A DNA stretch of 64,000 nt from an uncultured Armatimonadota bacterium (GTDB lineage: Bacteria > Armatimonadota > Fimbriimonadia > Fimbriimonadales > Fimbriimonadaceae): the NCBI GenBank assembly GCA_903833215.1, contig CAILEM010000073.1, positions 1 to 64,000 of the forward strand, read 5' to 3'. Below the pieces are notes generated by a model. It was not told where the DNA came from, made no database searches, and was given only the letters and a program-made list of their open reading frames with translations. Position 1 is the stretch's first letter. The number at the start of each line of letters is the position of its first letter. The position numbers and the translations under genes are program-made. This document shows, one piece after another, positions 1 through 64,000 of the stretch.

Positions 1-1
1 A

Positions 2-112
2 TCTATCAGCAGGTTCATCCGCTACTACAATGCGGAGAGAATGCACTCATCACTCAACTACATGAGCCCCGAAGAATTCGAGGAGTGGCTCAAGAAGAAC
101 GACCCATCTTGA
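2..112 (+). CDS. IS3-family transposase (OrfB), C-terminal fragment cut by window edge
   Basis: The window opens inside a reading frame that ends at the TGA at 110-112. The 36 visible residues include FIRYYNAERMHSSLNYMSP followed by an acidic, lysine-rich tail. This is the extreme C-terminus of the integrase-like (rve, DDE) domain of IS3-family OrfB; the YN..R.H.SL.Y.SP block is a family hallmark. The catalytic DDE residues lie upstream of the window, so activity cannot be judged. The sequence just after the stop looks like an IS3 terminal repeat, as expected for the transposase 3' end. Confidence 0.85.
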   Translation, partial: SISRFIRYYNAERMHSSLNYMSPEEFEEWLKKNDPS

Positions 113-113
113 T

Positions 114-141
114 GTGTGTCCAACTTAAGGGTTGCATTCCA
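114..141 (+). mobile_element. Probable right terminal inverted repeat of the IS3-family element
   Basis: Two bases after the transposase stop the sequence runs GTGTGTCCAACTTAAGGGTT and ends GCATTCCA. The pattern (TGTCCAAC, then a G run, then a TGCA-like block ending in CA) resembles IS3-family right ends. The left end is outside the window, so the inverted repeat cannot be matched and the exact boundary is an estimate. Confidence 0.45.
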
Positions 142-231
142 GTTTCCTAGCAACCTGAATGTCTATCCCTCTGTAAATATCTACAATCCCGGTTGGCAGA
201 GGGTTAAAATGCCACTATGAGGTAATGCTAA

Positions 232-477
232 ATGCACTTCATCTCATCAGTCTTTGGTGGCATATTCGAAATCATCGCGTTGATCTGCTCGATTATCATT
301 CTTGTTGACGCATTCAAGAATGAGGTCTGGAAAGGCTTGGTCTCGCTCTTCTGCTGTGGTCTTTACTTCATCTACTACGCACTATTCGAGTTTGAACACG
401 AGAACAAATGGCTTATCGTTTTCGGATCGTTCCTTGGCCACGGTATCGCTTCGGCGCTGTACTGGCGTTTTAGGTAG
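232..477 (+). CDS. Small hydrophobic membrane protein, unknown function
   Basis: An 81-residue protein that is almost entirely membrane-spanning: about three hydrophobic segments (roughly residues 5-25, 33-52 and 58-78) separated by short charged links (DAFKNEVWK, EFEHENK). No family recognised. The start is supported by GAGGT at 220-224, 7 nt before the ATG. It stands alone between the IS end and the inverted repeat at 496-626. The hydrophobic periodicity and ribosome binding site favour a real gene, but only comparison with relatives would settle it. Confidence 0.55.
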   Translation: MHFISSVFGGIFEIIALICSIIILVDAFKNEVWKGLVSLFCCGLYFIYYALFEFEHENKWLIVFGSFLGHGIASALYWRFR

Positions 478-484
478 CGGCCAA

Positions 485-652
485 TCAAAGACCAGCCACG
501 TAGTCGGCGGTGATCGTACCGACGTCCGGAAAGATCGATGACACCTTGCCTTGGTGCGAGGCGGAATCGATGTTCGATTTAATCCCGCAGGCTGCTGCGT
601 CGGTACGATCACCGCCGACTACGTGGGCGTTGGCGATTTGGGGGCCGGGTGA
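485..652 (-). pseudogene. Possible gene remnant: 55-codon open frame without a start codon
   Basis: On the minus strand a frame is open from just after a TAG (655-653) to a TGA (487-485). It has no ATG, and its only GTG lies well inside. The translation looks protein-like (for example AACGIKSNIDSASHQGKV and GTITADYVAGL) rather than like shadow sequence. I recognise no family. It contains both arms of the 29-bp inverted repeat, so it may be the decayed 3' end of a gene or a chance frame across a structured element. Confidence 0.2.
496..626. repeat. 29-bp perfect inverted repeat with 73-bp spacer
   Basis: The segments 496-524 and 598-626 are exact reverse complements over 29 bases (the left arm begins CCACGTAGTCGGCGGTGATC). 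The spacer is 525-597. Neither the immediate flanks nor the inner edges continue the match. It lies 19 nt after the stop of the small membrane protein and about 40 nt beyond the stop of the convergent DUF1501 gene. No U-tract follows, so a simple intrinsic terminator is unlikely. Confidence 0.95.
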
Positions 653-666
653 CTACGGCCTACGAT

Positions 667-2142
667 TTACGCCATTACGGCTTTCACCAACTCGCCGGAG
701 ACGTCGGTGAGACGGAAGTCTCTGCCTTGGAATCGGAAGGTTAGCTTCTTGTGATCGATACCTAGGATGTGCAAGATCGTCGCGTGGAGGTCGTGGACTC
801 CTACTGGGTTCTCGACGATGTTGTAGCTGTAGTCGTCAGTCTTGCCGTAGGTGGTTCCCTTCTTGATTCCCGCGCCTGCCATCCAAATGGTGAAACAACG
901 AGGGTGGTGATCTCGTCCGTAATCCGTCATCGATAGGTTGCCCTGTGAATAGACGGTTCGTCCGAACTCTCCGCCCCATACAACGAGGGTTTCATCGAGC
1001 AAACCACGCTGCTTGAGGTCTTTGATGAGCGCCGCGGACGGCTGATCGGTGTCGTCGCACTGCCGTCGAATCTGGTTCGGCAAGTCGCCATGTTGGTCCC
1101 AACCACGGTGGTAAAGCTGGACAAACCGAACTCCACGCTCCGACAGGCGTCGCGCAAGCAAACAGTTATAGGCATAGGTGCCTGGCGTTTTGACGTTGGG
1201 CCCGTACATCTCCAAAATCGAGGAGGGCTCCTTCGAGATGTCTGTCAGTTCTGGAACGGAGGCCTGCATACGGAACGCCAACTCGTATTGGGAGATGCGG
1301 GTGTTGATTTCCGGGTCTTTGGCGCTGACAAGTCGGATCTTGTTGAGATTTGCGATCTCGGTCAGCATGTCCCGACGTGTCGCCCGGTCGATTCCTTCCG
1401 GATCGGAGATATACAGTACGGGATCACCGGTGTTTCGGAACTTGACACCTTGGTGCTCGGTCGGCAGGAATCCAGAGCCCCACAGGCGGTCGTAAAGCGG
1501 TTGGTCGTTCGTGTTACCGTGCCCGATCGAAGTTAGAACTACGAATGCCGGCAGGTCCTTATTCTGCGTACCCAATCCGTACGACATCCAAGCACCCATG
1601 CTTGGTCGGCCCGCCAACTGCGAACCTGTTTGAAGGAACGTGATCGCGGGATCATGGTTGATCGCCTCGGTGTTCATCGACTTGATGAAGCAGACTTCAT
1701 CGATGACACTGGCAAGGTGAGGTAGCAATTCGCTGACGACCAAGCCGCTTTCACCGTGGGGCTGGAACTTGAAAATTGTCGGCGCGACCGGAAACGCTTT
1801 CTGTCCCGAGGTCATTCCCGTAAGACGCTGCCCGTGTCGAATCGAATCAGGAAGCTCTTGACCGCGGAATTTCTCCAACTCTGGCTTCGGATCGAAGAGG
1901 TCCATCTGAGATGGCGCGCCCGACTGGTGCAGATAGATCACCCGTTTGGCTTTCGGCGTGAAGTGCGGCAACTCGGGAAGACCGCCAACACGTTTGAACT
2001 TCTGAGTTGAATCCGCGAAGCCAAAGGCATCGGTGCCCATCATCGTGAACAACGCGGCGAGACCAAGACCGGTACCCCTCTTGAGGAAAGTCCGGCGGTT
2101 GATCGTATCTTGAAGCTGAAGAATGGGATCTACGTTGTCCAT
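667..2142 (-). CDS. DUF1501 (sulfatase-like) exported protein, copy A
   Basis: 491 residues. The N-terminus carries a twin-arginine type signal ([18 protein letters not shown]), so export by Tat is likely. The body is a full-length DUF1501 protein of the alkaline-phosphatase/sulfatase superfamily: [15 protein letters not shown] near the start, [27 protein letters not shown] and the C-terminal [15 protein letters not shown]. These proteins are usually encoded beside PSD1 cytochromes, as here; the substrate is unknown. ATG start, with AAAGGA inside the end of the preceding gene and only 2 nt between the two, so the pair is one transcript. It is very similar throughout to 5905-7371. Confidence 0.92.
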
Positions 2143-2144
2143 GT

Positions 2145-5100
2145 CTATTCCTTTGTGAGCGTCTCGTCGAGGTTAAGCAGTGCGCTGGCCGTAATCGTAT
2201 AGGCCGCGAGCTCTACAGGGTCAATCTTGGGGTCATTTTTCGATTCACCCTGTGCCAACAGCTGAGAAGCCGCTTTTCGGTTGGCTTTGTAGTGGGCAAC
2301 GCCTCTCGCGAGCCCTTCTTCCAAAATTTGCATCTCTTTCGCGGTCGGATTACGTGAGAGCAGGATCTTGAACGCAAAGTCCAATCGCTGCTTCGGGCTG
2401 CGTCCGCCTTCTTTGATCATCCGCTGGGCAAAAACCCTTGCCGCTTCGACGTAGGTCACGTCGTTAAGAAGGATCAAAGCTTGCAGCGGAGTATTGGTCC
2501 GTGCCCGACTGATTCGACATGTCTCACGAGACGGCACGTCGAACAAGGTGAGTTCTGGCGGTGCTGCCGTGCGCTTCCAAATCGTGTACAGGCTCTTTCG
2601 ATACAGGCCCTCACCCTTGTCGTGCATGTAGTTGACTAGATTGCCAAAGGCGGCTGTTTCATCCCAGATACCCTTAGGTTGGTAAGGCCGGACAGATCGC
2701 CCGCCAATCTTCTCTACCAACAATCCCGCCGCATTCAACGCTTGATCGCGTATCACTTCAGCGGGAAGGCGGAATCGAGGCCCTCTAGCAAGCAATCGAT
2801 TGGATGGGTCGCGCTTTACCAGTTCTGGGGTCACCGCAGATGACTGCCGGTACGTCGCACTGGTGAGGAGTTCCTTCAAGAAGCCCTTGACGTTCCATTT
2901 CGTCCGGACAAATTCGGTCGCGAGCCAATCAAGTAGTTCTGGGTTGCTTGGATACTCCGAGCGGGTGCCGAAATCTTCGCTGGTGGCGACAATTCCAATG
3001 CCGAAGAATCGCTCCCAATACCGGTTCACTGCCACGCGAGCGGTCAGCGGGTTGGCAGGATCGACAATCCACTTTGCAAGCCCAAGGCGATCGTTCTTGT
3101 AGCCCTTCGGGATTGGAGGCAAGAAGGACGGAACCGCAGCGGTCACCTTCGGACCATGCTTGTCATATTGTCCTCGGATCAGGACATAGCAATCGCGGGG
3201 CTTCGCCATCTCCTGCATGACACTCACGGTAGGAATCTCCGAATCAAGCTTGTCTTTGGCGGCAACAGCCTCTTTACGCTGATCCTCGAGCTTTCGGTAC
3301 ACCGGATCGTGCTCGTAAGCCCACATCTTGGCCAAGGCGTCTTTCTGGTCAGCCGTACGCTTCTCGGGTGGAATCCTCAAGAACGGAGTTGCAGCGTTGA
3401 CATTTGCCAGCTTGAGCGCCTCGTCCTTTCCTAAAGCCCGATCGTACAGCACCAGGTCATCCACTTGCCCGTCGAAGATGTCCGAGTTCGTGCGACGTCC
3501 AACGGTGAGAGGCACATCGGTATGCATCGTCTCCGTAAGCGTGTTGTTCTCAGTATCGACATCTGCCATCCGGCCATTGATGTAGATGTGGGCGCCTTCT
3601 GGTTTCCGAGATCCATCGTTCGTGACCAAGATATGCGTCCACTGGCTAGTTGGAATGGAAATCTTGGTGACGATCTTCAAAACGTTTTGAGGATAGGAAT
3701 TGATGAAGTGGGCGGCAACCCGTCCGCCTTGCATGTAAATGTCGTAACCACGATAAGAACTGCCCGAATCCATCTTCGCGATAGGCGATCCGCTGAGCTT
3801 GTTGGGTCGAATCCAACATCCGTAAGAAAAGCCCTTCGTACCGTCAAAATCTCCCGCTTTACCAAGGTTTATGTAGTTGTCACCACCCGTGACCACCGAA
3901 CCCGTGGACCTTCCAAGTTCAAATTTAGGTTTGCCTTCAATCTTTGGAACGGGCACACCGGCAACCTGGCCGAGCTTGTCCTTATCAAACACGTATCTTG
4001 CCTGCTGTCCCTGAGTAAGTGCAGGGTCTGGCGCAGGAGTGTCGAGAGCCAAGCTCTCAGATGCTTTGCGATCAGCAACCATGCACGTACGCTGCTTGGT
4101 CTCAAAGCTCGTGATCTTGGAGACCAGCGATGACATCAGTTTTTGCTGCTCGGGGTACGGAGCTTTGATGTAAGGCTCCTGGTTTACGGCTGCATCCACA
4201 CCGGTTCCCTCTTCGGGGATATTGCTGAAGAAGGAATTGAGACTGTAGAAGTCCTTTTGGCTGATGGGATCGTACTTGTGATCGTGGCAACGCGCGCAGC
4301 CAGCGGTGAGGCCGAGCCAGGTTGCTGAGGTCGTTTCGACCCGGTCGATGACCATCTCGACGCGCCACTCTTCCGAGATAATTCCGCCCTCAGTGTTGAC
4401 GCGGTTGTTCCGATTGAAACCGGTTGCTGTCTTTTGCTCGATGGTCGCGTTAGGAATCAAGTCGCCCGCCAACTGCTCCACCGTAAACTCGTCGTAGGGC
4501 TTGTTGGCGTTGTAGGCATTGATGACCCAGTCTCGCCATCGGTATTGGAATCGCTCGTAGTCCGACTGGAAGCCGTTGCTGTCGGCGTATCGGGCATAGT
4601 CCATCCACTCAAGCGCCATCCGTTCGCCGTACTTGGGAGAAGCCAAAAGCCGATCCACCACCTTCTCATAGGCTTTAGGAGATTTGTCGGCCACGAAGGC
4701 GTCAACGTCCTTCACTGCCGGTGGTTCACCAAGTAGGTCGAGAGTAGCTCGACGAATGAGGGTCCTCTTGTCGGCCTCGGGAGATGGCTTCAATCCTTGT
4801 TCTTCAAGCTTGGCGAGGATGAAATTGTCGATTGGGTTACGGGGCCATGACTTCTGTTTGACGGCAGGGACAGGCGGCCTTACGGGCGTGACGAATGCCC
4901 AGTGCTTTTTATAGACGGCACCTTCGGCGATCCACTGCTTCAGCAGGAGCTTCTCATCAGCAGAGAGGAATTTGTTGCTCGACGGAGGCGGCATCTGTAG
5001 CGCGTTCTTGGCATAGATACGCTGGATAATCTCGCTCTTCTCAGGGTGAAATGGAACGATGGCGTACTCGCCTGATGGGAGCTTTTTGGTGGCGGTATCA

Positions 5101-5354
5101 AACTGGTCAAGCCGCAGATCTGCTGCAACCGCTTTGCTGTCGTGCCCGTGGCAAGTAAAGCACTTCCCAATGACCTGACGAATGTCGCGGTTGTATTCGA
5201 TCTTCTTCGCTGGTGCTGGTTTTGTGGGCTTTCCTGGAAGGCTCCATACACCAGACGCGAGAATACAAAATCCCGAAGTCTGTAGGAAGATTCGTACCGA
5301 CTTGCCTAAGCGGCTCCCTCGCCGCACGTTCATAAACACCCAGATAGGATACAT
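2145..5354 (-). CDS. PSCyt1-PSCyt2-LamG-PSD1 cytochrome protein, copy A
   Basis: About 1069 residues. Order: N-terminal hydrophobic export segment (about 21-40); planctomycete-type cytochrome c domain with CFTCH at 65-69; PSCyt2 (DUF1549) ending in a second CxxCH in [20 protein letters not shown]; a LamG/concanavalin-like insert in the middle; PSD1 (DUF1553) in the last third ([33 protein letters not shown]). Such proteins are thought to be exported haem proteins working with DUF1501 partners, possibly in polysaccharide breakdown. I prefer the ATG at 5354, 3 nt inside a GTG at 5357, because GAGGGG precedes it. It is first in the transcript with the DUF1501 gene. Confidence 0.9.
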
Positions 5355-5484
5355 CACCCCTCATTTCCAAGTAAGTCTGAGTTTTGGACAAACTGGACGC
5401 TAAAATCGCACGTTGGAATCGAATTCGCGATTAACAAGACACTCCATCAACGGGATATCCGTCTAAACGCTATTGAAAGAACCA

Positions 5485-5859
5485 ATGGCAAGGCACTTGA
5501 CTGAAGAATTCAAGAAGATCCAAACCCTTCAAGACGTCTGGGCAGACAAGATCACGGCATTCTCCGGCAGCATGGCGTTTGTGTACATCCACGCCATCGT
5601 GTTTGCGATCTGGATCGTGCTCAACCTGATTCAGGACAAGAAAGGATTTGATCCTTTCCCGTTTGGACTCCTCACTCTGATCGTTAGCTTGGAAGCGATC
5701 TTCCTATCCACCTTCGTAATGCTCTCACAGAACCGCCAAGCAAAACAGGCGGATCTTCGCGCGCAGTTGGATTACGAGGTCAACGTCAAAGCTGAGAGCG
5801 AAATCGAAGAGATCAAGATCATGCTGGCGGAGATCAAGGTGCAGTTGGACAGGCGGTAG
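5485..5859 (+). CDS. DUF1003 membrane protein
   Basis: About 124 residues of the DUF1003 family: a short amphipathic N-terminus (DVWADKITAFSGSMAFVYIH), two transmembrane helices (roughly residues 25-46 and 58-78) around a short loop with FDPFPFGLLTLIVSLEAIFL, then a cytoplasmic coiled-coil tail rich in E, K and Q (AEIKVQLDRR). Function in the family is unknown. The frame could start at a TTG at 5473, but the ATG at 5485, 4 nt after GAAAGA, fits the family length better. It is divergent from the gene at 2145-5354 and lies between the two copies of the cytochrome/DUF1501 pair. Confidence 0.85.
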   Translation: MARHLTEEFKKIQTLQDVWADKITAFSGSMAFVYIHAIVFAIWIVLNLIQDKKGFDPFPFGLLTLIVSLEAIFLSTFVMLSQNRQAKQADLRAQLDYEVNVKAESEIEEIKIMLAEIKVQLDRR

Positions 5860-5904
5860 ATCCGCTCCAAACGGCAAAGGCTTGCCCCGTTGCCGGGGCT
5901 ATCC

Positions 5905-7371
5905 TTATGCCAATACTGCTTTCACCGGATCGCCGAAGACGTCGGTGAGCCGGAAGTCTCTTCCCTGATATCGGAAAGTAAGGCGCTTGTGATCGATTCC
6001 CAAAATCTGGAGAATCGTGGCGTGGAGATCGTGGACACTGACGGGGTTCTCGACGATGTTGTAGCTGTAATCGTCCGTCTTTCCGTAAGCCATTCCCTTC
6101 TTAACGCCAGCACCAGCCATCCAGATCGTGAAGCATCGAGGGTGGTGATCTCGGCCATAGCTGGTGGCTGAAAGTTCACCTTGCGAATAGACGGTTCGAC
6201 CGAACTCGCCACCCCACACCACCAAGGTTTCATCCAACAGTCCGCGTTGCTTGAGATCCTTGATAAGGGCGGCAGAAGGCTGGTCGGTGTCTTCACACTG
6301 ACCGCGTATTGCGCGTGGAAGGCCATCGTGGTGATCCCATCCCATGTGGAACAACTGGACGAATCGTACACCTCGCTCAGAGAGCCGACGAGCTAGAAGA
6401 CAGTTGTAAGCGAACGAACCTGGGGTGTTTACCTTTGGCCCGTACATCTCCTTGATGCTCGAAGGCTCTTTGGAAATGTCGGTTAGCTCGGGAACAGAGG
6501 CCTGCATCCGGAAGGCCAACTCGTACTGCGAGATACGGGTCGAAATCTCTGGATCCTTGGCGCTGAGGAGCTTGAGCTTGTTCAGGCCGGAAAGGTCATC
6601 AAGCATTTCCCGTCGAGTTGCCCGGTCCATGCCGTCTGGATCAGAGAGATACAAAACCGGATCGCCAGCATTTCGGAACTTGACTCCCTGATGCTGCGTG
6701 GGAAGGAAGCCCGATCCCCACAGGCGATCATAGAGCGGCTGGTCGTCTTTGCGACCGGTTCCGACCGAAGTCATGACAACGAAGGCAGGAAGGTCCTTGT
6801 TCTCTGATCCGAGACCGTAGGACATCCATGAGCCGATGCTCGGCCGACCTGCCAACTGCGAACCCGTCTGGAAGAACGTAACGGCAGGGTCATGGTTGAT
6901 CGCTTCGGTGTTCATCGAACGGATGAAACACAGCTCATCAATCACTCCTGCGATGTGGGGCATCAGCTCGGTGATCTCAATGCCGCTCTCCCCGTGGGGC
7001 TGGAATTTGAAGATTGTCGGCGCGACGGGAAACGATTTCTGCCCCGACGTCATGCCGGTTAGGCGCTGACCGTTACGGATGGAATCCGGGAGGTTCTCTC
7101 CTCGGAATTTCGCCAATTCCGGCTTAGGGTCAAACAGATCCATTTGGGATGGCGCGCCCGACTGGAAGAGGTAGATAACGCGCTTGGCTTTGGGTGTGAA
7201 GTGAGGTAGCTCTTTCAATCCGCCAAGGCGCTTTCTCTGATTACCAAAGCCGTCAAACCCAAACGCTTCTCCACCCATCAGGGTAAATAGCGCGGTTAGG
7301 CCGAGACCAGCTCCTCCCTTGAGGAACGTACGACGATTGATAGAGTCTTGAAGCTGAATCAGGGGGTCCAT
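5905..7371 (-). CDS. DUF1501 (sulfatase-like) exported protein, copy B
   Basis: 488 residues with the same architecture as 667-2142: Tat-type leader [65 protein letters not shown] and [15 protein letters not shown]. It aligns with copy A without visible gaps except near residue 50, and most residues are identical by eye. Two nt separate it from the upstream PSD1 gene, and AAGGA overlaps that gene's last codons, so translation is probably coupled. A GCCCC/GGGGC hairpin at about 5886-5901 lies between its stop and that of the convergent DUF1003 gene. Confidence 0.92.
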   Translation of the reverse strand: MDPLIQLQDSINRRTFLKGGAGLGLTALFTLMGGEAFGFDGFGNQRKRLGGLKELPHFTPKAKRVIYLFQSGAPSQMDLFDPKPELAKFRGENLPDSIRNGQRLTGMTSGQKSFPVAPTIFKFQPHGESGIEITELMPHIAGVIDELCFIRSMNTEAINHDPAVTFFQTGSQLAGRPSIGSWMSYGLGSENKDLPAFVVMTSVGTGRKDDQPLYDRLWGSGFLPTQHQGVKFRNAGDPVLYLSDPDGMDRATRREMLDDLSGLNKLKLLSAKDPEISTRISQYELAFRMQASVPELTDISKEPSSIKEMYGPKVNTPGSFAYNCLLARRLSERGVRFVQLFHMGWDHHDGLPRAIRGQCEDTDQPSAALIKDLKQRGLLDETLVVWGGEFGRTVYSQGELSATSYGRDHHPRCFTIWMAGAGVKKGMAYGKTDDYSYNIVENPVSVHDLHATILQILGIDHKRLTFRYQGRDFRLTDVFGDPVKAVLA

Positions 7372-7373
7372 AG

Positions 7374-10300
7374 CTATTCCTTAGTGAGGGTCTCGTCGAG
7401 GTTGAGAATGGTGCTGGCGACAACAGTGTAGGCCGCTAACTCGGCAGGATCAATCTTCGGATCGTTCTTCGCATCACCATCCGATATCAGCTTCTTCGCT
7501 GCCTTGAGATTCTTCTTGAAATGTGCGAGACGACGTTGAAGCCCACTTTCTAGAATCTTCGTCTCTTGATCGGAGGGGGGCCTGGAAAGCGTTTGTTCGT
7601 AAGCAAAACGGAGCCGATGCTTTGCATCACTGCCCCCTTCCTTAATCATTCGATTCGCAAGGATACGTGCCGATTCGAAGTAGGTAACGTCATTGAGGAG
7701 CACCAAGGCTTGAAGGGGTGTATTCGTTCGTGCCCGTCGCACTCGACACGTTTCTCTTGTCGACATATCGAACAGCGTCATCTCTGGCGGTGCCGCCGTT
7801 CGCTTCCAAATGGTGTACAAGCTCCTTCGGTGCAAGCCCGAATCGGTATCGTGCTTGTAGTTCCGAAGGTTGCCGTAGACGTTCATCTCGTCCCACACCC
7901 CGTCGGGCTGATAGGGACGTACGGAAGGACCTCCAACCTTGTGAACAAGCAACCCAGCCACGGCGAGGGCTTGGTCGCGAATGACTTCAGCCGACAACCG
8001 GAAGCGGGGACCGTGGGCCAAGAAGCGATTGAGAGGGTCGACCTTCGCGCTGTCTGGGCTCACTTCGGAAGACTGACGATAGGTTGCAGATGTCAAAAGC
8101 TCTTTGATGAATGCTTTCTGATCCCATTTCAGACGAACGAACTCAGTCGCCAACCAATCCAATAGTTCTGGATGGGATGGAAATTCGGCACGGGTTCCAA
8201 AATCCTCGCTGGTTCCAACAATGCCTGTGCCAAAGAAACGCTCCCAGAACCGATTCACCGCAACTCTTGCAGTTAGGGGGTTGGTTGGGCTTACGATCCA
8301 CTTGGCAAGACCAAGGCGATTCTTTGGATATCCGCTTGGGATAGGAGGAAGGAACGATGGAACGTTTGGCGTGACCTTCTCGCCGTGCTTGTCATACTGG
8401 CCCCGAATGAGAACGTAGCAGTCACGTGGCTTCGGAAGGTCTTGCATGATCATGACGGTCGTTATTTGACCGTCAATCTTGTTCTTGGCCTCGGAATCAG
8501 CACGAACTTCGTCAGCGAGTTTCTTGAACGATGGATCGTTCAATTCGGTGTAAAGGCCCGCGATTGCCAAACGCTGTTCTTTGGTTCTTTGAGCAGCAGG
8601 AATGCTTAGCCATGGCTTTGCGGGTGAAACGCTAGCCAGCTTTTTGGCCTCTTCGGAAGTAACCACGCGGTTGAACATCACGAGATCGTCAACCTGCTCG
8701 GCGACACCCGTGTCACCGGTACGTCGGCCGATCTTCGTGGTGACATCAGTGTGGATGGAACTCTTAAGCGTGTTTGCCTCAACGTCCTGCTCAGTCAGCA
8801 TTCCGTTGACGTAAATCTTTACACCGTTCGGCTTTCGGGATCCATCGTACGTCACGAGAACGTGGCTCCACTTGCCGTTGGGGAGCATCGTTCTTGACAC
8901 AACCTTTAGCGCATCTTGTGGCCACGTGTTCACGAAGTGTGGCGCGGGCCTTCCGCCCTGAAGAAACATGTCCCAGCCTCCATAATCGCGACTTGTATCC
9001 ATGCGAGACAGCGAAGAGCCATCTCCCATCGCGGGATTCACCCAGTAACCGTAAGAAAAGGGCTTGCTACCATCGATATCGCCTGCCTGGCCAAGATCGA
9101 CATAGCCCTTGGGACTCACCGAAACGGATCCAGTGGATCGTCCGATATCGAACTTAACTTCGCCTACAGCTTTCGGTTGGGGGACTGAGGCGGGCGTTGC
9201 TGAAATTGCATTGCTCAATGTAAAGCGGGCAGCCTGCCCAGGTAAATCTGTGGCCGCTAACTCTTTCGGAGATAGATTCCAGTTCTCCGATGGCGCCAGG
9301 TTCTTCTCAACCTTGCCCTTCATCAGAGAGTTAAGGATGCTAATCCTCGTCTGAAGCTCGGTGATCTTCTTTTCTTGCTCGGGATAGGGAGCGCGGATAT
9401 AAGGAGGATGGTTGACGGGACGCTCTTCGCCAGACCCCGTCTCGGCGATGTTGTTGAAGAAAGCGTTTAGGCTGTAGAAGTCCTTCTGCGTGATGGGATC
9501 GTATTTGTGATCGTGGCAGCGAGCGCACCCGGCGGTAAGCCCCATCCATGTTGCCGCCGTTGTCTCAACTCGATCAATGACGGTTTCGATGCGCCATTCC
9601 TCGATGATGACGCCACCCTCGGTATTGATACGGTGATTGCGGTTAAATCCTGTCGCGATCTTCTGGTCGAGTGTCGGGTGCGGCAATAGATCACCGGCAA
9701 GCTGCTCAACCGTGAACTGATCGAACGGCATGTTCTTGTTGTAGGCGTTGATCACCCAATCGCGCCAGCGCCACTGGAATCGCTCAAAGTCAGCCTGATA
9801 GCCGTTGCTGTCTGCATAGCGAGCGTAATCCATCCAATCCATCGCCATGCGCTCACCGTAACGCGGTGAGGCCAACAGGCGATCCACAACGTTTTCGTAT
9901 GCTTTGGGCGACTTGTCGGCAAGATAATTTGCAACTTCGCTGGGCGTTGGAGGAATGCCAAGCAGATCGAGGGTCGCTCGACGGATCAACGTTCGTTTGT
10001 CGGCTTCAGCCGACGGCTTGAGGCCCTTTTCTTCAATCTTGGCTAACACGAAGTTGTCAATTGGGTTCTTGGGCCAATTCGCGAGGTGCACCTTTGGGAC
10101 GGACGGGCGAACTGGAGGAACAAATGCCCAATGGTCCTTATATTCCGCACCTTCCTTGATCCACTGCTTCAGAAGCTCGCGTTCCTCGTCATTCAGGAAT
10201 TTGTTGCTCGACTTGGGAGGCATCATCAGGCCATTCTTTGCATAGACCCGCTCGATGATCTCGCTCTTTTCGGGATGGAACGGCACGATCGCGTAATCGC

Positions 10301-10565
10301 CGGACGGCAGCTTTTCGGTTGCAGAATCGCGCTGGTCCAAACGTAATCCGGCTTGGATTGCCTTGCTGTCGTGCCCGTGACAAGTGAAGCACTTTGAGAT
10401 GATCTGCCGGATGTCCCGGTTATAATCGATCATTTTTGCCGGGGCAGGCTTAACAGGTTTGCCCGGAACGCTTAGAACACCCGCTGCAAGGACGCCGAAC
10501 CCTGCGATATGAACGAGCAAGTGAAGAGGTTTGCCGAGGAGAGCAGCCACCCGGATAGGATACAA
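7374..10565 (-). CDS. PSCyt1-PSCyt2-LamG-PSD1 cytochrome protein, copy B
   Basis: About 1063 residues, paralogue of 2145-5354 with the same domain order: export segment, [11 protein letters not shown] (first CxxCH), PSCyt2 with [20 protein letters not shown], LamG-like insert (IGRRTGDTGVAEQVDDLV), PSD1 with [18 protein letters not shown] and [17 protein letters not shown]. The frame stays open to a TTG at 10631. I chose the TTG at 10565 because from there it matches the start of copy A (YPI.V...) and GGCGGA lies just upstream; the longer form is possible. The central insert has diverged more than the haem and PSD1 parts. Confidence 0.88.
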   Translation of the reverse strand: MYPIRVAALLGKPLHLLVHIAGFGVLAAGVLSVPGKPVKPAPAKMIDYNRDIRQIISKCFTCHGHDSKAIQAGLRLDQRDSATEKLPSGDYAIVPFHPEKSEIIERVYAKNGLMMPPKSSNKFLNDEERELLKQWIKEGAEYKDHWAFVPPVRPSVPKVHLANWPKNPIDNFVLAKIEEKGLKPSAEADKRTLIRRATLDLLGIPPTPSEVANYLADKSPKAYENVVDRLLASPRYGERMAMDWMDYARYADSNGYQADFERFQWRWRDWVINAYNKNMPFDQFTVEQLAGDLLPHPTLDQKIATGFNRNHRINTEGGVIIEEWRIETVIDRVETTAATWMGLTAGCARCHDHKYDPITQKDFYSLNAFFNNIAETGSGEERPVNHPPYIRAPYPEQEKKITELQTRISILNSLMKGKVEKNLAPSENWNLSPKELAATDLPGQAARFTLSNAISATPASVPQPKAVGEVKFDIGRSTGSVSVSPKGYVDLGQAGDIDGSKPFSYGYWVNPAMGDGSSLSRMDTSRDYGGWDMFLQGGRPAPHFVNTWPQDALKVVSRTMLPNGKWSHVLVTYDGSRKPNGVKIYVNGMLTEQDVEANTLKSSIHTDVTTKIGRRTGDTGVAEQVDDLVMFNRVVTSEEAKKLASVSPAKPWLSIPAAQRTKEQRLAIAGLYTELNDPSFKKLADEVRADSEAKNKIDGQITTVMIMQDLPKPRDCYVLIRGQYDKHGEKVTPNVPSFLPPIPSGYPKNRLGLAKWIVSPTNPLTARVAVNRFWERFFGTGIVGTSEDFGTRAEFPSHPELLDWLATEFVRLKWDQKAFIKELLTSATYRQSSEVSPDSAKVDPLNRFLAHGPRFRLSAEVIRDQALAVAGLLVHKVGGPSVRPYQPDGVWDEMNVYGNLRNYKHDTDSGLHRRSLYTIWKRTAAPPEMTLFDMSTRETCRVRRARTNTPLQALVLLNDVTYFESARILANRMIKEGGSDAKHRLRFAYEQTLSRPPSDQETKILESGLQRRLAHFKKNLKAAKKLISDGDAKNDPKIDPAELAAYTVVASTILNLDETLTKE

Positions 10566-10658
10566 CGTCCGCCGAGCGGCTAGTAGCTTCAAACATCGCC
10601 AGTATCGGATTCGTCCCGTTTTTACACTCAAACGTCCTACTACTTTCCTGCGGGGACG

Positions 10659-11432
10659 TTACAGATCGAACTCCGCGACGACAAAAGTGTGGTCTGATGG
10701 CTTGGGCCATGTTCGCGGTCCCACGTCAATCGTGCAGGACTGGCAGAGTCCGACGAGCGGCTCGGTTGCGTAGATGTGATCAATGCGCCATCCGAGATTT
10801 CGCTCGACGCTACGCGGAATCGTAAAATCCCAAAAGGTGTAGTGCCCTGGGCCGGTTTCGATATTGCGAAACAGGTCGGTGAGTCCAAACTCAACGATTT
10901 TCGTGAGTCGTGAAAACTCATCGGGATGATGGCCCACTCCGCCAAGCATCCGCTTGGAGTCATACACGTCTTGCGGCTCGGGAGCAACATTGATGTCGCC
11001 GAGCCAAACGAGTGGATCGGTCGGCCGGTAGTTCTGATCGAGATAGGTGCGAAATCGCTCTAGCCAAGCCAACTTGTAGATGAACTTATCGCTTCCTACC
11101 GTATTCCCGTTTGGCACATAAGTGTTGATGATCGATACCCCGTTAATCTCGCAGGCAATGATTCGACAGTCGTTCGGAAAGAGCTCATCGCCAAATCCCA
11201 TGCGCACGGAGTGAATAGGGTGTTTGCTGACGATCGCCACTCCGTTCCAGGCTTTTTGACCGTGAATGGCGAGTTGATAGCCTAGTTCCTCGAACTCTTC
11301 CTTCGGGAATTTGGCGTCCTCTACCTTTGTTTCCTGGATCGCAAGAACATCAGGTTCTTCGGTAGCCAACCACTCAATCAGTAGAGGCAAACGCGCTCGT
11401 ACAGACGCCGCATTGAACGTTGCTATCTTCAT
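10659..11432 (-). CDS. xth: Exodeoxyribonuclease III
   Basis: 257 residues, the usual length for this AP endonuclease / 3'-5' exonuclease of base excision repair. Motifs of the exonuclease/endonuclease/phosphatase fold are present: KIATFNAASVRARL at the start, LAIQETKVED (metal-binding Glu), NTYVPNG, WLGDINVAPEPQDVY (Asp/Asn), GLTDLFR and the terminal WPKPSDHTFVVAEF (catalytic Asp-His). TATATC lies 7 nt before the ATG at 11432, so the transcript may have almost no leader. It is divergent from dihydroorotase with 49 nt between the starts. Confidence 0.95.
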   Translation of the reverse strand: MKIATFNAASVRARLPLLIEWLATEEPDVLAIQETKVEDAKFPKEEFEELGYQLAIHGQKAWNGVAIVSKHPIHSVRMGFGDELFPNDCRIIACEINGVSIINTYVPNGNTVGSDKFIYKLAWLERFRTYLDQNYRPTDPLVWLGDINVAPEPQDVYDSKRMLGGVGHHPDEFSRLTKIVEFGLTDLFRNIETGPGHYTFWDFTIPRSVERNLGWRIDHIYATEPLVGLCQSCTIDVGPRTWPKPSDHTFVVAEFDL

Positions 11433-11469
11433 CGCTCTTGATATAACCCGATTCAGTCACTGGTTGCGC

Positions 11470-11475
11470 CAAAAT
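11470..11475 (+). promoter_or_regulatory. Candidate leaderless -10 box of dihydroorotase
   Basis: CAAAAT ends 6 nt before the GTG at 11482, the same geometry as the TAnnnT-N6-start sites elsewhere in this window. There is no Shine-Dalgarno sequence. The first base departs from the TAnnnT pattern, so this is one of the weaker cases. Confidence 0.35.
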
Positions 11476-11481
11476 GAGTGC

Positions 11482-12807
11482 GTGCACTTCGATCTCCTGA
11501 TCAAGAACGGGACGCTTGTGACGTCCGAATGGACCCGGCAAGGCGACCTCGGTGTTTTAGGTGGAAAGATCGCTGCGATTGGAGACTTGCACTCCTCAAC
11601 CGCTGAAGAAACAATCCACGCTGACCACCTGCTGGTGCTTCCCGGCTTGATCGACACTCAGGTTCACTTCCGCGAACCGGGACTAGAGCATAAAGAGGAC
11701 CTCGAATCGGGTACTCGCGCGGCACTTATGGGCGGGGTAACAGGCATTCTAGAAATGCCCAATACAGATCCCACCACCACTTCGGCCAGGGCCCTCACCG
11801 ATAAATTAATCCGCGCAAGGGGTCGAGCCTGGTGCGACTATGGCTTCTTTGTGGGTGCCAGTACCGACAACATTGCCGATCTGGGCTTGCTAGAGCGACT
11901 GCCAGGTACCCCGGGCATCAAAATATTCATGGGAAGCTCGACCGGCCCGTTGCTCGTTGGAGACGATGACAACTTGCGCCGTGTCCTACAAACAGTTCGA
12001 AAGCGCTGCCCCATCCATGCCGAGGATGAACCACGAAACAAAGAAAGAAAGGCGCTGATCAGTGATCAACCGCACCCTCGAGAGCACCCATTTCTGCGGG
12101 ACGCGGAAAGTGCCCGATTGGCAACCGAGCGAATCTTGAGGCTTTCCAAAGAGACCGGGACACCTGTGCACATTCTGCATGTGTCAACTGGGGACGAACC
12201 GCCGCTCATCGCACAAGCTAAGAATCTGGGCTTGCAAACGACGGCCGAAGTCACGCCTCAACACCTGTACTTTTCTGCCCCGGACTGCTATGACCGACTT
12301 GGAACGCTGGCACAGATGAACCCGCCGATTCGATCGCAAGACCACCAAGACGTTCTATGGCGGGCATTCGAAGAGGGCGTCTTTGATGTTTTTGGCAGCG
12401 ACCACGCCCCTCACACTCTTGAGGAGAAATCCAAGGCGTACCCTAATAGTCCAAGCGGAATGCCAGGAGTTCAGACCATGCTGTCCGTGCTGTTCACTTT
12501 CGTCAGCAAGCGAAGGATGTCGGCATCGAAAGTTGTCCAAATGGCCTGTGAAATGCCGGCGCAGCTCTATGGCATTCGCGGCAAGGGTCGCCTGGAAGTT
12601 GGATTTGATGCGGACATCACCTTGGTCGACTCGAATCGGAAGCAAGTGTTCGAACGCTCGATGGTCCAAAGTAAATGTGGGTGGAGCCCTTACGAAGGGG
12701 AAACCCTTACCGGTTGGGTGGAGCACGTCGTCTTGGGTGGTGCCGTCAAGGTTCGAAGTTCGCAACTGGTCGGTGACCCAACCGGTGAGATGTTGTGGTT
12801 CGACTAA
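11482..12807 (+). CDS. pyrC: Dihydroorotase
   Basis: 441 residues; converts carbamoyl-aspartate to dihydroorotate in pyrimidine synthesis. Amidohydrolase landmarks: PGLIDTQVHFREPG, GIKIFMGSSTG (Lys carboxylated to bridge the metals), HAEDE, HILHVSTGDE, EVTPQHLYF and FGSDHAPHT (catalytic Asp), closing with GFDADITLVD. The first metal His of the usual DxHVHxREPG is Gln here; as I recall, a similar DQVHFREPG occurs in Bacteroidetes-type dihydroorotases. The frame extends upstream into the xth gene, but alignment and the promoter position point to the GTG at 11482. No other pyr genes are nearby. Confidence 0.88.
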   Translation: MHFDLLIKNGTLVTSEWTRQGDLGVLGGKIAAIGDLHSSTAEETIHADHLLVLPGLIDTQVHFREPGLEHKEDLESGTRAALMGGVTGILEMPNTDPTTTSARALTDKLIRARGRAWCDYGFFVGASTDNIADLGLLERLPGTPGIKIFMGSSTGPLLVGDDDNLRRVLQTVRKRCPIHAEDEPRNKERKALISDQPHPREHPFLRDAESARLATERILRLSKETGTPVHILHVSTGDEPPLIAQAKNLGLQTTAEVTPQHLYFSAPDCYDRLGTLAQMNPPIRSQDHQDVLWRAFEEGVFDVFGSDHAPHTLEEKSKAYPNSPSGMPGVQTMLSVLFTFVSKRRMSASKVVQMACEMPAQLYGIRGKGRLEVGFDADITLVDSNRKQVFERSMVQSKCGWSPYEGETLTGWVEHVVLGGAVKVRSSQLVGDPTGEMLWFD

Positions 12808-12861
12808 GAGGAAGCGTAATCGGGAAACTCTTGCGTGAGCGGGCGGTAAACTGCCACTGAG

Positions 12862-13464
12862 ATGCCAAAGCTAGTTCTGGTCCGCCACGGTCAGTCTCTG
12901 TGGAACCTAGAGGACCGATTTACCGGGTGGGTTGACGTCCCCCTTACACCATTGGGTCGCGACGAAGCCCGCAGCGCAGGTCGCAAACTTTCGTCGACAC
13001 ACCTTGATGTTGCGTATACGAGTGTTCTCACTCGCGCACAACTCACGCTTCAGATTATTCAGGACACGCTCGGCCTGGAATTGCCCACCATTCGTGATGA
13101 AGCGCTTAACGAGCGTCATTACGGTGATCTTCAGGGATTGAACAAAGCTCAGACCGCCGAGAAATTTGGCAAAGAGCAGGTTCACATCTGGCGACGAAGC
13201 TATGATGTTCCGCCACCCAACGGCGAATCGCTAGAGATGACAGCAGCACGAACGATTCCCTTCTTCGAGAGATGCATCATGGGCGATATCGCTCAGGGGA
13301 AAAACGTATTGGTAGTCGCCCACGGCAACTCCAACCGTTCGATAGTTATGAAGCTCGATAACCTTTCCAAAGAAGAAGTTCTCGAACTGAATCTTGGAAC
13401 GGCCATTCCCCTCGTCTACGACCTCACGCCAACCGGCGAGGTTATTTCGAAGCAGATTCTTTAG
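12862..13464 (+). CDS. gpmA: 2,3-bisphosphoglycerate-dependent phosphoglycerate mutase
   Basis: 200 residues; interconverts 3- and 2-phosphoglycerate. The histidine phosphatase signature LVLVRHGQSLWN is at the start, followed by NRFTGW-type (EDRFTGWVDVPLT), ERHYGDLQGLNK and the second catalytic His in VVAHGNSNRS. It is slightly shorter than the 228-250 residue enzymes, as is common for the compact type. TAAACT ends 9 nt before the ATG and no clear Shine-Dalgarno is seen. The 3' end overlaps the convergent lnt gene by 23 nt. Confidence 0.92.
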   Translation: MPKLVLVRHGQSLWNLEDRFTGWVDVPLTPLGRDEARSAGRKLSSTHLDVAYTSVLTRAQLTLQIIQDTLGLELPTIRDEALNERHYGDLQGLNKAQTAEKFGKEQVHIWRRSYDVPPPNGESLEMTAARTIPFFERCIMGDIAQGKNVLVVAHGNSNRSIVMKLDNLSKEEVLELNLGTAIPLVYDLTPTGEVISKQIL

Positions 13465-14860
13465 CCGCTCGCTTTGAGCGGATGTTTGTGAGGAGTGCCC
13501 AAATCAGCACTCCTCCGCAAGCGAAAGGAAACCAATCTCCTGCCCAACGATAGAACGTTGGCCGTCCATAACGCGATACTAGCCCGTACGCAACTTGGTC
13601 CTTCCCGTCGTTCGTGGCACCGATCACCTCGCCATCCGAATCGACAATCGCTGAATAGGCGTTACCATCTGCACGAACAATCGAAACACCATTCTCAGCC
13701 GCCCGAATCGCCGTGAACGCGGCATGGTTTGCAGCAAAGAAAGAGTAGGGGGATTCCGGGTCAATCGTCGGCAAGGCGATGATATCTGCACCGAGACGCG
13801 CAGTATCGCGAATGATTGACGGATAGCACGAGTCAAAGCAGATATTGAGACCTATGAGCGAATCACCCCAAGCCACTGCTACCGGCTTAGTCCCAGGCGT
13901 GTGCATTGTGGACTCGGCACCAAAGAGTTTTCGTTTGAAATAGGATTTGGATTCGCCCGAGGAGGAAAAGAGAGTCGCGGTGTTGTGCGGCAACGGCTTA
14001 AATCCGTCTTGGTATGTGGTCACAAAGGCTGGCATCAACGGGTCCGAGGCCAGCTTTGTCAACTTTTTCGTTTCGCCACGGGACGTGAAATAGAGCCCGC
14101 CAAATTCGGGCCATACAACGAACGGTCTGCCCAATCGAGCGCTCTGTCTTTCCACGGCCTCGATACTCAGTTCGCGCATTTTCGCCAACTCATTAGAATC
14201 CGATTGAACGACTCCGACTAACAAGCGGGGCACCGTCTTGCTGTGTGTCAGGTTAATGGTGAACATCAACGTAAAGATCACGGGGATGCTGGCGATCCCG
14301 GGAATCAAGGTCCGGTTCTTGGCGATCACCTCACTAACAGCCAAGTTAAAAAACCAAATGAGGAAACCGATTCCCCACACCCCTGTGAAACTGGCAAGAA
14401 CCAACATTGGACGAACGGTTGATTGGGATATCGCAAGTGATGCCGGAATTACCGCTAGCAGGCAGCAGTCAACCAAGACGCCGGCGCAGGCGACCACCAG
14501 AATGGACTTTAACGATGGTCTCTTCACCTCGGCAGCAATTCCTGCGACGATCGCGAACACAAATCCAAACAAAGCAAGTCCGACGTAAGTCCACGTGCTG
14601 TTCCCTTCTGCAGACCCTGATCTGTAAAGGTAACCGTTGGTTGAGAGGAATGCCGCGAACATGGTCGCCGCGATCCCTGCCACGACACCGACGGACAGTC
14701 GCGTTTCTCTCGTTGCCCAGAACACTGGGACCAGCGCAAACCAACCGAGTATCCATACGTTCGATGGCGGCAATGCCAAAACAAGCATCGCTCCTGATGC
14801 AAGCACCGCAATTAGCCCAGCAACTGCCCTTTTCATGTCCTTGTAGAGCAGGGACGTCAT
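13442..14860 (-). CDS. lnt: Apolipoprotein N-acyltransferase
   Basis: 472 residues; adds the third acyl chain to the N-terminal Cys of lipoproteins in the inner membrane. The N-terminal half has about six transmembrane helices; a periplasmic nitrilase domain follows with the catalytic triad visible: Glu in VVWPEFGGLYF, Lys in YFKRKLFGAES and Cys in GLNICFDSCYPS. A last helix (FACGGVLIWALLTNI) anchors the C-terminus. The ATG at 14860 is used here; an in-frame ATG at 14836, directly before the first helix, is possible. The CCGCTC/GAGCGG hairpin at 13465-13481 lies inside its coding end. Confidence 0.9.
   Translation of the reverse strand: MTSLLYKDMKRAVAGLIAVLASGAMLVLALPPSNVWILGWFALVPVFWATRETRLSVGVVAGIAATMFAAFLSTNGYLYRSGSAEGNSTWTYVGLALFGFVFAIVAGIAAEVKRPSLKSILVVACAGVLVDCCLLAVIPASLAISQSTVRPMLVLASFTGVWGIGFLIWFFNLAVSEVIAKNRTLIPGIASIPVIFTLMFTINLTHSKTVPRLLVGVVQSDSNELAKMRELSIEAVERQSARLGRPFVVWPEFGGLYFTSRGETKKLTKLASDPLMPAFVTTYQDGFKPLPHNTATLFSSSGESKSYFKRKLFGAESTMHTPGTKPVAVAWGDSLIGLNICFDSCYPSIIRDTARLGADIIALPTIDPESPYSFFAANHAAFTAIRAAENGVSIVRADGNAYSAIVDSDGEVIGATNDGKDQVAYGLVSRYGRPTFYRWAGDWFPFACGGVLIWALLTNIRSKRAAKESASK
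13465..13481 (+). terminator. Hairpin directly after gpmA stop
   Basis: CCGCTC-GCTTT-GAGCGG begins on the base after the gpmA stop codon and is followed by ATGTTTGTG. The stem is strong but the T-run is weak. It lies inside the convergent lnt coding sequence, so its role as a terminator is only possible. Confidence 0.35.
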
Positions 14861-14911
14861 TTACGGATCCCAAGTTCAAATCTCAGTTAGGCTGAACGGC
14901 TGGCAACACTG

Positions 14912-14986
14912 AGCCGTCTGGAGCGAGGAGTGCATTCCTAGCTTGATCAATCAACCTTCCAGACGGCTAGCAAGGCACGCCTTGCC
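14912..14986. repeat. Intergenic inverted repeat and REP-like hairpin upstream of lnt
   Basis: The 156-nt gap holds AGCCGTCTGG (14912-14921) paired with CCAGACGGCT (14959-14968), immediately followed by the compact palindrome GCAAGGCACGCCTTGC (14970-14985). The second element shares the core AGGYACGCCTYGCC with the hairpin at 58741-58771, suggesting a small repeat family in this genome. Confidence 0.55.
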
Positions 14987-15016
14987 CCCACAACGGATTA
15001 ACGATGTGGCGCATGC

Positions 15017-16453
15017 TCAAATTTTTGCGGCTGCGAATTTTCCGCTTAGCGTGACCATAGGCAGTCCGGCACCGGGCTGGACGGAACCACCGGCGTAGAG
15101 CAGATTACGATATTGCTCATCTCGATTCCTTAGTGGGAACATCCCAAACAAACGATGTCGCTCGTCGGGGCCGTATAGCGAGCCTCGGTAGCTGCCATGC
15201 TGTTTCTCGAAATACGGCGGTGTTTGGATGCGTTCAAAATCCAGTTCGCTCTCGCTTAGGGTGAAACCGTACTGGGACATAACATCCAGGACTGCAGCCT
15301 TGGCGCGCGCCGCTTCCCTTGCCCAATCAAGATGTTCCTCCATAGCTGGCGACGTAACGACTGCGAAAAGATTCGAGCAACCAGCAGGTGCGGCGCTTGC
15401 ATCTATTGCTGAAGTCTCATTGAGATAGACGATTGGAGGATTCGGGAACTTGCGCTGGCGGTACAGAGATTCCAGACCCGACTCAAAGCCCTTGGGAATC
15501 AGCAGAGTGTGGTGCTTCAAACCCTTTAGTTTTCGCCGTACACCCCAGTGCACAGTGAAGTAGCTAAAACTGGGACTCAAATCTGAGGGATGATCCAGCC
15601 AAGATCTCGTCGTAAGCCGGTCCACGCCACTGATGAATACCTCAGCTTCGACTTTGGTTCCATCCTCCAAAGTCGCGGATGCAACGCTCTTCCCTTTCGA
15701 CTCGAGGCGATTGACCTTCTTGTTGGTCAAGATTTCGACCCCAAGTTCAAGCGCAAGTTTGCACATCGCTTTCGGAATCGCGCTAACTCCACCCTCGGGA
15801 TAGTAAACGCCCTCTTGAATCATCAAATAGGGAATCAACAACGCACCAGGAGCCTTGCTGTCATAGGTTTGTCCTCCGTAAGAAGGAAAACCATAGAAGA
15901 AGGCACGCAACAACGGAGATTGAAACCAGGAGTCAACCAAACCTTTGTAGGGCTGACGAACGTCGAGATTCAAACCCATCTGCAGAAGATTGCGATTCAG
16001 CAGTTGCATCGGGTTGTCAATCGGATGTGCGAAGATGCTTCGATCAACAAGCGGCATCACCTTATCGAGTTGGGACATCATCCGCCGAAAGTTCTTGCCA
16101 TCCTCCGGGTTCACGCGATCAACCAGTGCCTCACACTTTTCACGGTCGGCGGGCAAATCCAGTGGCTCACGTCCATCGGAGTAGACCCTCGAAATTGGGT
16201 CAAGACGCTGGAACCGCAAATAATCGTCCAATTCGCGGTTGGCGTCTTGAAATAGCTGCCGATATACCCTTGGAAGGATGATGATCGAAGGCCCAGGATC
16301 GAGGCGATAACCGCCGATTTTTATCTCGGAAGCCTTCCCACCGACGGAATCACTCGCTTCGAGCAGAAGTACGTTGTGCCCGGCCAGACGCGCATATATA
16401 GCCGCACTCAATCCACCTACGCCTCCTCCCATCACCACAACTTCTTTCGACAT
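15017..16453 (-). CDS. CrtI-type carotenoid desaturase / phytoene dehydrogenase family FAD oxidoreductase
   Basis: 478 residues. N-terminal dinucleotide-binding motif VVVMGGGVGGLSAAIYA followed by LEASDSVGGKA, then GGYRLDPGPSIIILP, all typical of CrtI/CrtN/CrtD-like desaturases; the C-terminal FAD clamp reads YAGGSVQPGAGLPMV. The product could be a phytoene or diapophytoene desaturase or a later carotenoid oxidase; the substrate cannot be told from sequence, and no phytoene synthase is nearby. The frame opens earlier at a TTG (16492), but that would run through a terminator; the ATG at 16453 with TACGTT 6 nt upstream is preferred. Confidence 0.82.
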   Translation of the reverse strand: MSKEVVVMGGGVGGLSAAIYARLAGHNVLLLEASDSVGGKASEIKIGGYRLDPGPSIIILPRVYRQLFQDANRELDDYLRFQRLDPISRVYSDGREPLDLPADREKCEALVDRVNPEDGKNFRRMMSQLDKVMPLVDRSIFAHPIDNPMQLLNRNLLQMGLNLDVRQPYKGLVDSWFQSPLLRAFFYGFPSYGGQTYDSKAPGALLIPYLMIQEGVYYPEGGVSAIPKAMCKLALELGVEILTNKKVNRLESKGKSVASATLEDGTKVEAEVFISGVDRLTTRSWLDHPSDLSPSFSYFTVHWGVRRKLKGLKHHTLLIPKGFESGLESLYRQRKFPNPPIVYLNETSAIDASAAPAGCSNLFAVVTSPAMEEHLDWAREAARAKAAVLDVMSQYGFTLSESELDFERIQTPPYFEKQHGSYRGSLYGPDERHRLFGMFPLRNRDEQYRNLLYAGGSVQPGAGLPMVTLSGKFAAAKI

Positions 16454-16459
16454 GGGTTC

Positions 16460-16465
16460 AACGTA
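16460..16465 (-). promoter_or_regulatory. Candidate leaderless -10 box of the desaturase gene
   Basis: On the minus strand TACGTT ends exactly 6 nt before the ATG at 16453. No Shine-Dalgarno sequence is seen between them. The preceding terminator at 16478-16508 leaves room only for a very short promoter region. Confidence 0.35.
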
Positions 16466-16477
16466 CCCTCTAAATGC

Positions 16478-16508
16478 AAAAAGAGCCCCCAACCCGAAGG
16501 TTGGGGGC
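16478..16508 (-). terminator. Intrinsic terminator of the giant repeat protein gene
   Basis: Perfect 10-bp stem GCCCCCAACC / GGTTGGGGGC with a CGAA tetraloop. Reading the minus strand, the stem is followed by TCTTTTTG. It lies 15 nt after the stop of 16523-21220. A T-run on the plus-strand side as well makes the hairpin potentially bidirectional. Confidence 0.92.
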
Positions 16509-16522
16509 CCTTTTTTATTCGC

Positions 16523-19500
16523 TTATCGCGTGATTACGACTAGAGCCGATGCGGATCCTCCACCGTTAGGTGCAGTAGCCGTTACGATTGTAGACAGCGC
16601 ACGAGATACTCGGATTCCCTTCACCGCGAAGCTGATCTTGTTGGTACCAGCTGGGATAAGGTATCCGCCTGCATTGAGATTCAAGATCGGATTCGTCTGC
16701 GACACCGTGACGAGCGAGCCACCAGCAGGGGCTGGCGAATCCAATGTGATGGTGCAGATCGAAGTTCCGAACAAGCCTCGGATTGTGGCAGGCGAGAACG
16801 CGATGGAAGTTACGCCAACCGTTCGCACTTCAAGGTTAGCCGACTGGGCTTGATTCGCCGAGCCGCCTTGAACGTTTGCGGTGATGACGCAGTCTTGAGT
16901 CGGACCGGTCTGAACCGCAGTGTTGATCGTGAACGTTCCCGTCAACGCACCACCTGCGATGGTCGCAGTTCCTGAACCGTTGCCTGGCGTTCCGCCGAAG
17001 AAAGCGTCATTTGGATGATCGCTCGTTAGCGTAAAGCTTAGGCCCGCAGCAGGAGCGGCCGAAGTCAGCGTGATCGTTCCAGTGGCGATGCCACTAGGAC
17101 CGCCAACCACCGATCTTGGTGCTACTTTGAATCCAAAGGAAACACCGTCAACCGTAAGGAGTTGGTTGATCACAACCGATCCGCGCTGTGCGGTGATGGT
17201 CGCCGTCTGTGTTGATCCCAACACGCCGGTCTTGATACTGAACGTTGCACTCGTTGCACCTGAAGGAATCAGTACCGTTGCTGGCACTGTCGCAACCGAT
17301 GTATCGCTGCTTGAGATGTTAACAACCACGCCACCATCTGGCGCCGCCTGATTGATGATTACCGTTCCTGTCGAAGTTCCGCCTCCACCAACTTCCGTTG
17401 GCGAAATTGTGAATGTCGTAAGGTTCTGAGCAGTTACGAACAGCGTTCCCGTAATCGATTGGATCGGGTAGTTGTTCTGCGCTGGTCTTGTCGCGGTGAT
17501 GATCGTCTGTGTGCTAGCCAACTCGTATGGCGTTACCACGGTGAACTGCTGGGCAGTGTCGCCTTGGTTGAACGTCAAGCTGGTGATCGGCAGTCCGCTG
17601 TTTGGATCGGCGAACGTGAAGGCAGGGTCGCTTGAAGTCAGATTGACAACAAACGGACCGGTTGCTTGGCCGTCCAGAGTAAGCGTCGCAGTAGCTGGAG
17701 TTCCACCGCTCACCGATGCAGGATTGAACGTGAGCTGAGAAAGGCTAGCGAGCGTCAGCGTTAGCGTCTGAGTAATACCTACGCCTAGAAGCGAACCTGT
17801 GACCTGCGGATAGGAGATAACACCTACACCGTTGGTGTTAATCGTGAACGTAACGGAGGTTTGACCCTCTGGAACGTTGACGGTTGCACCGGCAGGGAAC
17901 GATACGAGCGAAGGGGTGTCAGTGAGGATCGTTACGTTAACGCCGCCGCTTCCCTTAGGAGGCAGAGCAGCCAACGTGATTCGACCATTTACTGAGTTAC
18001 CACCGACGACGCTGGTTGGCGTCAAGCTCAGCTGTTGTAGCCAAGGAATGACTGTGAACAGGCCAATCTGGAAGCTACCCTGATAGGAAGCCTGCACCTG
18101 GACTGGAGTCGTGCTGGTGACAGCGTTCGAGTAGACCGTAAAGGTTCCAGTCGTTTGACCGGCAGCAATTGCTATCACGAGCGTCGATGTCTGCGAGGAA
18201 GCCGAGAACGATGCTGCAGTCGTGTTGTTCAACAATGTGAGCACAACGTCCGCACCACCATTTGGAGCTGCCTGGCTGAGCGTAACCGTACCGGTAGTGC
18301 TCGCACCAAGTCCACCAGGAATCGTGGACGGGCTCAACGAGATACCACTGATGGATGCGAGTCCAACTCGAAGTTTATCGAGCCAACCATCCTTCTTGTA
18401 GGTTACTTGGATTGTGTCAATCGGGAATCCAGGGGCAGTCGTCGTAGGTGCCCAGCTCCACGGAGTGTAGCTTGGATACGTTGGAGAGAGTGCACCGTAG
18501 AGAATTCCGTTCAGCTGTGTGTAGCCACCAGCGTCAGGCGTGGCTTTGAAAGCCAACGGTGAGATCATCGCTCTTGGAAGCCAGTCTTCAGCCTTGTCGT
18601 CACGGAAGTCGTGAGGATTGAAACTACTGTCGAACAGTACATAGTCTCGGAAGGTATCAACCCATCCAAACACCCAGACGTCGCCAAAGCTGTCGACGTA
18701 AGGACCAAAGCAGCGATCATCCAACGCACCACCTAAATAGGTGCCGTACGTGAGTTGATCAGCGGCAGGATTCAAGATATTCAGGAATCCTTTGACTGTG
18801 GCCATGTCGCCCGCAGTCCCGCCGGTCGGTTGCATATTCGTTGGGACGAGAGCATCAGCAGTCGTCTGAATAGCACCAAGCGGCATATTCGTCGGTACGT
18901 TCGGGTTCCCAGCTTTCGTTGGGTCGAAGTTGTACGTATCGGGGAATTCGAAATAGTCCGGATGGACGTTTCCTGTAATAAAAGCGTCGCCGCGAAGGTC
19001 GACGGCTATTCCAGAAGGAAGCACCAATCCACTCGTCTTCAGATTCGTTGAATAAAGAATCTGCGAAGCATCGGTGTTGATCTTCGTTACGGTTACGTTT
19101 GCATTCGCATCGAAGGTCTGACCATACACGCCTCGAGTCCGTGGGAAGTTGAAAGAACCAGCAATTCCAACGATGTACAGATCAAGGTTGGAGTCGATAT
19201 CAATCGCATTTCCAGAATTGTAAGTAGTTCCGTCTTCGTCGAAGTCTAAACCACCCACGTAATCATTGTCACTACCACCGAGAACAGCGGAATACGCGAG
19301 TGCCCCATCTGCCTTGTACTTCTGAACGAAAAGGTCATTGTTGCGGAGGAGTCGTCCGTTAGTGAATACACCAGGAGTCGTCGTAAACACGGCAGAGCCA
19401 CCGCCTTTACTTGTGTCGACATTACCCTGGAAATAGATCGATCCACCCGTATAAACAGAACCCTGGAGATCGATCTGAACACCAGTCAAGTCGATTCCAT

Positions 19501-21220
19501 TTCCGCCCGTAACATAACGACTCACGTTCGGGTCAAGAGTAAACGTGTTCGTTGTACTCGAGAACATGTATTTGGCAACGTATCCACTTTGAGCCCCACT
19601 AAAGTTGGGTATCTCGCTGACGCCTGACTGTACAGTGCCACCAAAGACGAAGTGAATAGGATTGCCTGGAGCAGGATTCGATTCGGGCTGAATCGCGAAA
19701 CCCGCCAACATTTCATCATTGCCGCCGAAGAACTGAACCGACTCGTTTCCTGGATTTGGATCCAGAACCTGAGTAGCGCTCTGTTGGAAACGCATGACGA
19801 AGATCGACGAAGTCATTGGTGCGAACGCGAAGTTCGCGCCCTTAACGTTTGACTTGACCACAGCAAGAACTAACGGAAAGTTGCTTGGCAGAGTTACTTG
19901 GTAGGTTGCTCCCTTCGCAAGTGTAAGGCCCGCAGGGACAGCCTGAACGGCCGCTGGAATACCAACAGCGTTGAGGGCGTTCTGCACATCAACGTCGGTG
20001 GCATTGAACGCCAACGGCGCCGTGTTGGTGCCTCTATTGCGGCTCAGCTGTTTGTAAGTTCCGTAGCCAACAATAAATGCACCGGACGTAGCTGGCGTAT
20101 TATCAGGAGACAGGAACTGAACATTATTGCGAGTACTGCCTGGAAAGTCTGAGGATGTCGTTCGTCCAGCAATCCAGATATCACCAAATGGGTCGACTTT
20201 GATGTACTGCGCGTTATCGTCCATCGATCCACCTACATAGGCGGAATAGAACTGATCGAAGGCGTCACCCTGAAGTTTTGCTACGAAGGCATCTCGAGTC
20301 GAGCCATCGCTGTGCAACGAGAATCCATATGGACCATCGATGCCAGGAAAGTCAGTGGCCCAAGTATAGCCAGCGAGATACACGCCTCCAGCATTGTCCG
20401 TCGTGACGGTGTTGACGGAATCGAATCCGGAGTCGCCACCATAGTAGCTTCCGTAAACGAGCGGGTCAATAACCAGCACCTTGGAATGGTCATAGGCACC
20501 AAGGCTGAATCCATACTCATCCTTGCCGCATGCCACAAACTTCGCTGACACAGGCTTCTGCTTACCATTTACATTCTGGTAGGCGAAAAGCTTGCCGTGC
20601 GACAAAGTTCCAATCTGTGTTGAAAGAGCGATTGCGTTGCCCTTGATCGAAGTCTTGTCCGCGCCATGAAAAGCGAGTCGGATGACAGATGGATCAACAT
20701 TGGGGCGAACGATCAGGTCATATCGCGGCTTATCCTGATCGTAGTACGAGCGAACATTAACGCCCGGATACACGTCCTTCGCTAAAACGCTGGAGAAATT
20801 CCCAGCGTCCTGCTTGGACTTGCAGCTACTTTTGAAATACAACGTGTTATAGCTAAGTTTATTCACGCCGACGGGAGCAAAAGACGAAGCCCCCTTGAAC
20901 GACATGGTTACAACTTGCCCCTTCTTTCCGGAAGCCTTTCTTGAGGGCTTCAGTTGGAAGTAGTCAAACGTAATTCCCTTATTCGTCATCCACTCGTTGA
21001 GGTGAGATGAACGGGCAAGGAAAAGCGCCTTCTGTGGCCATTGGCCGGCGTTTTGGATAAATCGAGCGGAAGCATGTTCCAGCTTCTTCTGAGCCGATGG
21101 AACTGAAAGCTGATTGACCTTCGCGGCGCCATGAGGCCCGCCGGCGAAGGATGAACTGGCAAGCAGCCCAAAAACACCCAGCAAGCCCGCGCATCTGATG
21201 CGATTACTTAACAAGAGCAC
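16523..21220 (-). CDS. Large secreted protein with beta-propeller (SBBP-like) and Ig-like tandem repeats
   Basis: About 1565 residues. Signal peptide near the N-terminus (LLGVFGLLASSSFAGG). Next comes a module beginning ARFIQNAGQWPQKALFLARS, known from proteins with SBBP beta-propeller repeats; the propeller repeats follow (GGVYLAGYTWATDFPG, GDIWIAGRTTSSDFPG, GDAFITGNVHPDYFEFP). From about residue 1000 on there are about seven Ig-like or Calx-beta-like repeats of 90-100 residues, each opening like SPTEVGGGGTSTGTVIINQAAPDGG. No anchor or sorting motif ends the protein. The frame runs to a TTG at 21316; I chose the GTG at 21220 because AGAGGTG lies 8 nt upstream and the signal peptide begins there. 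Likely surface or extracellular; no catalytic domain seen. Confidence 0.85.
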   Translation of the reverse strand: MLLLSNRIRCAGLLGVFGLLASSSFAGGPHGAAKVNQLSVPSAQKKLEHASARFIQNAGQWPQKALFLARSSHLNEWMTNKGITFDYFQLKPSRKASGKKGQVVTMSFKGASSFAPVGVNKLSYNTLYFKSSCKSKQDAGNFSSVLAKDVYPGVNVRSYYDQDKPRYDLIVRPNVDPSVIRLAFHGADKTSIKGNAIALSTQIGTLSHGKLFAYQNVNGKQKPVSAKFVACGKDEYGFSLGAYDHSKVLVIDPLVYGSYYGGDSGFDSVNTVTTDNAGGVYLAGYTWATDFPGIDGPYGFSLHSDGSTRDAFVAKLQGDAFDQFYSAYVGGSMDDNAQYIKVDPFGDIWIAGRTTSSDFPGSTRNNVQFLSPDNTPATSGAFIVGYGTYKQLSRNRGTNTAPLAFNATDVDVQNALNAVGIPAAVQAVPAGLTLAKGATYQVTLPSNFPLVLAVVKSNVKGANFAFAPMTSSIFVMRFQQSATQVLDPNPGNESVQFFGGNDEMLAGFAIQPESNPAPGNPIHFVFGGTVQSGVSEIPNFSGAQSGYVAKYMFSSTTNTFTLDPNVSRYVTGGNGIDLTGVQIDLQGSVYTGGSIYFQGNVDTSKGGGSAVFTTTPGVFTNGRLLRNNDLFVQKYKADGALAYSAVLGGSDNDYVGGLDFDEDGTTYNSGNAIDIDSNLDLYIVGIAGSFNFPRTRGVYGQTFDANANVTVTKINTDASQILYSTNLKTSGLVLPSGIAVDLRGDAFITGNVHPDYFEFPDTYNFDPTKAGNPNVPTNMPLGAIQTTADALVPTNMQPTGGTAGDMATVKGFLNILNPAADQLTYGTYLGGALDDRCFGPYVDSFGDVWVFGWVDTFRDYVLFDSSFNPHDFRDDKAEDWLPRAMISPLAFKATPDAGGYTQLNGILYGALSPTYPSYTPWSWAPTTTAPGFPIDTIQVTYKKDGWLDKLRVGLASISGISLSPSTIPGGLGASTTGTVTLSQAAPNGGADVVLTLLNNTTAASFSASSQTSTLVIAIAAGQTTGTFTVYSNAVTSTTPVQVQASYQGSFQIGLFTVIPWLQQLSLTPTSVVGGNSVNGRITLAALPPKGSGGVNVTILTDTPSLVSFPAGATVNVPEGQTSVTFTINTNGVGVISYPQVTGSLLGVGITQTLTLTLASLSQLTFNPASVSGGTPATATLTLDGQATGPFVVNLTSSDPAFTFADPNSGLPITSLTFNQGDTAQQFTVVTPYELASTQTIITATRPAQNNYPIQSITGTLFVTAQNLTTFTISPTEVGGGGTSTGTVIINQAAPDGGVVVNISSSDTSVATVPATVLIPSGATSATFSIKTGVLGSTQTATITAQRGSVVINQLLTVDGVSFGFKVAPRSVVGGPSGIATGTITLTSAAPAAGLSFTLTSDHPNDAFFGGTPGNGSGTATIAGGALTGTFTINTAVQTGPTQDCVITANVQGGSANQAQSANLEVRTVGVTSIAFSPATIRGLFGTSICTITLDSPAPAGGSLVTVSQTNPILNLNAGGYLIPAGTNKISFAVKGIRVSRALSTIVTATAPNGGGSASALVVITR

Positions 21221-21330
21221 AAGTACGACACCTCTAAATCGAGTAGAACCCCAATTGCATGGCTGAACAAATTTGGCAATGCCCTCTGAACAGCCTCCGC
21301 ATGAGGAATACCCCAAACGGTTGCGTGCAC

Positions 21331-21336
21331 ATTATA
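21331..21336 (-). promoter_or_regulatory. Candidate -10 box for the giant repeat protein gene
   Basis: A perfect TATAAT on the minus strand about 110 nt upstream of the GTG at 21220. A good -35 is not evident. If used, it would leave a leader of about 100 nt. The rest of the 21221-21481 gap holds two hairpins (CCATTTG/CAAATGG near 21437-21457 and GATTTC/GAAATC near 21462-21480) on the 3' side of the cNMP-binding gene. Confidence 0.3.
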
Positions 21337-21481
21337 GAACATATAGCCAGATTCGACCAGCACCTACCTCATAGGCTAGACGGGGTTTGTGCGTTGAATG
21401 GTGCGAATTCACTTACGATATTTGCTAAACGGCCCATTTGGGGCCCGCAAATGGCTTTCGGACCGATTTCACGGCCCGAAA

Positions 21482-22024
21482 TCAATGAATCAAACTGCTT
21501 GGGGCACTTTCTTCAATCGCCATCAATGCGGCGAGATTTTGGTTCGCGGTCCTCAAACGGGCACACAGAACTCGACTAATATTCTTCAGACATTGAGCGC
21601 ACATCTCGGGCGACTCCGCCAAAAGCTTAAGCAGAGGCTCGGCCGGTAAGACCACGACTTCACAGTCCTCGATCGCTACAATGGTTCCGGACCGTGGCTT
21701 TCCATCCAGGAAGGAAACCTCACCCATCGGCATTCCGGGTTTCATTAGCCCGATTGGCTCACCAACCACAGTCATGATGTGAGCTTCCCCGCTCGCCAAA
21801 ATCATCAGGTCACGGGTTTCATCAAACTGTCGTAGGATCTCCTCCCCACCTTTGAACGACTGACAGGTCGCAATCGCACAAAGGCTCGACAAATGGGAGT
21901 CTAGTAGCCCCTGGGCAAGGTAGCTCGACTGAATCGCTTCTCGCAGGTCCATCTTTAGTCCAGTGGGCTTTGTACGTATCACAGTCTTTTGACTGTGACC
22001 GTTGCGATCAAGTCGAGGTTTCAC
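21482..22024 (-). CDS. Cyclic-nucleotide-binding (cNMP) domain protein without DNA-binding domain
   Basis: Up to 180 residues. A single cupin-like cNMP-binding domain occupies about residues 35-150: FKGGEEILRQFDETRDLMILASG, then the phosphate-binding region GEVSFLDGKPRSGTIVA and the C-helix. No helix-turn-helix follows, so this is a sensor or adaptor rather than a CRP-type regulator. The frame starts at a GTG (22024) with AAGAGG 12 nt upstream; an ATG at 21952 just before the domain is an alternative. It lies 42 nt downstream of the DUF1552 gene, in the same direction. Confidence 0.82.
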   Translation of the reverse strand: MKPRLDRNGHSQKTVIRTKPTGLKMDLREAIQSSYLAQGLLDSHLSSLCAIATCQSFKGGEEILRQFDETRDLMILASGEAHIMTVVGEPIGLMKPGMPMGEVSFLDGKPRSGTIVAIEDCEVVVLPAEPLLKLLAESPEMCAQCLKNISRVLCARLRTANQNLAALMAIEESAPSSLIH

Positions 22025-22066
22025 CGCGACAATAGGCCTCTTTGCCCTCAGCGTTCGTAAATTCCT

Positions 22067-23407
22067 CTAGAAAAGGTGCTCTAGCTTTCCGGTGCTATCT
22101 CCAAGCGTCTCCGTCGGTAATCCCATCCGGTCCAACATTGACAAGAACAGGTTATTCAACGGTGTACCGTTTGGATAAACCGCGTGAACGCCCTGATGAA
22201 TAGTGCCGCCCGCTCGACCCGCCAACAAAATGGGAAGATCATCGTGGTTGTGACGGTCACCGTCACCGATCCCTCCACCATAGCAGACCATCGAATTATC
22301 GAGGAGGCTACCTTCGGGCTCCTTGATGGACGCCATCTTTTCGAGGATGTATGCCAACTGAGTGACGTGGAATTGATCGATCTGGCTCTTTTTCTTCAGC
22401 TTCATCGGATCCGTTCCGTGGTGGGACATATCGTGATGCCCTTCTGGAACTCCGATCAACGGATAGCTTCGATTACTGCCTTCATTCGCAAACATGAAGG
22501 TCGCCACCCGCGTCAAGTCCGACTCGAATGCCAAAATCATCATATCTCCGAGCAAACGGATGTGCTCTGAATAATCCTGGGGAACACCTGACGGAATTCG
22601 TACGCCACCCGCATTCGCAGTTGAAGTCACCCGATCAAACTTGGAAAGTCTCTCTTCGATCTCGCGAACCGCGGTGAAGTACTCATCAAGCTTCCGTTGA
22701 TCGCGGACACCAAGTTCCGTTCTCAGCCTGCTCGCATCTTCCATCACGAAATCGAGGACGCTGCGGTTATAGCGACTCCTGAGAACCCGACTCTCCAGCG
22801 TCTCACCCTTTTCGCCTTTCCCGAACAATCTCTCAAAGATCAGCCTCGGATTCACTTCCTTAGCCATGGGCGTCGACTCACCTCGCCAGGAAATGTTCGA
22901 CGAATAGGCACAACTGTAACCAGAGTCACAGTTCCCCGCTTCGGCGCCACGTTCGCATCCAATCTCAATGGATGGAAATGGCGTTAGGTGGCCAAGCCGG
23001 ACGGCCGCGACTTGATCTGCGGAGATTGCGGCTTTGATGTCAGCACCTGCCGTCTTTTTTGGGTGCACGCCGGTGAGCCAAGCCGCAGCAGATCGGGCAT
23101 GGTCTCCTGGCCCATCTCCCAGAGCGAACGCGTTTCGCTGAGACAGACCCGTAAGGACTGAAAATTGGCCACGCACCCTTTGCAGTGGTTGGAGAACCTC
23201 GGGAAGGACAAAACCCGGTCCCTCGCTGGATGGTGTCCAATGCGGCATGCTCATGCCGTTTGGCACAAACAAGAAAGCCATTCGGGTGGTCCGAACCTTT
23301 GCAGATGAGGCCAAGGCAGTAAGCGGCAGCATCGCTTCAAGTAATGGCAGTGCCATGACGGTACCGATGCCTTTCAGGAATGTCCTACGTGGAATTAGCC
23401 GACTCAT
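22067..23407 (-). CDS. DUF1552 exported protein
   Basis: 446 residues. Leader PRRTFLKGIGTVMALPLLEAML is Tat-like. Family landmarks: LFVPNGMSMPHWTP, FSVLTGLSQRNAF, DGPGDHARSAAAWLTGVHP, SIEIGCERGA and PLIGVPEGHHDMSHHG. DUF1552 proteins belong to the same broad alkaline-phosphatase-like group as DUF1501, and their genes are regularly paired with DUF1592-type cytochromes. The start overlaps the stop of the upstream gene by ATGA, so the two are translationally coupled. Substrate unknown. Confidence 0.92.
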   Translation of the reverse strand: MSRLIPRRTFLKGIGTVMALPLLEAMLPLTALASSAKVRTTRMAFLFVPNGMSMPHWTPSSEGPGFVLPEVLQPLQRVRGQFSVLTGLSQRNAFALGDGPGDHARSAAAWLTGVHPKKTAGADIKAAISADQVAAVRLGHLTPFPSIEIGCERGAEAGNCDSGYSCAYSSNISWRGESTPMAKEVNPRLIFERLFGKGEKGETLESRVLRSRYNRSVLDFVMEDASRLRTELGVRDQRKLDEYFTAVREIEERLSKFDRVTSTANAGGVRIPSGVPQDYSEHIRLLGDMMILAFESDLTRVATFMFANEGSNRSYPLIGVPEGHHDMSHHGTDPMKLKKKSQIDQFHVTQLAYILEKMASIKEPEGSLLDNSMVCYGGGIGDGDRHNHDDLPILLAGRAGGTIHQGVHAVYPNGTPLNNLFLSMLDRMGLPTETLGDSTGKLEHLF

Positions 23408-25716
23408 TTACCTTTACCTCCGACAACCCGCTTCTTTCGGAACGGGTCACTTGTCACAACCGCATTCACAAGGGCAGAAAACCGATTGCCGCTTGTTTCA
23501 CAGACGCTCGCGATTTGATCAACGCTGCATTTATCAAATGCTTCAACGCCTCGTCCAAGCGCATACGTTAGCAGTTTTTCTGACATGCTGCGAACAAAAT
23601 CTTTCTTCTTCTTGATGAGAATTGCCGTCAGCTCTGGAGCACCTTGGAATTTGGTGCCGTCAGGTAGCACTCCCGACGAATCGATGGGCACTCCACCTTC
23701 CTGTGATCGCCAAGCTCCAGTCGCATCGAAATTTTCAAGACTGAACCCGAGTGGATCCATCTTTTTATGACACGAAGCACATGCAGGGTCTTTTCGATGG
23801 CGCTCCATCTTCTCCCTGAGCGTTGCTGCAGCCATTTGCTTACCGTCATCAGGCAGCACACCGACATTGGGTGGTGGAGGTGGGGGTGGAGTGTTCAGAA
23901 TCTGCTCAAGAACCCATTTACCGCGTTTGACGGGCGAGGTCCTCGTTGGATTCGAGGTCAGAGTCAAGACGCTGCCTTGAGTCAACACGCCACCGCGTGG
24001 TGTGCCGACGAGGGACACTTTGCGGAACTGATCGCCAGTGACTCCAGGAATTCCATAGTGCTTGGCAAGCTGTTCGTTGATGTAGGTGTATTTAGCATCC
24101 AGGAAGTCGATGATGCTTCTATCGTTCTTGACGACGCCGTCGAAGAACATCTTCGTTTCCGTCATCATCCCAGCGCGAAGCTGCTCGTTGAAGTCGGGGA
24201 ACTGGGCAGGATCTGGGTTAATCAGCGCCAACTTCCTCAAGTTAAGCCACTCCTCAGCAAAGTTGTCTCCGAGTGATGCGCTCTTAGGGCTACCTAACAT
24301 CCTCCTCACTTCAGCTTTTAGCACGACAGGCTTCTTGAGATCTCCAGTGGAGGCAAGGCGGAACAGTTCCTCATCTGGCATCGATCCCCAAAGGAAATAT
24401 GAAAGTCGAGAGGCCAGTTCGTAACTTCCAAGATTTGGCGACCCATCTGACCGTTCCACTCGAAAAAGGAATTGTGGCGATGAGAGAATCGCTTGTACGC
24501 AAAGCTGTATGGATTTCTCAAAGGGCTGTCCATCTTTGTGGACGTACTCAGCGATTTTCATCAGCCGGCTAATTTCGTCGACGGTTGGTGGGCGCCGGAA
24601 TGCTCGGCTTGCGAATTTGCTCAGGATTCGTTTCGCGCTAGGCTGCCACTCCGCCGCACTTGGCGTCTCGAAAATAATCCGCTTGTGGACATCTGAAAGT
24701 GCCGAGGACTTCATCAAAGGCTTGTACATGTCCATGTACCGGACAATGAGATTTCGGTCCTCAACAGGAGGTCCTGGTCGATAGTAGTCGTTAGCAAACT
24801 TCAGCGCAATGCGATGTTTGCCGGGATCGAGTGGGAGAGTGACCTCGTACACTTCGGGGCGCTTTTCAAGCGCCTTCACGTCGAATACCATCGCTGGCTT
24901 GTTGTCGATCAGCAATGCCATCTTTGCCGCATCAGGACCAGCCTGTTGGGCACTCGCCTCGATTCGGAATTTGTAGTTGCCGGCGAGCGTTAGGTATTGG
25001 TCGGTAAAAGCTTGACCTTCCGAGGCAAAGAAAATCTGGGTCTGATCACCTACTGCGGCGCCGGTGGTGACCTTCAAGTTCTCGTTATCAAACCTAACTG
25101 GTTTTGTGTCAGGAACCTGAATGGCCTTGGATGCAATTTCTTCCGCCGCCTTCAGGTACTTCTCCATCAGCAGTGGTGAAATCGAGAGGACGTCGCCGAT
25201 ATTATCAAAGCCGTAACCGACGTCGTCCGAGGGAAAATCTTCTGCGAGCCGAAGATCAAGACCAACCAGATCACGAACGGTGTTGTCGTACTCGCGACGA
25301 TTCAGCCTTCGCATCGTCACATGACCGGGATCGATAAGTTTGCAGTCACCGGAAAGGGTCAGGTCAAGCCAACGAACCATCGAATCACGTTGTGCCTTTG
25401 TGGGTTGAGGCATTCCTTCCGGTGGCATATGGCCAGAAGCCACATTTTTTGCCACCCGACTCCACAACTCAGTGTTCTTTTGAATCGATGCCGCGTCCGA
25501 AAATCCTGTCAATACGATCCCGGCAGGTGCCCGGCCACCCGAGTGACACGTGACGCAGTACTTGTCGACGATCGGCGCGACCGACTTCGAAAAGCTGGGT
25601 TGAGCAACTGCGACTGCTTTCTTCTTTTTTGAACTCTGGGTCGGAGAAGATGAGACAACTGTCGCGGCCAAGAAAGCGCTTGCACCGACAAATACTAAAT
25701 ATCTCGAATCTATCAA
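23404..25716 (-). CDS. DUF1587/1592/1588/1585 planctomycete-type cytochrome protein
   Basis: 770 residues. After an export signal (FLAATVVSSSPTQ) comes a c-type cytochrome motif, YCVTCHSGGRAPAG; then DUF1587 (MRRLNRREYDNTVRDLVGLD), a carbohydrate-binding-like region, DUF1595/1592 (SYFLWGSMPDEELFRLA), DUF1588 with a second haem motif (ACASCHKKMDPLGFSLENFD) and C-terminal DUF1585 (LLTYALGRGVEAFDKC). Start is a TTG at 25716; CAGGGC lies just upstream. It is the first gene of the pair with DUF1552, likely an exported redox partner. Confidence 0.9.
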   Translation of the reverse strand: MIDSRYLVFVGASAFLAATVVSSSPTQSSKKKKAVAVAQPSFSKSVAPIVDKYCVTCHSGGRAPAGIVLTGFSDAASIQKNTELWSRVAKNVASGHMPPEGMPQPTKAQRDSMVRWLDLTLSGDCKLIDPGHVTMRRLNRREYDNTVRDLVGLDLRLAEDFPSDDVGYGFDNIGDVLSISPLLMEKYLKAAEEIASKAIQVPDTKPVRFDNENLKVTTGAAVGDQTQIFFASEGQAFTDQYLTLAGNYKFRIEASAQQAGPDAAKMALLIDNKPAMVFDVKALEKRPEVYEVTLPLDPGKHRIALKFANDYYRPGPPVEDRNLIVRYMDMYKPLMKSSALSDVHKRIIFETPSAAEWQPSAKRILSKFASRAFRRPPTVDEISRLMKIAEYVHKDGQPFEKSIQLCVQAILSSPQFLFRVERSDGSPNLGSYELASRLSYFLWGSMPDEELFRLASTGDLKKPVVLKAEVRRMLGSPKSASLGDNFAEEWLNLRKLALINPDPAQFPDFNEQLRAGMMTETKMFFDGVVKNDRSIIDFLDAKYTYINEQLAKHYGIPGVTGDQFRKVSLVGTPRGGVLTQGSVLTLTSNPTRTSPVKRGKWVLEQILNTPPPPPPPNVGVLPDDGKQMAAATLREKMERHRKDPACASCHKKMDPLGFSLENFDATGAWRSQEGGVPIDSSGVLPDGTKFQGAPELTAILIKKKKDFVRSMSEKLLTYALGRGVEAFDKCSVDQIASVCETSGNRFSALVNAVVTSDPFRKKRVVGGKGK

Positions 25717-25859
25717 TTGACTGCCCTGCCAATCCGGTCTCTACTGAAGGTCACCCTCACATTTAACTATATACGCCCCGGAATCCAGACCGTTCACTCG
25801 AAAAATCTCACCTCAAATAGGAATCTTCAAGTTTCACTACTTTCAGTTATTATTGACAG

Positions 25860-25865
25860 TATAAT
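25860..25865 (+). promoter_or_regulatory. Leaderless -10 box of the MBOAT gene
   Basis: A perfect TATAAT, then TTGACC (6 nt), then the ATG at 25872. A start site about 6-7 nt after the box falls on the ATG, so the mRNA would have no leader. There is no Shine-Dalgarno sequence and no -35 at 16-18 nt. Confidence 0.6.
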
Positions 25866-25871
25866 TTGACC

Positions 25872-27224
25872 ATGCGAGAGCTGACAATTGGATGCAGTAT
25901 CGGCCTATATTTGTTGTGTCTTGGCCTTCCCGCACTCCCGCTACCAGATACCTTTCGGCGGAGGCTCGCATGGGTGTTTCCAGTACTCGCTGCTGCGGTT
26001 CTCTATATGGCAAAGGATGAGATGGCGGTCGTCCGGCTGTTCCTCGCGAGTGTGGAACTTGTCTTCGTCGTAAAGGCGACCATCTTAATCAGGATTCCAA
26101 TTCAAGAGCTTTCTGGCATTGGGTTCATGCGACTCGTTCCCTATATGTCTCTATGGCCAGGAATGGATCCCTCTGGATTCGGCACCAAGGTTGCCGTACC
26201 TTCAGAATGCGGATCAAGGTTTGTTCGGGGACTGCTGGCGACCTATCTTGGTTTGGGATCCGCGCTCGGGATAGCACTCATTTCTCCCCGCCTCGGCGAC
26301 GAAGCGCTCGGCTGGTGCGGCATCGCAACGATCCTTGTGATAGTGCACTTCGGGATTTCGGAAATCCTAAGCAGCCTCGCGAACCTGCTTGGGTTCAAGG
26401 TGGGACCTCTGTTTGACAAGCCGCTTCAAAGCGTAACTCTGTCCGAGTTCTGGACAACCCGATGGAATCGGCCATTCGTTGAAATGGATCGAATCCTCTT
26501 TATGCGGCCCTTGGCTAGACAACTCGGAATCAGAGGAGCGGTATTTGGCGTGTTTCTGATTTCAGGGCTGCTCCATGAACTGGCAATCAGCTATCCGGCC
26601 GGCGGAGGCTATGGTGGCCCGCTGATCTACTTCGCCATTCAAGGAGGACTGATACTCGCCGAAAAACGATTTGAAGTCCGATCTCGCGTCCTAACCTGGA
26701 TCACCATTATCGGCCCACTGCCTCTGCTCTTTCACTCCACGTTTCGAGCCACCTTCATCGTTCCTTTATTCCACTGGGCCAACTCCATTCTCCTGAGCCA
26801 CACAATAAGTTGGTACATCGACAAAGAGCTTTGGATACTCGGTGTGATGCAACTGCTTGTTCTGATGGCTAGCTTCCAGGTCCCGACGCGATTAAGGTGG
26901 AAAGAGGAGTTACCCAAACTCAGTAGCTTCAACCGAAAGCTCATGTGGACCAATGGGTCGTTCATCGTCCTAACCATCATCTCATTTGGTGTGATGACCC
27001 TAACGCTGCATGGGTCCTTCATGGCAAGGGAGACAGCTGCGCTGGGGATCGCTGTCTTCATTTGCGTGTTCTGGGTCATGCGCCTTGTCGCAGACGGTGT
27101 CTACTACAAGCACGAGGACTGGCCAGAAGGTCCGCAGTTCGTGATCGGTCACGCCCTACTTGATTCCTTATTTGCAGTCCTCGTCTGCGGTTACGGTTCG
27201 TATGTCTTGTGGAGAGTTTTCTAG
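25872..27224 (+). CDS. MBOAT / wax-synthase-like membrane O-acyltransferase
   Basis: About 450 residues with roughly ten transmembrane helices. The central block LSEFWTTRWNRPF followed by HELAIS within SGLLHELAISYPAGG matches the wax-synthase branch of membrane-bound O-acyltransferases; the His in LLH is the expected catalytic residue. Such enzymes move acyl chains onto alcohols or hydroxyls at the membrane (plant wax synthases are the characterised relatives). The real acceptor is unknown. Start ATG at 25872, preceded by TATAAT-N6. Its TAG overlaps the stop of the convergent rhamnose isomerase gene within CTAG. Confidence 0.8.
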   Translation: MRELTIGCSIGLYLLCLGLPALPLPDTFRRRLAWVFPVLAAAVLYMAKDEMAVVRLFLASVELVFVVKATILIRIPIQELSGIGFMRLVPYMSLWPGMDPSGFGTKVAVPSECGSRFVRGLLATYLGLGSALGIALISPRLGDEALGWCGIATILVIVHFGISEILSSLANLLGFKVGPLFDKPLQSVTLSEFWTTRWNRPFVEMDRILFMRPLARQLGIRGAVFGVFLISGLLHELAISYPAGGGYGGPLIYFAIQGGLILAEKRFEVRSRVLTWITIIGPLPLLFHSTFRATFIVPLFHWANSILLSHTISWYIDKELWILGVMQLLVLMASFQVPTRLRWKEELPKLSSFNRKLMWTNGSFIVLTIISFGVMTLTLHGSFMARETAALGIAVFICVFWVMRLVADGVYYKHEDWPEGPQFVIGHALLDSLFAVLVCGYGSYVLWRVF

Positions 27225-28465
27225 CTTCGGCCACTGAGAACGTTCGTCTCGTACGTTTCCATGTCGGCGATCCAACTCTTTCCAACGGGAACATCCGCGC
27301 GGGCACACAATTCATCCCAGACCGCACCAAAAGGCAGAGTCTTGAACTCTTCCATCAGGGCAAGCTTCTGGGCATTCTTCCCTTCCCCTTCCAGCTGGTG
27401 AAGCGTCGAAGTTGGGTCGAGTAGCGCGTTGAGAATTGCCTTTCGAGTCGCGCGGATTCCGACAACGTACGCACCAATCCGGTTGATACTCGCATCAAAG
27501 AAGTCGAGGGCAATGATCGCTCGATTGAGAGCATCACCTCGTTTCAGTTCGGCAAAAGCAGCCTTGAGGTCATCGCTGAAAAGGACGACGTGATCGCTAT
27601 CCCATCGCATCGGTCGACTGGTATGCAGAAGCACTCGATCCTGGAACTGCAAGATCGCAGAAACCTTGTCCGCGATCGTCTCAGTTGGGTGGAAGTGCCC
27701 CATATCGAGGCAGAGTAATTTCTTCCGAGAAAGGGCATAGCTCAAGTAGAACTCAAAAGAGCCGACAACATAGTCTTCAGAACCTAAGCCAAAGAGTTTG
27801 CTTTCGACGGCGTCCGTGCATCCATCGAATTCCGCTCTCAGCAGCTCGTCATACGCCTCAACCAAACGTCGTCGGGGCGACCAACGATCAGCGGTGGCGT
27901 CCTTGCTTCCGTCAGGAATCCAGTGATTGACCACACACTCACCGCCGAGCGCAGCCGACATTCCCGAGGCTATCTTTCGGCACGCAAGGCCGTGGCGAAT
28001 CCAAAATGCACGAATTTCAGGGTCCGCATGAGAAAGCGTGTAGCCAGAACTCGCCAATGGGTGAGCGAAGTAGGTCGGGTTGAAGTCCAGCTTGATGCCC
28101 CGTGACTTTGCCCAATCAATCCAACTTGCGAAGTGCTCAACGGCGATTTCATCGCGCCCAACTGAACTCGACCCCGTTTCGGCATAGATGGCATGTAGGT
28201 TCGCACGATGGGTACCTGGTACCAACCCCAGCACTGCGTCATAGTCTTGGCGAACTTCATCACCATTACGGGCTCGGCCGGGGTAGTTGCCCGTTGCCAT
28301 AATCCCGCCGGAATCCATGCTGCCATCGTGGACCTCGAAACCACTCACATCATCGGCTTGCCAGCAGTGGATGGAGATTGGGATAGCAAGGGCGGATTCG
28401 ATGGCAGATTCGACGTCCACCCCCCAATCGGCGTAAACGGCTTTCGCTTGATCAAATACGGACAT
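27221..28465 (-). CDS. rhaA: L-rhamnose isomerase
   Basis: 414 residues, close to the 419 of the E. coli enzyme; converts L-rhamnose to L-rhamnulose. Typical segments: SIHCWQADDVSGFEVHDG, ATGNYPGRARNGDEVRQD, KLDFNPTYFAHPLA, VNHWIPDGSKD, CLDMGHFHPTETIADK and VLLHTSRPMRWDSDHVV, which carry the metal-binding Glu, Asp and His residues. No rhaB, rhaD or rhamnosidase is in the window, so it is not in a full rhamnose operon. Start ATG at 28465; TAAAAG lies 6 nt upstream, a weak match to the leaderless pattern. Confidence 0.93.
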   Translation of the reverse strand: MSVFDQAKAVYADWGVDVESAIESALAIPISIHCWQADDVSGFEVHDGSMDSGGIMATGNYPGRARNGDEVRQDYDAVLGLVPGTHRANLHAIYAETGSSSVGRDEIAVEHFASWIDWAKSRGIKLDFNPTYFAHPLASSGYTLSHADPEIRAFWIRHGLACRKIASGMSAALGGECVVNHWIPDGSKDATADRWSPRRRLVEAYDELLRAEFDGCTDAVESKLFGLGSEDYVVGSFEFYLSYALSRKKLLCLDMGHFHPTETIADKVSAILQFQDRVLLHTSRPMRWDSDHVVLFSDDLKAAFAELKRGDALNRAIIALDFFDASINRIGAYVVGIRATRKAILNALLDPTSTLHQLEGEGKNAQKLALMEEFKTLPFGAVWDELCARADVPVGKSWIADMETYETNVLSGRS

Positions 28466-28491
28466 AGAGAGCTTTTACCCGCTAACTCGGT

Positions 28492-28531
28492 CAAAAAAAG
28501 AGCCCTCAGTGCTATCAAGCACTGAGGGCTC
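28492..28531 (-). terminator. Intrinsic terminator of groESL
   Basis: A 14-bp perfect stem (28500-28513 with 28518-28531: GAGCCCTCAGTGCT / AGCACTGAGGGCTC) with loop ATCA. Reading the minus strand it is followed by seven T residues. It lies 27 nt after the groEL stop and before rhaA. Confidence 0.96.
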
Positions 28532-28558
28532 GCGACCGACCCGAAGGTCAGCCAGGGA

Positions 28559-30199
<1,641 letters not shown>

Positions 30200-30211
30200 T
30201 TAATTTGCTCC

Positions 30212-30502
30212 TTAATTCAAGATCGCATAGATCTGGTCTTCGTCGAGGATCGTGTAATCCTGACCGTCAACTGTGACCTCGTTGCCGCCGTACTTGCTGA
30301 ATAGCACGCGATCACCGACTTTAACAGTGAGCTGATTTCGCTCGCCGCTATCCAGAACGCGACCGCCTCCGATGGCAATGATCTTGCCCTCCTGAGGCTT
30401 CTTCTTTGCGCTGTCGGGAAGATAAATGCCAGAAGCAGTCTTCTCCTCCTGCTCTACTAGCTGAACGACGACCTTATCGCCGAGTGGCTTTAGATTTGCC
30501 AT
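30212..30502 (-). CDS. groES: Co-chaperonin GroES (10 kDa)
   Basis: 96 residues: [19 protein letters not shown] at the N-terminus, the mobile loop with [38 protein letters not shown] and the closing DEDQIYAIL. The frame is open further upstream, but the ATG at 30502 has GGAGG 8 nt before it and gives the family length. Heat-shock type regulation is indicated by two CIRCE operators between 30540 and 30630. Confidence 0.97.
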
Positions 30503-30539
30503 TTTCTGTTCCTCCAAAATCCTTTTCAATGGGATGAGG

Positions 30540-30566
30540 CTAGCACTCGCCAGCCCCGACTGCTAA
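30540..30566 (-). promoter_or_regulatory. CIRCE operator 1 (HrcA binding site)
   Basis: CTAGCACTC, 9-nt spacer, GACTGCTAA: one mismatch in each arm from the consensus TTAGCACTC-N9-GAGTGCTAA, with exact spacing. On the minus strand it begins right at the end of the -10 box, over the expected transcription start, the usual CIRCE position. Confidence 0.9.
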
Positions 30567-30597
30567 AGTTTACTCCACGTGGCTCAGTGCCCGTCAA
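30567..30597 (-). promoter_or_regulatory. groESL promoter
   Basis: On the minus strand TTGACG (30597-30592), 19-nt spacer, TAAACT (30572-30567). The spacer is slightly long but both boxes are good. CIRCE 1 follows directly and CIRCE 2 lies just upstream of the -35, so the promoter is sandwiched between two operators. Confidence 0.65.
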
Positions 30598-30603
30598 CGG
30601 AAT

Positions 30604-30630
30604 TTAGCAAAAGATAAAGGAGAGTGCTAA
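30604..30630 (-). promoter_or_regulatory. CIRCE operator 2 (HrcA binding site, half degenerate)
   Basis: TTAGCAAAA, 9-nt spacer, GAGTGCTAA: one arm is a perfect consensus arm, the other matches the first six bases. Spacing is exact. It lies 7 nt upstream of the -35 box of the groESL promoter. Confidence 0.75.
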
Positions 30631-30950
30631 ATCCAAATGACGTTTGACGCGCGTTCTTGGACCAAACTCGAACGCAATCTCTCTCTTCCGCCGAGACAGC
30701 CCCCTTAGATGCTGTCTCCGTGGCGTCGTCCGAAACCGTGTGATGACATGCCGCAACACCACGAGGCATCCGCCATCTGCTCAAGAATTCAATCGGCACC
30801 TCGTCGCCACAGAGACGACGGCTACGGAGGCGCATGTATCCGAAATTGGGCGGTGATTCTTTGCTTTCCAAAATCATCCGAATCCACCTCGCTCAGACGA
30901 GATGGCACTCTCACTGAGAATTTCAGGAGTCAAACGCTCGAACTATCGAA
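30631..30950. other. Intergenic stretch between groESL operators and the 102-residue protein gene
   Basis: About 320 nt with several overlapping short frames on both strands, none with a ribosome binding site or recognisable product. Near its right end an 8-bp unit, TCGAACTA, is repeated about 2.6 times (30938-30959), running into the stop of the next gene. Otherwise I see nothing in it. Confidence 0.5.
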
Positions 30951-31259
30951 CTATCGAACGAAATGAATCTTAGGCGACTGGAGGGAGTCGAGAAGCATGA
31001 GCGATACCACGGGAAGCGGACGGTCTTTGGCGACCTCTCTTGCTTCGTCAAAACTTAGCTCACGTGTGGTCATTCCTACGAGGTCAATCCACTCTGCAAA
31101 TCTGACGGCACCTTCCTCGGTGCTAAAACATGCCAATCCATGAATGCCTTCGTGGCAGAAGCAACCGTATCGATTGCTCGAAGGGTGATGCAACACGTAC
31201 AGATTCTCAGGAAAAGTGTCTTCGAGACCCAAGAGCGGCAGAATAAGCGTTTGGCTCAT
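30951..31259 (-). CDS. Small orphan protein of the IH(F/Y)VR paralogue family
   Basis: 102 residues, no known domain. It is homologous by eye to the product of 45578-45919: both have a strand-like segment (LYVLHHPSSNRYGCF here), GLACFSTEEGAVRFAEWI, then the shared tail SFDEAREVAKDRPLPVVSLM ending IHFVR, against SFEEAREIAKSKP and IHYVR in the other. The alternating strand and helix pattern suggests a small alpha/beta domain. ATG start at 31259; no clear Shine-Dalgarno. The paralogue supports that it is a real gene. Confidence 0.75.
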   Translation of the reverse strand: MSQTLILPLLGLEDTFPENLYVLHHPSSNRYGCFCHEGIHGLACFSTEEGAVRFAEWIDLVGMTTRELSFDEAREVAKDRPLPVVSLMLLDSLQSPKIHFVR

Positions 31260-31553
31260 GACTTAAGAAAAGGGAGAACGGCCCAGATTATCACGCTGCG
31301 CGGATCTCCTTAACTGCTCAGCCTGCCCGGTCCATCGAAATTGCGAAGTAATCAGCAGAGTCTTTTGTCATGGAAAACAATGATGGTGCCTTGGATTTTA
31401 CGGGCATCGTTAGTGGCCTTTGCCACATCCACACCCACCGCATTCGACCTATCCGCTGTAAGATGGAAGTGGTTTGATGCTCAGTTTCACCCGCATTCAC
31501 TAAACAGTGTTTGGGAGGATTCGTCTGAGCAGGCTTGCCGTGGGTTATTGAAT

Positions 31554-33023
31554 ATGGATGCACAGCAGAAGGTTTCCCATCTCCTTCGTCGCTTTGGCCT
31601 TGGCGCTGGTCAAATTGAGCTCGAAAAGTATCTACCACTCGGAGTGGCAGGCACCATTGAACGCCTGATCGAGTACGAAAAAGTCCCCGTTGGCCCCACT
31701 CCTGCAATTTGGGAGTGGTACGTCCAGCAGGACGCCAAATATAGTCTTGACCCAACCAGGGTTCGAGCGTGGTGGCAGTACCGGATGATCACTACCGAGC
31801 GTCCGCTTGAAGAAAAACTTACCGTCTTCTGGCATAACCACTTTGCGATTAGTGGATCAAAGTGCGACTTCGGGCCACTGATGCATAACTATGTAGAGAC
31901 CTTGCGCGATAACGCGTCCGGTAGCTTTTCGACCCTGCTCAACTCCATAAGCAAGTCGCCTGCAATGCTCAAATGGCTGGACGTCGACCAAAGTGTGCCT
32001 GGCCATCCAAATGAGAACTTCGCGCGCGAGGTAATGGAACTGTTCACCTTAGGGATTGGGAATTACACCGAAAAAGACGTTCAAGAGGCTTCAAGGGCAT
32101 TCTTGGGCTGGAGCCTGCGATATCCAATCTATGAGCGCCTGGGTGGCGACCAGAATCAGAAAATATTGGGGGCAATGGAACACGGCTGGCCACTCGTAGC
32201 CTCTAGTTTTTCGCCTGAGATGCGGGATTTTGGACACAAGACGATTCTCGGCAAGACTGCTGCCTACGATGCCGACACATTCCTACGCGTGCTTGCATAC
32301 CACCCGATCACTGCAAAGCGAATGGTAGCCAAGATGCTGTCGTATTTCGCCTACGATCATCCATCGCCTCAAACGGTCGATAAGTTCGTCAAGATTTGGT
32401 ACAAGAACGACCTTCACATCAAACCGTTCTTGAAAGCTCTCGCGGAGTCCAATGAGTTCTGGAGTGAACAGTGCGTGGGTACCCGTGTAAAGAGCCCCGT
32501 CGACTTTGTCGTCGGGCAACTCCGCCAATCCGGTTTCGGCCCGCGCCTTGCGGCACGTCGGCCCCACAATGCCCTTCCCACCCAGACGATGCTGACGGTC
32601 GCAAATGACGAAATTGGTCAGGTCGCCCGGACTATGCGAAACCAAGGCATGGACCTACTGTTTCCATTCGACGTTAGCGGTTGGAAATGGGGCCCTGCAT
32701 GGCTAACAACCGCCACCATGCTAGAGAGAATCCGGTGGCAGGACTTCATGTTTACCCAACGAGGTAAGAATGGAGCACCAGCCCAACTCGTCTTGGAACG
32801 TCTTGTGGCGGACAAGGATACAAAAACGTCCACCGAGTGCGTGGTGTCGATCCTCGATATCTTCGATGTAACCCTAAGTTCCGAAAAGCGTGAACTGCTG
32901 ACAAAGGCCATCGATGCCTTGGGCGGACCGCAAAAAGCTTTCGCTAATGTGAATCAAGCAGGTAATTCAATGCGTCGGGTGTGCAAAATTCTCTTCTCAT
33001 CACCAGAAGCACAGCTTTGTTAA
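31554..33023 (+). CDS. DUF1800 family protein
   Basis: 489 residues from the ATG at 31554, which begins MDAQQKVSHLLRRFGLGAG, the usual DUF1800 opening. Other family marks: PLEEKLTVFWHNHFAIS, MLKWLDVDQSVPGHPNENFAREVMELFTLGIGNYTEKDV, GHKTILGK and FPFDVSGWKWG. DUF1800 proteins often sit beside a DUF1501 gene in one operon, but no partner is adjacent here. The frame continues upstream to 31341 without a recognisable signal peptide. Function is unknown; association with exported DUF1501 proteins is known only from genome context. Confidence 0.85.
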   Translation: MDAQQKVSHLLRRFGLGAGQIELEKYLPLGVAGTIERLIEYEKVPVGPTPAIWEWYVQQDAKYSLDPTRVRAWWQYRMITTERPLEEKLTVFWHNHFAISGSKCDFGPLMHNYVETLRDNASGSFSTLLNSISKSPAMLKWLDVDQSVPGHPNENFAREVMELFTLGIGNYTEKDVQEASRAFLGWSLRYPIYERLGGDQNQKILGAMEHGWPLVASSFSPEMRDFGHKTILGKTAAYDADTFLRVLAYHPITAKRMVAKMLSYFAYDHPSPQTVDKFVKIWYKNDLHIKPFLKALAESNEFWSEQCVGTRVKSPVDFVVGQLRQSGFGPRLAARRPHNALPTQTMLTVANDEIGQVARTMRNQGMDLLFPFDVSGWKWGPAWLTTATMLERIRWQDFMFTQRGKNGAPAQLVLERLVADKDTKTSTECVVSILDIFDVTLSSEKRELLTKAIDALGGPQKAFANVNQAGNSMRRVCKILFSSPEAQLC

Positions 33024-33064
33024 GCTCAGTTTGGCGTCCCTCGCATGGTACAATTCTGCGTCGG

Positions 33065-33140
33065 CCGGACGTAGCTCAATGGATAGAGCATCAGTCTTCG
33101 GAACTGAGGGTTGGGGGTTCGAGTCCCTTCGTCCGGGCCA
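33065..33140 (+). tRNA. tRNA-Arg (anticodon TCG)
   Basis: Full cloverleaf: 7-bp acceptor CCGGACG / CGTCCGG, D-arm GCTC...GAGC, anticodon stem TCAGT / ACTGA with loop CTTCGGA (anticodon TCG, reading CGA codons), T-arm with TTCGAGT loop, discriminator G and encoded CCA at 33138-33140. TACAAT at 33049-33054 is a plausible -10. An AATCTAC / GTAGATT hairpin begins right after the CCA and may end transcription. The CCA ends 3 nt before the stop of the convergent fusion gene. Confidence 0.96.
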
Positions 33141-33143
33141 AAT

Positions 33144-36100
33144 CTACTTCTTGTTTGGTAGATTGACCGTTCCCTTCCGGTCCACTTTGCCCCACACTTG
33201 GCGATTTCCGCCGACGGCGCGCAAGAAAGACTTGTAGACCACCCCGTACATGATCTGCCGGTAGGCAAATCTCTGAAGGAACAACCACCAGAGAGCCCCG
33301 AATTTTTCCTTATCGAGTCGGTAAGCAATAACGCCGGAGCCGAGTTCGGCGAGGAAGAACATGGCGTACAAGAATCCGACCTGGGTTAACGACGCCGACG
33401 CTGCTGGTAGCCCCGAAAGCTCCTCGCTAGGGTGCATCCGATGAGTCACAAACGCCATCAAATATCCAATCATCGAGTAAAGAACTTGTAGGTCCACCAA
33501 GGGCGCCAGGGCTTGGAATACGATTTGAAACAGCCACAGCGTGGGTAGAGCTAGCCAACCGAAGAAACCGTTGTGGAAAAGAGCTCGTCGATGCTTGACA
33601 AGGCACTGCAAAGTCCCATAGGCCCATCGGAATCTCTGCTTGAAGAAAGCACCAAAACTCTGAGGGGCTTCTGTGTACGCAAGCGCACCTGGTTCGTTTT
33701 CCAAGCGATAGCCGGCTCGCCTTAACCTCCACGTCAAGTCCATATCTTCCGCCAGAGTGTCGTTGATGTACAACCCGGCATCGGTGACAGCCTGCCTTCG
33801 CCAGATCCCAATGGCTCCGGGAACAACCGTGATGCTATTCAGTAACGCATAAGCACGTCGGTCTATGTTCTGGCTAGTCGTGTATTCCACCGCTTGCCAT
33901 TGCGTCAGGATATTCACTTGATTTCCGACTTTCACGTTGCCCGCCACGGCGGCTACTTTCGGATCTTGAAAATGTCGAACCATCAGCCCAATCGCACCTG
34001 GATCAACTTGAGTGTCGGCGTCAATCGAAAGATAGAGTTCGGCACCACAGTGAGCAATTGCATCGTTGAGTGCAGAAGCTTTTCCGCCGTTAGCTCTCGT
34101 AATGAGAGTTACCCGAGGATCGGAGCCATAAGCATCGACGACCGCCTTACTCGTCCCATCGGTGGATCCATCATCGACAACGATGACTTGAGTCACCGGA
34201 TAAGTTGATGCTAAAACGCTTGAAATCGTTCTAGTGATGACCGTCTCTTCATTAAACGCGGCAATGGCTACGGCTACCTCGGGACGATAACCAGCATCAT
34301 AAGTTTTTCGTTTCTGGCGGCGGTGGTCAATCAATGCCAACGGTGTCACAACCGCAATTCGGGCAAAGCCCAGCCAAATAGCGGCAAGAAAGCCAATTGC
34401 TAGCAACCAGTCGATGGTGAAGATCGTGCCGAACTCAATTCGCGCCAAAAAGATCGTGAAGCGCTCCGAGGGCAGCGTGTCCGGCATGACCTGGTCGCGA
34501 GTCCTTCCCATCAACTGGGCGACACTGACGAATTTATAGCCTTCCTTTTTGAGCTGAGGGACGAATATCTTCAGAGCAGCGATCGTGGCGTCACGATTCC
34601 CCCCCGCATCGTGCAGCAAGATGATGTTTCCTTCATCCTTGGTAGCTTCAAATCGCTTGATCTGGCCAACGATATCCGTGGCAATATCTTCGCCTGTCTT
34701 TGGGCGAGATGTCCCATTCGGTAACGCAAGCCTTAGGCTCCAATCTTGGGGATCGATCTTCTCGCCGACAGTGACGTAGTGTAACCGGGCCGCAATCTCA
34801 ACCGGAGTCAGTTCTTCTTTGTTGCTCGGCTCAGAGTCAGCGTTGTACGGGGGCCGGAACAGCGAAGTTGACTTACCGAGGATGGTTTCGATCACCCTTA
34901 AGGTTGCGTTGATTTCAAGTTCTGCTCGAAATGTACTTATCGTGCCCAAGTCAGGATGGGAGAACGTGTGATTCCCCACCTCATGACCCTCGTCATATTC
35001 TCGTTGAATAACTCCAGAGTTCTCTTCGGCATTCTTCCCGACGATAAAGAACGCGGCCGGAACATTTAGTTCTTTGAGTGCATCAAGAATCTTCGGCGTA
35101 TAAGTAGGATCCGGACCATCGTCAAACGTAAGGCAAAGGCTTTTCTCAAAGTAGCCAGAGTGCTGAAGCACGTAAGGAAAAGCATACTGCTGATACTCTT
35201 CGTCAATAATGACTCCGTCGTCGTCGACCTTAAAAACACGCTTACCGTCGGTCGGTTTTTCAGCGACACGAAGAAGTTCGCCCTTTCCTATGTTTGAGAT
35301 GAAATATGGGAACTTCACGACATTCAGGGCATCGGGCGACATCACTTTCGTGAAAGCTTTCGGACCGAGGAACGTCCAAATCCCCGGGTCTTCTTGGCCA
35401 AGAGCCCAAACCGCCGCGCCCCTCAGATCGTAGGTACGGGCAGATAACCATTGGTTATACGCCGACACAGCGTCAAGCATCCAGACTCGATGCATGTCGT
35501 TGTTATCGTCTTCGTAAGAAAATGTCGCGTTGAGGCTATCTGGATCAAAGTCAATCACTTTGGACGGTGGGGCGTCGTTATAACCTTTGGCGGTATCCAT
35601 CGCCTCCTGAAAACTCAAGCTATCGGCAAGTTTGTCTTTGGAGGAAGTATTCCAGTCGTACGCATAATTGCCAATTCCAAGGACAACCTTTTCCGCTGGA
35701 ATCTGCCGCAGGGTTGCTTCAAGAACCTGTTCACACCACTCTGCTCCAGCGATTGGCCCTGCAAAATCCTCCTCGGAGTGTTGGTCATACGCCATCAGCA
35801 TGATCCAGTCACAGGCATCCGCCAGTTCCTTGGTTTTCGTGGTTTCGTTCCCAGCCTCAACATCCACACTCACACCCAGTTTTGAGGGGTGAAATGCGGC
35901 GTGAACGAGCTTTACGAAGCCCGGCAACTTTGGATAGTCCTCTGCTTCAAGTTCCTCAAAATCTAGGTTGATCCCTTGAAAATTGTTCTTGACAACCCAA
36001 TCGTAGAGCCGCTTGATCAAAGTCTTTTGATTCGCTTCTGAACTGAGCAGCTTGTGCACGATTTTGGGGTCCCAAACGCCGCCTTTGCTGTTGCTGATCA

Positions 36101-36620
36101 GCGGGACGATGCGAAGACCAACACTGTGTGCAATTTCCAGGACGCGCTCGTTCTTTGGATTTTCCTCAAGATCGAAGTCACTAAAATCGATACTGGTGCC
36201 GTCCGGTCCGAGCGTCAACCACGCTGGAATAACGTGGGTAAGGTTTTGCTTATAGGCATTGAGGGAGTGGATTCCAGATTCTTCCCAAGGTGCATAAAAA
36301 CCGGCAACGATCTTCTCAACATGGGCTGGTGGACTCTTGGTCTTCCCTTTCGTGCGCTCAATTTCTGCCAACAGGTCCTTTCGAACCTTACTGCTCAAAA
36401 AGAGCGACTTATGCGGAGGCTCATCGGGCAAATTAGCCAGCAACCCGCCATTCTTGTGTGCCTTGGGCACCGGGTCCCTCAGAAGAGGAACCGTAAAGCA
36501 CATGATTATCGCGAAAATGGTGCTTGCCACAGCCACGACAGAGCTGATGATCGCGGCGAACCGAGACATCCTTACACGACGCTTGCCGTGTGGGTCATAA
36601 AAAATCGGTTCGGAATCCAT
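33144..36620 (-). CDS. Three-domain fusion: GH18-like hydrolase, NodB polysaccharide deacetylase and GT2 synthase
   Basis: 1158 residues. Residues about 18-42: transmembrane anchor. About 95-440: GH18 domain with GINLDFEELEAEDYPKLPG (catalytic Asp-x-Glu retained, as in YaaH-type proteins). About 490-700: NodB deacetylase with LTFDDGPDPTYTP (metal Asp), HTFSHPDLG (HxxxH) and FRPPYN. After a second membrane helix (WLLAIGFLAAIWLGF), a processive GT2 domain: VVDDGSTDGT, SIDADTQ, EDMDLTWRLRRAGY and QRFRWAYG, then several membrane helices. It can thus make, trim and deacetylate one surface polysaccharide, probably N-acetylhexosamine-based (PNAG or chitin-like); that substrate is inference. Confidence 0.93.
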   Translation of the reverse strand: MDSEPIFYDPHGKRRVRMSRFAAIISSVVAVASTIFAIIMCFTVPLLRDPVPKAHKNGGLLANLPDEPPHKSLFLSSKVRKDLLAEIERTKGKTKSPPAHVEKIVAGFYAPWEESGIHSLNAYKQNLTHVIPAWLTLGPDGTSIDFSDFDLEENPKNERVLEIAHSVGLRIVPLISNSKGGVWDPKIVHKLLSSEANQKTLIKRLYDWVVKNNFQGINLDFEELEAEDYPKLPGFVKLVHAAFHPSKLGVSVDVEAGNETTKTKELADACDWIMLMAYDQHSEEDFAGPIAGAEWCEQVLEATLRQIPAEKVVLGIGNYAYDWNTSSKDKLADSLSFQEAMDTAKGYNDAPPSKVIDFDPDSLNATFSYEDDNNDMHRVWMLDAVSAYNQWLSARTYDLRGAAVWALGQEDPGIWTFLGPKAFTKVMSPDALNVVKFPYFISNIGKGELLRVAEKPTDGKRVFKVDDDGVIIDEEYQQYAFPYVLQHSGYFEKSLCLTFDDGPDPTYTPKILDALKELNVPAAFFIVGKNAEENSGVIQREYDEGHEVGNHTFSHPDLGTISTFRAELEINATLRVIETILGKSTSLFRPPYNADSEPSNKEELTPVEIAARLHYVTVGEKIDPQDWSLRLALPNGTSRPKTGEDIATDIVGQIKRFEATKDEGNIILLHDAGGNRDATIAALKIFVPQLKKEGYKFVSVAQLMGRTRDQVMPDTLPSERFTIFLARIEFGTIFTIDWLLAIGFLAAIWLGFARIAVVTPLALIDHRRQKRKTYDAGYRPEVAVAIAAFNEETVITRTISSVLASTYPVTQVIVVDDGSTDGTSKAVVDAYGSDPRVTLITRANGGKASALNDAIAHCGAELYLSIDADTQVDPGAIGLMVRHFQDPKVAAVAGNVKVGNQVNILTQWQAVEYTTSQNIDRRAYALLNSITVVPGAIGIWRRQAVTDAGLYINDTLAEDMDLTWRLRRAGYRLENEPGALAYTEAPQSFGAFFKQRFRWAYGTLQCLVKHRRALFHNGFFGWLALPTLWLFQIVFQALAPLVDLQVLYSMIGYLMAFVTHRMHPSEELSGLPAASASLTQVGFLYAMFFLAELGSGVIAYRLDKEKFGALWWLFLQRFAYRQIMYGVVYKSFLRAVGGNRQVWGKVDRKGTVNLPNKK

Positions 36621-36634
36621 GGATCAGTCGACGA

Positions 36635-37894
36635 TCAAACCCTTAGGTAAGTTCTCTTCCTGTATAGCACTAGGAGAATTAACCACCAGCAGCAAATGTA
36701 CACCCATGTGTACGCCCATCCGCCTGGAACTCTTCCAAAGCGGTTCACAAGGGAGTCCAAGAAGGCTTCTTGAAGGGACATGTTACCCCTATGGGTTGAC
36801 ACCGTCCAGGATGAGAACATCATCACCTTGGTAAGGACAGGCAGCACATAAGCAAGCAGTGCATTCGAACCTAAGACCATCAGAGCAAATGGCCATTTGT
36901 TCCACTTTACGGCGTCAGTGAGAAGGTAGAACGCAGCCAATACCAACACGCCAACGCCTCCCGTTACGAGGATGTAGGATGGCGTCCAAACCGGTTTATT
37001 GTAGGGCAGAAACGAGTTGGCCAAGATTCCCGCTGCCAGCAGCACTGATCCTGAAATCGTCATCGTCAAGAGCCGCCGCAGCGGGTTCAGCTTTCGATTG
37101 ACAAGTGCATCTCCAATCATCGACGCGAAAATCATCAACGCAGACGTTGGAATGACTGAGAACAAACCATCGAGGTTGTATTTGACCAAGTAGGTTCGAT
37201 TGATGTGATCGATAAAGTTCGTATTTTCGAGAAACGTCCCGGCTTGGGCTCCTGGAATAGGAAGATATCGGATCGCCAGGCCATAGCCGGCAAGAAAACC
37301 AACAGCGATGATCGCCCTACGAACCAAAGGGAGTTCGTAGGCAAACGCAGACACCAGATACGAGAGCCCAATAAGTTGCAGGACACCAAGGGTGAAAACG
37401 ACTTGCTTGGATATGGCCGCATTGATCAAACATCCAAGTAGTACTAAACCTACGGCTCGCCCCACAATCTTGATGTCGTGGCGCCAGCTTGGAAGCCCCT
37501 TTTTCTTAAAGGACGCAAATGATTGCGGAATCGCGAAACCGACGCAAAGCAGGAACCATGGAAAAACAAAATCGGCCAGCCGAAGCCCCTGATTCCATCC
37601 AGCATGGGTAAATGGGTCCGGCGTGTACGTATCCAAAGCGACATTGTTGACGATCAGCATCAGGAGGACGGTCAGTCCGCGAAATGCATCAAGTGACACG
37701 AGCCTTGTCGTTTTTGGGATAGGCGTAGGTTTCGTGGTCTCAGTCTGCTCAGGGATGGAAGGAGACTCCTTCTCAACCCAATTGACACGGTTTAACTTGT
37801 CGCGTGTTTCAAAGTCATCGGCAAGCAAGTTTGCGACAATCGCCCTGTATCGAGGCTCTTCAGCAGGCTTGGGATTTGACTCAACGACTTTCAT
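36635..37894 (-). CDS. HGSNAT/NagX-like membrane acyltransferase (DUF5009/DUF1624)
   Basis: 419 residues with about ten transmembrane helices. The N-terminal RLVSLDAFRGLTVLLMLIVN and the following HAGWNQGLRLADFVFPWFLL are the signature of heparan-alpha-glucosaminide N-acetyltransferase-like proteins. In that family an acetyl group is passed from cytoplasmic acetyl-CoA across the membrane to an amino sugar. The neighbour at 33144-36620, 14 nt downstream, handles N-acetylated polysaccharide in my reading, so a joint role in amino-sugar acetylation is plausible. A GTG at 37924 is an alternative start to the ATG at 37894. Confidence 0.82.
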   Translation of the reverse strand: MKVVESNPKPAEEPRYRAIVANLLADDFETRDKLNRVNWVEKESPSIPEQTETTKPTPIPKTTRLVSLDAFRGLTVLLMLIVNNVALDTYTPDPFTHAGWNQGLRLADFVFPWFLLCVGFAIPQSFASFKKKGLPSWRHDIKIVGRAVGLVLLGCLINAAISKQVVFTLGVLQLIGLSYLVSAFAYELPLVRRAIIAVGFLAGYGLAIRYLPIPGAQAGTFLENTNFIDHINRTYLVKYNLDGLFSVIPTSALMIFASMIGDALVNRKLNPLRRLLTMTISGSVLLAAGILANSFLPYNKPVWTPSYILVTGGVGVLVLAAFYLLTDAVKWNKWPFALMVLGSNALLAYVLPVLTKVMMFSSWTVSTHRGNMSLQEAFLDSLVNRFGRVPGGWAYTWVYICCWWLILLVLYRKRTYLRV

Positions 37895-38015
37895 GGCTTT
37901 CTGATCGACCCCAAAACGCAGCACAATTTCCGTGCCGTTTTGTGGAGGGACGAACCAGAAGACAATTACGATCCTGAAGATTCACTTATCAGGGTGGAAT
38001 CGTGTCAGAAGACCG

Positions 38016-38696
38016 CTATTTGAATCCGGCTGGACTAAACGCGCAACCCGTCGCCTTAATCTCGGGAGCGTATTTGGTATTGAAGGGCTTTTGGGGAACT
38101 CCAGCAAGCGTTGCCATCGTCGCATTCATCTCAAGCAACATTGAGCGGGAATATCCCGGCCACATCTTTACGATATGGCCATCTTTCGAGACCAGCACAC
38201 TATAAACAGCCGCTTTGGCTCCGTAGAGGTGGATGATCTCCTCCTTAGGGTCAGACAAAACGGGATAGGGCACGGACACTTCTCGATTCCAAGTCATCGC
38301 CTTCTCGGGATTGCCGTTGGTAACGCTCGCAAAGTCTATAGCACCCTTGAACTGCTTCGAAAGGTCATGGAACAGGGGCTCAGCATCAAAGCTACACGGG
38401 CATCCATCGAGGACAAAGTAGATGAATTGCGGTCTCGGCGCATTGTGTGATGCCAAGGTTACGGGCTTGCCATTGACGTCTTTCCACTGGATGGTCGGTT
38501 CCAGCAAGTTTGATTTCGCCTCAGTTTCTGCGATCATTTTTGCAGTGACCAAGTGGCGTGGCTCAAACGAAGAAATTTCAACGGATCTGGAGTAGGGCGT
38601 CGCGGCCCGAATACGTGCCTGAACCCACAAAATTCCACCAATACAAGCCAGCAAACATCCTGCTGGAAGTGTGATAAACACCGGTCGCATGTTCAA
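38016..38696 (-). CDS. Membrane-anchored AhpC/TSA-like redoxin with CPC motif
   Basis: 226 residues. N-terminal signal anchor (FITLPAGCLLACIGGILWV), then a thioredoxin-fold domain: FIYFVLDGCPCSFDAEPLFHDLS carries the redox site. The spacing is CPC, not the CxxC of TlpA/thioredoxins, so it resembles peroxiredoxin-like or SCO-type proteins. Later segments YPVLSDPKEEIIHLYGAKAA and VSKDGHIVKMWPGYS are typical of the AhpC/TSA group. Probably acts outside the membrane. The TTG at 38696 is chosen because TAGAAT ends 6 nt before it; an ATG follows two codons later. Confidence 0.75.
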   Translation of the reverse strand: MNMRPVFITLPAGCLLACIGGILWVQARIRAATPYSRSVEISSFEPRHLVTAKMIAETEAKSNLLEPTIQWKDVNGKPVTLASHNAPRPQFIYFVLDGCPCSFDAEPLFHDLSKQFKGAIDFASVTNGNPEKAMTWNREVSVPYPVLSDPKEEIIHLYGAKAAVYSVLVSKDGHIVKMWPGYSRSMLLEMNATMATLAGVPQKPFNTKYAPEIKATGCAFSPAGFK

Positions 38697-38702
38697 TATC
38701 TC

Positions 38703-38708
38703 ATTCTA
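38703..38708 (-). promoter_or_regulatory. Candidate leaderless -10 box of the redoxin gene
   Basis: On the minus strand TAGAAT, GAGATA (6 nt), TTG (38696). The geometry equals that at 25860 and 55845. No Shine-Dalgarno is seen. The choice of TTG over the ATG at 38690 rests partly on this. Confidence 0.45.
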
Positions 38709-38726
38709 GTCTAAATGGAGTCGCTC

Positions 38727-39905
38727 CTAACCCAGCCAAAGCACCCTTTCTTGACTTCCGACGAGGCGATCTTCGGTTGCACTTAGCATAAGGAGCCCAT
38801 GGGCTGTCGCTAGCGAGTTAATGCCAAATGAGCCTTGCTGCCCCATTTCCACAACCCGCGGGCCGTCCCTGCGAATTCGGACGAAATCTTCTCTCCCACA
38901 CGCTTTGTGGTCAAAGCCAATTGTGCAATCCACCCAACGGGGTTCTGGGGTCAACCAACCAGCCAAGCGGCGAATTGCCTCACGGACAAAAATCTCGAAA
39001 CACACATAGGCGCTCGCCGGATTTCCGGGCAAGCCAAACACAAAACAACTTCCAATCTGGCCGAAAAGGATCGGTTTTCCTGGCCGGATTGAAACCCCAT
39101 GAAAGTGCACAGTCCCGAGTTCACGCATGATCCCATCAAGGAAATCCTTATCACCGACCGATGCGCCACCAGAAATGATAACAAGATCGCTTCGCCCGGC
39201 AGTTCTCGACAATGTCTCTTTAAATAGTTCTCGATCGTCGGCAACACGAATAACCGTCGGGCAAGCACCGCAAGTCTGGAGGACCTGCATTTGTAGCATC
39301 ACCGAGTTTGTGTCGCGAATCTGGCTAGGGCCAGGTATTTGCGAAGGGTCGACGATTTCATCTCCCGTAGTGAGAATTGACACGAGAGGCTGCCGAAAGA
39401 CACTTGGCCTTACAACGCCCACAAAGGCGAGCTGAGCGGACACTCCTGCATCTACAACGGTGCCTGCAGGTGCTAAAACCTCGCCTGCCTGAAAATCCGA
39501 ACCCTGCCGACGGATAAATTGTCGGTTAGGAACGGATTGGCGCAAGATCACCGAATTGCCATCCAGAACCACATCCTCTTGCATCGCGATCCCATAAGTC
39601 CCCGCGGGCACGGGCGCTCCGGTCAGGATCCGAACAACCGAATGAGGACGAATCGCCTCACGAAAGACTCCTCCCGCGGCGATATGACCTTGGATTTCGA
39701 GGGACATACCCTCAGTGCTATCTTCTACAGAGCCGATAGCGTAGCCATCGACAGCACTATTGTCAAATCGGGGGTTGGGCTCAGGAGCGATGATCGGCTC
39801 TGCGAGGGCATGGCCCATGGACTCCTCAAGGGGAAGTCGAACCATCTTCCTAATCGGTACTATCCGCTCCCGAAGAACACCTAATGCCTGTGAATAGGAC
39901 AGCAT
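38727..39905 (-). CDS. moeA: Molybdopterin molybdenumtransferase
   Basis: 392 residues from the ATG at 39905, the normal MoeA length. It inserts molybdate into adenylylated molybdopterin. Segments: NPRFDNSAVDGYAIGS, RILTGAPVPAGTYGIAMQED, RRQGSDFQAGEVL, ILTTGDEIVDP, DTNSVMLQMQV, SGGASVGDKDFLDGIM and FGLPGNPASAYVCFEIF. The frame is open to an ATG at 39956, overlapping the start of the divergent kinase gene; that would add 17 residues not usual for the family. No other molybdopterin genes are in the window. It is followed 30 nt later by the redoxin gene in the same direction. Confidence 0.93.
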   Translation of the reverse strand: MLSYSQALGVLRERIVPIRKMVRLPLEESMGHALAEPIIAPEPNPRFDNSAVDGYAIGSVEDSTEGMSLEIQGHIAAGGVFREAIRPHSVVRILTGAPVPAGTYGIAMQEDVVLDGNSVILRQSVPNRQFIRRQGSDFQAGEVLAPAGTVVDAGVSAQLAFVGVVRPSVFRQPLVSILTTGDEIVDPSQIPGPSQIRDTNSVMLQMQVLQTCGACPTVIRVADDRELFKETLSRTAGRSDLVIISGGASVGDKDFLDGIMRELGTVHFHGVSIRPGKPILFGQIGSCFVFGLPGNPASAYVCFEIFVREAIRRLAGWLTPEPRWVDCTIGFDHKACGREDFVRIRRDGPRVVEMGQQGSFGINSLATAHGLLMLSATEDRLVGSQERVLWLG

Positions 39906-39954
39906 GGAATCAGACACCCTAGGAGTATGCCTCGTACTTGGCGCACAATAGAGC

Positions 39955-41814
39955 ATGCGCAGCTTAAGGAATCAGTTGATACTGAGCCACCTTTTGCTTG
40001 TGCTGCTCATGGGCATCGTTATGAGTGCCGCCAGCATCAGTTTTTTCTCAATGACTCGGTCAATTGATCGCGTGCTTAGGGGAAACTTTGAGACCATCCA
40101 AGCTGCCCATGAGATGACCGATGGCATCCATGAGCAAGAAACTGCTTTTGCCCTTTTGGCCACGGGGGACGAAGCGGATGCGGGAATCACCTACAAGCGG
40201 TCGGCGGGCCGATTTCGCCGAGCCTATCAATCCGCACTGCACACCATCACTACCGCTGACCAGAAGAGAATCATGTCTCAGCTGGGAAACAGCTACGAAA
40301 AAGTCAATCGTGACATCGAACCTTATTTCGAGCGACTTCAGGAACGGCCAAAGCTATCTGCCATGGCTGCCCTGCAAACGCTAGTTCGGCCAGGACTGAG
40401 CAAGATTGGGGCACTCAGTGAAGATCTCCTCGCAGCAAGCCGCCAAGCAATCGTGGACGATAACGATCTGGCGGTGCTTGAAGCTCAACAAGCTTTTTGG
40501 AAGAGCGTTACCGTCTCGATTATCGCGACATTCCTGGCCATCATCCTCGCCAGTTCAATGATCAAGCTGATTTTGACTCCCATACGGACGCTCAAGAAGC
40601 ACGCAGATCGGATTGCCGAAGGCGATCTCAGCAAAAACGATCTCGGAGGTCGCAATGATGAAATTGGTGTTCTCGCCCAAAGCTTCAATTTGATGGCTTC
40701 CAGGCTCGCCGAGGTTCGAGAAGATGAAGCGCGAAAAATTCGCCGCCTCGAGCGTATTTCTGAGACAGCACTGGAATCGATGTACGACCCAGTGATCGTT
40801 ACGGACGCTCAGCAGAGAATCGTACGCCTTAACAAAGCTGCAGAGTCGCTTTTTGGTGCCGTCCCCGAATCCCCTCGCAAACTGGCATCGGATCACATCT
40901 CGAACCCCAGAATTCTTCACGCCATAGCCAACGCGGTGAATTCCGAGCAAGTTTTGGCAGCTGAAGACGAAAGAGCTCAGGTGCAACTTAAGCTAGGTGA
41001 AGACGTGAAAACCTATCGGCTTCGCGTGACACCGATGAAGGGTGATGAGGGAATATTAGTGGGAAGTGTGACAGTCTTGGAAGATATCACATACCTAAAA
41101 GTCCTGGACCAAATGAAGAACGAATTCATTGGCGTCGCGTCACATGATCTTAGATCGCCGGTAACTTCGCTGATCCTTGCAAACCATCTTCTTCGGGAGG
41201 GGATGGCAGGAAACCTCACGGAAGAACAGACGGAGGTAATCGAAACTCAACATCAGGACCTTGAGCGTCTTGAGAGACTGCTCCAGGATTTGTTGGATGT
41301 CTCCAAATTGGAAGCCGGTGCATCTCCACCCAAGTTCGAGACCGTATCGATTGAGGACCTAACAAGGCACCCCGTTGAAAACCTCAAACTTCAGGCGAAA
41401 AAGAAGGGAGTCAGCTTAACGCGCGACGTAGAGCTAAATATTCCTTCTGTTCAAGCCGATCCCCTTCAGATTGGTAGAGTTTTGACGAATCTTGTTTCCA
41501 ATGCAATTCGTCATACACCTCCTGGAGGAAGTGTTCAGGTCCGGGCACGGGCAACCGAGAATGATGTAATCTTATCCGTCGAAGACACGGGTGAGGGCAT
41601 TCCAGAGGAGTACCGAAAACGGATCTTCGATAGGTTTGTTCAGGTGCCTGGGGCAACCCAAGGTGGCGCTGGACTCGGTCTATCGATAGCGAGGAATATC
41701 GTGCAAGCTCACGGTGGCGAAATGAACGTGGAAAGCCAGATTGGGAAAGGCAGTACATTTCGATTCACTCTGCCGATTAAAGTGACGCCATCGGGCGGGG
41801 ATAGCATAGTTTGA
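39955..41814 (+). CDS. Membrane histidine kinase (HAMP-PAS-HisKA-HATPase), KinB-like
   Basis: 619 residues. TM1 about 8-30, an all-helical periplasmic sensor domain about 35-180 (IQAAHEMTDGIHEQETAFAL), TM2 about 186-207, HAMP (LTPIRTLKKHADRIAEGDLS), PAS (MYDPVIVTDAQQRIVRLNKAAE), HisKA with His397 in GVASHDLRSPV, and HATPase with NLVSNAIRHTPPGG (N box), SVEDTGEGIPEEY (G1), FDRFVQ and GGAGLGLSIARNIV (G2). A complete sensor kinase. It is first in the potassium operon and overlaps the regulator gene by 4 nt, so that regulator is the likely partner. Stimulus unknown. Confidence 0.93.
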   Translation: MRSLRNQLILSHLLLVLLMGIVMSAASISFFSMTRSIDRVLRGNFETIQAAHEMTDGIHEQETAFALLATGDEADAGITYKRSAGRFRRAYQSALHTITTADQKRIMSQLGNSYEKVNRDIEPYFERLQERPKLSAMAALQTLVRPGLSKIGALSEDLLAASRQAIVDDNDLAVLEAQQAFWKSVTVSIIATFLAIILASSMIKLILTPIRTLKKHADRIAEGDLSKNDLGGRNDEIGVLAQSFNLMASRLAEVREDEARKIRRLERISETALESMYDPVIVTDAQQRIVRLNKAAESLFGAVPESPRKLASDHISNPRILHAIANAVNSEQVLAAEDERAQVQLKLGEDVKTYRLRVTPMKGDEGILVGSVTVLEDITYLKVLDQMKNEFIGVASHDLRSPVTSLILANHLLREGMAGNLTEEQTEVIETQHQDLERLERLLQDLLDVSKLEAGASPPKFETVSIEDLTRHPVENLKLQAKKKGVSLTRDVELNIPSVQADPLQIGRVLTNLVSNAIRHTPPGGSVQVRARATENDVILSVEDTGEGIPEEYRKRIFDRFVQVPGATQGGAGLGLSIARNIVQAHGGEMNVESQIGKGSTFRFTLPIKVTPSGGDSIV

Positions 41815-42584
41815 GCTCTAGAATTCTTGTAATCGACGACGAACAAAGTCTGCGTACGATGATAAAACTGGCCCTTGAGCATGGGGGCTATATCGTCGAA
41901 ACCGCATGTGACGGCCCTGACGGGCTCTCCAAGTTTGGCGATGGGAAAGCTTGGGATCTTGTGCTCTTGGATAACCGAATGCCAGGAATGTCTGGTATCG
42001 ACGTAGAGCATGCGATCTTCCAGAGATCACCTGACATGCGTGTGATTCTGATCACGGGGTTTGGGACAATTGACCTAGCGCTGGAGGCGATTCAAGCCGG
42101 AGCATCTGATTTTCTCCGAAAGCCATTCACTCCCGAAACTCTCCGCAACACGGTCAAGGCTGTCCTCGAGAGACCTGTACAACGCATGACAGCAGTTCCA
42201 GTTGGCATGGCGTGCAAAGAATTCACACGCACCACAATTAACGGCTTCAGTTTTGAACTGGACACCCGAACAGTTGATGATGCGACCAACGACACGACTT
42301 GCGTCTTTGTCGTGAACCACGCCGGTGGCGGCGCGTCAAAAGTCACTGTGATCCTTCACGCATACGTAATGGAGCTCGTGAAGGCCTATTCAGACACCGA
42401 ATCCGTTCCAGGAGAAAACCACTTCTGGCAAGCCATGTGCGAGGAAGCACTGGCTAATTATCTATGGCAGAACGCTGCACCGCCAAAAGATAAAGTTCTA
42501 GAAATTGACGATCTTTCGAGTAGCCTCCGTCGCTGGCTCGATTCCGTTCTTACAGTCAGCTTAGCCGAAGAAAATGCCCGATAG
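41811..42584 (+). CDS. Response regulator with unrecognised C-terminal output domain
   Basis: 257 residues. Receiver domain at about 4-120 with the phospho-acceptor Asp54 (LLDNRMPG), acidic pair DDE near the start, Thr in ILITGFG and Lys in DFLRKPFTPE. The remaining about 130 residues (TCVFVVNHAGGGASKVTVIL, FWQAMCEEALANYLWQNAAP, SSSLRRWLDSVLTV) match no output domain I know: not OmpR, NarL, NtrC or GGDEF. The TTG start at 41811 overlaps the kinase stop (TTGA), with GGGGAT upstream; no other start would keep the receiver whole. The stop overlaps the KdpD-like gene by 11 nt. Confidence 0.88.
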   Translation: MSSRILVIDDEQSLRTMIKLALEHGGYIVETACDGPDGLSKFGDGKAWDLVLLDNRMPGMSGIDVEHAIFQRSPDMRVILITGFGTIDLALEAIQAGASDFLRKPFTPETLRNTVKAVLERPVQRMTAVPVGMACKEFTRTTINGFSFELDTRTVDDATNDTTCVFVVNHAGGGASKVTVILHAYVMELVKAYSDTESVPGENHFWQAMCEEALANYLWQNAAPPKDKVLEIDDLSSSLRRWLDSVLTVSLAEENAR

Positions 42585-43674
42585 TAGTCAAAAGCCCACT
42601 CTCAAGGGTGGCAAACACAAGATCTTTCTCGGATACGCGCCGGGAGTCGGCAAAACCCACGCAATGCTTGAGGAAGCACATCGTAGGAGCTTGCGCGGAC
42701 AAGACGTTGTCATTGGAATCATCGAGGGGCGTCACCGCCGCCCGGTAGAAGAGCTGGAGTTCGGACTTGATCGAGTACCGCCGTTGGTGATTGGCGGCAA
42801 GAACGAACTCGATGTTGAGGCGATACTTGCCCGAAAACCCAATGTCGTCCTCGTTGACGATTTGCAGCACACCAATGCACCAGGATCTGTCCGGGAAAAA
42901 CGATGGCAGGATGTCAATGTACTTCTGGGCGCCGGGATTCGAGTCCTTTCGACGGTAAACGTCCAACACCTTGAGAGCCTCAATGACAACATCTCGGACA
43001 TCACTGGCATTCCGATTTTGGACACGGTTCCAGATCAGATGCTCAGAGATGCTGACGAAGTTGAATATGTCGATTTAACGCCGCGTGCGCTGATTAATCG
43101 ACTCGATCGAGGGGATATCTTCCCAATTGAGCAGGTCGGTTCGGATATTGTAAGCTTCTTCCGAGAAGGCAATCTGAGCGCACTACGCGAAATTGCCATG
43201 CGGGAAGCCGCTTGGCGGGTCGACGAAGATGTCGTTGAATACCGCAAAGAGAAGCGAATTGAGAAGCCATGGGCCGCTCAGGATCGAATCCTTATTTGCA
43301 TCAGCCCCACTCGAAGTGCCCTGCGCTTGATTCGCCGGGGATGGCGGATGGGACAGCGAATGCATGGAGAAGTCCTTGCCGTGCACGTTGAAGAGGGCCC
43401 TATCGGCGACAGAGAACGCAAGATCTTAGAAGATGACTTCAAACTTGCCGAGCGGCTCGGTATAAAGACCTTCACGCTCAAAGGTGAGCTCGCGCCCGTG
43501 TTGATCGAGTTTGCTAAAGAACGCAACGTTACACAGTTGATTCTTGGGCACCCTCAACGAAACAGATTTCAAGAGATCCTAAGGCCCGCAGTTTTGACAG
43601 AGCTAGTCAAAGCACTCCGAACGGTGGATATCCTTGTGGTTGCCACTGATTCGCCCGTAGTGGCAGAACACTAG
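42574..43674 (+). CDS. Orphan KdpD sensor: KdpD N-terminal domain plus universal stress domain, no kinase
   Basis: 366 residues. The KdpD N-terminal domain (about 14-225) has a Walker A-like GYAPGVGKT at 20-28 and VVLVDDLQHTNAPGS in place of the usual VDELAHTN. A USP-like domain follows (about 245-360: ILICISPTRSALRLIRRGWRMG ... LILGHPQR). The four membrane helices, GAF and kinase core of full KdpD are absent, and the stop is clean, so this is an evolved short form rather than a truncation. In KdpD the USP domain binds c-di-AMP in some Firmicutes and the N-terminus modulates potassium signalling. Its place between a regulator and a potassium transporter suggests the same role. Confidence 0.9.
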   Translation: MPDSSQKPTLKGGKHKIFLGYAPGVGKTHAMLEEAHRRSLRGQDVVIGIIEGRHRRPVEELEFGLDRVPPLVIGGKNELDVEAILARKPNVVLVDDLQHTNAPGSVREKRWQDVNVLLGAGIRVLSTVNVQHLESLNDNISDITGIPILDTVPDQMLRDADEVEYVDLTPRALINRLDRGDIFPIEQVGSDIVSFFREGNLSALREIAMREAAWRVDEDVVEYRKEKRIEKPWAAQDRILICISPTRSALRLIRRGWRMGQRMHGEVLAVHVEEGPIGDRERKILEDDFKLAERLGIKTFTLKGELAPVLIEFAKERNVTQLILGHPQRNRFQEILRPAVLTELVKALRTVDILVVATDSPVVAEH

Positions 43675-43696
43675 TTTCATTTTTAACTGACGCTAT

Positions 43697-45568
43697 ATGC
43701 ACGATTCGCCCAAACCCAGTGCTTTGCACCGTATTCGCCGAGCATTGCTAGGCGCACCTATTCCAACGTCTCGAGCCCACCACGAAAGGCTGTCTCCATT
43801 CTTGGGGCTCCCTGTGTTCAGCTCCGACTCCCTTTCCTCGGTCGCATACGCGACGGAAGCCATCCTTGGTGTGCTTGTGCTCGGTGGAGCAGTTTTCCTG
43901 ACCCAGCAGATATGGATTGCGGTCGCAATCGTCCTGCTGATCGTCATCATCGCGTTTTCCTACCAGCAAACGATTCATGCCTACCCTTCGGGTGGCGGTT
44001 CGTACATTGTGGCGTCGGAAAACCTCGGAGAGACTGCAGGGCTCTTTGCAGGGGCTGCGCTCCTCATCGACTACGTGCTGACGGTTTCCGTATCCATTGC
44101 CGCTGGCGTTTTGGCTATCACGGCCCTGTATCCGTTTTTGCTAAAGCATCTTGTGATGCTCTCGCTGTTCTTCATATGTGTCGTGGCGTTTGCCAATTTA
44201 CGTGGTGTCCGCGAATCAGGGGCGATCTTCGCATTTCCGACCTACGGCTTTGTCTTTTCGATCATCGTCATGATCGGGTTTGGCGCGTATAGAGCGGCGA
44301 CGGTTCCCTCGCATGGTCAGATCCTAGATCCGACGCCTTGGCTGGGCAAAGAAAGCAATCATGCCTTCATGTTTCTCATCCTAAGGTCCTTTGCGGCAGG
44401 GTGTACTGCGCTCACGGGCATCGAGGCGGTGAGCAATGGTGTCCAGGCATTTAAGGCCCCAGAATCAGCGAATGCTGCCAAGGTGCTTCGATGGATGGCC
44501 TTCCTCCTCAGCGTGCTGTTCTTAGGCATCAGCCTGTTGGCGATGAAGATCCCACATCTTTCATTGTTGCCGAACGATGACAGGCACTATACGACGGTGG
44601 CCTATCAAGTCGCCGTTTATGCTTTCGGCGGACCCCATTCATGGATGGTGTACGTGGTTCAGTTGTTTACTGCACTGATCCTCATCTTGGCCGCAAACAC
44701 CGCCTTTGCCGATTTTCCCAGGCTAACAAGCCTTATTGCTCGGGATGGATATCTGCCTCGATATCTCTCTCGTCTGGGCGATAAGCTTGTTTTCCATAAC
44801 GGGATCATTGTTCTCGCCGCGGCCTCTGGAGCGCTCGTTGTCATCTTCAAAGGTCAACTTGACCTCCTCCTTCCTCTCTATGCGATTGGCGTATTTACTG
44901 CCTTCACGCTGTCCCAAATTGGAATGGTTGTTCACTGGCTGAAATCGCGTGAAATCGGCTGGCAGAAGAGTATTGCGATCAACTTCGTCGGATCGATCCT
45001 GTGTGGGATCGTTCTTTTGATCATCGCATACACGAAGTTTATGGATGGTGCCTGGGTTGTCCTCGTACTCCTACCCATCATCTACGGCCTTTTCAAGATG
45101 ATCAAGGCGCGATACAAATCGATGGAGCAGCAGCTAACCCTGACAGATGAGCCGCTGCCCGTCGCATCTGGTCACATCGTGCTTCTGCTGGTCCCGCGCG
45201 TCAATCGGGGCATCATGTCGGCACTTGAGTATGCCAAGAGACTTAAGGGCGAATGCCAAGCTGTTCACGTCACTTTGAACGACAAGAGCTTGCCTGAGCT
45301 TCAGCGTAGTTGGGCAAGTGTCGGCGGCGATATTGAACTCGTGGTCCTTCCCTCTCCATTTCGGTCTCTTATTGAGCCGATGGTTGACTATGTCGACAAG
45401 ATCAAGTCATCTCATCCTGGCATCGTGATCACTGTTATCGTAGCTGAAGCCGTGTCGACGAAGTGGTATCAGAAGTTGCTTGCAGAAAGCGTAGCCCTTC
45501 AGCTAAAGACTGCGTTGGCAAGCCGACGAAACGTGGTTGTCGCCAACGTCAGATATTTCCTAAACTAA
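43697..45568 (+). CDS. APC-superfamily transporter, KimA-like potassium importer
   Basis: 623 residues. About twelve transmembrane helices from residue 50 to 460, opening with FLGLPVFSSDSLSSVAYATEA, the KimA/YdaO hallmark, and YPSGGGSYIVASENLG in the second helix region. A cytoplasmic C-terminal domain (about 480-623, HIVLLLVPRVNRGIMSALEYAKRL) resembles the USP-like dimer domain of KimA, the high-affinity proton/potassium symporter of Bacillus subtilis (607 residues). An amino-acid substrate cannot be ruled out, but the adjacent KdpD module argues for potassium. 22 nt after the KdpD-like gene; same operon. Confidence 0.85.
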   Translation: MHDSPKPSALHRIRRALLGAPIPTSRAHHERLSPFLGLPVFSSDSLSSVAYATEAILGVLVLGGAVFLTQQIWIAVAIVLLIVIIAFSYQQTIHAYPSGGGSYIVASENLGETAGLFAGAALLIDYVLTVSVSIAAGVLAITALYPFLLKHLVMLSLFFICVVAFANLRGVRESGAIFAFPTYGFVFSIIVMIGFGAYRAATVPSHGQILDPTPWLGKESNHAFMFLILRSFAAGCTALTGIEAVSNGVQAFKAPESANAAKVLRWMAFLLSVLFLGISLLAMKIPHLSLLPNDDRHYTTVAYQVAVYAFGGPHSWMVYVVQLFTALILILAANTAFADFPRLTSLIARDGYLPRYLSRLGDKLVFHNGIIVLAAASGALVVIFKGQLDLLLPLYAIGVFTAFTLSQIGMVVHWLKSREIGWQKSIAINFVGSILCGIVLLIIAYTKFMDGAWVVLVLLPIIYGLFKMIKARYKSMEQQLTLTDEPLPVASGHIVLLLVPRVNRGIMSALEYAKRLKGECQAVHVTLNDKSLPELQRSWASVGGDIELVVLPSPFRSLIEPMVDYVDKIKSSHPGIVITVIVAEAVSTKWYQKLLAESVALQLKTALASRRNVVVANVRYFLN

Positions 45569-45577
45569 CCAGGTCAT

Positions 45578-45919
45578 ATGAATCAGATATCCGATCGCCC
45601 TGCTGGAATCGTACTCGAAGAAATCGAAATGGAAGGCTTTGGCGGCTTTCCTAACAAGCTATGCCTCATCTCGGTCGGTGGAGACAAGTATGCGTGTAAC
45701 AATGCCACAGGCAAGGAAGGCGAACGAATTGATGGTTTGGCTACCTTTCCCAATCCTGATGAGGCCACAACCTACATGGGCTTACTTGCTGGACTGAGTG
45801 GCGAGATCGTCTCCAAGTCATTTGAAGAGGCACGTGAGATTGCCAAAAGCAAACCAAAGCTTTCTTGCCTGTTCCTCTTTCATGCAGGCCAGATCGTAGA
45901 CATTCACTACGTTCGCTGA
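45578..45919 (+). CDS. Small orphan protein of the IH(F/Y)VR paralogue family, last gene of the potassium operon
   Basis: 113 residues, no known domain. It shares with 30951-31259 the pattern KLCLISVGGDKYAC, GLATFPNPDEATTYMG and the tail SFEEAREIAKSKPKL ... IHYVR. It begins 9 nt after the transporter stop, with AGGT just before the ATG, so it is co-transcribed. Possible roles are a small regulator or accessory protein of the transporter; this rests on position alone. A hairpin with a T-run at 46003-46022 follows. Confidence 0.8.
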   Translation: MNQISDRPAGIVLEEIEMEGFGGFPNKLCLISVGGDKYACNNATGKEGERIDGLATFPNPDEATTYMGLLAGLSGEIVSKSFEEAREIAKSKPKLSCLFLFHAGQIVDIHYVR

Positions 45920-46002
45920 GCGCTTTTGCCCCGTCTTAATCAAAAAGCAGCTTACGCGCCGACTTCCAGGCAAATATACGGGCACACTTTCAAAAAAAGT
46001 CC

Positions 46003-46022
46003 CGTGATTCAGTCACGTTTTT
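46003..46022 (+). terminator. Probable terminator of the potassium operon
   Basis: CGTGA-TTCAG-TCACG followed by TTTTT, 84 nt after the stop of 45578-45919. The stem is only 5 bp, so it is modest. The rest of the 45920-46163 gap is AT-rich with no open frame or riboswitch-like fold that I recognise. Confidence 0.5.
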
Positions 46023-46163
46023 CAGTTAACCTTAATGGTTCGCGCATAAGACGTTAAATTTCAATAAGCTCCACTTTGAACCTAAACCGTTCAAAAAATG
46101 GCGATAAAACGGATGATAAAAAGCGCAAATTTGCCAGCGCAGTGATTCTTCGAGGATTATCTT

Positions 46164-46517
46164 TTGATTCGCACCTGCCATAATAATTTCATCGTGCGCG
46201 AGATAGCCCTTTATAGCGAAGCGGGAGCCCTTGCAGCCTACGAGATTGAAGTCTCTTCCTCAATCCAAGGCTTGCTTGCTCTACGTCTTAGTGGGCCAGA
46301 TGGACGAGTGACCGCTGAAGGTCCCGTTCCTCGCAAGCAACTTACAGAGCTGTTGGTACGCAAGCATGACCGAGTTTATCTTGGCGATGCATCGATCCGA
46401 AACTCGGACGATACAGACGATTTGCTTGTAAGCGTTGAACTTCGAAACGGTCGACGCGAATTCTGGATCAGGAGAATTGATCTCGCTGGTGCCTTGGTTC
46501 GAGTCGGCGACTTTTAA
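46164..46517 (+). CDS. Unknown 117-residue protein
   Basis: No family recognised. The sequence is mostly alternating polar/hydrophobic strands (FIVREIALYSEAGALAAYEI, VSVELRNGRREFWIRRIDL), suggesting a small beta-rich cytoplasmic domain; no signal or membrane segment. Start is a TTG at 46164 with GAGG 9 nt upstream. It ends 34 nt before the stop of the convergent feoB gene. The intact frame and ribosome binding site support a gene. Confidence 0.6.
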   Translation: MIRTCHNNFIVREIALYSEAGALAAYEIEVSSSIQGLLALRLSGPDGRVTAEGPVPRKQLTELLVRKHDRVYLGDASIRNSDDTDDLLVSVELRNGRREFWIRRIDLAGALVRVGDF

Positions 46518-46551
46518 GAGCTCCGGCTATCCCTGCTGCCAAGCAGTTCTC

Positions 46552-48747
46552 TCAGTTCCCAAAGAGGTGGCTAAGCATTTGAACACCCACCGCCGCTAGG
46601 TACGCGAGCGTCGTCATGTAGGTGAACATGAAAAGCGGCCATTTCCAAGAATTTGTTTCACGTTTGACGGTGGCCAAAGTAGCCATACATTGAGCACACA
46701 AGGCGAAGAACACCATGAGTCCAACCGAGGTCCAGGTCGTGAATAATCGCCTTCCATCGGGCCATGTCGCATCGTGAAGCGCCTTGGGGAGATCACTTGA
46801 TGTCTCATCGACATCTCCGCCCAGAGAGAAGATAATTCCTAAAGATGGAACGACCGTTTCTCGGGCAGGAAAAGCTGAGAGAATCGAAGTCGTGATTCGC
46901 CAATCAAACCCGGCTGGTATGAAAATCGGCTCGATAGTCTTACCGAAGCGGCCCAGCGCTGAATTTGCCAACTGCTCTTCATCAAAGTGCTTCTGAAGGT
47001 CAGAGTTGGTTGCGCCTGGGTGGAGTAAGGCGTACTGCTGCTTCACACCTGCCTTTTGGTCAGGTGTGAGTCTGGGGAAATAGGACAGTGCCCAAATGAT
47101 CACCGACATTAAGGCGATAATCGTGCCAGCGGTTTTCACAAAAATCTTCGCGCGGAAGTACATCGAAATCCATACGTCGCGCCACTTCGGCCATTGATAA
47201 GGCGGGAGCTCAAGGAGAAATGGAAGTCTCTTCCCTCGCAGAATTTTCCTATTTAGGAGCCATACGATTGGAATCGCCACGAAGAGTCCAACCAAGTGCA
47301 TTCCAAACAGTGCCAAGCCTGCGCCGACCGGTCCGAATCGGGGCTGGATAAAAGCACCAATGAGCAGCAAATACACCGGTAACCGGGCACTACAAGACAT
47401 TAAGGGAGCGACGAGAATTGTTGCCAACCTACTCTTAGGGTCGGGCATCACTCGAGCAGCCATGATTCCTGGAATAGCGCAGGCGAAGCTAGAAAGCAAT
47501 GGAATAAACGCACGCCCATTGAGGCCACACCAGCCGAATAGCCGGTCCATGAGAAATGCCGCACGCGCAAGATAACCTGATCCCTCAAGCACGGCAATGA
47601 ACAGGAACAAAATCAGGATCTGAGGCAGAAAGACCAGAACGCCGCCGACGCCTCCTAGAATCCCATCGACAACCAGCGACTGGATCGGCGGGTAATCGGC
47701 CAATAGTGGGCGAACACCACCTTTGATCTGACCAAAAACCCACGTAATCCCATCCATGAGCGGCTTTGCAAATGTGTAAATGGATTGAAAAACCAGGTAC
47801 ATGAGGCCGATAAAGATGACAAGCCCAAATATGCGATGCGTTAGAACCGCGTCAATTCTGTCGGTCATAGACCGACCAGCTTTAGGTGAGTCGGCTTCCT
47901 TGATGACTGCGCGTTTTACGACGTTTGCCCAATGGTAGCGGGTGGCGACGTCGACACTATGCTGCTGCACGCCTTCTGCAACAAGCTGGTCGCGAGCCTC
48001 TTCGAATGCCGCTTGCATCTCCGGAAAATCGCGGAGAAAGCTATTGAATGGATGGTCCGTTTCCAGAAGCAGGTGTCGAACATCCGCCTTTGTAAAGTCG
48101 ATGCCAACGCGCGCGACACGTTCTCTCAGTCCGGCAACTTTCGTTTCTAGCGCAGATGGAAATCCAATTTCAAACTGAGGTATTCGCGGACGCTGCAGGT
48201 TCCTCTCAATCGCGTCCTTAAGCTCTTCAATGCCTTTGTCCTTGTGTCCCACCATCGGGACAATTTCAACCCCGATCAGGTTTGACATCTTGGCAAGGTC
48301 TATTTCCTGACCAGCCTGCTTCAACCGATCCATCATGGTCATCGCAACGACCATGGGACGCCCCTGCTCCGACAACTGACTGAAGAAGAATAAGTTCCTT
48401 TCGAGATTGGTCGCGTCGATCACGCAAACCAATAGGTCGGGGCGTCGCGTCGTTGCGATCCTGCCTTCAATAACTTCGACCGCTACCCGTTCGTCTTCTG
48501 AAACGGCGACCATCGAGTACAAACCTGGGACATCAATACATTCGATGGAACCTGACGGCAGCTTTAGGCTCCCTGAAACTTTCTCAACGGTGACACCAGG
48601 ATAGTTTCCAACCTTTTGAAACGAACCCGTTAAGGTGTTAAAAAGGGTTGTCTTGCCCGCATTTGGATTACCCACTATTGCGACTAAAGGAAGATCCGTT
48701 GGTAGTTCGGATTCCCCAGAGTCGCTATGACAGGGGTTCGATCTCAA
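46552..48747 (-). CDS. feoB: Ferrous iron transporter FeoB
   Basis: About 731 residues. N-terminal G protein domain: GNPNAGKTTLFNTLTG (G1), then a switch region and VIDATNLERNLFF; the helical GDI region follows, and then the Gate domains with about eight transmembrane helices (LLSSFACAIPGIMAARVM, ILSAFPARETVVPSLGI). Imports Fe(II) across the inner membrane. Start is uncertain: the frame is open to a TTG at 48798, but a TTG at 48747 sits closer to the G domain, preceded by GAGG. Either way it overlaps the 3' end of feoA, so the two genes are coupled. Confidence 0.93.
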   Translation of the reverse strand: MRSNPCHSDSGESELPTDLPLVAIVGNPNAGKTTLFNTLTGSFQKVGNYPGVTVEKVSGSLKLPSGSIECIDVPGLYSMVAVSEDERVAVEVIEGRIATTRRPDLLVCVIDATNLERNLFFFSQLSEQGRPMVVAMTMMDRLKQAGQEIDLAKMSNLIGVEIVPMVGHKDKGIEELKDAIERNLQRPRIPQFEIGFPSALETKVAGLRERVARVGIDFTKADVRHLLLETDHPFNSFLRDFPEMQAAFEEARDQLVAEGVQQHSVDVATRYHWANVVKRAVIKEADSPKAGRSMTDRIDAVLTHRIFGLVIFIGLMYLVFQSIYTFAKPLMDGITWVFGQIKGGVRPLLADYPPIQSLVVDGILGGVGGVLVFLPQILILFLFIAVLEGSGYLARAAFLMDRLFGWCGLNGRAFIPLLSSFACAIPGIMAARVMPDPKSRLATILVAPLMSCSARLPVYLLLIGAFIQPRFGPVGAGLALFGMHLVGLFVAIPIVWLLNRKILRGKRLPFLLELPPYQWPKWRDVWISMYFRAKIFVKTAGTIIALMSVIIWALSYFPRLTPDQKAGVKQQYALLHPGATNSDLQKHFDEEQLANSALGRFGKTIEPIFIPAGFDWRITTSILSAFPARETVVPSLGIIFSLGGDVDETSSDLPKALHDATWPDGRRLFTTWTSVGLMVFFALCAQCMATLATVKRETNSWKWPLFMFTYMTTLAYLAAVGVQMLSHLFGN

Positions 48748-48967
48748 AGGCCTCGGTTTCGCGCTTGCGAAGGCAGAGTCTGTACCCGCGAAGGTCAATT
48801 TCTACGGGATCTCCGAAGGGTGCAACCTTGACGACACGGAAGGTTGTGCCGATAGTGAGCCCCATCTCTTGAAGGCGATGCATTTCAGCAGACGCAGAAT
48901 GAATCTGCGTCACGGTAGCGAACATTCCCTTTTTAAGTCCTAGAAAACTCATGAAATCGTCCTGCAC
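48725..48967 (-). CDS. feoA: Ferrous iron transport protein FeoA
   Basis: 80 residues, SH3-like FeoA domain: GLKKGMFATVTQIHSASAEMHRLQEMGLTIGTTFRVVKVAPFGDPVEIDLRG contains the usual L.E.G...G and GDP..I..RG marks. It binds FeoB at the membrane and is needed for iron uptake. AGGA lies 8 nt before the ATG. It is the first gene of the feoAB pair. No convincing Fur or DtxR-type box is seen upstream. Confidence 0.93.
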   Translation of the reverse strand: MQDDFMSFLGLKKGMFATVTQIHSASAEMHRLQEMGLTIGTTFRVVKVAPFGDPVEIDLRGYRLCLRKRETEAFEIEPLS

Positions 48968-49135
48968 CCGGCCCTACTTTTAATCTACCTAAAAACGTAT
49001 ATTTTGACGCATCAAAAAAGACGTTTGCAGGGGATATATATCGAAAATCTGTACCCATGGAGTGGCTTGGATCTTGGGTGCATATCTTAAGACGATTCAG
49101 CCCCCCTCTAGTTCACACTCTCCATGAGGTGATTT

Positions 49136-49219
49136 ATGCCCTCAGGGTCTAAGGGCAGTACCGATATGCGCGATTCAAGCGCCCTATTACGGCAAAACAC
49201 GATACAAAGCTGGATCTGA
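49136..49219 (+). CDS. Candidate 27-residue small ORF with an ideal ribosome binding site
   Basis: GAGGTGATTT ends directly before the ATG at 49136; GAGGTGAT is an excellent match to the 16S anti-Shine-Dalgarno, though spacing to the ATG is short (about 2-5 nt depending on the register). The product would be PSGSKGSTDMRDSSALLRQN and a short tail. The 3' end runs antisense into the LolA-like gene by 33 nt. No relative is known to me; it could be a chance match. Confidence 0.2.
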   Translation: MPSGSKGSTDMRDSSALLRQNTIQSWI

Positions 49220-49924
49220 GGGAGCATCGATTTTCAGCACGGCATCCCAGGTTGTTGTGACATCAACTGGATCTCGTACACCGTTCGCTACGCTTACGCG
49301 CTGGTGCAAGACATACTTCACGAATTCACCGTCTTCGGTGACATAGGCTTCAAAAGTGCCTGACGGCGGAGCACTGACGTTGTCTCGGTAGTTTCCAGTA
49401 ATGGCGTGGCACTCTTGACCGTTGGCAGTCACTTTCCCACGGTAAACAAGAGTTGCCCACTGACCGGTTAACTTCTGTAACCAAACTTTTGATGAGATCA
49501 TTGCCTCGATCATTGGATTAATGTCTCCGAGGCTCTGGGCTGCAGCACTCAAGAAATCTCCGAGGTTCTGAGACGTTCCGTGTTGAGTTACATACTCAAC
49601 ATGCCTCTTTTGCCCAAATATCTTGCTCTGTTCGTTCGGTGGATCATACGAGAACGACTTCGCATCGCTTACCAAAAGCCACTCCCGGGGATGCAAACCG
49701 TCTCTGGTTTGGTGCAAGAAAATCTTTGATGGCCGATCAAATTGCACATTGGTATTCGTGTGCAGGCTTTCACCAGCCGCAGTGAGGGTCATCTTGATGG
49801 TGCCAACCACAGACTTTGCATCTGCATAGTGGGCAAACATCTTTGTCATGATTCCAGCAGCACTAACCTTGGTGGCCGCGGGTCCCTGAATTCCGACGAG
49901 CAGTGCGATGACGGTCGTGATCAT
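49187..49924 (-). CDS. LolA-like / DUF2092-type secreted protein
   Basis: 245 residues from the ATG at 49924, which opens a signal peptide (MITTVIALLVGIQGPAATKVSA). The rest has the pattern of LolA/DUF2092 half-barrel proteins: YADAKSVVGTIKMTLTAAG, PSKIFLHQTR, LLVSDAKSFSYDPPNEQ, and GTFEAYVTEDGEFVKYVLHQ. Members carry lipids or lipoproteins in the periplasm; this one is not clearly LolA itself. The frame opens upstream, but the ATG at 49924 comes 1 nt after the stop of the preceding gene, with AGAGG nearby, marking an operon with the cobalamin adenosyltransferase and WecG genes. Confidence 0.65.
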   Translation of the reverse strand: MITTVIALLVGIQGPAATKVSAAGIMTKMFAHYADAKSVVGTIKMTLTAAGESLHTNTNVQFDRPSKIFLHQTRDGLHPREWLLVSDAKSFSYDPPNEQSKIFGQKRHVEYVTQHGTSQNLGDFLSAAAQSLGDINPMIEAMISSKVWLQKLTGQWATLVYRGKVTANGQECHAITGNYRDNVSAPPSGTFEAYVTEDGEFVKYVLHQRVSVANGVRDPVDVTTTWDAVLKIDAPSDPALYRVLP

Positions 49925-49925
49925 A

Positions 49926-50477
49926 TTACAGAGCCTCTGACTGAGTCCATTCGATATCCTGGACGTCTCTGAGCATATTAGCGGTTCGCGCGGCGACAAA
50001 AAGCCAGTCTGAAAGCCGATTCAAAAAAACTTTCAGTTCTCTACTAAGTGGTTCCAATTCGTTCAAGTGCGTCACAGATCGCTCCGCCCGCCTACAGACA
50101 CATCGTGCCAGATGGAGATGTGCGGCCAGGGCGCTGCCACCAGGCAAGATAAATGCCTTGAGTTCCGGCAAGACTGCCGTCTGTGAGTCGATGGAATCCT
50201 CAAGAAATTTCGAATGACCCTCACGAAGGCTAGCGACCTGAAATTTCCCGGACGGTGGACAGGCAAGTTCAGCTCCTAGGTCAAACAGCCAGTTTTGAAT
50301 CTTCGACAAAGTCGCGTCGAGGGGATCTCCAATGGAGTGAAGCCTTACTACCCCGACGATCGCGTTGAGTTCATCAACATCACCAATCGCTTGGATCCGT
50401 GCACTGGATTTGGATGTGCGGTCGCCGCCATACAAGCCGGTTGTTCCATCGTCACCTGTCTTTGAATAAACCTTCAC
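49926..50477 (-). CDS. Cob(I)alamin adenosyltransferase, PduO type
   Basis: 183 residues. VYSKTGDDGTTGLYGGDRTSKSS is the ATP-binding N-terminus of the PduO class, followed by QAIGDVDELNAIVGVVR, FILPGGSALAAHLHLARCVCRRAER and LNRLSDWLFVAARTAN. It adenosylates the cobalt of cob(I)alamin to form coenzyme B12. I chose the GTG at 50477, which overlaps the upstream WecG stop as GTGA and has GGAAA before it; the longer frame adds 30 residues that merely translate the WecG end in another frame. No B12 synthesis genes are nearby. Confidence 0.93.
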   Translation of the reverse strand: MKVYSKTGDDGTTGLYGGDRTSKSSARIQAIGDVDELNAIVGVVRLHSIGDPLDATLSKIQNWLFDLGAELACPPSGKFQVASLREGHSKFLEDSIDSQTAVLPELKAFILPGGSALAAHLHLARCVCRRAERSVTHLNELEPLSRELKVFLNRLSDWLFVAARTANMLRDVQDIEWTQSEAL

Positions 50478-51226
50478 TGCTTTTCCTTGAGAACCGCGAA
50501 GACAAATGTCGGCAGCATCATCACTTTCGAGGCCTTTTTCGGATTGAGAAGAACACGCCAAAACCATTCCAGCTTTAGCTTCTGTACGAGTTTCGGAGCC
50601 CGTTTTGTCTTTCCGCTAAACACATCAAAGGTTCCTCCGACTCCCATGGCAACTTTGGCCCCGGTAATGTTTTCCGTCTTCCTTATGAACTGCTCCTGCC
50701 GAGGCATGCCCATTGCTACGAGGAGAATGTCCGGTTTTGCGGCAGCGATTTCGGCAGCAACGGACTCATCCGTGTCTTGAGAAAAATAGCCGTCGTGCGA
50801 CCCAACAATTTGACACCCCGGATACTTGAGCATTAGGTTCTCTGCTGCGAGGGCAGCAACACCAGGCGCCGCCCCAAGAAAATAGATCCTGTAACCAGAC
50901 TTTGCACTTAGGGCACACAATTTCTCAGCGATATCCACACCGCTAACTCTTTGTTCAACAGGACGCCCCTGACGTTTGGAAGCCCACACAATGCCATTGC
51001 CATCGGGTGTGACCAAGTCAGCACCGTTAACGATCTTTTTGAACTCCGGATTTCGGTGAGCAATCACTACCGAAGCAGCATCGGCAGTTACGATAAGGTG
51101 TGGCTTTCCAGAAGCAATATACGATTCCACTTTGGCCAGCGTATTGGCCATGGTTGTGCGGTCAATCGCGACGTCCAATATCCGAATGCAGTCTCGCTTC
51201 TCGGCTGCTAACCCAGATGTGGCCAT
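50474..51226 (-). CDS. WecG/TagA/CpsF family glycosyltransferase
   Basis: 250 residues. Family marks: HLIVTADAASVVIAHRNPEF, VTPDGNGIVWASKRQGRP, RVSGVDIAEKL, YFLGAAPGVAALAAENL, GSHDGYF, PDILLVAMGMPRQEQFI and GVGGTFDVFSGKTKRAP (GT26). These enzymes transfer a (acetamido)hexose onto a lipid-linked sugar during surface polysaccharide synthesis. TAAACT ends 9 nt before the ATG, as at gpmA, so a very short leader is likely. It is first in a three-gene operon. Confidence 0.92.
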   Translation of the reverse strand: MATSGLAAEKRDCIRILDVAIDRTTMANTLAKVESYIASGKPHLIVTADAASVVIAHRNPEFKKIVNGADLVTPDGNGIVWASKRQGRPVEQRVSGVDIAEKLCALSAKSGYRIYFLGAAPGVAALAAENLMLKYPGCQIVGSHDGYFSQDTDESVAAEIAAAKPDILLVAMGMPRQEQFIRKTENITGAKVAMGVGGTFDVFSGKTKRAPKLVQKLKLEWFWRVLLNPKKASKVMMLPTFVFAVLKEKQ

Positions 51227-51313
51227 GAGTCAGATAGTTTACTCACTCAAGAGATGTTACAAGTCGTCGTGAAACGTTGAGGAAGAATGGGCCAGCCCTA
51301 CCCTTCTCCTCGG

Positions 51314-51319
51314 TAGAAT
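51314..51319 (+). promoter_or_regulatory. Candidate -10 box of sdhB
   Basis: TAGAAT ends 8 nt before the ATG at 51328, so the transcript would have at most a 1-2 nt leader. No Shine-Dalgarno sequence is present. Confidence 0.4.
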
Positions 51320-51327
51320 ACATAGAC

Positions 51328-52110
51328 ATGACCGCGAACGCGACGCCTACGAAGATTCGCATTAGGGTTTTGAGACAGTCTGACCCGAACTCAGCCCAGC
51401 ACTGGGAGGAATTTGAGATTCCTTTCCGTGAAAAGCTCAACGTCATCTCTGCGTTGATTGAAATTCAGAAGAGACCGACCACCGTTGACGGGAAAACGGT
51501 TCGACCTCCAGCATGGGAAGCAGCTTGCCTTGAAGAAGTTTGCGGTGCATGCACCATGAACATTAATGGCAGGGTTCGACAGGCCTGTACAGCCCTCATC
51601 GAAGATGTTGCCGATGCCAAGGGAGATACTTACGAGCTCACGCTAGAGCCGATGAAAAAATTCCCGCTGGTGCGAGACCTTGTGGTCGATCGTAGCAAAA
51701 TGTTTGACAACCTTAAAAAGGTAAAAGCATGGGTTCCGATTGACGGCAGTTTCGATCTTGGACCCGCTGAACCCCAAGATGACGGCGTCCGACATTTTCG
51801 CTATGCGCTTTCTCGGTGCATGAGTTGCGGATGTTGCCTTGAGGCTTGCCCACAAATCAACGAGAAATCGAGCTTTGTTGGTCCTGCTGCCATGGCACAA
51901 GCCCTTCTATTCAATCGACACCCTATTGGCAAGACTTTGGAAGCCGACCGACTTGATTACCTCACTTCGGATGAAGGAATCACAGGATGCGGAAATGCCC
52001 AAAACTGCGTCAAAGTCTGCCCAAAGAGCGTTCCCCTGACCAGAGCAATTGCAGAGCTCAACAGAGATACGACTGTTTACAAGCTCAAGCGCTGGTTCGG
52101 CGGCTCTTAG
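51328..52110 (+). CDS. sdhB: Succinate dehydrogenase / fumarate reductase iron-sulfur subunit
   Basis: 260 residues. The [2Fe-2S] ligands are Cys67, 72, 75 and 87 (CLEEVCGACTMNINGRVRQAC region); [4Fe-4S] in CMSCGCCLEACPQI; [3Fe-4S] in GCGNAQNCVKVCPKSVP, with the last Cys of each set completing the others. It carries electrons between the flavoprotein SdhA and quinone. The frame is open further up, but the ATG at 51328 fits the family and follows TAGAAT. No sdhA or sdhC lies in the window: the next gene is convergent, so sdhB is a single-gene unit here. Confidence 0.9.
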   Translation: MTANATPTKIRIRVLRQSDPNSAQHWEEFEIPFREKLNVISALIEIQKRPTTVDGKTVRPPAWEAACLEEVCGACTMNINGRVRQACTALIEDVADAKGDTYELTLEPMKKFPLVRDLVVDRSKMFDNLKKVKAWVPIDGSFDLGPAEPQDDGVRHFRYALSRCMSCGCCLEACPQINEKSSFVGPAAMAQALLFNRHPIGKTLEADRLDYLTSDEGITGCGNAQNCVKVCPKSVPLTRAIAELNRDTTVYKLKRWFGGS

Positions 52111-52123
52111 GGCTAGACAATCC

Positions 52124-52163
52124 AGTGTTTCCAGCCTTAGACCTATCGAAGGCTGGAAACACT
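52124..52163. terminator. 15-bp perfect palindrome shared by the sdhB and kdsA ends
   Basis: AGTGTTTCCAGCCTT (52124-52138) pairs exactly with AAGGCTGGAAACACT (52149-52163) around a 10-nt loop. The right arm encodes the last codons of kdsA and the loop contains its stop. No T-run follows on either side, so it may act as a bidirectional, tract-less terminator or as 3'-end protection for both convergent mRNAs. Confidence 0.6.
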
Positions 52164-52964
52164 ATCCCGGACCCTTTTCACTTGCTCCAATAGTTCCCTT
52201 GCACGGTCCAGCGGCCATTGCGTTGCGGCATCAGAAAGTGCGTTCACCGGATCAGGATGGACCTCCAAAAAGAGGGCATCAATTCCCACCGCTGTCGCGG
52301 CCCGTGCCATCGCAGGAATGGACTCACGCACACCACCAGACGCGGTACCTGCGGCCCCTGGACGCTGTGCCGAGTGGGTCGCGTCGAAGCAAACAGGAAC
52401 GTTGTAACTTCGCATAATCTCAAGGCCAGGCATGTCAACGATGAGTGTGTTGTAGCCAAACGTCGTGCCTCGTTCCGTGAGGATTGTTCCCCTGGCACCG
52501 TACGCATTCAGCTTCTCGACGATATTCTTCGTATCCTGGGGAGCAAGGAACTGGCCCTTTTTGACATTGACCGGTCTTCCAGTCACGGCAGCCGCCTCAA
52601 GGAGATCACTTTGCCGGCAAAGAAAAGCCGGAATCTGCAGAATATCTGCAATCTTCGCGACTGGGTCCGCCTGTTCAGGAAGATGGATATCCGTGGTAAC
52701 CGGTACGTCAAACCGAAATTTCATATCCTCGAGAATCGCTAGTCCCTCGTCAAGACCTGCACCTCTCACCGTCGATGCTGATGTTCGGTTCGCTTTGTCG
52801 AAGGAAGCCTTGAAGACGTAGTTAAAGCCAAACTCACTACAGAGTGCTTTCATCACCTCACAGACCTCTGCGCACAGATCTTTGGACTCGGCCAAGCAAG
52901 GCCCACCAATGATCGTTAATGCGTCACCGCCAATCTCAAATTCGGAGACGGAAACAACTCTCAT
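52143..52964 (-). CDS. kdsA: 3-deoxy-8-phosphooctulonate synthase
   Basis: 273 residues; condenses phosphoenolpyruvate and arabinose 5-phosphate to KDO-8-phosphate, the first committed step to the KDO of LPS. Motifs: IIGGPCLAESKDLC, FKASFDKANRTS, VTTDIHLPEQADPVA, QIPAFLCRQSDLL, VKKGQFLAP, TERGTTFGYN, FDATHSAQRPG and EVHPDPVNALSD. Cys in the first motif suggests the metal-dependent class, though I cannot be certain. The ATG overlaps the stop of the preceding gene (TAATG), with GGGAAG upstream. Implies an LPS-bearing outer membrane. Confidence 0.95.
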   Translation of the reverse strand: MRVVSVSEFEIGGDALTIIGGPCLAESKDLCAEVCEVMKALCSEFGFNYVFKASFDKANRTSASTVRGAGLDEGLAILEDMKFRFDVPVTTDIHLPEQADPVAKIADILQIPAFLCRQSDLLEAAAVTGRPVNVKKGQFLAPQDTKNIVEKLNAYGARGTILTERGTTFGYNTLIVDMPGLEIMRSYNVPVCFDATHSAQRPGAAGTASGGVRESIPAMARAATAVGIDALFLEVHPDPVNALSDAATQWPLDRARELLEQVKRVRDSVSSLR

Positions 52965-53479
52965 TACTTCCCTTTGGGAGCCGCCATCGGCTTAACGGAA
53001 ATCTTCTGCTTCAAGACGTTTACGACCGCCTCGGCAACAAATGTGGACGGAGGAAAGCAGGATTGGGTGTTGCACTGTTGATAGCCAACCTTGAGCTTGA
53101 TGGTCGCCTTGCCCGGTTTTGCAGGTACCTGCACTGTTACGGGAATCTGAATCGTCCCAGCGTAAACATATACAGGCTTTGGCTCACCTTCAACCTTCGT
53201 CGGTGTGCCCTTGGGATAGTTCACTTTGATGAGGGTCACCGATTTGTCACCCGCAGTGATCTTTACAGGAATCAAAGAAGGATCAGACGAAGGATTCGCG
53301 TACGCATGCAAGCCCTCTGAGAACTTGATGGTAACCACGGCATTAACGTTTTTGCCCATTGGAACAGTGACCGACTCAACCTTGACGCTGATGACAGGTG
53401 GAGTTCCAAACTGAGCCGAGGCAAGTACGGATAACGCGAGAGCGCCTGAAAGGATAGGAATGCGAAGAATATTACTCAT
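52964..53479 (-). CDS. Secreted DsbD-alpha-like domain protein
   Basis: 171 residues. Signal peptide (LSGALALSVLASAQF), then a single immunoglobulin-like DsbD N-terminal domain: LHAYANPSSDPSLIPVKI, YPKGTPTKVEGEPKPVYVYAG and the redox pair in YQQCNTQSCFPPS (Cx4C). In DsbD this domain passes electrons to periplasmic thiol partners; here there is no transmembrane beta or thioredoxin gamma domain, so it must be fed by another protein. It is directly upstream of kdsA (1-nt overlap). Start ATG at 53479 with TAGAAT 6 nt before it. Confidence 0.85.
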   Translation of the reverse strand: MSNILRIPILSGALALSVLASAQFGTPPVISVKVESVTVPMGKNVNAVVTIKFSEGLHAYANPSSDPSLIPVKITAGDKSVTLIKVNYPKGTPTKVEGEPKPVYVYAGTIQIPVTVQVPAKPGKATIKLKVGYQQCNTQSCFPPSTFVAEAVVNVLKQKISVKPMAAPKGK

Positions 53480-53485
53480 AGGACG

Positions 53486-53491
53486 ATTCTA
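53486..53491 (-). promoter_or_regulatory. Leaderless -10 box of the DsbD-alpha-like gene
   Basis: On the minus strand TAGAAT, CGTCCT (6 nt), ATG (53479). No Shine-Dalgarno. It separates this pair from the GT4 gene that ends at 53548. Confidence 0.55.
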
Positions 53492-53547
53492 CTGGGCCAA
53501 GTTAATTTTGGTTCAGTTTTTATGCCCTCGGAGCGTGCGCGAACCTC

Positions 53548-54630
53548 TTAGCGACTATTTCTTCGTTTGTTCCGGCCATCAACGGACCGGTAGACAGCTT
53601 CGATGCGCTCCGCCATCTTCTCAATTGTATAGCTTGAACGATGGGATTCACGGGCATCATCACCCATTTTTTCAGCCATGCTGCGGTTGGCGGCGAGTCT
53701 TGCGGCAGCTTCACCCAAGCCAACTGCATCGCCTTTATCGAATAGGAAACCTGTGCGGCCATCTTCAACGATTTCAGGCATTCCCCCAACACGACTAGCG
53801 ATCACCGGGCGCCCAACCGACATAGCCTCAAGTGCAGCGTACGGAAAGGCCTCTTCCCAAATGCTTGGAATAACTACCGCTTCCATCGCTTGGATGCACT
53901 CTGGAATATCCTCGCGAAACCCATGAAATCGAACGGGAGTAGCGGCAGCCTTCGCTCTCGCTTCTAACTCACCAGACAATGGCCCGTTGCCAAAGACCTC
54001 AAAACTGATTCCCTCCGGGACCGATACCGACGCCGTGATCAGAGTGTCAACGCCCTTTTCAACCACGAGCCGACCGAAATAACCCACGGCGACAATCCCA
54101 TTTTCGATCCCAAGTTCCTGTCGAATCTCCTCTCGTGGTTTCGCCGCGACCAGCGGAGGGCAACCGGCCTTGGCGACGGTCATCTTCGCTTTTTGAATTC
54201 CCGATACCTCAAGCTGCCTTTCGACGGCTTCGGACACCGGAATGAAGTGATCAAAGAGATTGCTATACAGGCGAACTTTGGTCTGGGTCCACGGCAAAAC
54301 GACGTGGCGGGTCATGATCGACAGCGGTTGTCTTGTCATTCGCGCTGCGATCGCAGGCAAGAGGAAGTCTGGGCTGAAATGGACGTGGACCACATCATAT
54401 CGGTTTGACCGAAAGTGCCGCACGTATTGGGCAAAAGCGGGGAAATCAAACTTTCTACGAACACGGATGGGCAGAATTGGAACGTTGAGGTGATTGTGGA
54501 GTGGACAGGACGGTAGGCAACTAACAACGACCTGATGACCGCGAGCTGCTAAGCCATCACTGAGATACGCCACATAGCGCTCTATCCCTCCCCAAGACTC
54601 AAGGGAGCTTCCGACCTGGAGTATCTTCAT
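53548..54630 (-). CDS. GT4 family glycosyltransferase
   Basis: 360 residues, GT-B fold. N-terminal acceptor half opens KILQVGSSLESWGGIERYV; C-terminal donor half contains VGYFGRLVVEKGVDTLI, VRFHGFREDIPEC and the E-x7-E motif in PSIWEEAFPYAALEAMSVGRPVIAS. It transfers a sugar from a nucleotide donor, probably in surface glycan synthesis; the substrate is unknown. The ATG overlaps the end of the AXE1 esterase gene by ATGA, so NIL protein, esterase and GT4 form one operon. Confidence 0.92.
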   Translation of the reverse strand: MKILQVGSSLESWGGIERYVAYLSDGLAARGHQVVVSCLPSCPLHNHLNVPILPIRVRRKFDFPAFAQYVRHFRSNRYDVVHVHFSPDFLLPAIAARMTRQPLSIMTRHVVLPWTQTKVRLYSNLFDHFIPVSEAVERQLEVSGIQKAKMTVAKAGCPPLVAAKPREEIRQELGIENGIVAVGYFGRLVVEKGVDTLITASVSVPEGISFEVFGNGPLSGELEARAKAAATPVRFHGFREDIPECIQAMEAVVIPSIWEEAFPYAALEAMSVGRPVIASRVGGMPEIVEDGRTGFLFDKGDAVGLGEAAARLAANRSMAEKMGDDARESHRSSYTIEKMAERIEAVYRSVDGRNKRRNSR

Positions 54631-55535
54631 TCGCTCTTTGAACTCAGATTTTCCATGAGCCAGTCCCTATTGTTATCAATCATTTCGGGATGCCAGTCAT
54701 GACCCCAATCGTAGGCTTTTAATGCCTTTGTTCCCGGCAGGGCTTCAAAAATACCTCTGACCTGTTCTGGGCGAGCCGCGGGATCTTTCAGACCCAACGA
54801 GACTTGGGTTGGTTTAGCACACCGTGTAGCCTGATTGATGGTGTCGTAATAGCTAACGGTATTTAGCAGCAAGGCTTCTCCCAAGGGCACGTCATCTGCG
54901 AAGTCGGTTAACTCCTTTAACGGATATCGGTAGACCTTACCCCGCAGAACATTGTCCATCCCACCCAGAAAAGGCATGTCTGCACAAACAGCCTTAATAA
55001 TTGGGGACCACGCGCCAAGCCAAATCGACATACCGCCTCCCTGGCTCATCCCCATCGCTCCAACTCTGTCTTCATCGACTTCCAACTGTGCTTGCAGCAC
55101 CTTCGCTGCGATCACGGAATCCATAAACATTCTTCGAAATACCCATGTTTCAGGGGAAGCGGCACCATCGCTAAAGTAGCCTTTTCCAACGGCATACTTC
55201 TCTTGGTGGAAGGCGCTATTCCCGTGAAAATTAAAGCTTAAGCTTACAAAACCCTCACGAGTACTGTATCGGTTTGGAAGAGAAGATTCAAGCCCAAATG
55301 GCGGTAACCAAAGGAATGCGGGGAGCCGCCTCGCGCCAGGAGGATACGCAATCCAACCACTCAATAAGCGCCCCTCACTACCCCTGAATTCAAAAGTCTC
55401 GACGACAAAGCCAGGACAATCGAAATCGTTGGAAAGGCTTCGACGAAAATCAAGGGGGACGGCAACAGCTTGGGTTACCGTCTCCCTCCAGAACTCATCA
55501 AAGTCCTCGGGCACGTAAGGGGCGTACTCGATCAT
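54627..55535 (-). CDS. Acetylxylan esterase (AXE1/cephalosporin-C deacetylase) family hydrolase
   Basis: 302 residues, alpha/beta hydrolase. N-terminal YVPEDFDEFWRETVTQA is typical of AXE1 proteins; nucleophile Ser in GAMGMSQGGGMSIW (GxSxG), Asp in VSLGLKDPAARP and His in YDWGHDWHPE complete the triad. No signal peptide, so it is probably cytoplasmic. It may remove acetyl groups from imported sugars or oligosaccharides. The frame continues upstream, but the ATG at 55535 overlaps the NIL-protein stop (ATGA), which decides the start. Confidence 0.85.
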   Translation of the reverse strand: MIEYAPYVPEDFDEFWRETVTQAVAVPLDFRRSLSNDFDCPGFVVETFEFRGSEGRLLSGWIAYPPGARRLPAFLWLPPFGLESSLPNRYSTREGFVSLSFNFHGNSAFHQEKYAVGKGYFSDGAASPETWVFRRMFMDSVIAAKVLQAQLEVDEDRVGAMGMSQGGGMSIWLGAWSPIIKAVCADMPFLGGMDNVLRGKVYRYPLKELTDFADDVPLGEALLLNTVSYYDTINQATRCAKPTQVSLGLKDPAARPEQVRGIFEALPGTKALKAYDWGHDWHPEMIDNNRDWLMENLSSKSE

Positions 55536-55771
55536 GCACCAACGGCGCGCTGGAGAGCCTCTACAGTGAGACCCGTGGTCATCAACCACGCCGTAGCTCG
55601 CTGAATTTCTTCTATTGAGCCCTCGAGTTCCAGTTGAATCCAACCAAAATCCGCGTCAATATTCGCTTTACGGATATTGACTCTAACATTAAAATCTCGA
55701 CTGAGGCTCCAAATCCAAGGTTCCTGGACTTGTTCTCTCCCAGCCGTCACGTTGACATCGACGTGCGCCAT
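55532..55771 (-). CDS. NIL domain protein
   Basis: 79 residues forming a single ACT-like NIL domain: VRVNIRKANIDADFGWIQLELEGSIEEIQRATAWL. NIL domains usually sit at the C-terminus of MetN-type methionine ABC ATPases or on ferredoxins and bind small ligands; here it stands alone. It leads the NIL-esterase-GT4 operon. TATCCT lies 12 nt before the ATG. Function unknown. Confidence 0.75.
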   Translation of the reverse strand: MAHVDVNVTAGREQVQEPWIWSLSRDFNVRVNIRKANIDADFGWIQLELEGSIEEIQRATAWLMTTGLTVEALQRAVGA

Positions 55772-55844
55772 AGTATTCCAACCAGGATACCGGACTCCGT
55801 TCCATCAATTGCACCGGTTGTGACGTCGGAACCCTACTGGGCCG

Positions 55845-55850
55845 TATAAT
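55845..55850 (+). promoter_or_regulatory. Leaderless -10 box of leuA
   Basis: Perfect TATAAT, then CGAAGT (6 nt), then the GTG start at 55857. No Shine-Dalgarno between them. TTGTGA at 55818-55823 is a poor and distant -35 candidate. Confidence 0.6.
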
Positions 55851-55856
55851 CGAAGT

Positions 55857-56999
55857 GTGACCGATCGTGTTCTAGTTTTTGATACCACCCTGCGAGATGG
55901 CGAACAAAGCCCCGGAGTCCGCCTTTCGCTCGACGAAAAGCTGGAAATCGGCAAGCAACTTACCAGTCTTGGCGTTGACATCATTGAAGCAGGCTTTCCC
56001 ATCAGTTCGCCGGGGGACTTTGCCAGCGTCAATTTGCTGGCCAAGGAGCTTCGGAATGTCACCATTTGCGGCCTGACCCGGGCAAGAGAAAAGGATATTG
56101 AGGTCGCTGCGGAGGCACTGGCGCCTGCTGAGCGACGTCGAATTCACACTGGGCTCGGCGTTAGCGACAACCACTTGATGTTCAAGTTCAAAATGTCTCG
56201 CGAAGAGGCCCTTGCTACCGGCGTCAAGGCGGTTAAGTTTGCCCGCCAATTTACAGACGATGTGGAGTACTTCATGGAGGACTCCGGGCGAGCTGACCTC
56301 GACTATGTTTACAAAGTAGTCGAAGAAGTCATTCGGGCTGGTGCAACCACCATTAATGTTCCGGACACAACTGGCTACACCTACCCTAACGAGTATTTTC
56401 ACCTTATCAAGGGCATTATTGAAAATGTTCCGAATTCAGATCAGGCGGTCTTCTCTTGCCACTGCCACAACGATCTGGGCATGGCAACCGCGAATACACT
56501 TGCCGGCGTGATGGGCGGAGCTCGCCAGGTAGAAGTTACTGTCAATGGAATCGGCGAGAGAGCCGGTAACACCGCTCTCGAAGAGGTGGTGATGGCATTA
56601 CACATTCGCCAAGACAAGTTCGGAGTCGATACCCGAATCGACACAACACAGCTTCTGCCAACATCGCGGATGGTTTCCCGACTGAGCGGCATGGTCGTCC
56701 AACGCAATAAGGCGGTCGTCGGCGCAAATGCCTACGCTCACAGCAGTGGAATCCACCAAGACGGCGTCCTAAAGGAGCGCAGCACTTACGAGATCATCGA
56801 TCCGTTGCTTGTTGGGGCTGAGAAGAGTGAAATCATTCTCACCGCCCGCTCTGGACGCCATGGACTCAAGCATCGACTCGCCGAGATCGGATTTGCGTTC
56901 TCAGAAGACCGATTTGAGGAAATCTACTCCGACTTCTTGAAACTCGCAGATACGAAAAAGGAAGTTGACGAAGACGACCTGCGACTTCTCGTGGGCTAG
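55857..56999 (+). CDS. leuA: 2-isopropylmalate synthase-like enzyme without regulatory domain
   Basis: 380 residues. The TIM-barrel catalytic domain is complete: [29 protein letters not shown] (metal His), [18 protein letters not shown]; then the linker subdomain [30 protein letters not shown] and [14 protein letters not shown]. The C-terminal leucine-binding dimer domain of about 120 residues is absent, so the enzyme should not be feedback-inhibited by leucine in the usual way. It could instead be a homocitrate or citramalate synthase-like relative, but [12 protein letters not shown] favours LeuA. Single gene, leaderless GTG start. Confidence 0.85.
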
Positions 57000-57422
57000 C
57001 CAGGGATACTTTTGGCCTCACGCAGGTCGCTAACGGACGCGAGGGAATGCATTCAGGAGATGGATCTATCGAGACATGCATTGTCTTCCCCTTTGCGCTC
57101 CCTTAGCGTCCTTTGCGCGGTGTCTTTTCTTGCTGCCAATAGTCGTCACGTACCTTCCTTGGTGAGGGCCATCACGCAAATATCGCAAAGGAACACCTAG
57201 GATTGCATTCGGAGAAAAGGATCCGGCCGAAGAACGCCTTCTCTCCCCCTTTGCGACCTTTGCGTCCTCAGCGTGCAACTCTCCTCCATCTCGCAGACTG
57301 GCGCCTAAGGGAATGAGGTGATCAAGGTTGTGGGCCCGCCAAACTTCAGAAAATGCAGTCACAAAGGTAGATCTTCTTGTGAGATATTCTGGATCAATCC
57401 TCTCCACCGGTAAATTGAATCG
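57000..57422. repeat. Gene-free stretch with two copies of a CTTTGCG-rich repeat
   Basis: Two related units of about 77 nt lie at roughly 57044-57120 and 57200-57276, both plus strand: each begins with GCATTC.GGAGA, has GGATC a little further on, and ends in a block of CCCCTTTGCG followed by variants of TTAGCGTCCTTTGCG. In minus-strand translation this gives KDAK/EDAKVAKGE-like patterns, well known from the CTTTGCG-rich stretches near GxxExxY-family nuclease genes. No intact GxxExxY gene is present. The stretch 57290-57410 holds nothing else that I can identify. Confidence 0.6.
57411..57416 (+). promoter_or_regulatory. Leaderless -10 box of the PhzF gene
   Basis: TAAATT, then GAATCG (6 nt), then the ATG at 57423. 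No Shine-Dalgarno sequence. Confidence 0.5.
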
Positions 57423-58196
57423 ATGATACCGATCTACGTCGTAGATGCTTTCACCTCCAAACCTTTTGCTGGGAATCCCGCGGGGGTCTGCCTCCTCGAA
57501 CAAGAGGCTGACGCGACTTGGATGCAAAGCATTGCCAAGGAGATGAACCATGCCGAAACCGCATTTGTTCGGCCACTATCCCGAGGTTATGAGCTTCGGT
57601 GGTTCACGCCAACCGTGGAAGTCGACTTGTGTGGGCACGCAACCCTGGCTAGTGCCCACGTACTCTGGGAGAGTGGCACCTTGCCAGTCAACAGACAGGC
57701 TGAATTCCACACAAGGAGCGGTGTGCTCGTTGCGACAAAACACGAAAAGATCCACCTTGACTTCCCTTCGGAGGCACCCGAATTCTCAGAGTTTCCAGTC
57801 GAAATTCCTAGTTTGCATCCAATTTGGACGGGCCGTAACCGGATGGATTGGGTCGCCGAACTCGAATCTCCTGGGGCTGTCAGAGAATTTCAACCCGAAT
57901 TTGAGATCATCGATTCTCTTGGACTTCGGGGCCTCCAAATAACGGCCCACGGAGACCAAGGCTTCGATTTCATTTCACGGTTCTTCGCACCCCAGTCCGG
58001 GGTCCTCGAAGATCCAGTCACGGGGTCGGCTCATTGCTGCCTTGGCCCGTACTGGGCCGCCAAACTAGGTAAATCAAGACTGGTCGGCTATCAGGCGAGC
58101 GAACGTGGAGGTGTGGTCGGCGTTGAAATCAAAGGAAGTAGGGTCGAACTGCTTGGTGATGCGGTCACTGTTTTGAAGGGTGCGCTCGTATGCTAG
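57423..58196 (+). CDS. PhzF family isomerase
   Basis: 257 residues of the diaminopimelate-epimerase fold. IYVVDAFTSKPFAGNPAGVCLL opens the protein; MNHAETAFV carries the catalytic Glu; LRWFTPTVEVDLCGHATLASAHVLW and the closing FFAPQSGVLEDPVTGSAHCCLGPYWA are PhzF signatures. Family members are isomerases or have unknown roles; only a few make phenazines, and there is no phenazine cluster here. Its stop overlaps the next gene's start by 7 nt. Confidence 0.9.
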   Translation: MIPIYVVDAFTSKPFAGNPAGVCLLEQEADATWMQSIAKEMNHAETAFVRPLSRGYELRWFTPTVEVDLCGHATLASAHVLWESGTLPVNRQAEFHTRSGVLVATKHEKIHLDFPSEAPEFSEFPVEIPSLHPIWTGRNRMDWVAELESPGAVREFQPEFEIIDSLGLRGLQITAHGDQGFDFISRFFAPQSGVLEDPVTGSAHCCLGPYWAAKLGKSRLVGYQASERGGVVGVEIKGSRVELLGDAVTVLKGALVC

Positions 58197-58660
58197 ATTT
58201 TGAAGTCGTTAGTGACCGAGAACATCCACTCGTGCCCGTCGCTCGAGCATTGTTCGAGGATTACGCCAGAGAGCTCAATATCGACCTTTGCTTCCAGGGA
58301 TTTCAAGATGAGTTGGAAGCTTTGCCCGGAAAGTACAGCCCTCCACGGGGGGCACTGTTTGTTGTCATGGATTCTGGCCAGCCAATCGCCTGTGGGGCAC
58401 TGCGGCCGCTCGACGACGACACTTGCGAGCTAAAGCGCATCTATATCGAGCCAGCCCACCGAGGCTCCGGCCTTGGCCGTCAGATAACTCAGGAGCTTCT
58501 CAACATCGCGCGGACCGCAGGCTACAAAATAGCCAAACTTGACACCTTACGCCGCCTTGTCCCCGCCTGCAATCTGTACAAGTCTCTGGGATTCGTCGAA
58601 ATCGAACCCTACAACTTCAACCCAGAACACGATATTGTTTATCTTCAGCTAGAACTGTAG
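58190..58660 (+). CDS. GNAT family N-acetyltransferase
   Basis: 156 residues. The acetyl-CoA site is in YIEPAHRGSGLGRQITQELL (R-G-x-G-x-G/A), with the preceding strand CELKRIYIEP and a C-terminal LYKSLGFVEIEPYN. The N-terminus (FEDYARELNIDLCFQGFQDELEALPGKYSPP) matches the small GNATs often described as CarD-like or arginine-type; the substrate is not predictable. The ATG lies inside the last codons of the PhzF gene, so the two are coupled. Confidence 0.9.
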   Translation: MLDFEVVSDREHPLVPVARALFEDYARELNIDLCFQGFQDELEALPGKYSPPRGALFVVMDSGQPIACGALRPLDDDTCELKRIYIEPAHRGSGLGRQITQELLNIARTAGYKIAKLDTLRRLVPACNLYKSLGFVEIEPYNFNPEHDIVYLQLEL

Positions 58661-58740
58661 ATAAGTGATGCAGGCAGTGGTTTGTGTTATGGGGTGCGGG
58701 CGAGCCCCGCTAACCCAGTTTTAGGCAGTCACCGCCCAAG

Positions 58741-58771
58741 CAAGTAGCGAGGTACGCCTCGCCGCTACTTG
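58741..58771. repeat. REP-like hairpin over the E2 stop codon
   Basis: CAAGTAGCG (58741-58749) pairs with CGCTACTTG (58763-58771); inside, AGG-TACG-CCT pairs with a 3-nt bulge. The right arm includes the last codons and stop of the E2 gene. The core AGGTACGCCTCGCC is nearly identical to the hairpin at 14970-14986. The rest of the 58661-58764 gap contains a GCGGG/CCCGC hairpin near 58697-58711. Confidence 0.6.
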
Positions 58772-60042
58772 AAGAAGTCGAATGATTGGAGGCGATCGCG
58801 GACTCCGGCGAGGAACTTCCCTGCTACGAGGCCATCGATGATGCGGTGGTCGTAGGTCAGCACGAGGTGCATGATCGACCGAATCGCGATCATATCGTCG
58901 ATAATAACCGGCGTTTTCTGAATGCTATACGTGCCCAATATTCCGGCCTGGGGCGCATTGATCATTGGCGTGCCAAATAAAGCTCCGTAAGTGCCTGGAT
59001 TCGTCAGGGTAAAAGTTCCACCCTGGACATCGGCGGCCTTGAGCGAATTGCTTCTGGCTGCCTTGGCAATCGCCTCAAGATCCTTTGCGATCTCAATCAG
59101 GGTTTTCCGATGGCAATCTCGAATAACGGGAACGATCAGTCCTTCGTCCCCCTTGGCGCCAAGTGCAACTGCAACCCCGATGTGTACGCCCTTCGTGGTC
59201 AAAATCTGGTTATCGGGAGTTAGGCTCGAATTCGCCAAGGGGAACTCAAGAAGCGTTTCAGCGAGTGCCTTGATGAAGAATGGGGTGTACGTGAGCTTTA
59301 CGCCGAAGGTCTCAAGGAAAGAGTCTTTGTTCCTCTCTCTAAACTTGACCATGTTCGTCACGTCCACTTGGGTGACAGTAGAAACCGTAGGGACCTGTGA
59401 GCTACGCACCATCGCGTCAGCGATCATCTTGCGCATTCCAACGAGCGGAGTAAGCGTCTGTTCTGGTCCAGCAACGGTCGGGGCCGCAGGTTTGGGCTGA
59501 GGAATTGGTGCTGGTGCAGGTGCTGGACTGGCTTTCGCCACAGGTGCCGGCTTACTTCCGCTGAGATAGGCTTCTACATCTTTTTTCGTGACTCTGCCGC
59601 CTTCACCTGTGCCAGTGATGGATTCGAGTTGGGCATCAGTAAGCCCGTGCTCCTTCGCCATCGCCTTCACAACAGGAGTGAACCACCGCTTGTCAGCCGA
59701 AACCGCAGCGGTAGGGGCTGCCTCAGAGACCGTTGACTGGATTACTGCCGGCGCACTCTCAGCGGGAGACTCTGGCTTTGGTGCGGACGGAGTCGAGGCT
59801 CCCGTCTGCTCCTCAATGATTCCCATCGCGTGGAATACTTCGACCGATCCACCCTCTTCGATGAGAATCTTGGTCAAGATGCCCGAAACAGGCGACGGCA
59901 ATTCGGTGTTGACCTTGTCGGTCATGATCTCGACAACAGGTTCGTCCTCTTTGACGAAGTCACCTACTTTCTTCAGCCAGCGGCTAACGGTTCCTTCGTG
60001 TACGGATTCACCCAACTCGGGCATCAAAATCTCGACGGCCAT
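58765..60042 (-). CDS. Dihydrolipoamide acyltransferase (E2) of a 2-oxoacid dehydrogenase complex
   Basis: 425 residues. Lipoyl domain 1-77 with the lipoylated Lys in EIMTDKVNTELPSP; Ala/Pro-rich linker; peripheral subunit-binding domain (WFTPVVKAMAKEHGLTDAQL ... GGRVTKKDVEAYL); second Pro/Ala linker; catalytic domain from about 195 with the active site in LTYDHRIIDGLVAGKFLAG. The substrate (pyruvate, 2-oxoglutarate or branched-chain) is not decided by the sequence; E1 and E3 are not nearby. ATG at 60042; TATCAT lies 9 nt upstream and AGG just before. Confidence 0.93.
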   Translation of the reverse strand: MAVEILMPELGESVHEGTVSRWLKKVGDFVKEDEPVVEIMTDKVNTELPSPVSGILTKILIEEGGSVEVFHAMGIIEEQTGASTPSAPKPESPAESAPAVIQSTVSEAAPTAAVSADKRWFTPVVKAMAKEHGLTDAQLESITGTGEGGRVTKKDVEAYLSGSKPAPVAKASPAPAPAPIPQPKPAAPTVAGPEQTLTPLVGMRKMIADAMVRSSQVPTVSTVTQVDVTNMVKFRERNKDSFLETFGVKLTYTPFFIKALAETLLEFPLANSSLTPDNQILTTKGVHIGVAVALGAKGDEGLIVPVIRDCHRKTLIEIAKDLEAIAKAARSNSLKAADVQGGTFTLTNPGTYGALFGTPMINAPQAGILGTYSIQKTPVIIDDMIAIRSIMHLVLTYDHRIIDGLVAGKFLAGVRDRLQSFDFFK

Positions 60043-60118
60043 AGACCTTTAATGATACCGGGCTTACGCCAAGTCCTGATTTGACCTGATTGGGAAACGG
60101 GGGGCCGCAGCTCACTTC

Positions 60119-61042
60119 CTATCGGTGCAAAAAGCTCCTGAGATCTCCAGCATTGACGCCAGGCTCACCTGGCGCGACGTTGTCAAGTTTGCCCGCCTTC
60201 ATCCACTTTTCGAGTTCATCAACCAATTCAAATAAGTGGTCAAAGCTGTCCACATAGAAAAGAAGCGGTTGAAAGTGGTCGATTTCGAACGATTGGTTGA
60301 TAACCCATTCGAGCTGAATCGGAAAGCGCTGAACCTTGGGAGACTCAATGCTGTGCGCAATCTCACCAAAGGAGCTCAGGAGGCCGCTGCCGTATACTTT
60401 CAGGCCATCCTTCGAGTTCATCAAGCCAAATTCGACGGTGAACCAAAAGAACCGCGCCATAGCGGTGATGATGCTAGTGAGCTGCCGGACCTGCTGTGCC
60501 TCATCCGAGATGCTGCCCACAATGTCGGCGGCAGTATGGGCGCAGTCACCAAAGCGTACGAGAGCATCCGCAAATGCTGGATCCGTGTGCATTGGAACAT
60601 GCCCAGCAATATCGTGAAAAATATCTGGCTCAGGCAGATAATCGAGTTGATCGGATCGACGGATGGTAATTGTCGTCGGAAACTCTCGATTTCGAAGGCA
60701 ATCAAAAAACTTAAAAGCAGGCACATAACCGCTGACTGGCTTGGCCTTGAAGTGCGTAAGAGGTTCGAGAAAGCGATTGACGTCGCTCAATCTTGGAACC
60801 TGGTTAGGATCTAGGCTAAGAGAGGCAATGCCTTCAAGAAAATGTTCGTTGGCAAACTGAATCCAACGTTCTTGCATCCTGGCGAATAGCCGCCGCCATG
60901 CCTCGTGGTTTTCGAGGGAGTAGAGATCGTACGGCTGAACAATGTACAGATCGCCATTTTCGCGCGCTCTCTCAATAAAGGGCGCTTGGGTGGTCGTAAG
61001 CCCCATTTCCAGTGATTGGTTGTTGTAGTCCATATGAGCCAC
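60119..61042 (-). CDS. phhA: Phenylalanine 4-monooxygenase
   Basis: 307 residues, a bacterial-length aromatic amino acid hydroxylase catalytic domain without the eukaryotic ACT domain. Iron ligands are His and His in PDIFHDIAGHVPMHTDP and Glu in FWFTVEFGLM; YGSGLLSSFGEIAHS follows. It makes tyrosine from phenylalanine using tetrahydropterin and O2, so aerobic life is implied. Pterin dehydratase (phhB) is not next to it. Start GTG at 61042, 4 nt after AGGAG; an ATG lies three codons later. Confidence 0.95.
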   Translation of the reverse strand: MAHMDYNNQSLEMGLTTTQAPFIERARENGDLYIVQPYDLYSLENHEAWRRLFARMQERWIQFANEHFLEGIASLSLDPNQVPRLSDVNRFLEPLTHFKAKPVSGYVPAFKFFDCLRNREFPTTITIRRSDQLDYLPEPDIFHDIAGHVPMHTDPAFADALVRFGDCAHTAADIVGSISDEAQQVRQLTSIITAMARFFWFTVEFGLMNSKDGLKVYGSGLLSSFGEIAHSIESPKVQRFPIQLEWVINQSFEIDHFQPLLFYVDSFDHLFELVDELEKWMKAGKLDNVAPGEPGVNAGDLRSFLHR

Positions 61043-61124
61043 GTTGCTCCTAAAACTTCAGATAGAAAAGGCCGCCACATCTTTCGACTTGGCGGCCCGT
61101 TCCAGATTGAATCAGAAAATCTGT

Positions 61125-61532
61125 CTAGATCTCGTAGCGCTTGCTACCGGATCCAGAATCATCCTGTCCCTGTGCGATTCTCTTGACGAAAGTTACCAAC
61201 TCCATAGGGTTGAATGGCTTCGTCAAATACATGTCTGCACCGTAGTGATATCCCTCAAAGACATCTTTGTCTTGAGCCTTCGCGGTAAGCATGATTACTG
61301 GAAGATTCTCGGTCTCAGGTTCGCGGCGGATCGTCTTCAAGACTTCAAATCCATCCATATACGGCATCATTACGTCGAGTACGACGAGATTCGGCTTTTC
61401 GGAACGGATCTTTTCCAAGCCTTCCTTCCCGTCAAACGCGGTGACAACGTTATAACCCTGACGTTCCAGGTTAACCTGGATAAGGCGCACTATATGTCTC
61501 TCGTCGTCACAAACCAAAACTTTAAGGGGCAT
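61125..61532 (-). CDS. Stand-alone response regulator receiver 1
   Basis: 135 residues, a single receiver domain: VLVCDDERHIVRLIQVNLERQ, phospho-acceptor Asp in NLVVLDVMMPYMDGFE, Thr in MLTAKAQ and Lys in YLTKPFNPMEL. No output domain, so it works as a shuttle or by protein contact. AGGAG lies 5 nt before the ATG at 61532. It is paralogous to 61699-62085, which lies just upstream in the same direction. No kinase is adjacent. Confidence 0.92.
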   Translation of the reverse strand: MPLKVLVCDDERHIVRLIQVNLERQGYNVVTAFDGKEGLEKIRSEKPNLVVLDVMMPYMDGFEVLKTIRREPETENLPVIMLTAKAQDKDVFEGYHYGADMYLTKPFNPMELVTFVKRIAQGQDDSGSGSKRYEI

Positions 61533-61698
61533 GGGTTCTCCTAAGCTTGTCCTCACCAAAGGTTGATGGCATCCTACCTGATGTTTTTCCTCAAGTCAAA
61601 CGTCATCGGTGTCTCCGATGTCGTTCTCTAGAATGACACAGCAAAATAAGATATCTACAGGGTGTACCAGATTCAACCCGTATTCTTGCTATTCATGA

Positions 61699-62085
61699 TC
61701 ACTGATCAAGAAATCGGCGCAAATCTTGCGGGTTAAAAGGCTTGGTCATGTACATATTGGCACCTAAATCAAGCCCAATCTGCTCATCACCCTCTTGGGC
61801 CTGAACAGTCAACATGATGACAGGCAATTTTGACGTTTCTGGATTTTTTCGTATAGACCGCAAAACTTCATACCCGTCGACGTACGGCATCATCACGTCA
61901 AGCATCACCAACATGGGCTTAACGGTCTTCAAAAGTTCTAGAGCTTCCCTGCCATCCGCTGCGGTAACGACGCTGTAACCCATCCTCTCCAAGTTCACTT
62001 GGATAAGCCGAACAATATGACGCTCGTCGTCACAAACCAATACAATTGGCCGGTCTGTCCCAGAATTCAGTGGTGGCTCGGACAT
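61699..62085 (-). CDS. Stand-alone response regulator receiver 2
   Basis: 128 residues, a single receiver: VLVCDDERHIVRLIQVNLERMG, Asp in MLVMLDVMMPYVDGYE, Thr in IMLTVQAQEGDEQ and Lys in MYMTKPFNPQDL. The CDDERHIVRLIQVNLER stretch is identical in receiver 1, so the pair arose by a fairly recent duplication. AGGAG lies 5 nt before the ATG. The 139-nt gap to receiver 1 contains a CATCGG/CCGATG hairpin. Confidence 0.92.
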   Translation of the reverse strand: MSEPPLNSGTDRPIVLVCDDERHIVRLIQVNLERMGYSVVTAADGREALELLKTVKPMLVMLDVMMPYVDGYEVLRSIRKNPETSKLPVIMLTVQAQEGDEQIGLDLGANMYMTKPFNPQDLRRFLDQ

Positions 62086-62184
62086 CTATTCTCCTAGAGT
62101 TCAAAGTCATAGACGACATTTTTAACAATCTAGCTGCAAATTGGCCAAAAGAAAGATCAAACGGGGTCCCAACAACCCACCAGG

Positions 62185-62190
62185 TAACCT
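62185..62190 (+). promoter_or_regulatory. Leaderless -10 box of the FAH-like gene
   Basis: TAACCT, then ATTGTC (6 nt), then the GTG at 62197. No Shine-Dalgarno sequence. Confidence 0.5.
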
Positions 62191-62196
62191 ATTGTC

Positions 62197-62997
62197 GTGA
62201 AACTGTGCCGATTTGAGCTTAAGTCCAATCCAGGGGAAGCCCGTTCCGGAATGGTCTACAGCGGCAAAATATACGAAACGGACGGTGCAGCCCCGGTTGC
62301 TGTCCATGAAGCCGACGCGGTCCGCCCCCTTGCCCCTATCCCCCATGCGCCGAGCTTAAGAATCTTTCGAAGCGACCTTCAGCCCAAGACCTTGAGCGGA
62401 GAGGATGCAGAGGAAGCACGCTTTTTTTACAGCAATCCGATCTGCCTCGTTGGGGCAAGCCAACTCATCACCTACCCGGACTTTGTTGACGCGCTTACGT
62501 TTCAACCGATGGTGGCTGCGATTCTGGTGGGAGACGCCTACCAAATTGATGTGCAGGATGCTGATGATCTGATTCTTGGAATCACGTTGCTCAATATGCT
62601 CGTCGCCAAAGATCGCGAGCGAGTCGAACTCTTGTGCGGTGCAATTGGATCTTCGCACGACATTGGTGGCGCGATCGGCCCAGTTATCACCACGCCGGAT
62701 GAACTCGAAGATCACCTTGTGGACCAGGAAAATGGCCGAAAATATGGCCTCAGCACTGTTATTCGCATCAATGGCGTTGAGCGCATGCGCGGCGACCTTT
62801 CAGACCTTCCATTTACTTTCGCCCAAGCAATCAGTTCGGCGAGCCAATCCTGCACATTGAAGGCAGGAGACATTATCGCAATGGGTCCCGTATGCATTCC
62901 TGAAGGCAACCCTTTATTGCTTGATCCAGGTGATGAAATCCAACTGGCTGTAGACAACCTGGGAGCCATCTCCTTAAAACTCACCCTACTACAATGA
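62197..62997 (+). CDS. Fumarylacetoacetate hydrolase (FAH) family protein, divergent
   Basis: 266 residues. N-terminal domain with KLCRFELKSNPGEARSGMVYSGKIYE; the FAH-like domain includes ARFFYSNPICLVGASQ, SHDIGGAIGPVITTPDEL and CTLKAGDIIAMGPV. The usual first metal-binding segment (E-x-E in a beta strand) reads FQPMVAAILVGDAY here and the later V-x-N-D-x-S-x-R-D segment reads GITLLNMLVAKDRE, so key metal Glu residues look changed. It may be a non-hydrolytic or differently specific member. GTG start; its stop overlaps the M16 gene by ATGA. Confidence 0.75.
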   Translation: MKLCRFELKSNPGEARSGMVYSGKIYETDGAAPVAVHEADAVRPLAPIPHAPSLRIFRSDLQPKTLSGEDAEEARFFYSNPICLVGASQLITYPDFVDALTFQPMVAAILVGDAYQIDVQDADDLILGITLLNMLVAKDRERVELLCGAIGSSHDIGGAIGPVITTPDELEDHLVDQENGRKYGLSTVIRINGVERMRGDLSDLPFTFAQAISSASQSCTLKAGDIIAMGPVCIPEGNPLLLDPGDEIQLAVDNLGAISLKLTLLQ

Positions 62998-64000
62998 GCG
63001 AAATTCAAAGAATCACACTCGACAACGGCGTTCGCGTACTCGTGGAGCCAGTTGGACACGTAAAGTCGGCCGCCATAGGGCTCTGGTGCAAAACCGGGAG
63101 CCGCCATGAACTGGACAACGAGGCAGGAATCACCCACCTGATTGAGCACATGCTCTTCAAAGGGACGGAAAAGCGTACTGCGAAGCAGATTGCTGAGGCA
63201 ATCGAGGGCCAGGGCGGATCGCTCAACGCTTTCACGGACAAAGAGTCGACCTGCTACTACTGCCGCACCCTCGCTGACGATGTCGCCAACGGAGTTGATG
63301 TCCTAAGCGACATGATGCTCCATTCGCTGATTGATCCTGAAGAACTCAACCGAGAAGAGGGGGTTGTCCTCGAAGAGATCAAGCGAAGTGTTGATGAGCC
63401 AAGCGATCACGTCCATGAACTTCACCTGGAGAACCGATGGGGCAAGCATCCCCTTGGCAAACCCATCATTGGCACTCCGGAATCCGTCGCCTCCTTTACT
63501 CCTGAGGACATCCGGCGCTACATGGACCGCCGCTACCGAGCCGAGAACGTCCTCCTATCCGTTGCCGGCAACGTGACAATAGATGAAGTTCGAAAAGCGG
63601 CCGAAGCAACCCTCGGCAAGATTCCTCACACAACTGTTGACACCGAACTTTCTCGACCGTCCGGAAAGGCCTCGAAGAATCAAATTAACAAAGATGTGGA
63701 GCAAGTGCATTTCTGCATTGGCACGGATGGAACATCCGTCTACGACAAGGACTACTACACTCTCGTCGTGATGGATTCTGCCCTCGGTGGCAGTATGTCA
63801 AGCCGCCTGTTCCAGGAAATCCGCGAGAAGCGAGGTTTGGTCTATTCGGTGGGCAGCTACACCCTAAGTTACAGTTCGGGCGGAGCGTTTACTGTGTATG
63901 GAGGAACGGGTCCACAGCATTGGGAACTCGTCCAAGAACTCGTCAGGGCAGAGTTTGACAAGATCATGGCTAGTGGCTGTGAGGAAGAAGAGCTGGCTCG
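62994..64000 (+). CDS. M16 family zinc peptidase (processing-peptidase-like), N-terminal part
   Basis: At least 335 residues, cut by the window end. The ATG at 62994 overlaps the FAH-like stop. The zinc site HLIEHMLFKGT (HxxEH) is complete, with the third ligand Glu in EEGVVLEEIKRSVDEPSDHVHE. ALGGSMSSRLFQEIREKRGLVYSV is the usual arginine/tyrosine segment of active M16 subunits. Bacterial relatives (YmxG/PqqL type) digest small peptides or process proteins; no signal peptide is seen, so it is probably cytoplasmic. Confidence 0.93.
   Translation, partial: MSEIQRITLDNGVRVLVEPVGHVKSAAIGLWCKTGSRHELDNEAGITHLIEHMLFKGTEKRTAKQIAEAIEGQGGSLNAFTDKESTCYYCRTLADDVANGVDVLSDMMLHSLIDPEELNREEGVVLEEIKRSVDEPSDHVHELHLENRWGKHPLGKPIIGTPESVASFTPEDIRRYMDRRYRAENVLLSVAGNVTIDEVRKAAEATLGKIPHTTVDTELSRPSGKASKNQINKDVEQVHFCIGTDGTSVYDKDYYTLVVMDSALGGSMSSRLFQEIREKRGLVYSVGSYTLSYSSGGAFTVYGGTGPQHWELVQELVRAEFDKIMASGCEEEELA

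What the first reader, a model, noticed from the sequence alone, without database searches (positions are those of the whole stretch)
33144..36620. Single-chain polysaccharide factory: GH18 + NodB deacetylase + GT2
Hydrolase, deacetylase and processive synthase are normally separate genes (as in pga/ica systems) but are here fused, each with its key residues intact. The next gene upstream is a HGSNAT-like membrane acetyltransferase, giving both removal and addition of acetyl groups. Together they may set the acetylation pattern of one surface amino-sugar polymer.
Basis: partly seen in the sequence, partly recalled or inferred. Interest (0 to 1): 0.5.

Follow-up and report, generated by a model that had tools for sequence, protein, structure and literature searches.

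The report
Three-in-one surface sugar-polymer synthase
One membrane protein appears to carry the enzymes that build, trim and de-acetylate a surface amino-sugar polymer; the design is real and found in many bacteria and has been listed in print before, but I found no report of what it makes.

Summary
ORF 33144-36620 (-) encodes 1,158 aa with GH18 (105-409), CE4/NodB (492-706) and a processive-type GT2 (780-1050); catalytic residues are intact, though the GH18 motif is a SleL/YdhD-like variant. The architecture is conserved: one frame in 13 of 61 genomes (own included) and in 52 contig loci of eight phyla. Function is inferred: a PgaC-like synthase extruding an N-acetylglucosamine-type polymer, with hydrolase and deacetylase held between its first two membrane helices.

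Two claims need correcting. The fusion is not unprecedented: GH18-CE4-GT2 was listed for Acetivibrio (2012) and Sphingobacterium (2020), and Streptomyces MatB (CE4-GT2) is needed for PNAG. The HGSNAT-like neighbour is a local accessory: beside 5 of 13 fusions (window included) and 4 of 49 contig loci. Human HGSNAT acts on terminal glucosamine, so an internal acetylation pattern is beyond its known chemistry.

Linkage (beta-1,6 or beta-1,4) is undecided: the GT2 groups with CE4-GT2 proteins and scores best with PgaC, but deep branches are weak. New member of a known kind whose function I found nowhere described.

The parts
33144..36620 (-). GH18-CE4-GT2 fusion gene, 1,158 aa
36495..36551 (-). 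TM1 (aa 24-42) after a short basic N-terminus with the conserved FxDPxG(R/K)R motif
   Evidence: hydropathy 2.49; family consensus VFxDPxGRR; helix 13-42
35394..36308 (-). GH18 domain (aa 105-409), predicted extracytoplasmic
34503..35147 (-). CE4/NodB deacetylase domain (aa 492-706), predicted extracytoplasmic
34347..34403 (-). TM2 (aa 740-758)
   Evidence: hydropathy 2.19, basic C-terminal flank
33471..34283 (-). GT2 domain (aa 780-1050 over two Pfam models), catalytic part predicted cytoplasmic; membrane helices at its end and after
36635..37924 (-). HGSNAT/NagX-like transmembrane acetyltransferase, 14 nt upstream of the fusion, same strand; start codon uncertain; residues aligned to human H297 and D307 present, and conserved in 7 of 7 orthologues
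   Evidence: dyad from PMC11199644 passages

Best explanation
It is an inner-membrane polysaccharide synthase with its own tailoring enzymes. The cytoplasmic GT2 domain polymerises N-acetylglucosamine (or a close amino sugar) from the UDP-sugar and passes the chain through its own membrane helices. GH18 and CE4 sit in the extracytoplasmic loop between TM1 and TM2, so they are tethered near the expected exit: CE4 removes some N-acetyl groups and GH18 cuts where N-acetyl groups remain, because GH18 catalysis uses the acetamido group (established GH18 mechanism, recalled). The product would be a partly de-N-acetylated, length-limited PNAG- or chitosan-like surface polymer. In some close relatives an HGSNAT/NagX-like enzyme encoded just upstream could put acetyl groups back on glucosamine outside the membrane. 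Shown here: domains, residues, order, conservation, gene spacing, predicted fold. Inferred: sugar, linkage, topology, export, order of reactions, role of the neighbour.
For: Domains and intact residues. The best NCBIfam model for the GT2 is PgaC/IcaA, over positions 33-396 of 407. GT2 rows of the family form one clade with two CE4-GT2 proteins, 96/96. MatB, of CE4-GT2 architecture, is required for PNAG in Streptomyces, and its PgaC-like GT2 and PgdA/NodB-like CE4 mirror this protein (passages of PMC5972031). Topology: E. coli PgaC has two N-terminal hydrophobic segments before its GT domain; here GH18-CE4 lies between the equivalents. CE4 and GT2 catalytic residues 52 of 52. Fold matches on the GH18 and GT2 parts. 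The HGSNAT-like gene is 12-15 nt upstream in the window and in the 3 relatives read, and its His and Asp align with human H297 and D307.
Against: The PgaC model score (196 bits) is far below its 422-bit cut-off. GT2 deep branching is weak (43/52), and BcsA and ArnC could not be placed. Fold scores do not separate hyaluronan synthase (33.6), a mannosyltransferase (32.6) and BcsA (31.1). The CE4 relatives act on beta-1,4 substrates (so stated for MatB's; for GH18 recalled), which sits ill with a beta-1,6 product. 6 of 52 rows lack the GH18 catalytic glutamate, so hydrolysis is not essential to the family. 48 of 61 genomes lack an intact fusion, among them 10 of 20 in the genus (one of these has it split over contigs), so it is dispensable. 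No PgaA match in the genome (no positive control). pTM 0.65: domain placement is not safe.
Confidence: 0.68

Rival explanations
1. The product is a beta-1,4-linked chitin/chitosan-type chain or oligosaccharide (NodC/NodB-like logic), with GH18 as a true chitinase that sets chain length or releases oligomers.
For: GH18 matches chitinases and SleL. The CE4 domain resembles NodB (32% over 225 aa, 2e-30) far more than PgaB (E 0.001). nodB and nodC are adjacent in rhizobia.
Against: GT2 scores better with PgaC than NodC (BLAST 134 v 107 bits). MatB looked 1,4-like in its CE4 domain, yet antibody, dispersin B and stain data pointed to PNAG (passages).
Confidence: 0.3
2. The GH18 domain is mainly a polymer-binding or guiding module (as PgaB's C-terminal domain was first described, abstract of PMC5933820) or a cell-wall-facing enzyme, not a trimming hydrolase.
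For: 6 of 52 rows have lost the catalytic glutamate, and Verrucomicrobiota copies with a degenerate site keep the domain (L050-L053, L057; Pfam match for L057). Closest sequence relatives include spore cortex-lytic SleL and YdhD.
Against: D220 and E222 are intact in the window protein, and E222 is kept in 46 of 52 rows.
Confidence: 0.25
3. The HGSNAT-like neighbour belongs to a salvage step (NagX-type acetylation of free glucosamine or oligomers before uptake) and does not act on the polymer.
For: NCBIfam's only match is NagX (95 bits, below the cut-off of 480). NagX is important for glucosamine utilisation, with acetylation of periplasmic glucosamine proposed (passages of PMC9007349). Absent beside most fusions. 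Beside the G039 orthologue, which has no fusion, lies a PnrA/Bmp-type ABC substrate-binding gene.
Against: 12-15 nt spacing on the same strand in the four cases read. All 5 in-genus orthologues at E<1e-80 abut the fusion. In the window the neighbours scanned (MoeA, redoxin, DUF1800, MBOAT) include no sugar transporter or nag gene.
Confidence: 0.35

Closest known systems
GH18-CE4-GT2 proteins listed in Acetivibrio cellulolyticus (ZP_09465738, PMC3413522) and Sphingobacterium multivorum w15 (CE4-GH18-GT2, PMC7065263)
   Same: Same three CAZyme modules in one protein (passages).
   Different: In the passages seen they are only listed, with no function; their sequences were not compared here.
Streptomyces MatB (CE4-GT2, PNAG)
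   Same: Deacetylase and GT2 fused through a membrane helix; PgaC-like GT2 (passages of PMC5972031). CE4-GT2 proteins from Streptomyces and Kocuria plasmids group with this family.
   Different: No GH18 domain; MatB itself was not in the trees; works with MatA.
PgaABCD / IcaADBC (PNAG)
   Same: PgaB deacetylase plus hydrolase and PgaC synthase give the same three activities.
   Different: Separate proteins (for E. coli); PgaB's hydrolase is GH153, without GH18 catalytic motifs (passages of PMC5933820); PgaA not found (no control), PgaD not looked for.
Rhizobial NodB-NodC
   Same: CE4 plus processive GT2, adjacent genes.
   Different: Separate proteins, short chito-oligosaccharides (recalled), no GH18.
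Divergent PgaB clades with GT-domain fusions (PMC7112194)
   Same: Deacetylase fused to GT, operons without pgaA and pgaD (passages).
   Different: Described there as N-terminal fusions, mainly of GT domains; GH18 not mentioned in the passages seen.

Membership tests
GH18-CE4-GT2 multimodular family | All three domains in one frame, in the order GH18-CE4-GT2 | tested here: met
PNAG synthase PgaC/IcaA (TIGR03937) | Score above the curated cut-off of 422 bits | tested here: not met
   196 bits
PNAG synthase PgaC/IcaA | Groups with PgaC in a GT2 tree with support | tested here: inconclusive
   In an open fork with PgaC plus an Enterococcus GT2, Natrinema GT2 and BcsA; support 43/52
PNAG synthase PgaC/IcaA | Makes beta-1,6-GlcNAc polymer | not testable with these tools
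   Needs chemistry or antibody
GH18 | TIM barrel with catalytic DxE | tested here: met
   D220, E222; Z 34.4 to 5jh8
CE4/NodB deacetylase | CE4 motifs with metal triad Asp-His-His | tested here: met
   D500, D501, H551, H555, R589, D626, H670 each 52 of 52; roles recalled
PgaB | C-terminal hydrolase (GH153) after the CE4 domain | tested here: not met
   GH18 lies N-terminal of CE4
HGSNAT/NagX (neighbour) | PF07786 domain with the catalytic His-Asp dyad | tested here: met
   34.2 bits v cut-off 22; His and Asp aligned to human H297 and D307, present in 7 of 7 orthologues; dyad from PMC11199644
NagX equivalog (neighbour) | NF046061 above cut-off 480 | tested here: not met
   95 bits

The most novel reading that the evidence does not exclude
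The pair is an acetyl-gated trimming machine, a biosynthetic mirror of lysosomal heparan sulfate breakdown. CE4 de-acetylates the emerging chain and so protects it from GH18; the HGSNAT-like enzyme uses cytosolic acetyl-CoA to re-acetylate terminal glucosamine outside the membrane, which makes that end cleavable again. Polymer length would then be tied to acetyl-CoA supply.
Probability: 0.08. Interest if true: 0.6.

Novelty: new member of a known kind. Interest (0 to 1): 0.3.

Why it matters
A single-gene synthase with built-in tailoring would be a compact test bed for how deacetylation and hydrolysis are coordinated with extrusion. [quoted passage not shown] The family occurs in many phyla, in the plasmid rows seen is mostly annotated just 'glycosyltransferase' or 'glycosyl transferase family 2', and is present in records of named strains such as Chthoniobacter flavus Ellin428 and Brevundimonas nasdae JCM 11415, so a gene-removal test may be feasible.

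Tried and rejected
Rejected: that the fusion is an assembly or frame artefact (one frame in 13 of 61 genomes, and in 52 contig loci). Two further loci, L046 and L059, hold most of it without one open frame over it, and L044, L047, L048, L054, L055 and L056 matched only part of it; these eight of L001-L060 were left out of alignment A1, as was L035 (full length; same identity and match range as L031). Rejected: HGSNAT as a general partner of the fusion (4 of 49 loci). Looked for and not found: a neighbour family common to most loci; the commonest cluster was in 8 of 60 loci, 7 of them titled Acidobacteria(-ota) or Thermoanaerobaculia. Defence link: no PADLOC match. PgaA search of the own genome: empty, without a positive control, so it shows little. 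TIGR03937 search of 21 genomes: only the fusions scored near 200 bits, the next match 72.6. OpgH could not be used in the tree (no BLAST match); BcsA and ArnC had branch lengths of 10 and are unplaceable. Kocuria's GH18-like gene facing a CE4-GT2 gene (22.9 bits, below the cut-off 29.6) looked like a split version but is one case. PgaC was not among the solved-structure rows seen; this shows nothing about its fold. Two-domain proteins: Streptomyces groups with the Verrucomicrobiota copies (97/93), but Kocuria moves between (long branch) and no AU test was run, so 'GH18 loss gave MatB-like proteins' is only suggested.
Full report
What is there. The frame at 33144-36620 on the minus strand is a single ATG-started ORF of 1,158 aa. 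Pfam finds GH18 (105-409), polysaccharide deacetylase (492-596; by comparison with solved CE4 enzymes it runs to about 706) and GT2 (780-1050 over two models), each above its curated cut-off. The GH18 motif reads QGINLDFE: D220 and E222 are present, while two aspartates of the textbook DxxDxDxE (recalled) are Q and N. Solved relatives show similar variants (FSGINVDFE, FAGINLDFE). CE4 and GT2 motifs are complete.

Conservation. One genome-contig scan gave 172 pattern matches, 164 of them relatives, the best 80 kept. Of these 80, 52 hold a match over all three domains in one open frame of 1,123-1,246 aa; 51 of them plus the window form alignment A1. By record title or taxonomy these are Armatimonadota, Acidobacteriota, Eisenbacteria, Verrucomicrobiota, Pseudomonadota, Myxococcota, Bacteroidota and Ignavibacteriota, plus some unassigned. 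In 61 genomes (own included) 13 have the full fusion and one, G006, has it split over two contigs: 10 full plus the split one of 20 in the genus, 2 of 17 in the rest of the family, 1 of 24 in the rest of the order. Every one of the 61 has some match at E 0.001, but in the rows listed the others are partial, single-domain-sized matches. In the phylum 49 of 291 genomes match the CE4-GT2 half at E 1e-40 or better; by my count 42 of the 49 have a frame of at least 1,100 aa, though I did not check each for GH18. In plasmid records 17 of 1,014 matching records have one place covering at least 80% of the query: Sphingomonas, Novosphingobium, Sphingobium, Prevotella nigrescens, Deinococcus, Sulfitobacter and Limimaricola. 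So the architecture is old or widely transferred, and patchy.

Residues and decay. In A1 the CE4 and GT2 catalytic positions are 52 of 52, D220 is 49 of 52 and E222 46 of 52. The rows without E222 are L042, L045 and four Verrucomicrobiota rows (L050, L051, L053, L057); a fifth, L052, keeps E222 but has lost D220. The hydrolase is thus the most expendable part.

Topology and fold. Hydropathy gives one strong segment at 24-42 and one at 740-758, then segments after the GT2 domain; E. coli PgaC has two N-terminal hydrophobic segments before its GT domain. The simplest reading is that GH18 and CE4 sit in the loop between TM1 and TM2 of a PgaC-like synthase, outside the membrane. The AlphaFold2 model has mean pLDDT 88.1 but pTM 0.65, so relative domain positions are not safe. 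The GH18 part matches a Chromobacterium chitinase (Z 34.4) and SleL (33.8); the GT2 part matches hyaluronan synthase (33.6), a mannosyltransferase (32.6) and cellulose synthase (31.1), so the fold does not choose the sugar.

Which polymer. NCBIfam ranks PgaC/IcaA first (196 bits, cut-off 422), NodC 104, CelA 49. BLAST with the GT2 domain gives PgaC 134, NodC 107 and BcsA 44 bits; with the CE4 domain NodB 103 and PgaB 30 bits. In the GT2 tree of 85 rows the family and two CE4-GT2 proteins form one clade (96/96); PgaC is in the same open fork, with 43/52 support. A CE4-GT2 tree of 40 rows rooted on NodBC places Streptomyces two-domain proteins beside the Verrucomicrobiota copies with a decayed GH18 (97/93) and Kocuria at the base on a long branch. 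This suggests but does not prove loss of GH18 in MatB-like proteins; MatB itself was not available to me. MatB gave a similar mixed sequence signal and was shown to be needed for PNAG (passages of PMC5972031). I give PNAG-like somewhat better odds than chitin-like.

The neighbour. The HGSNAT-like gene ends 14 nt before the fusion on the same strand; in three relatives read the gap is 12, 15 and 15 nt. Five of the 13 genomes with a full fusion (window included) have it there. Of seven close orthologues (E<1e-80) in 61 genomes, five abut the fusion, one (G032) abuts a stand-alone CE4 gene without a fusion, and one (G039) abuts neither; its neighbours are a PnrA/Bmp-type substrate-binding protein and a URO-D protein. 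The window protein's His and Asp align with human H297 and D307, the catalytic dyad of PMC11199644 (passages), and are in 7 of 7 orthologues. Bacterial NagX is proposed to acetylate periplasmic glucosamine (passages of PMC9007349), and human HGSNAT acetylates terminal glucosamine (PMC2757673, start of abstract in a listing). So 'adds acetyl groups' is plausible, while 'sets the pattern along the chain' is beyond the known chemistry. In four relatives a divergent stand-alone CE4 gene lies beside the fusion or its HGSNAT gene (L121-L124). These are 42-49% identical to each other, but a CE4 elsewhere in the window's own genome is 39-46% identical to them, so they are not clearly a dedicated partner.

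Novelty. The three-module architecture is in print: a table of PMC3413522 (2012) lists GH18-CE4-GT2 in Acetivibrio cellulolyticus, and PMC7065263 (2020) counts one CE4-GH18-GT2 protein in Sphingobacterium (passages). PMC7112194 describes deacetylase-GT fusions without pgaA/pgaD (passages). Ten literature searches, not all aimed at this point, showed no functional study of the three-domain protein in the listings and passages I looked at; subscription papers are mostly not held. Verdict: a real, conserved enzyme of a known kind, its function not described in what I could see.

Noticed in passing
L121:7050-7928, L122:8210-9124, L123:12978-13955, L124:11635-12510, L130:5047-6078: A stand-alone CE4 deacetylase gene lies divergently beside the fusion or its HGSNAT-like neighbour in four relatives, and beside the HGSNAT-like gene alone in G032 (L122 and L130 scanned by Pfam, the others by BLAST).
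   Followed up: partly
L050, L051, L052, L053, L057: Verrucomicrobiota three-domain proteins have a degenerate GH18 active site (E222 or D220 replaced), while Chthoniobacter flavus also has a copy with an intact motif (L029).
   Followed up: partly
L167:2668-5973: Kocuria rosea plasmid: a CE4-GT2 gene faces a gene annotated as chitinase (weak GH18 match, below cut-off), possibly a split form of the same set.
   Followed up: partly
window 42574-43674: A short stand-alone protein with a KdpD sensor domain and a Usp match; the frames before it (histidine kinase, response regulator) and after it (transporter, 623 aa) are my reading, not scanned.
   Followed up: no
window 23404-25716 and 31341-33023: A PSD/PSCyt-domain protein of the planctomycete type with a CBM60 match, and a DUF1800 protein convergent with the fusion and found nearby in two relatives.
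   Followed up: no
window 16523-21316: 1,597-aa protein with DUF7948 and beta-propeller repeat matches.
   Followed up: no
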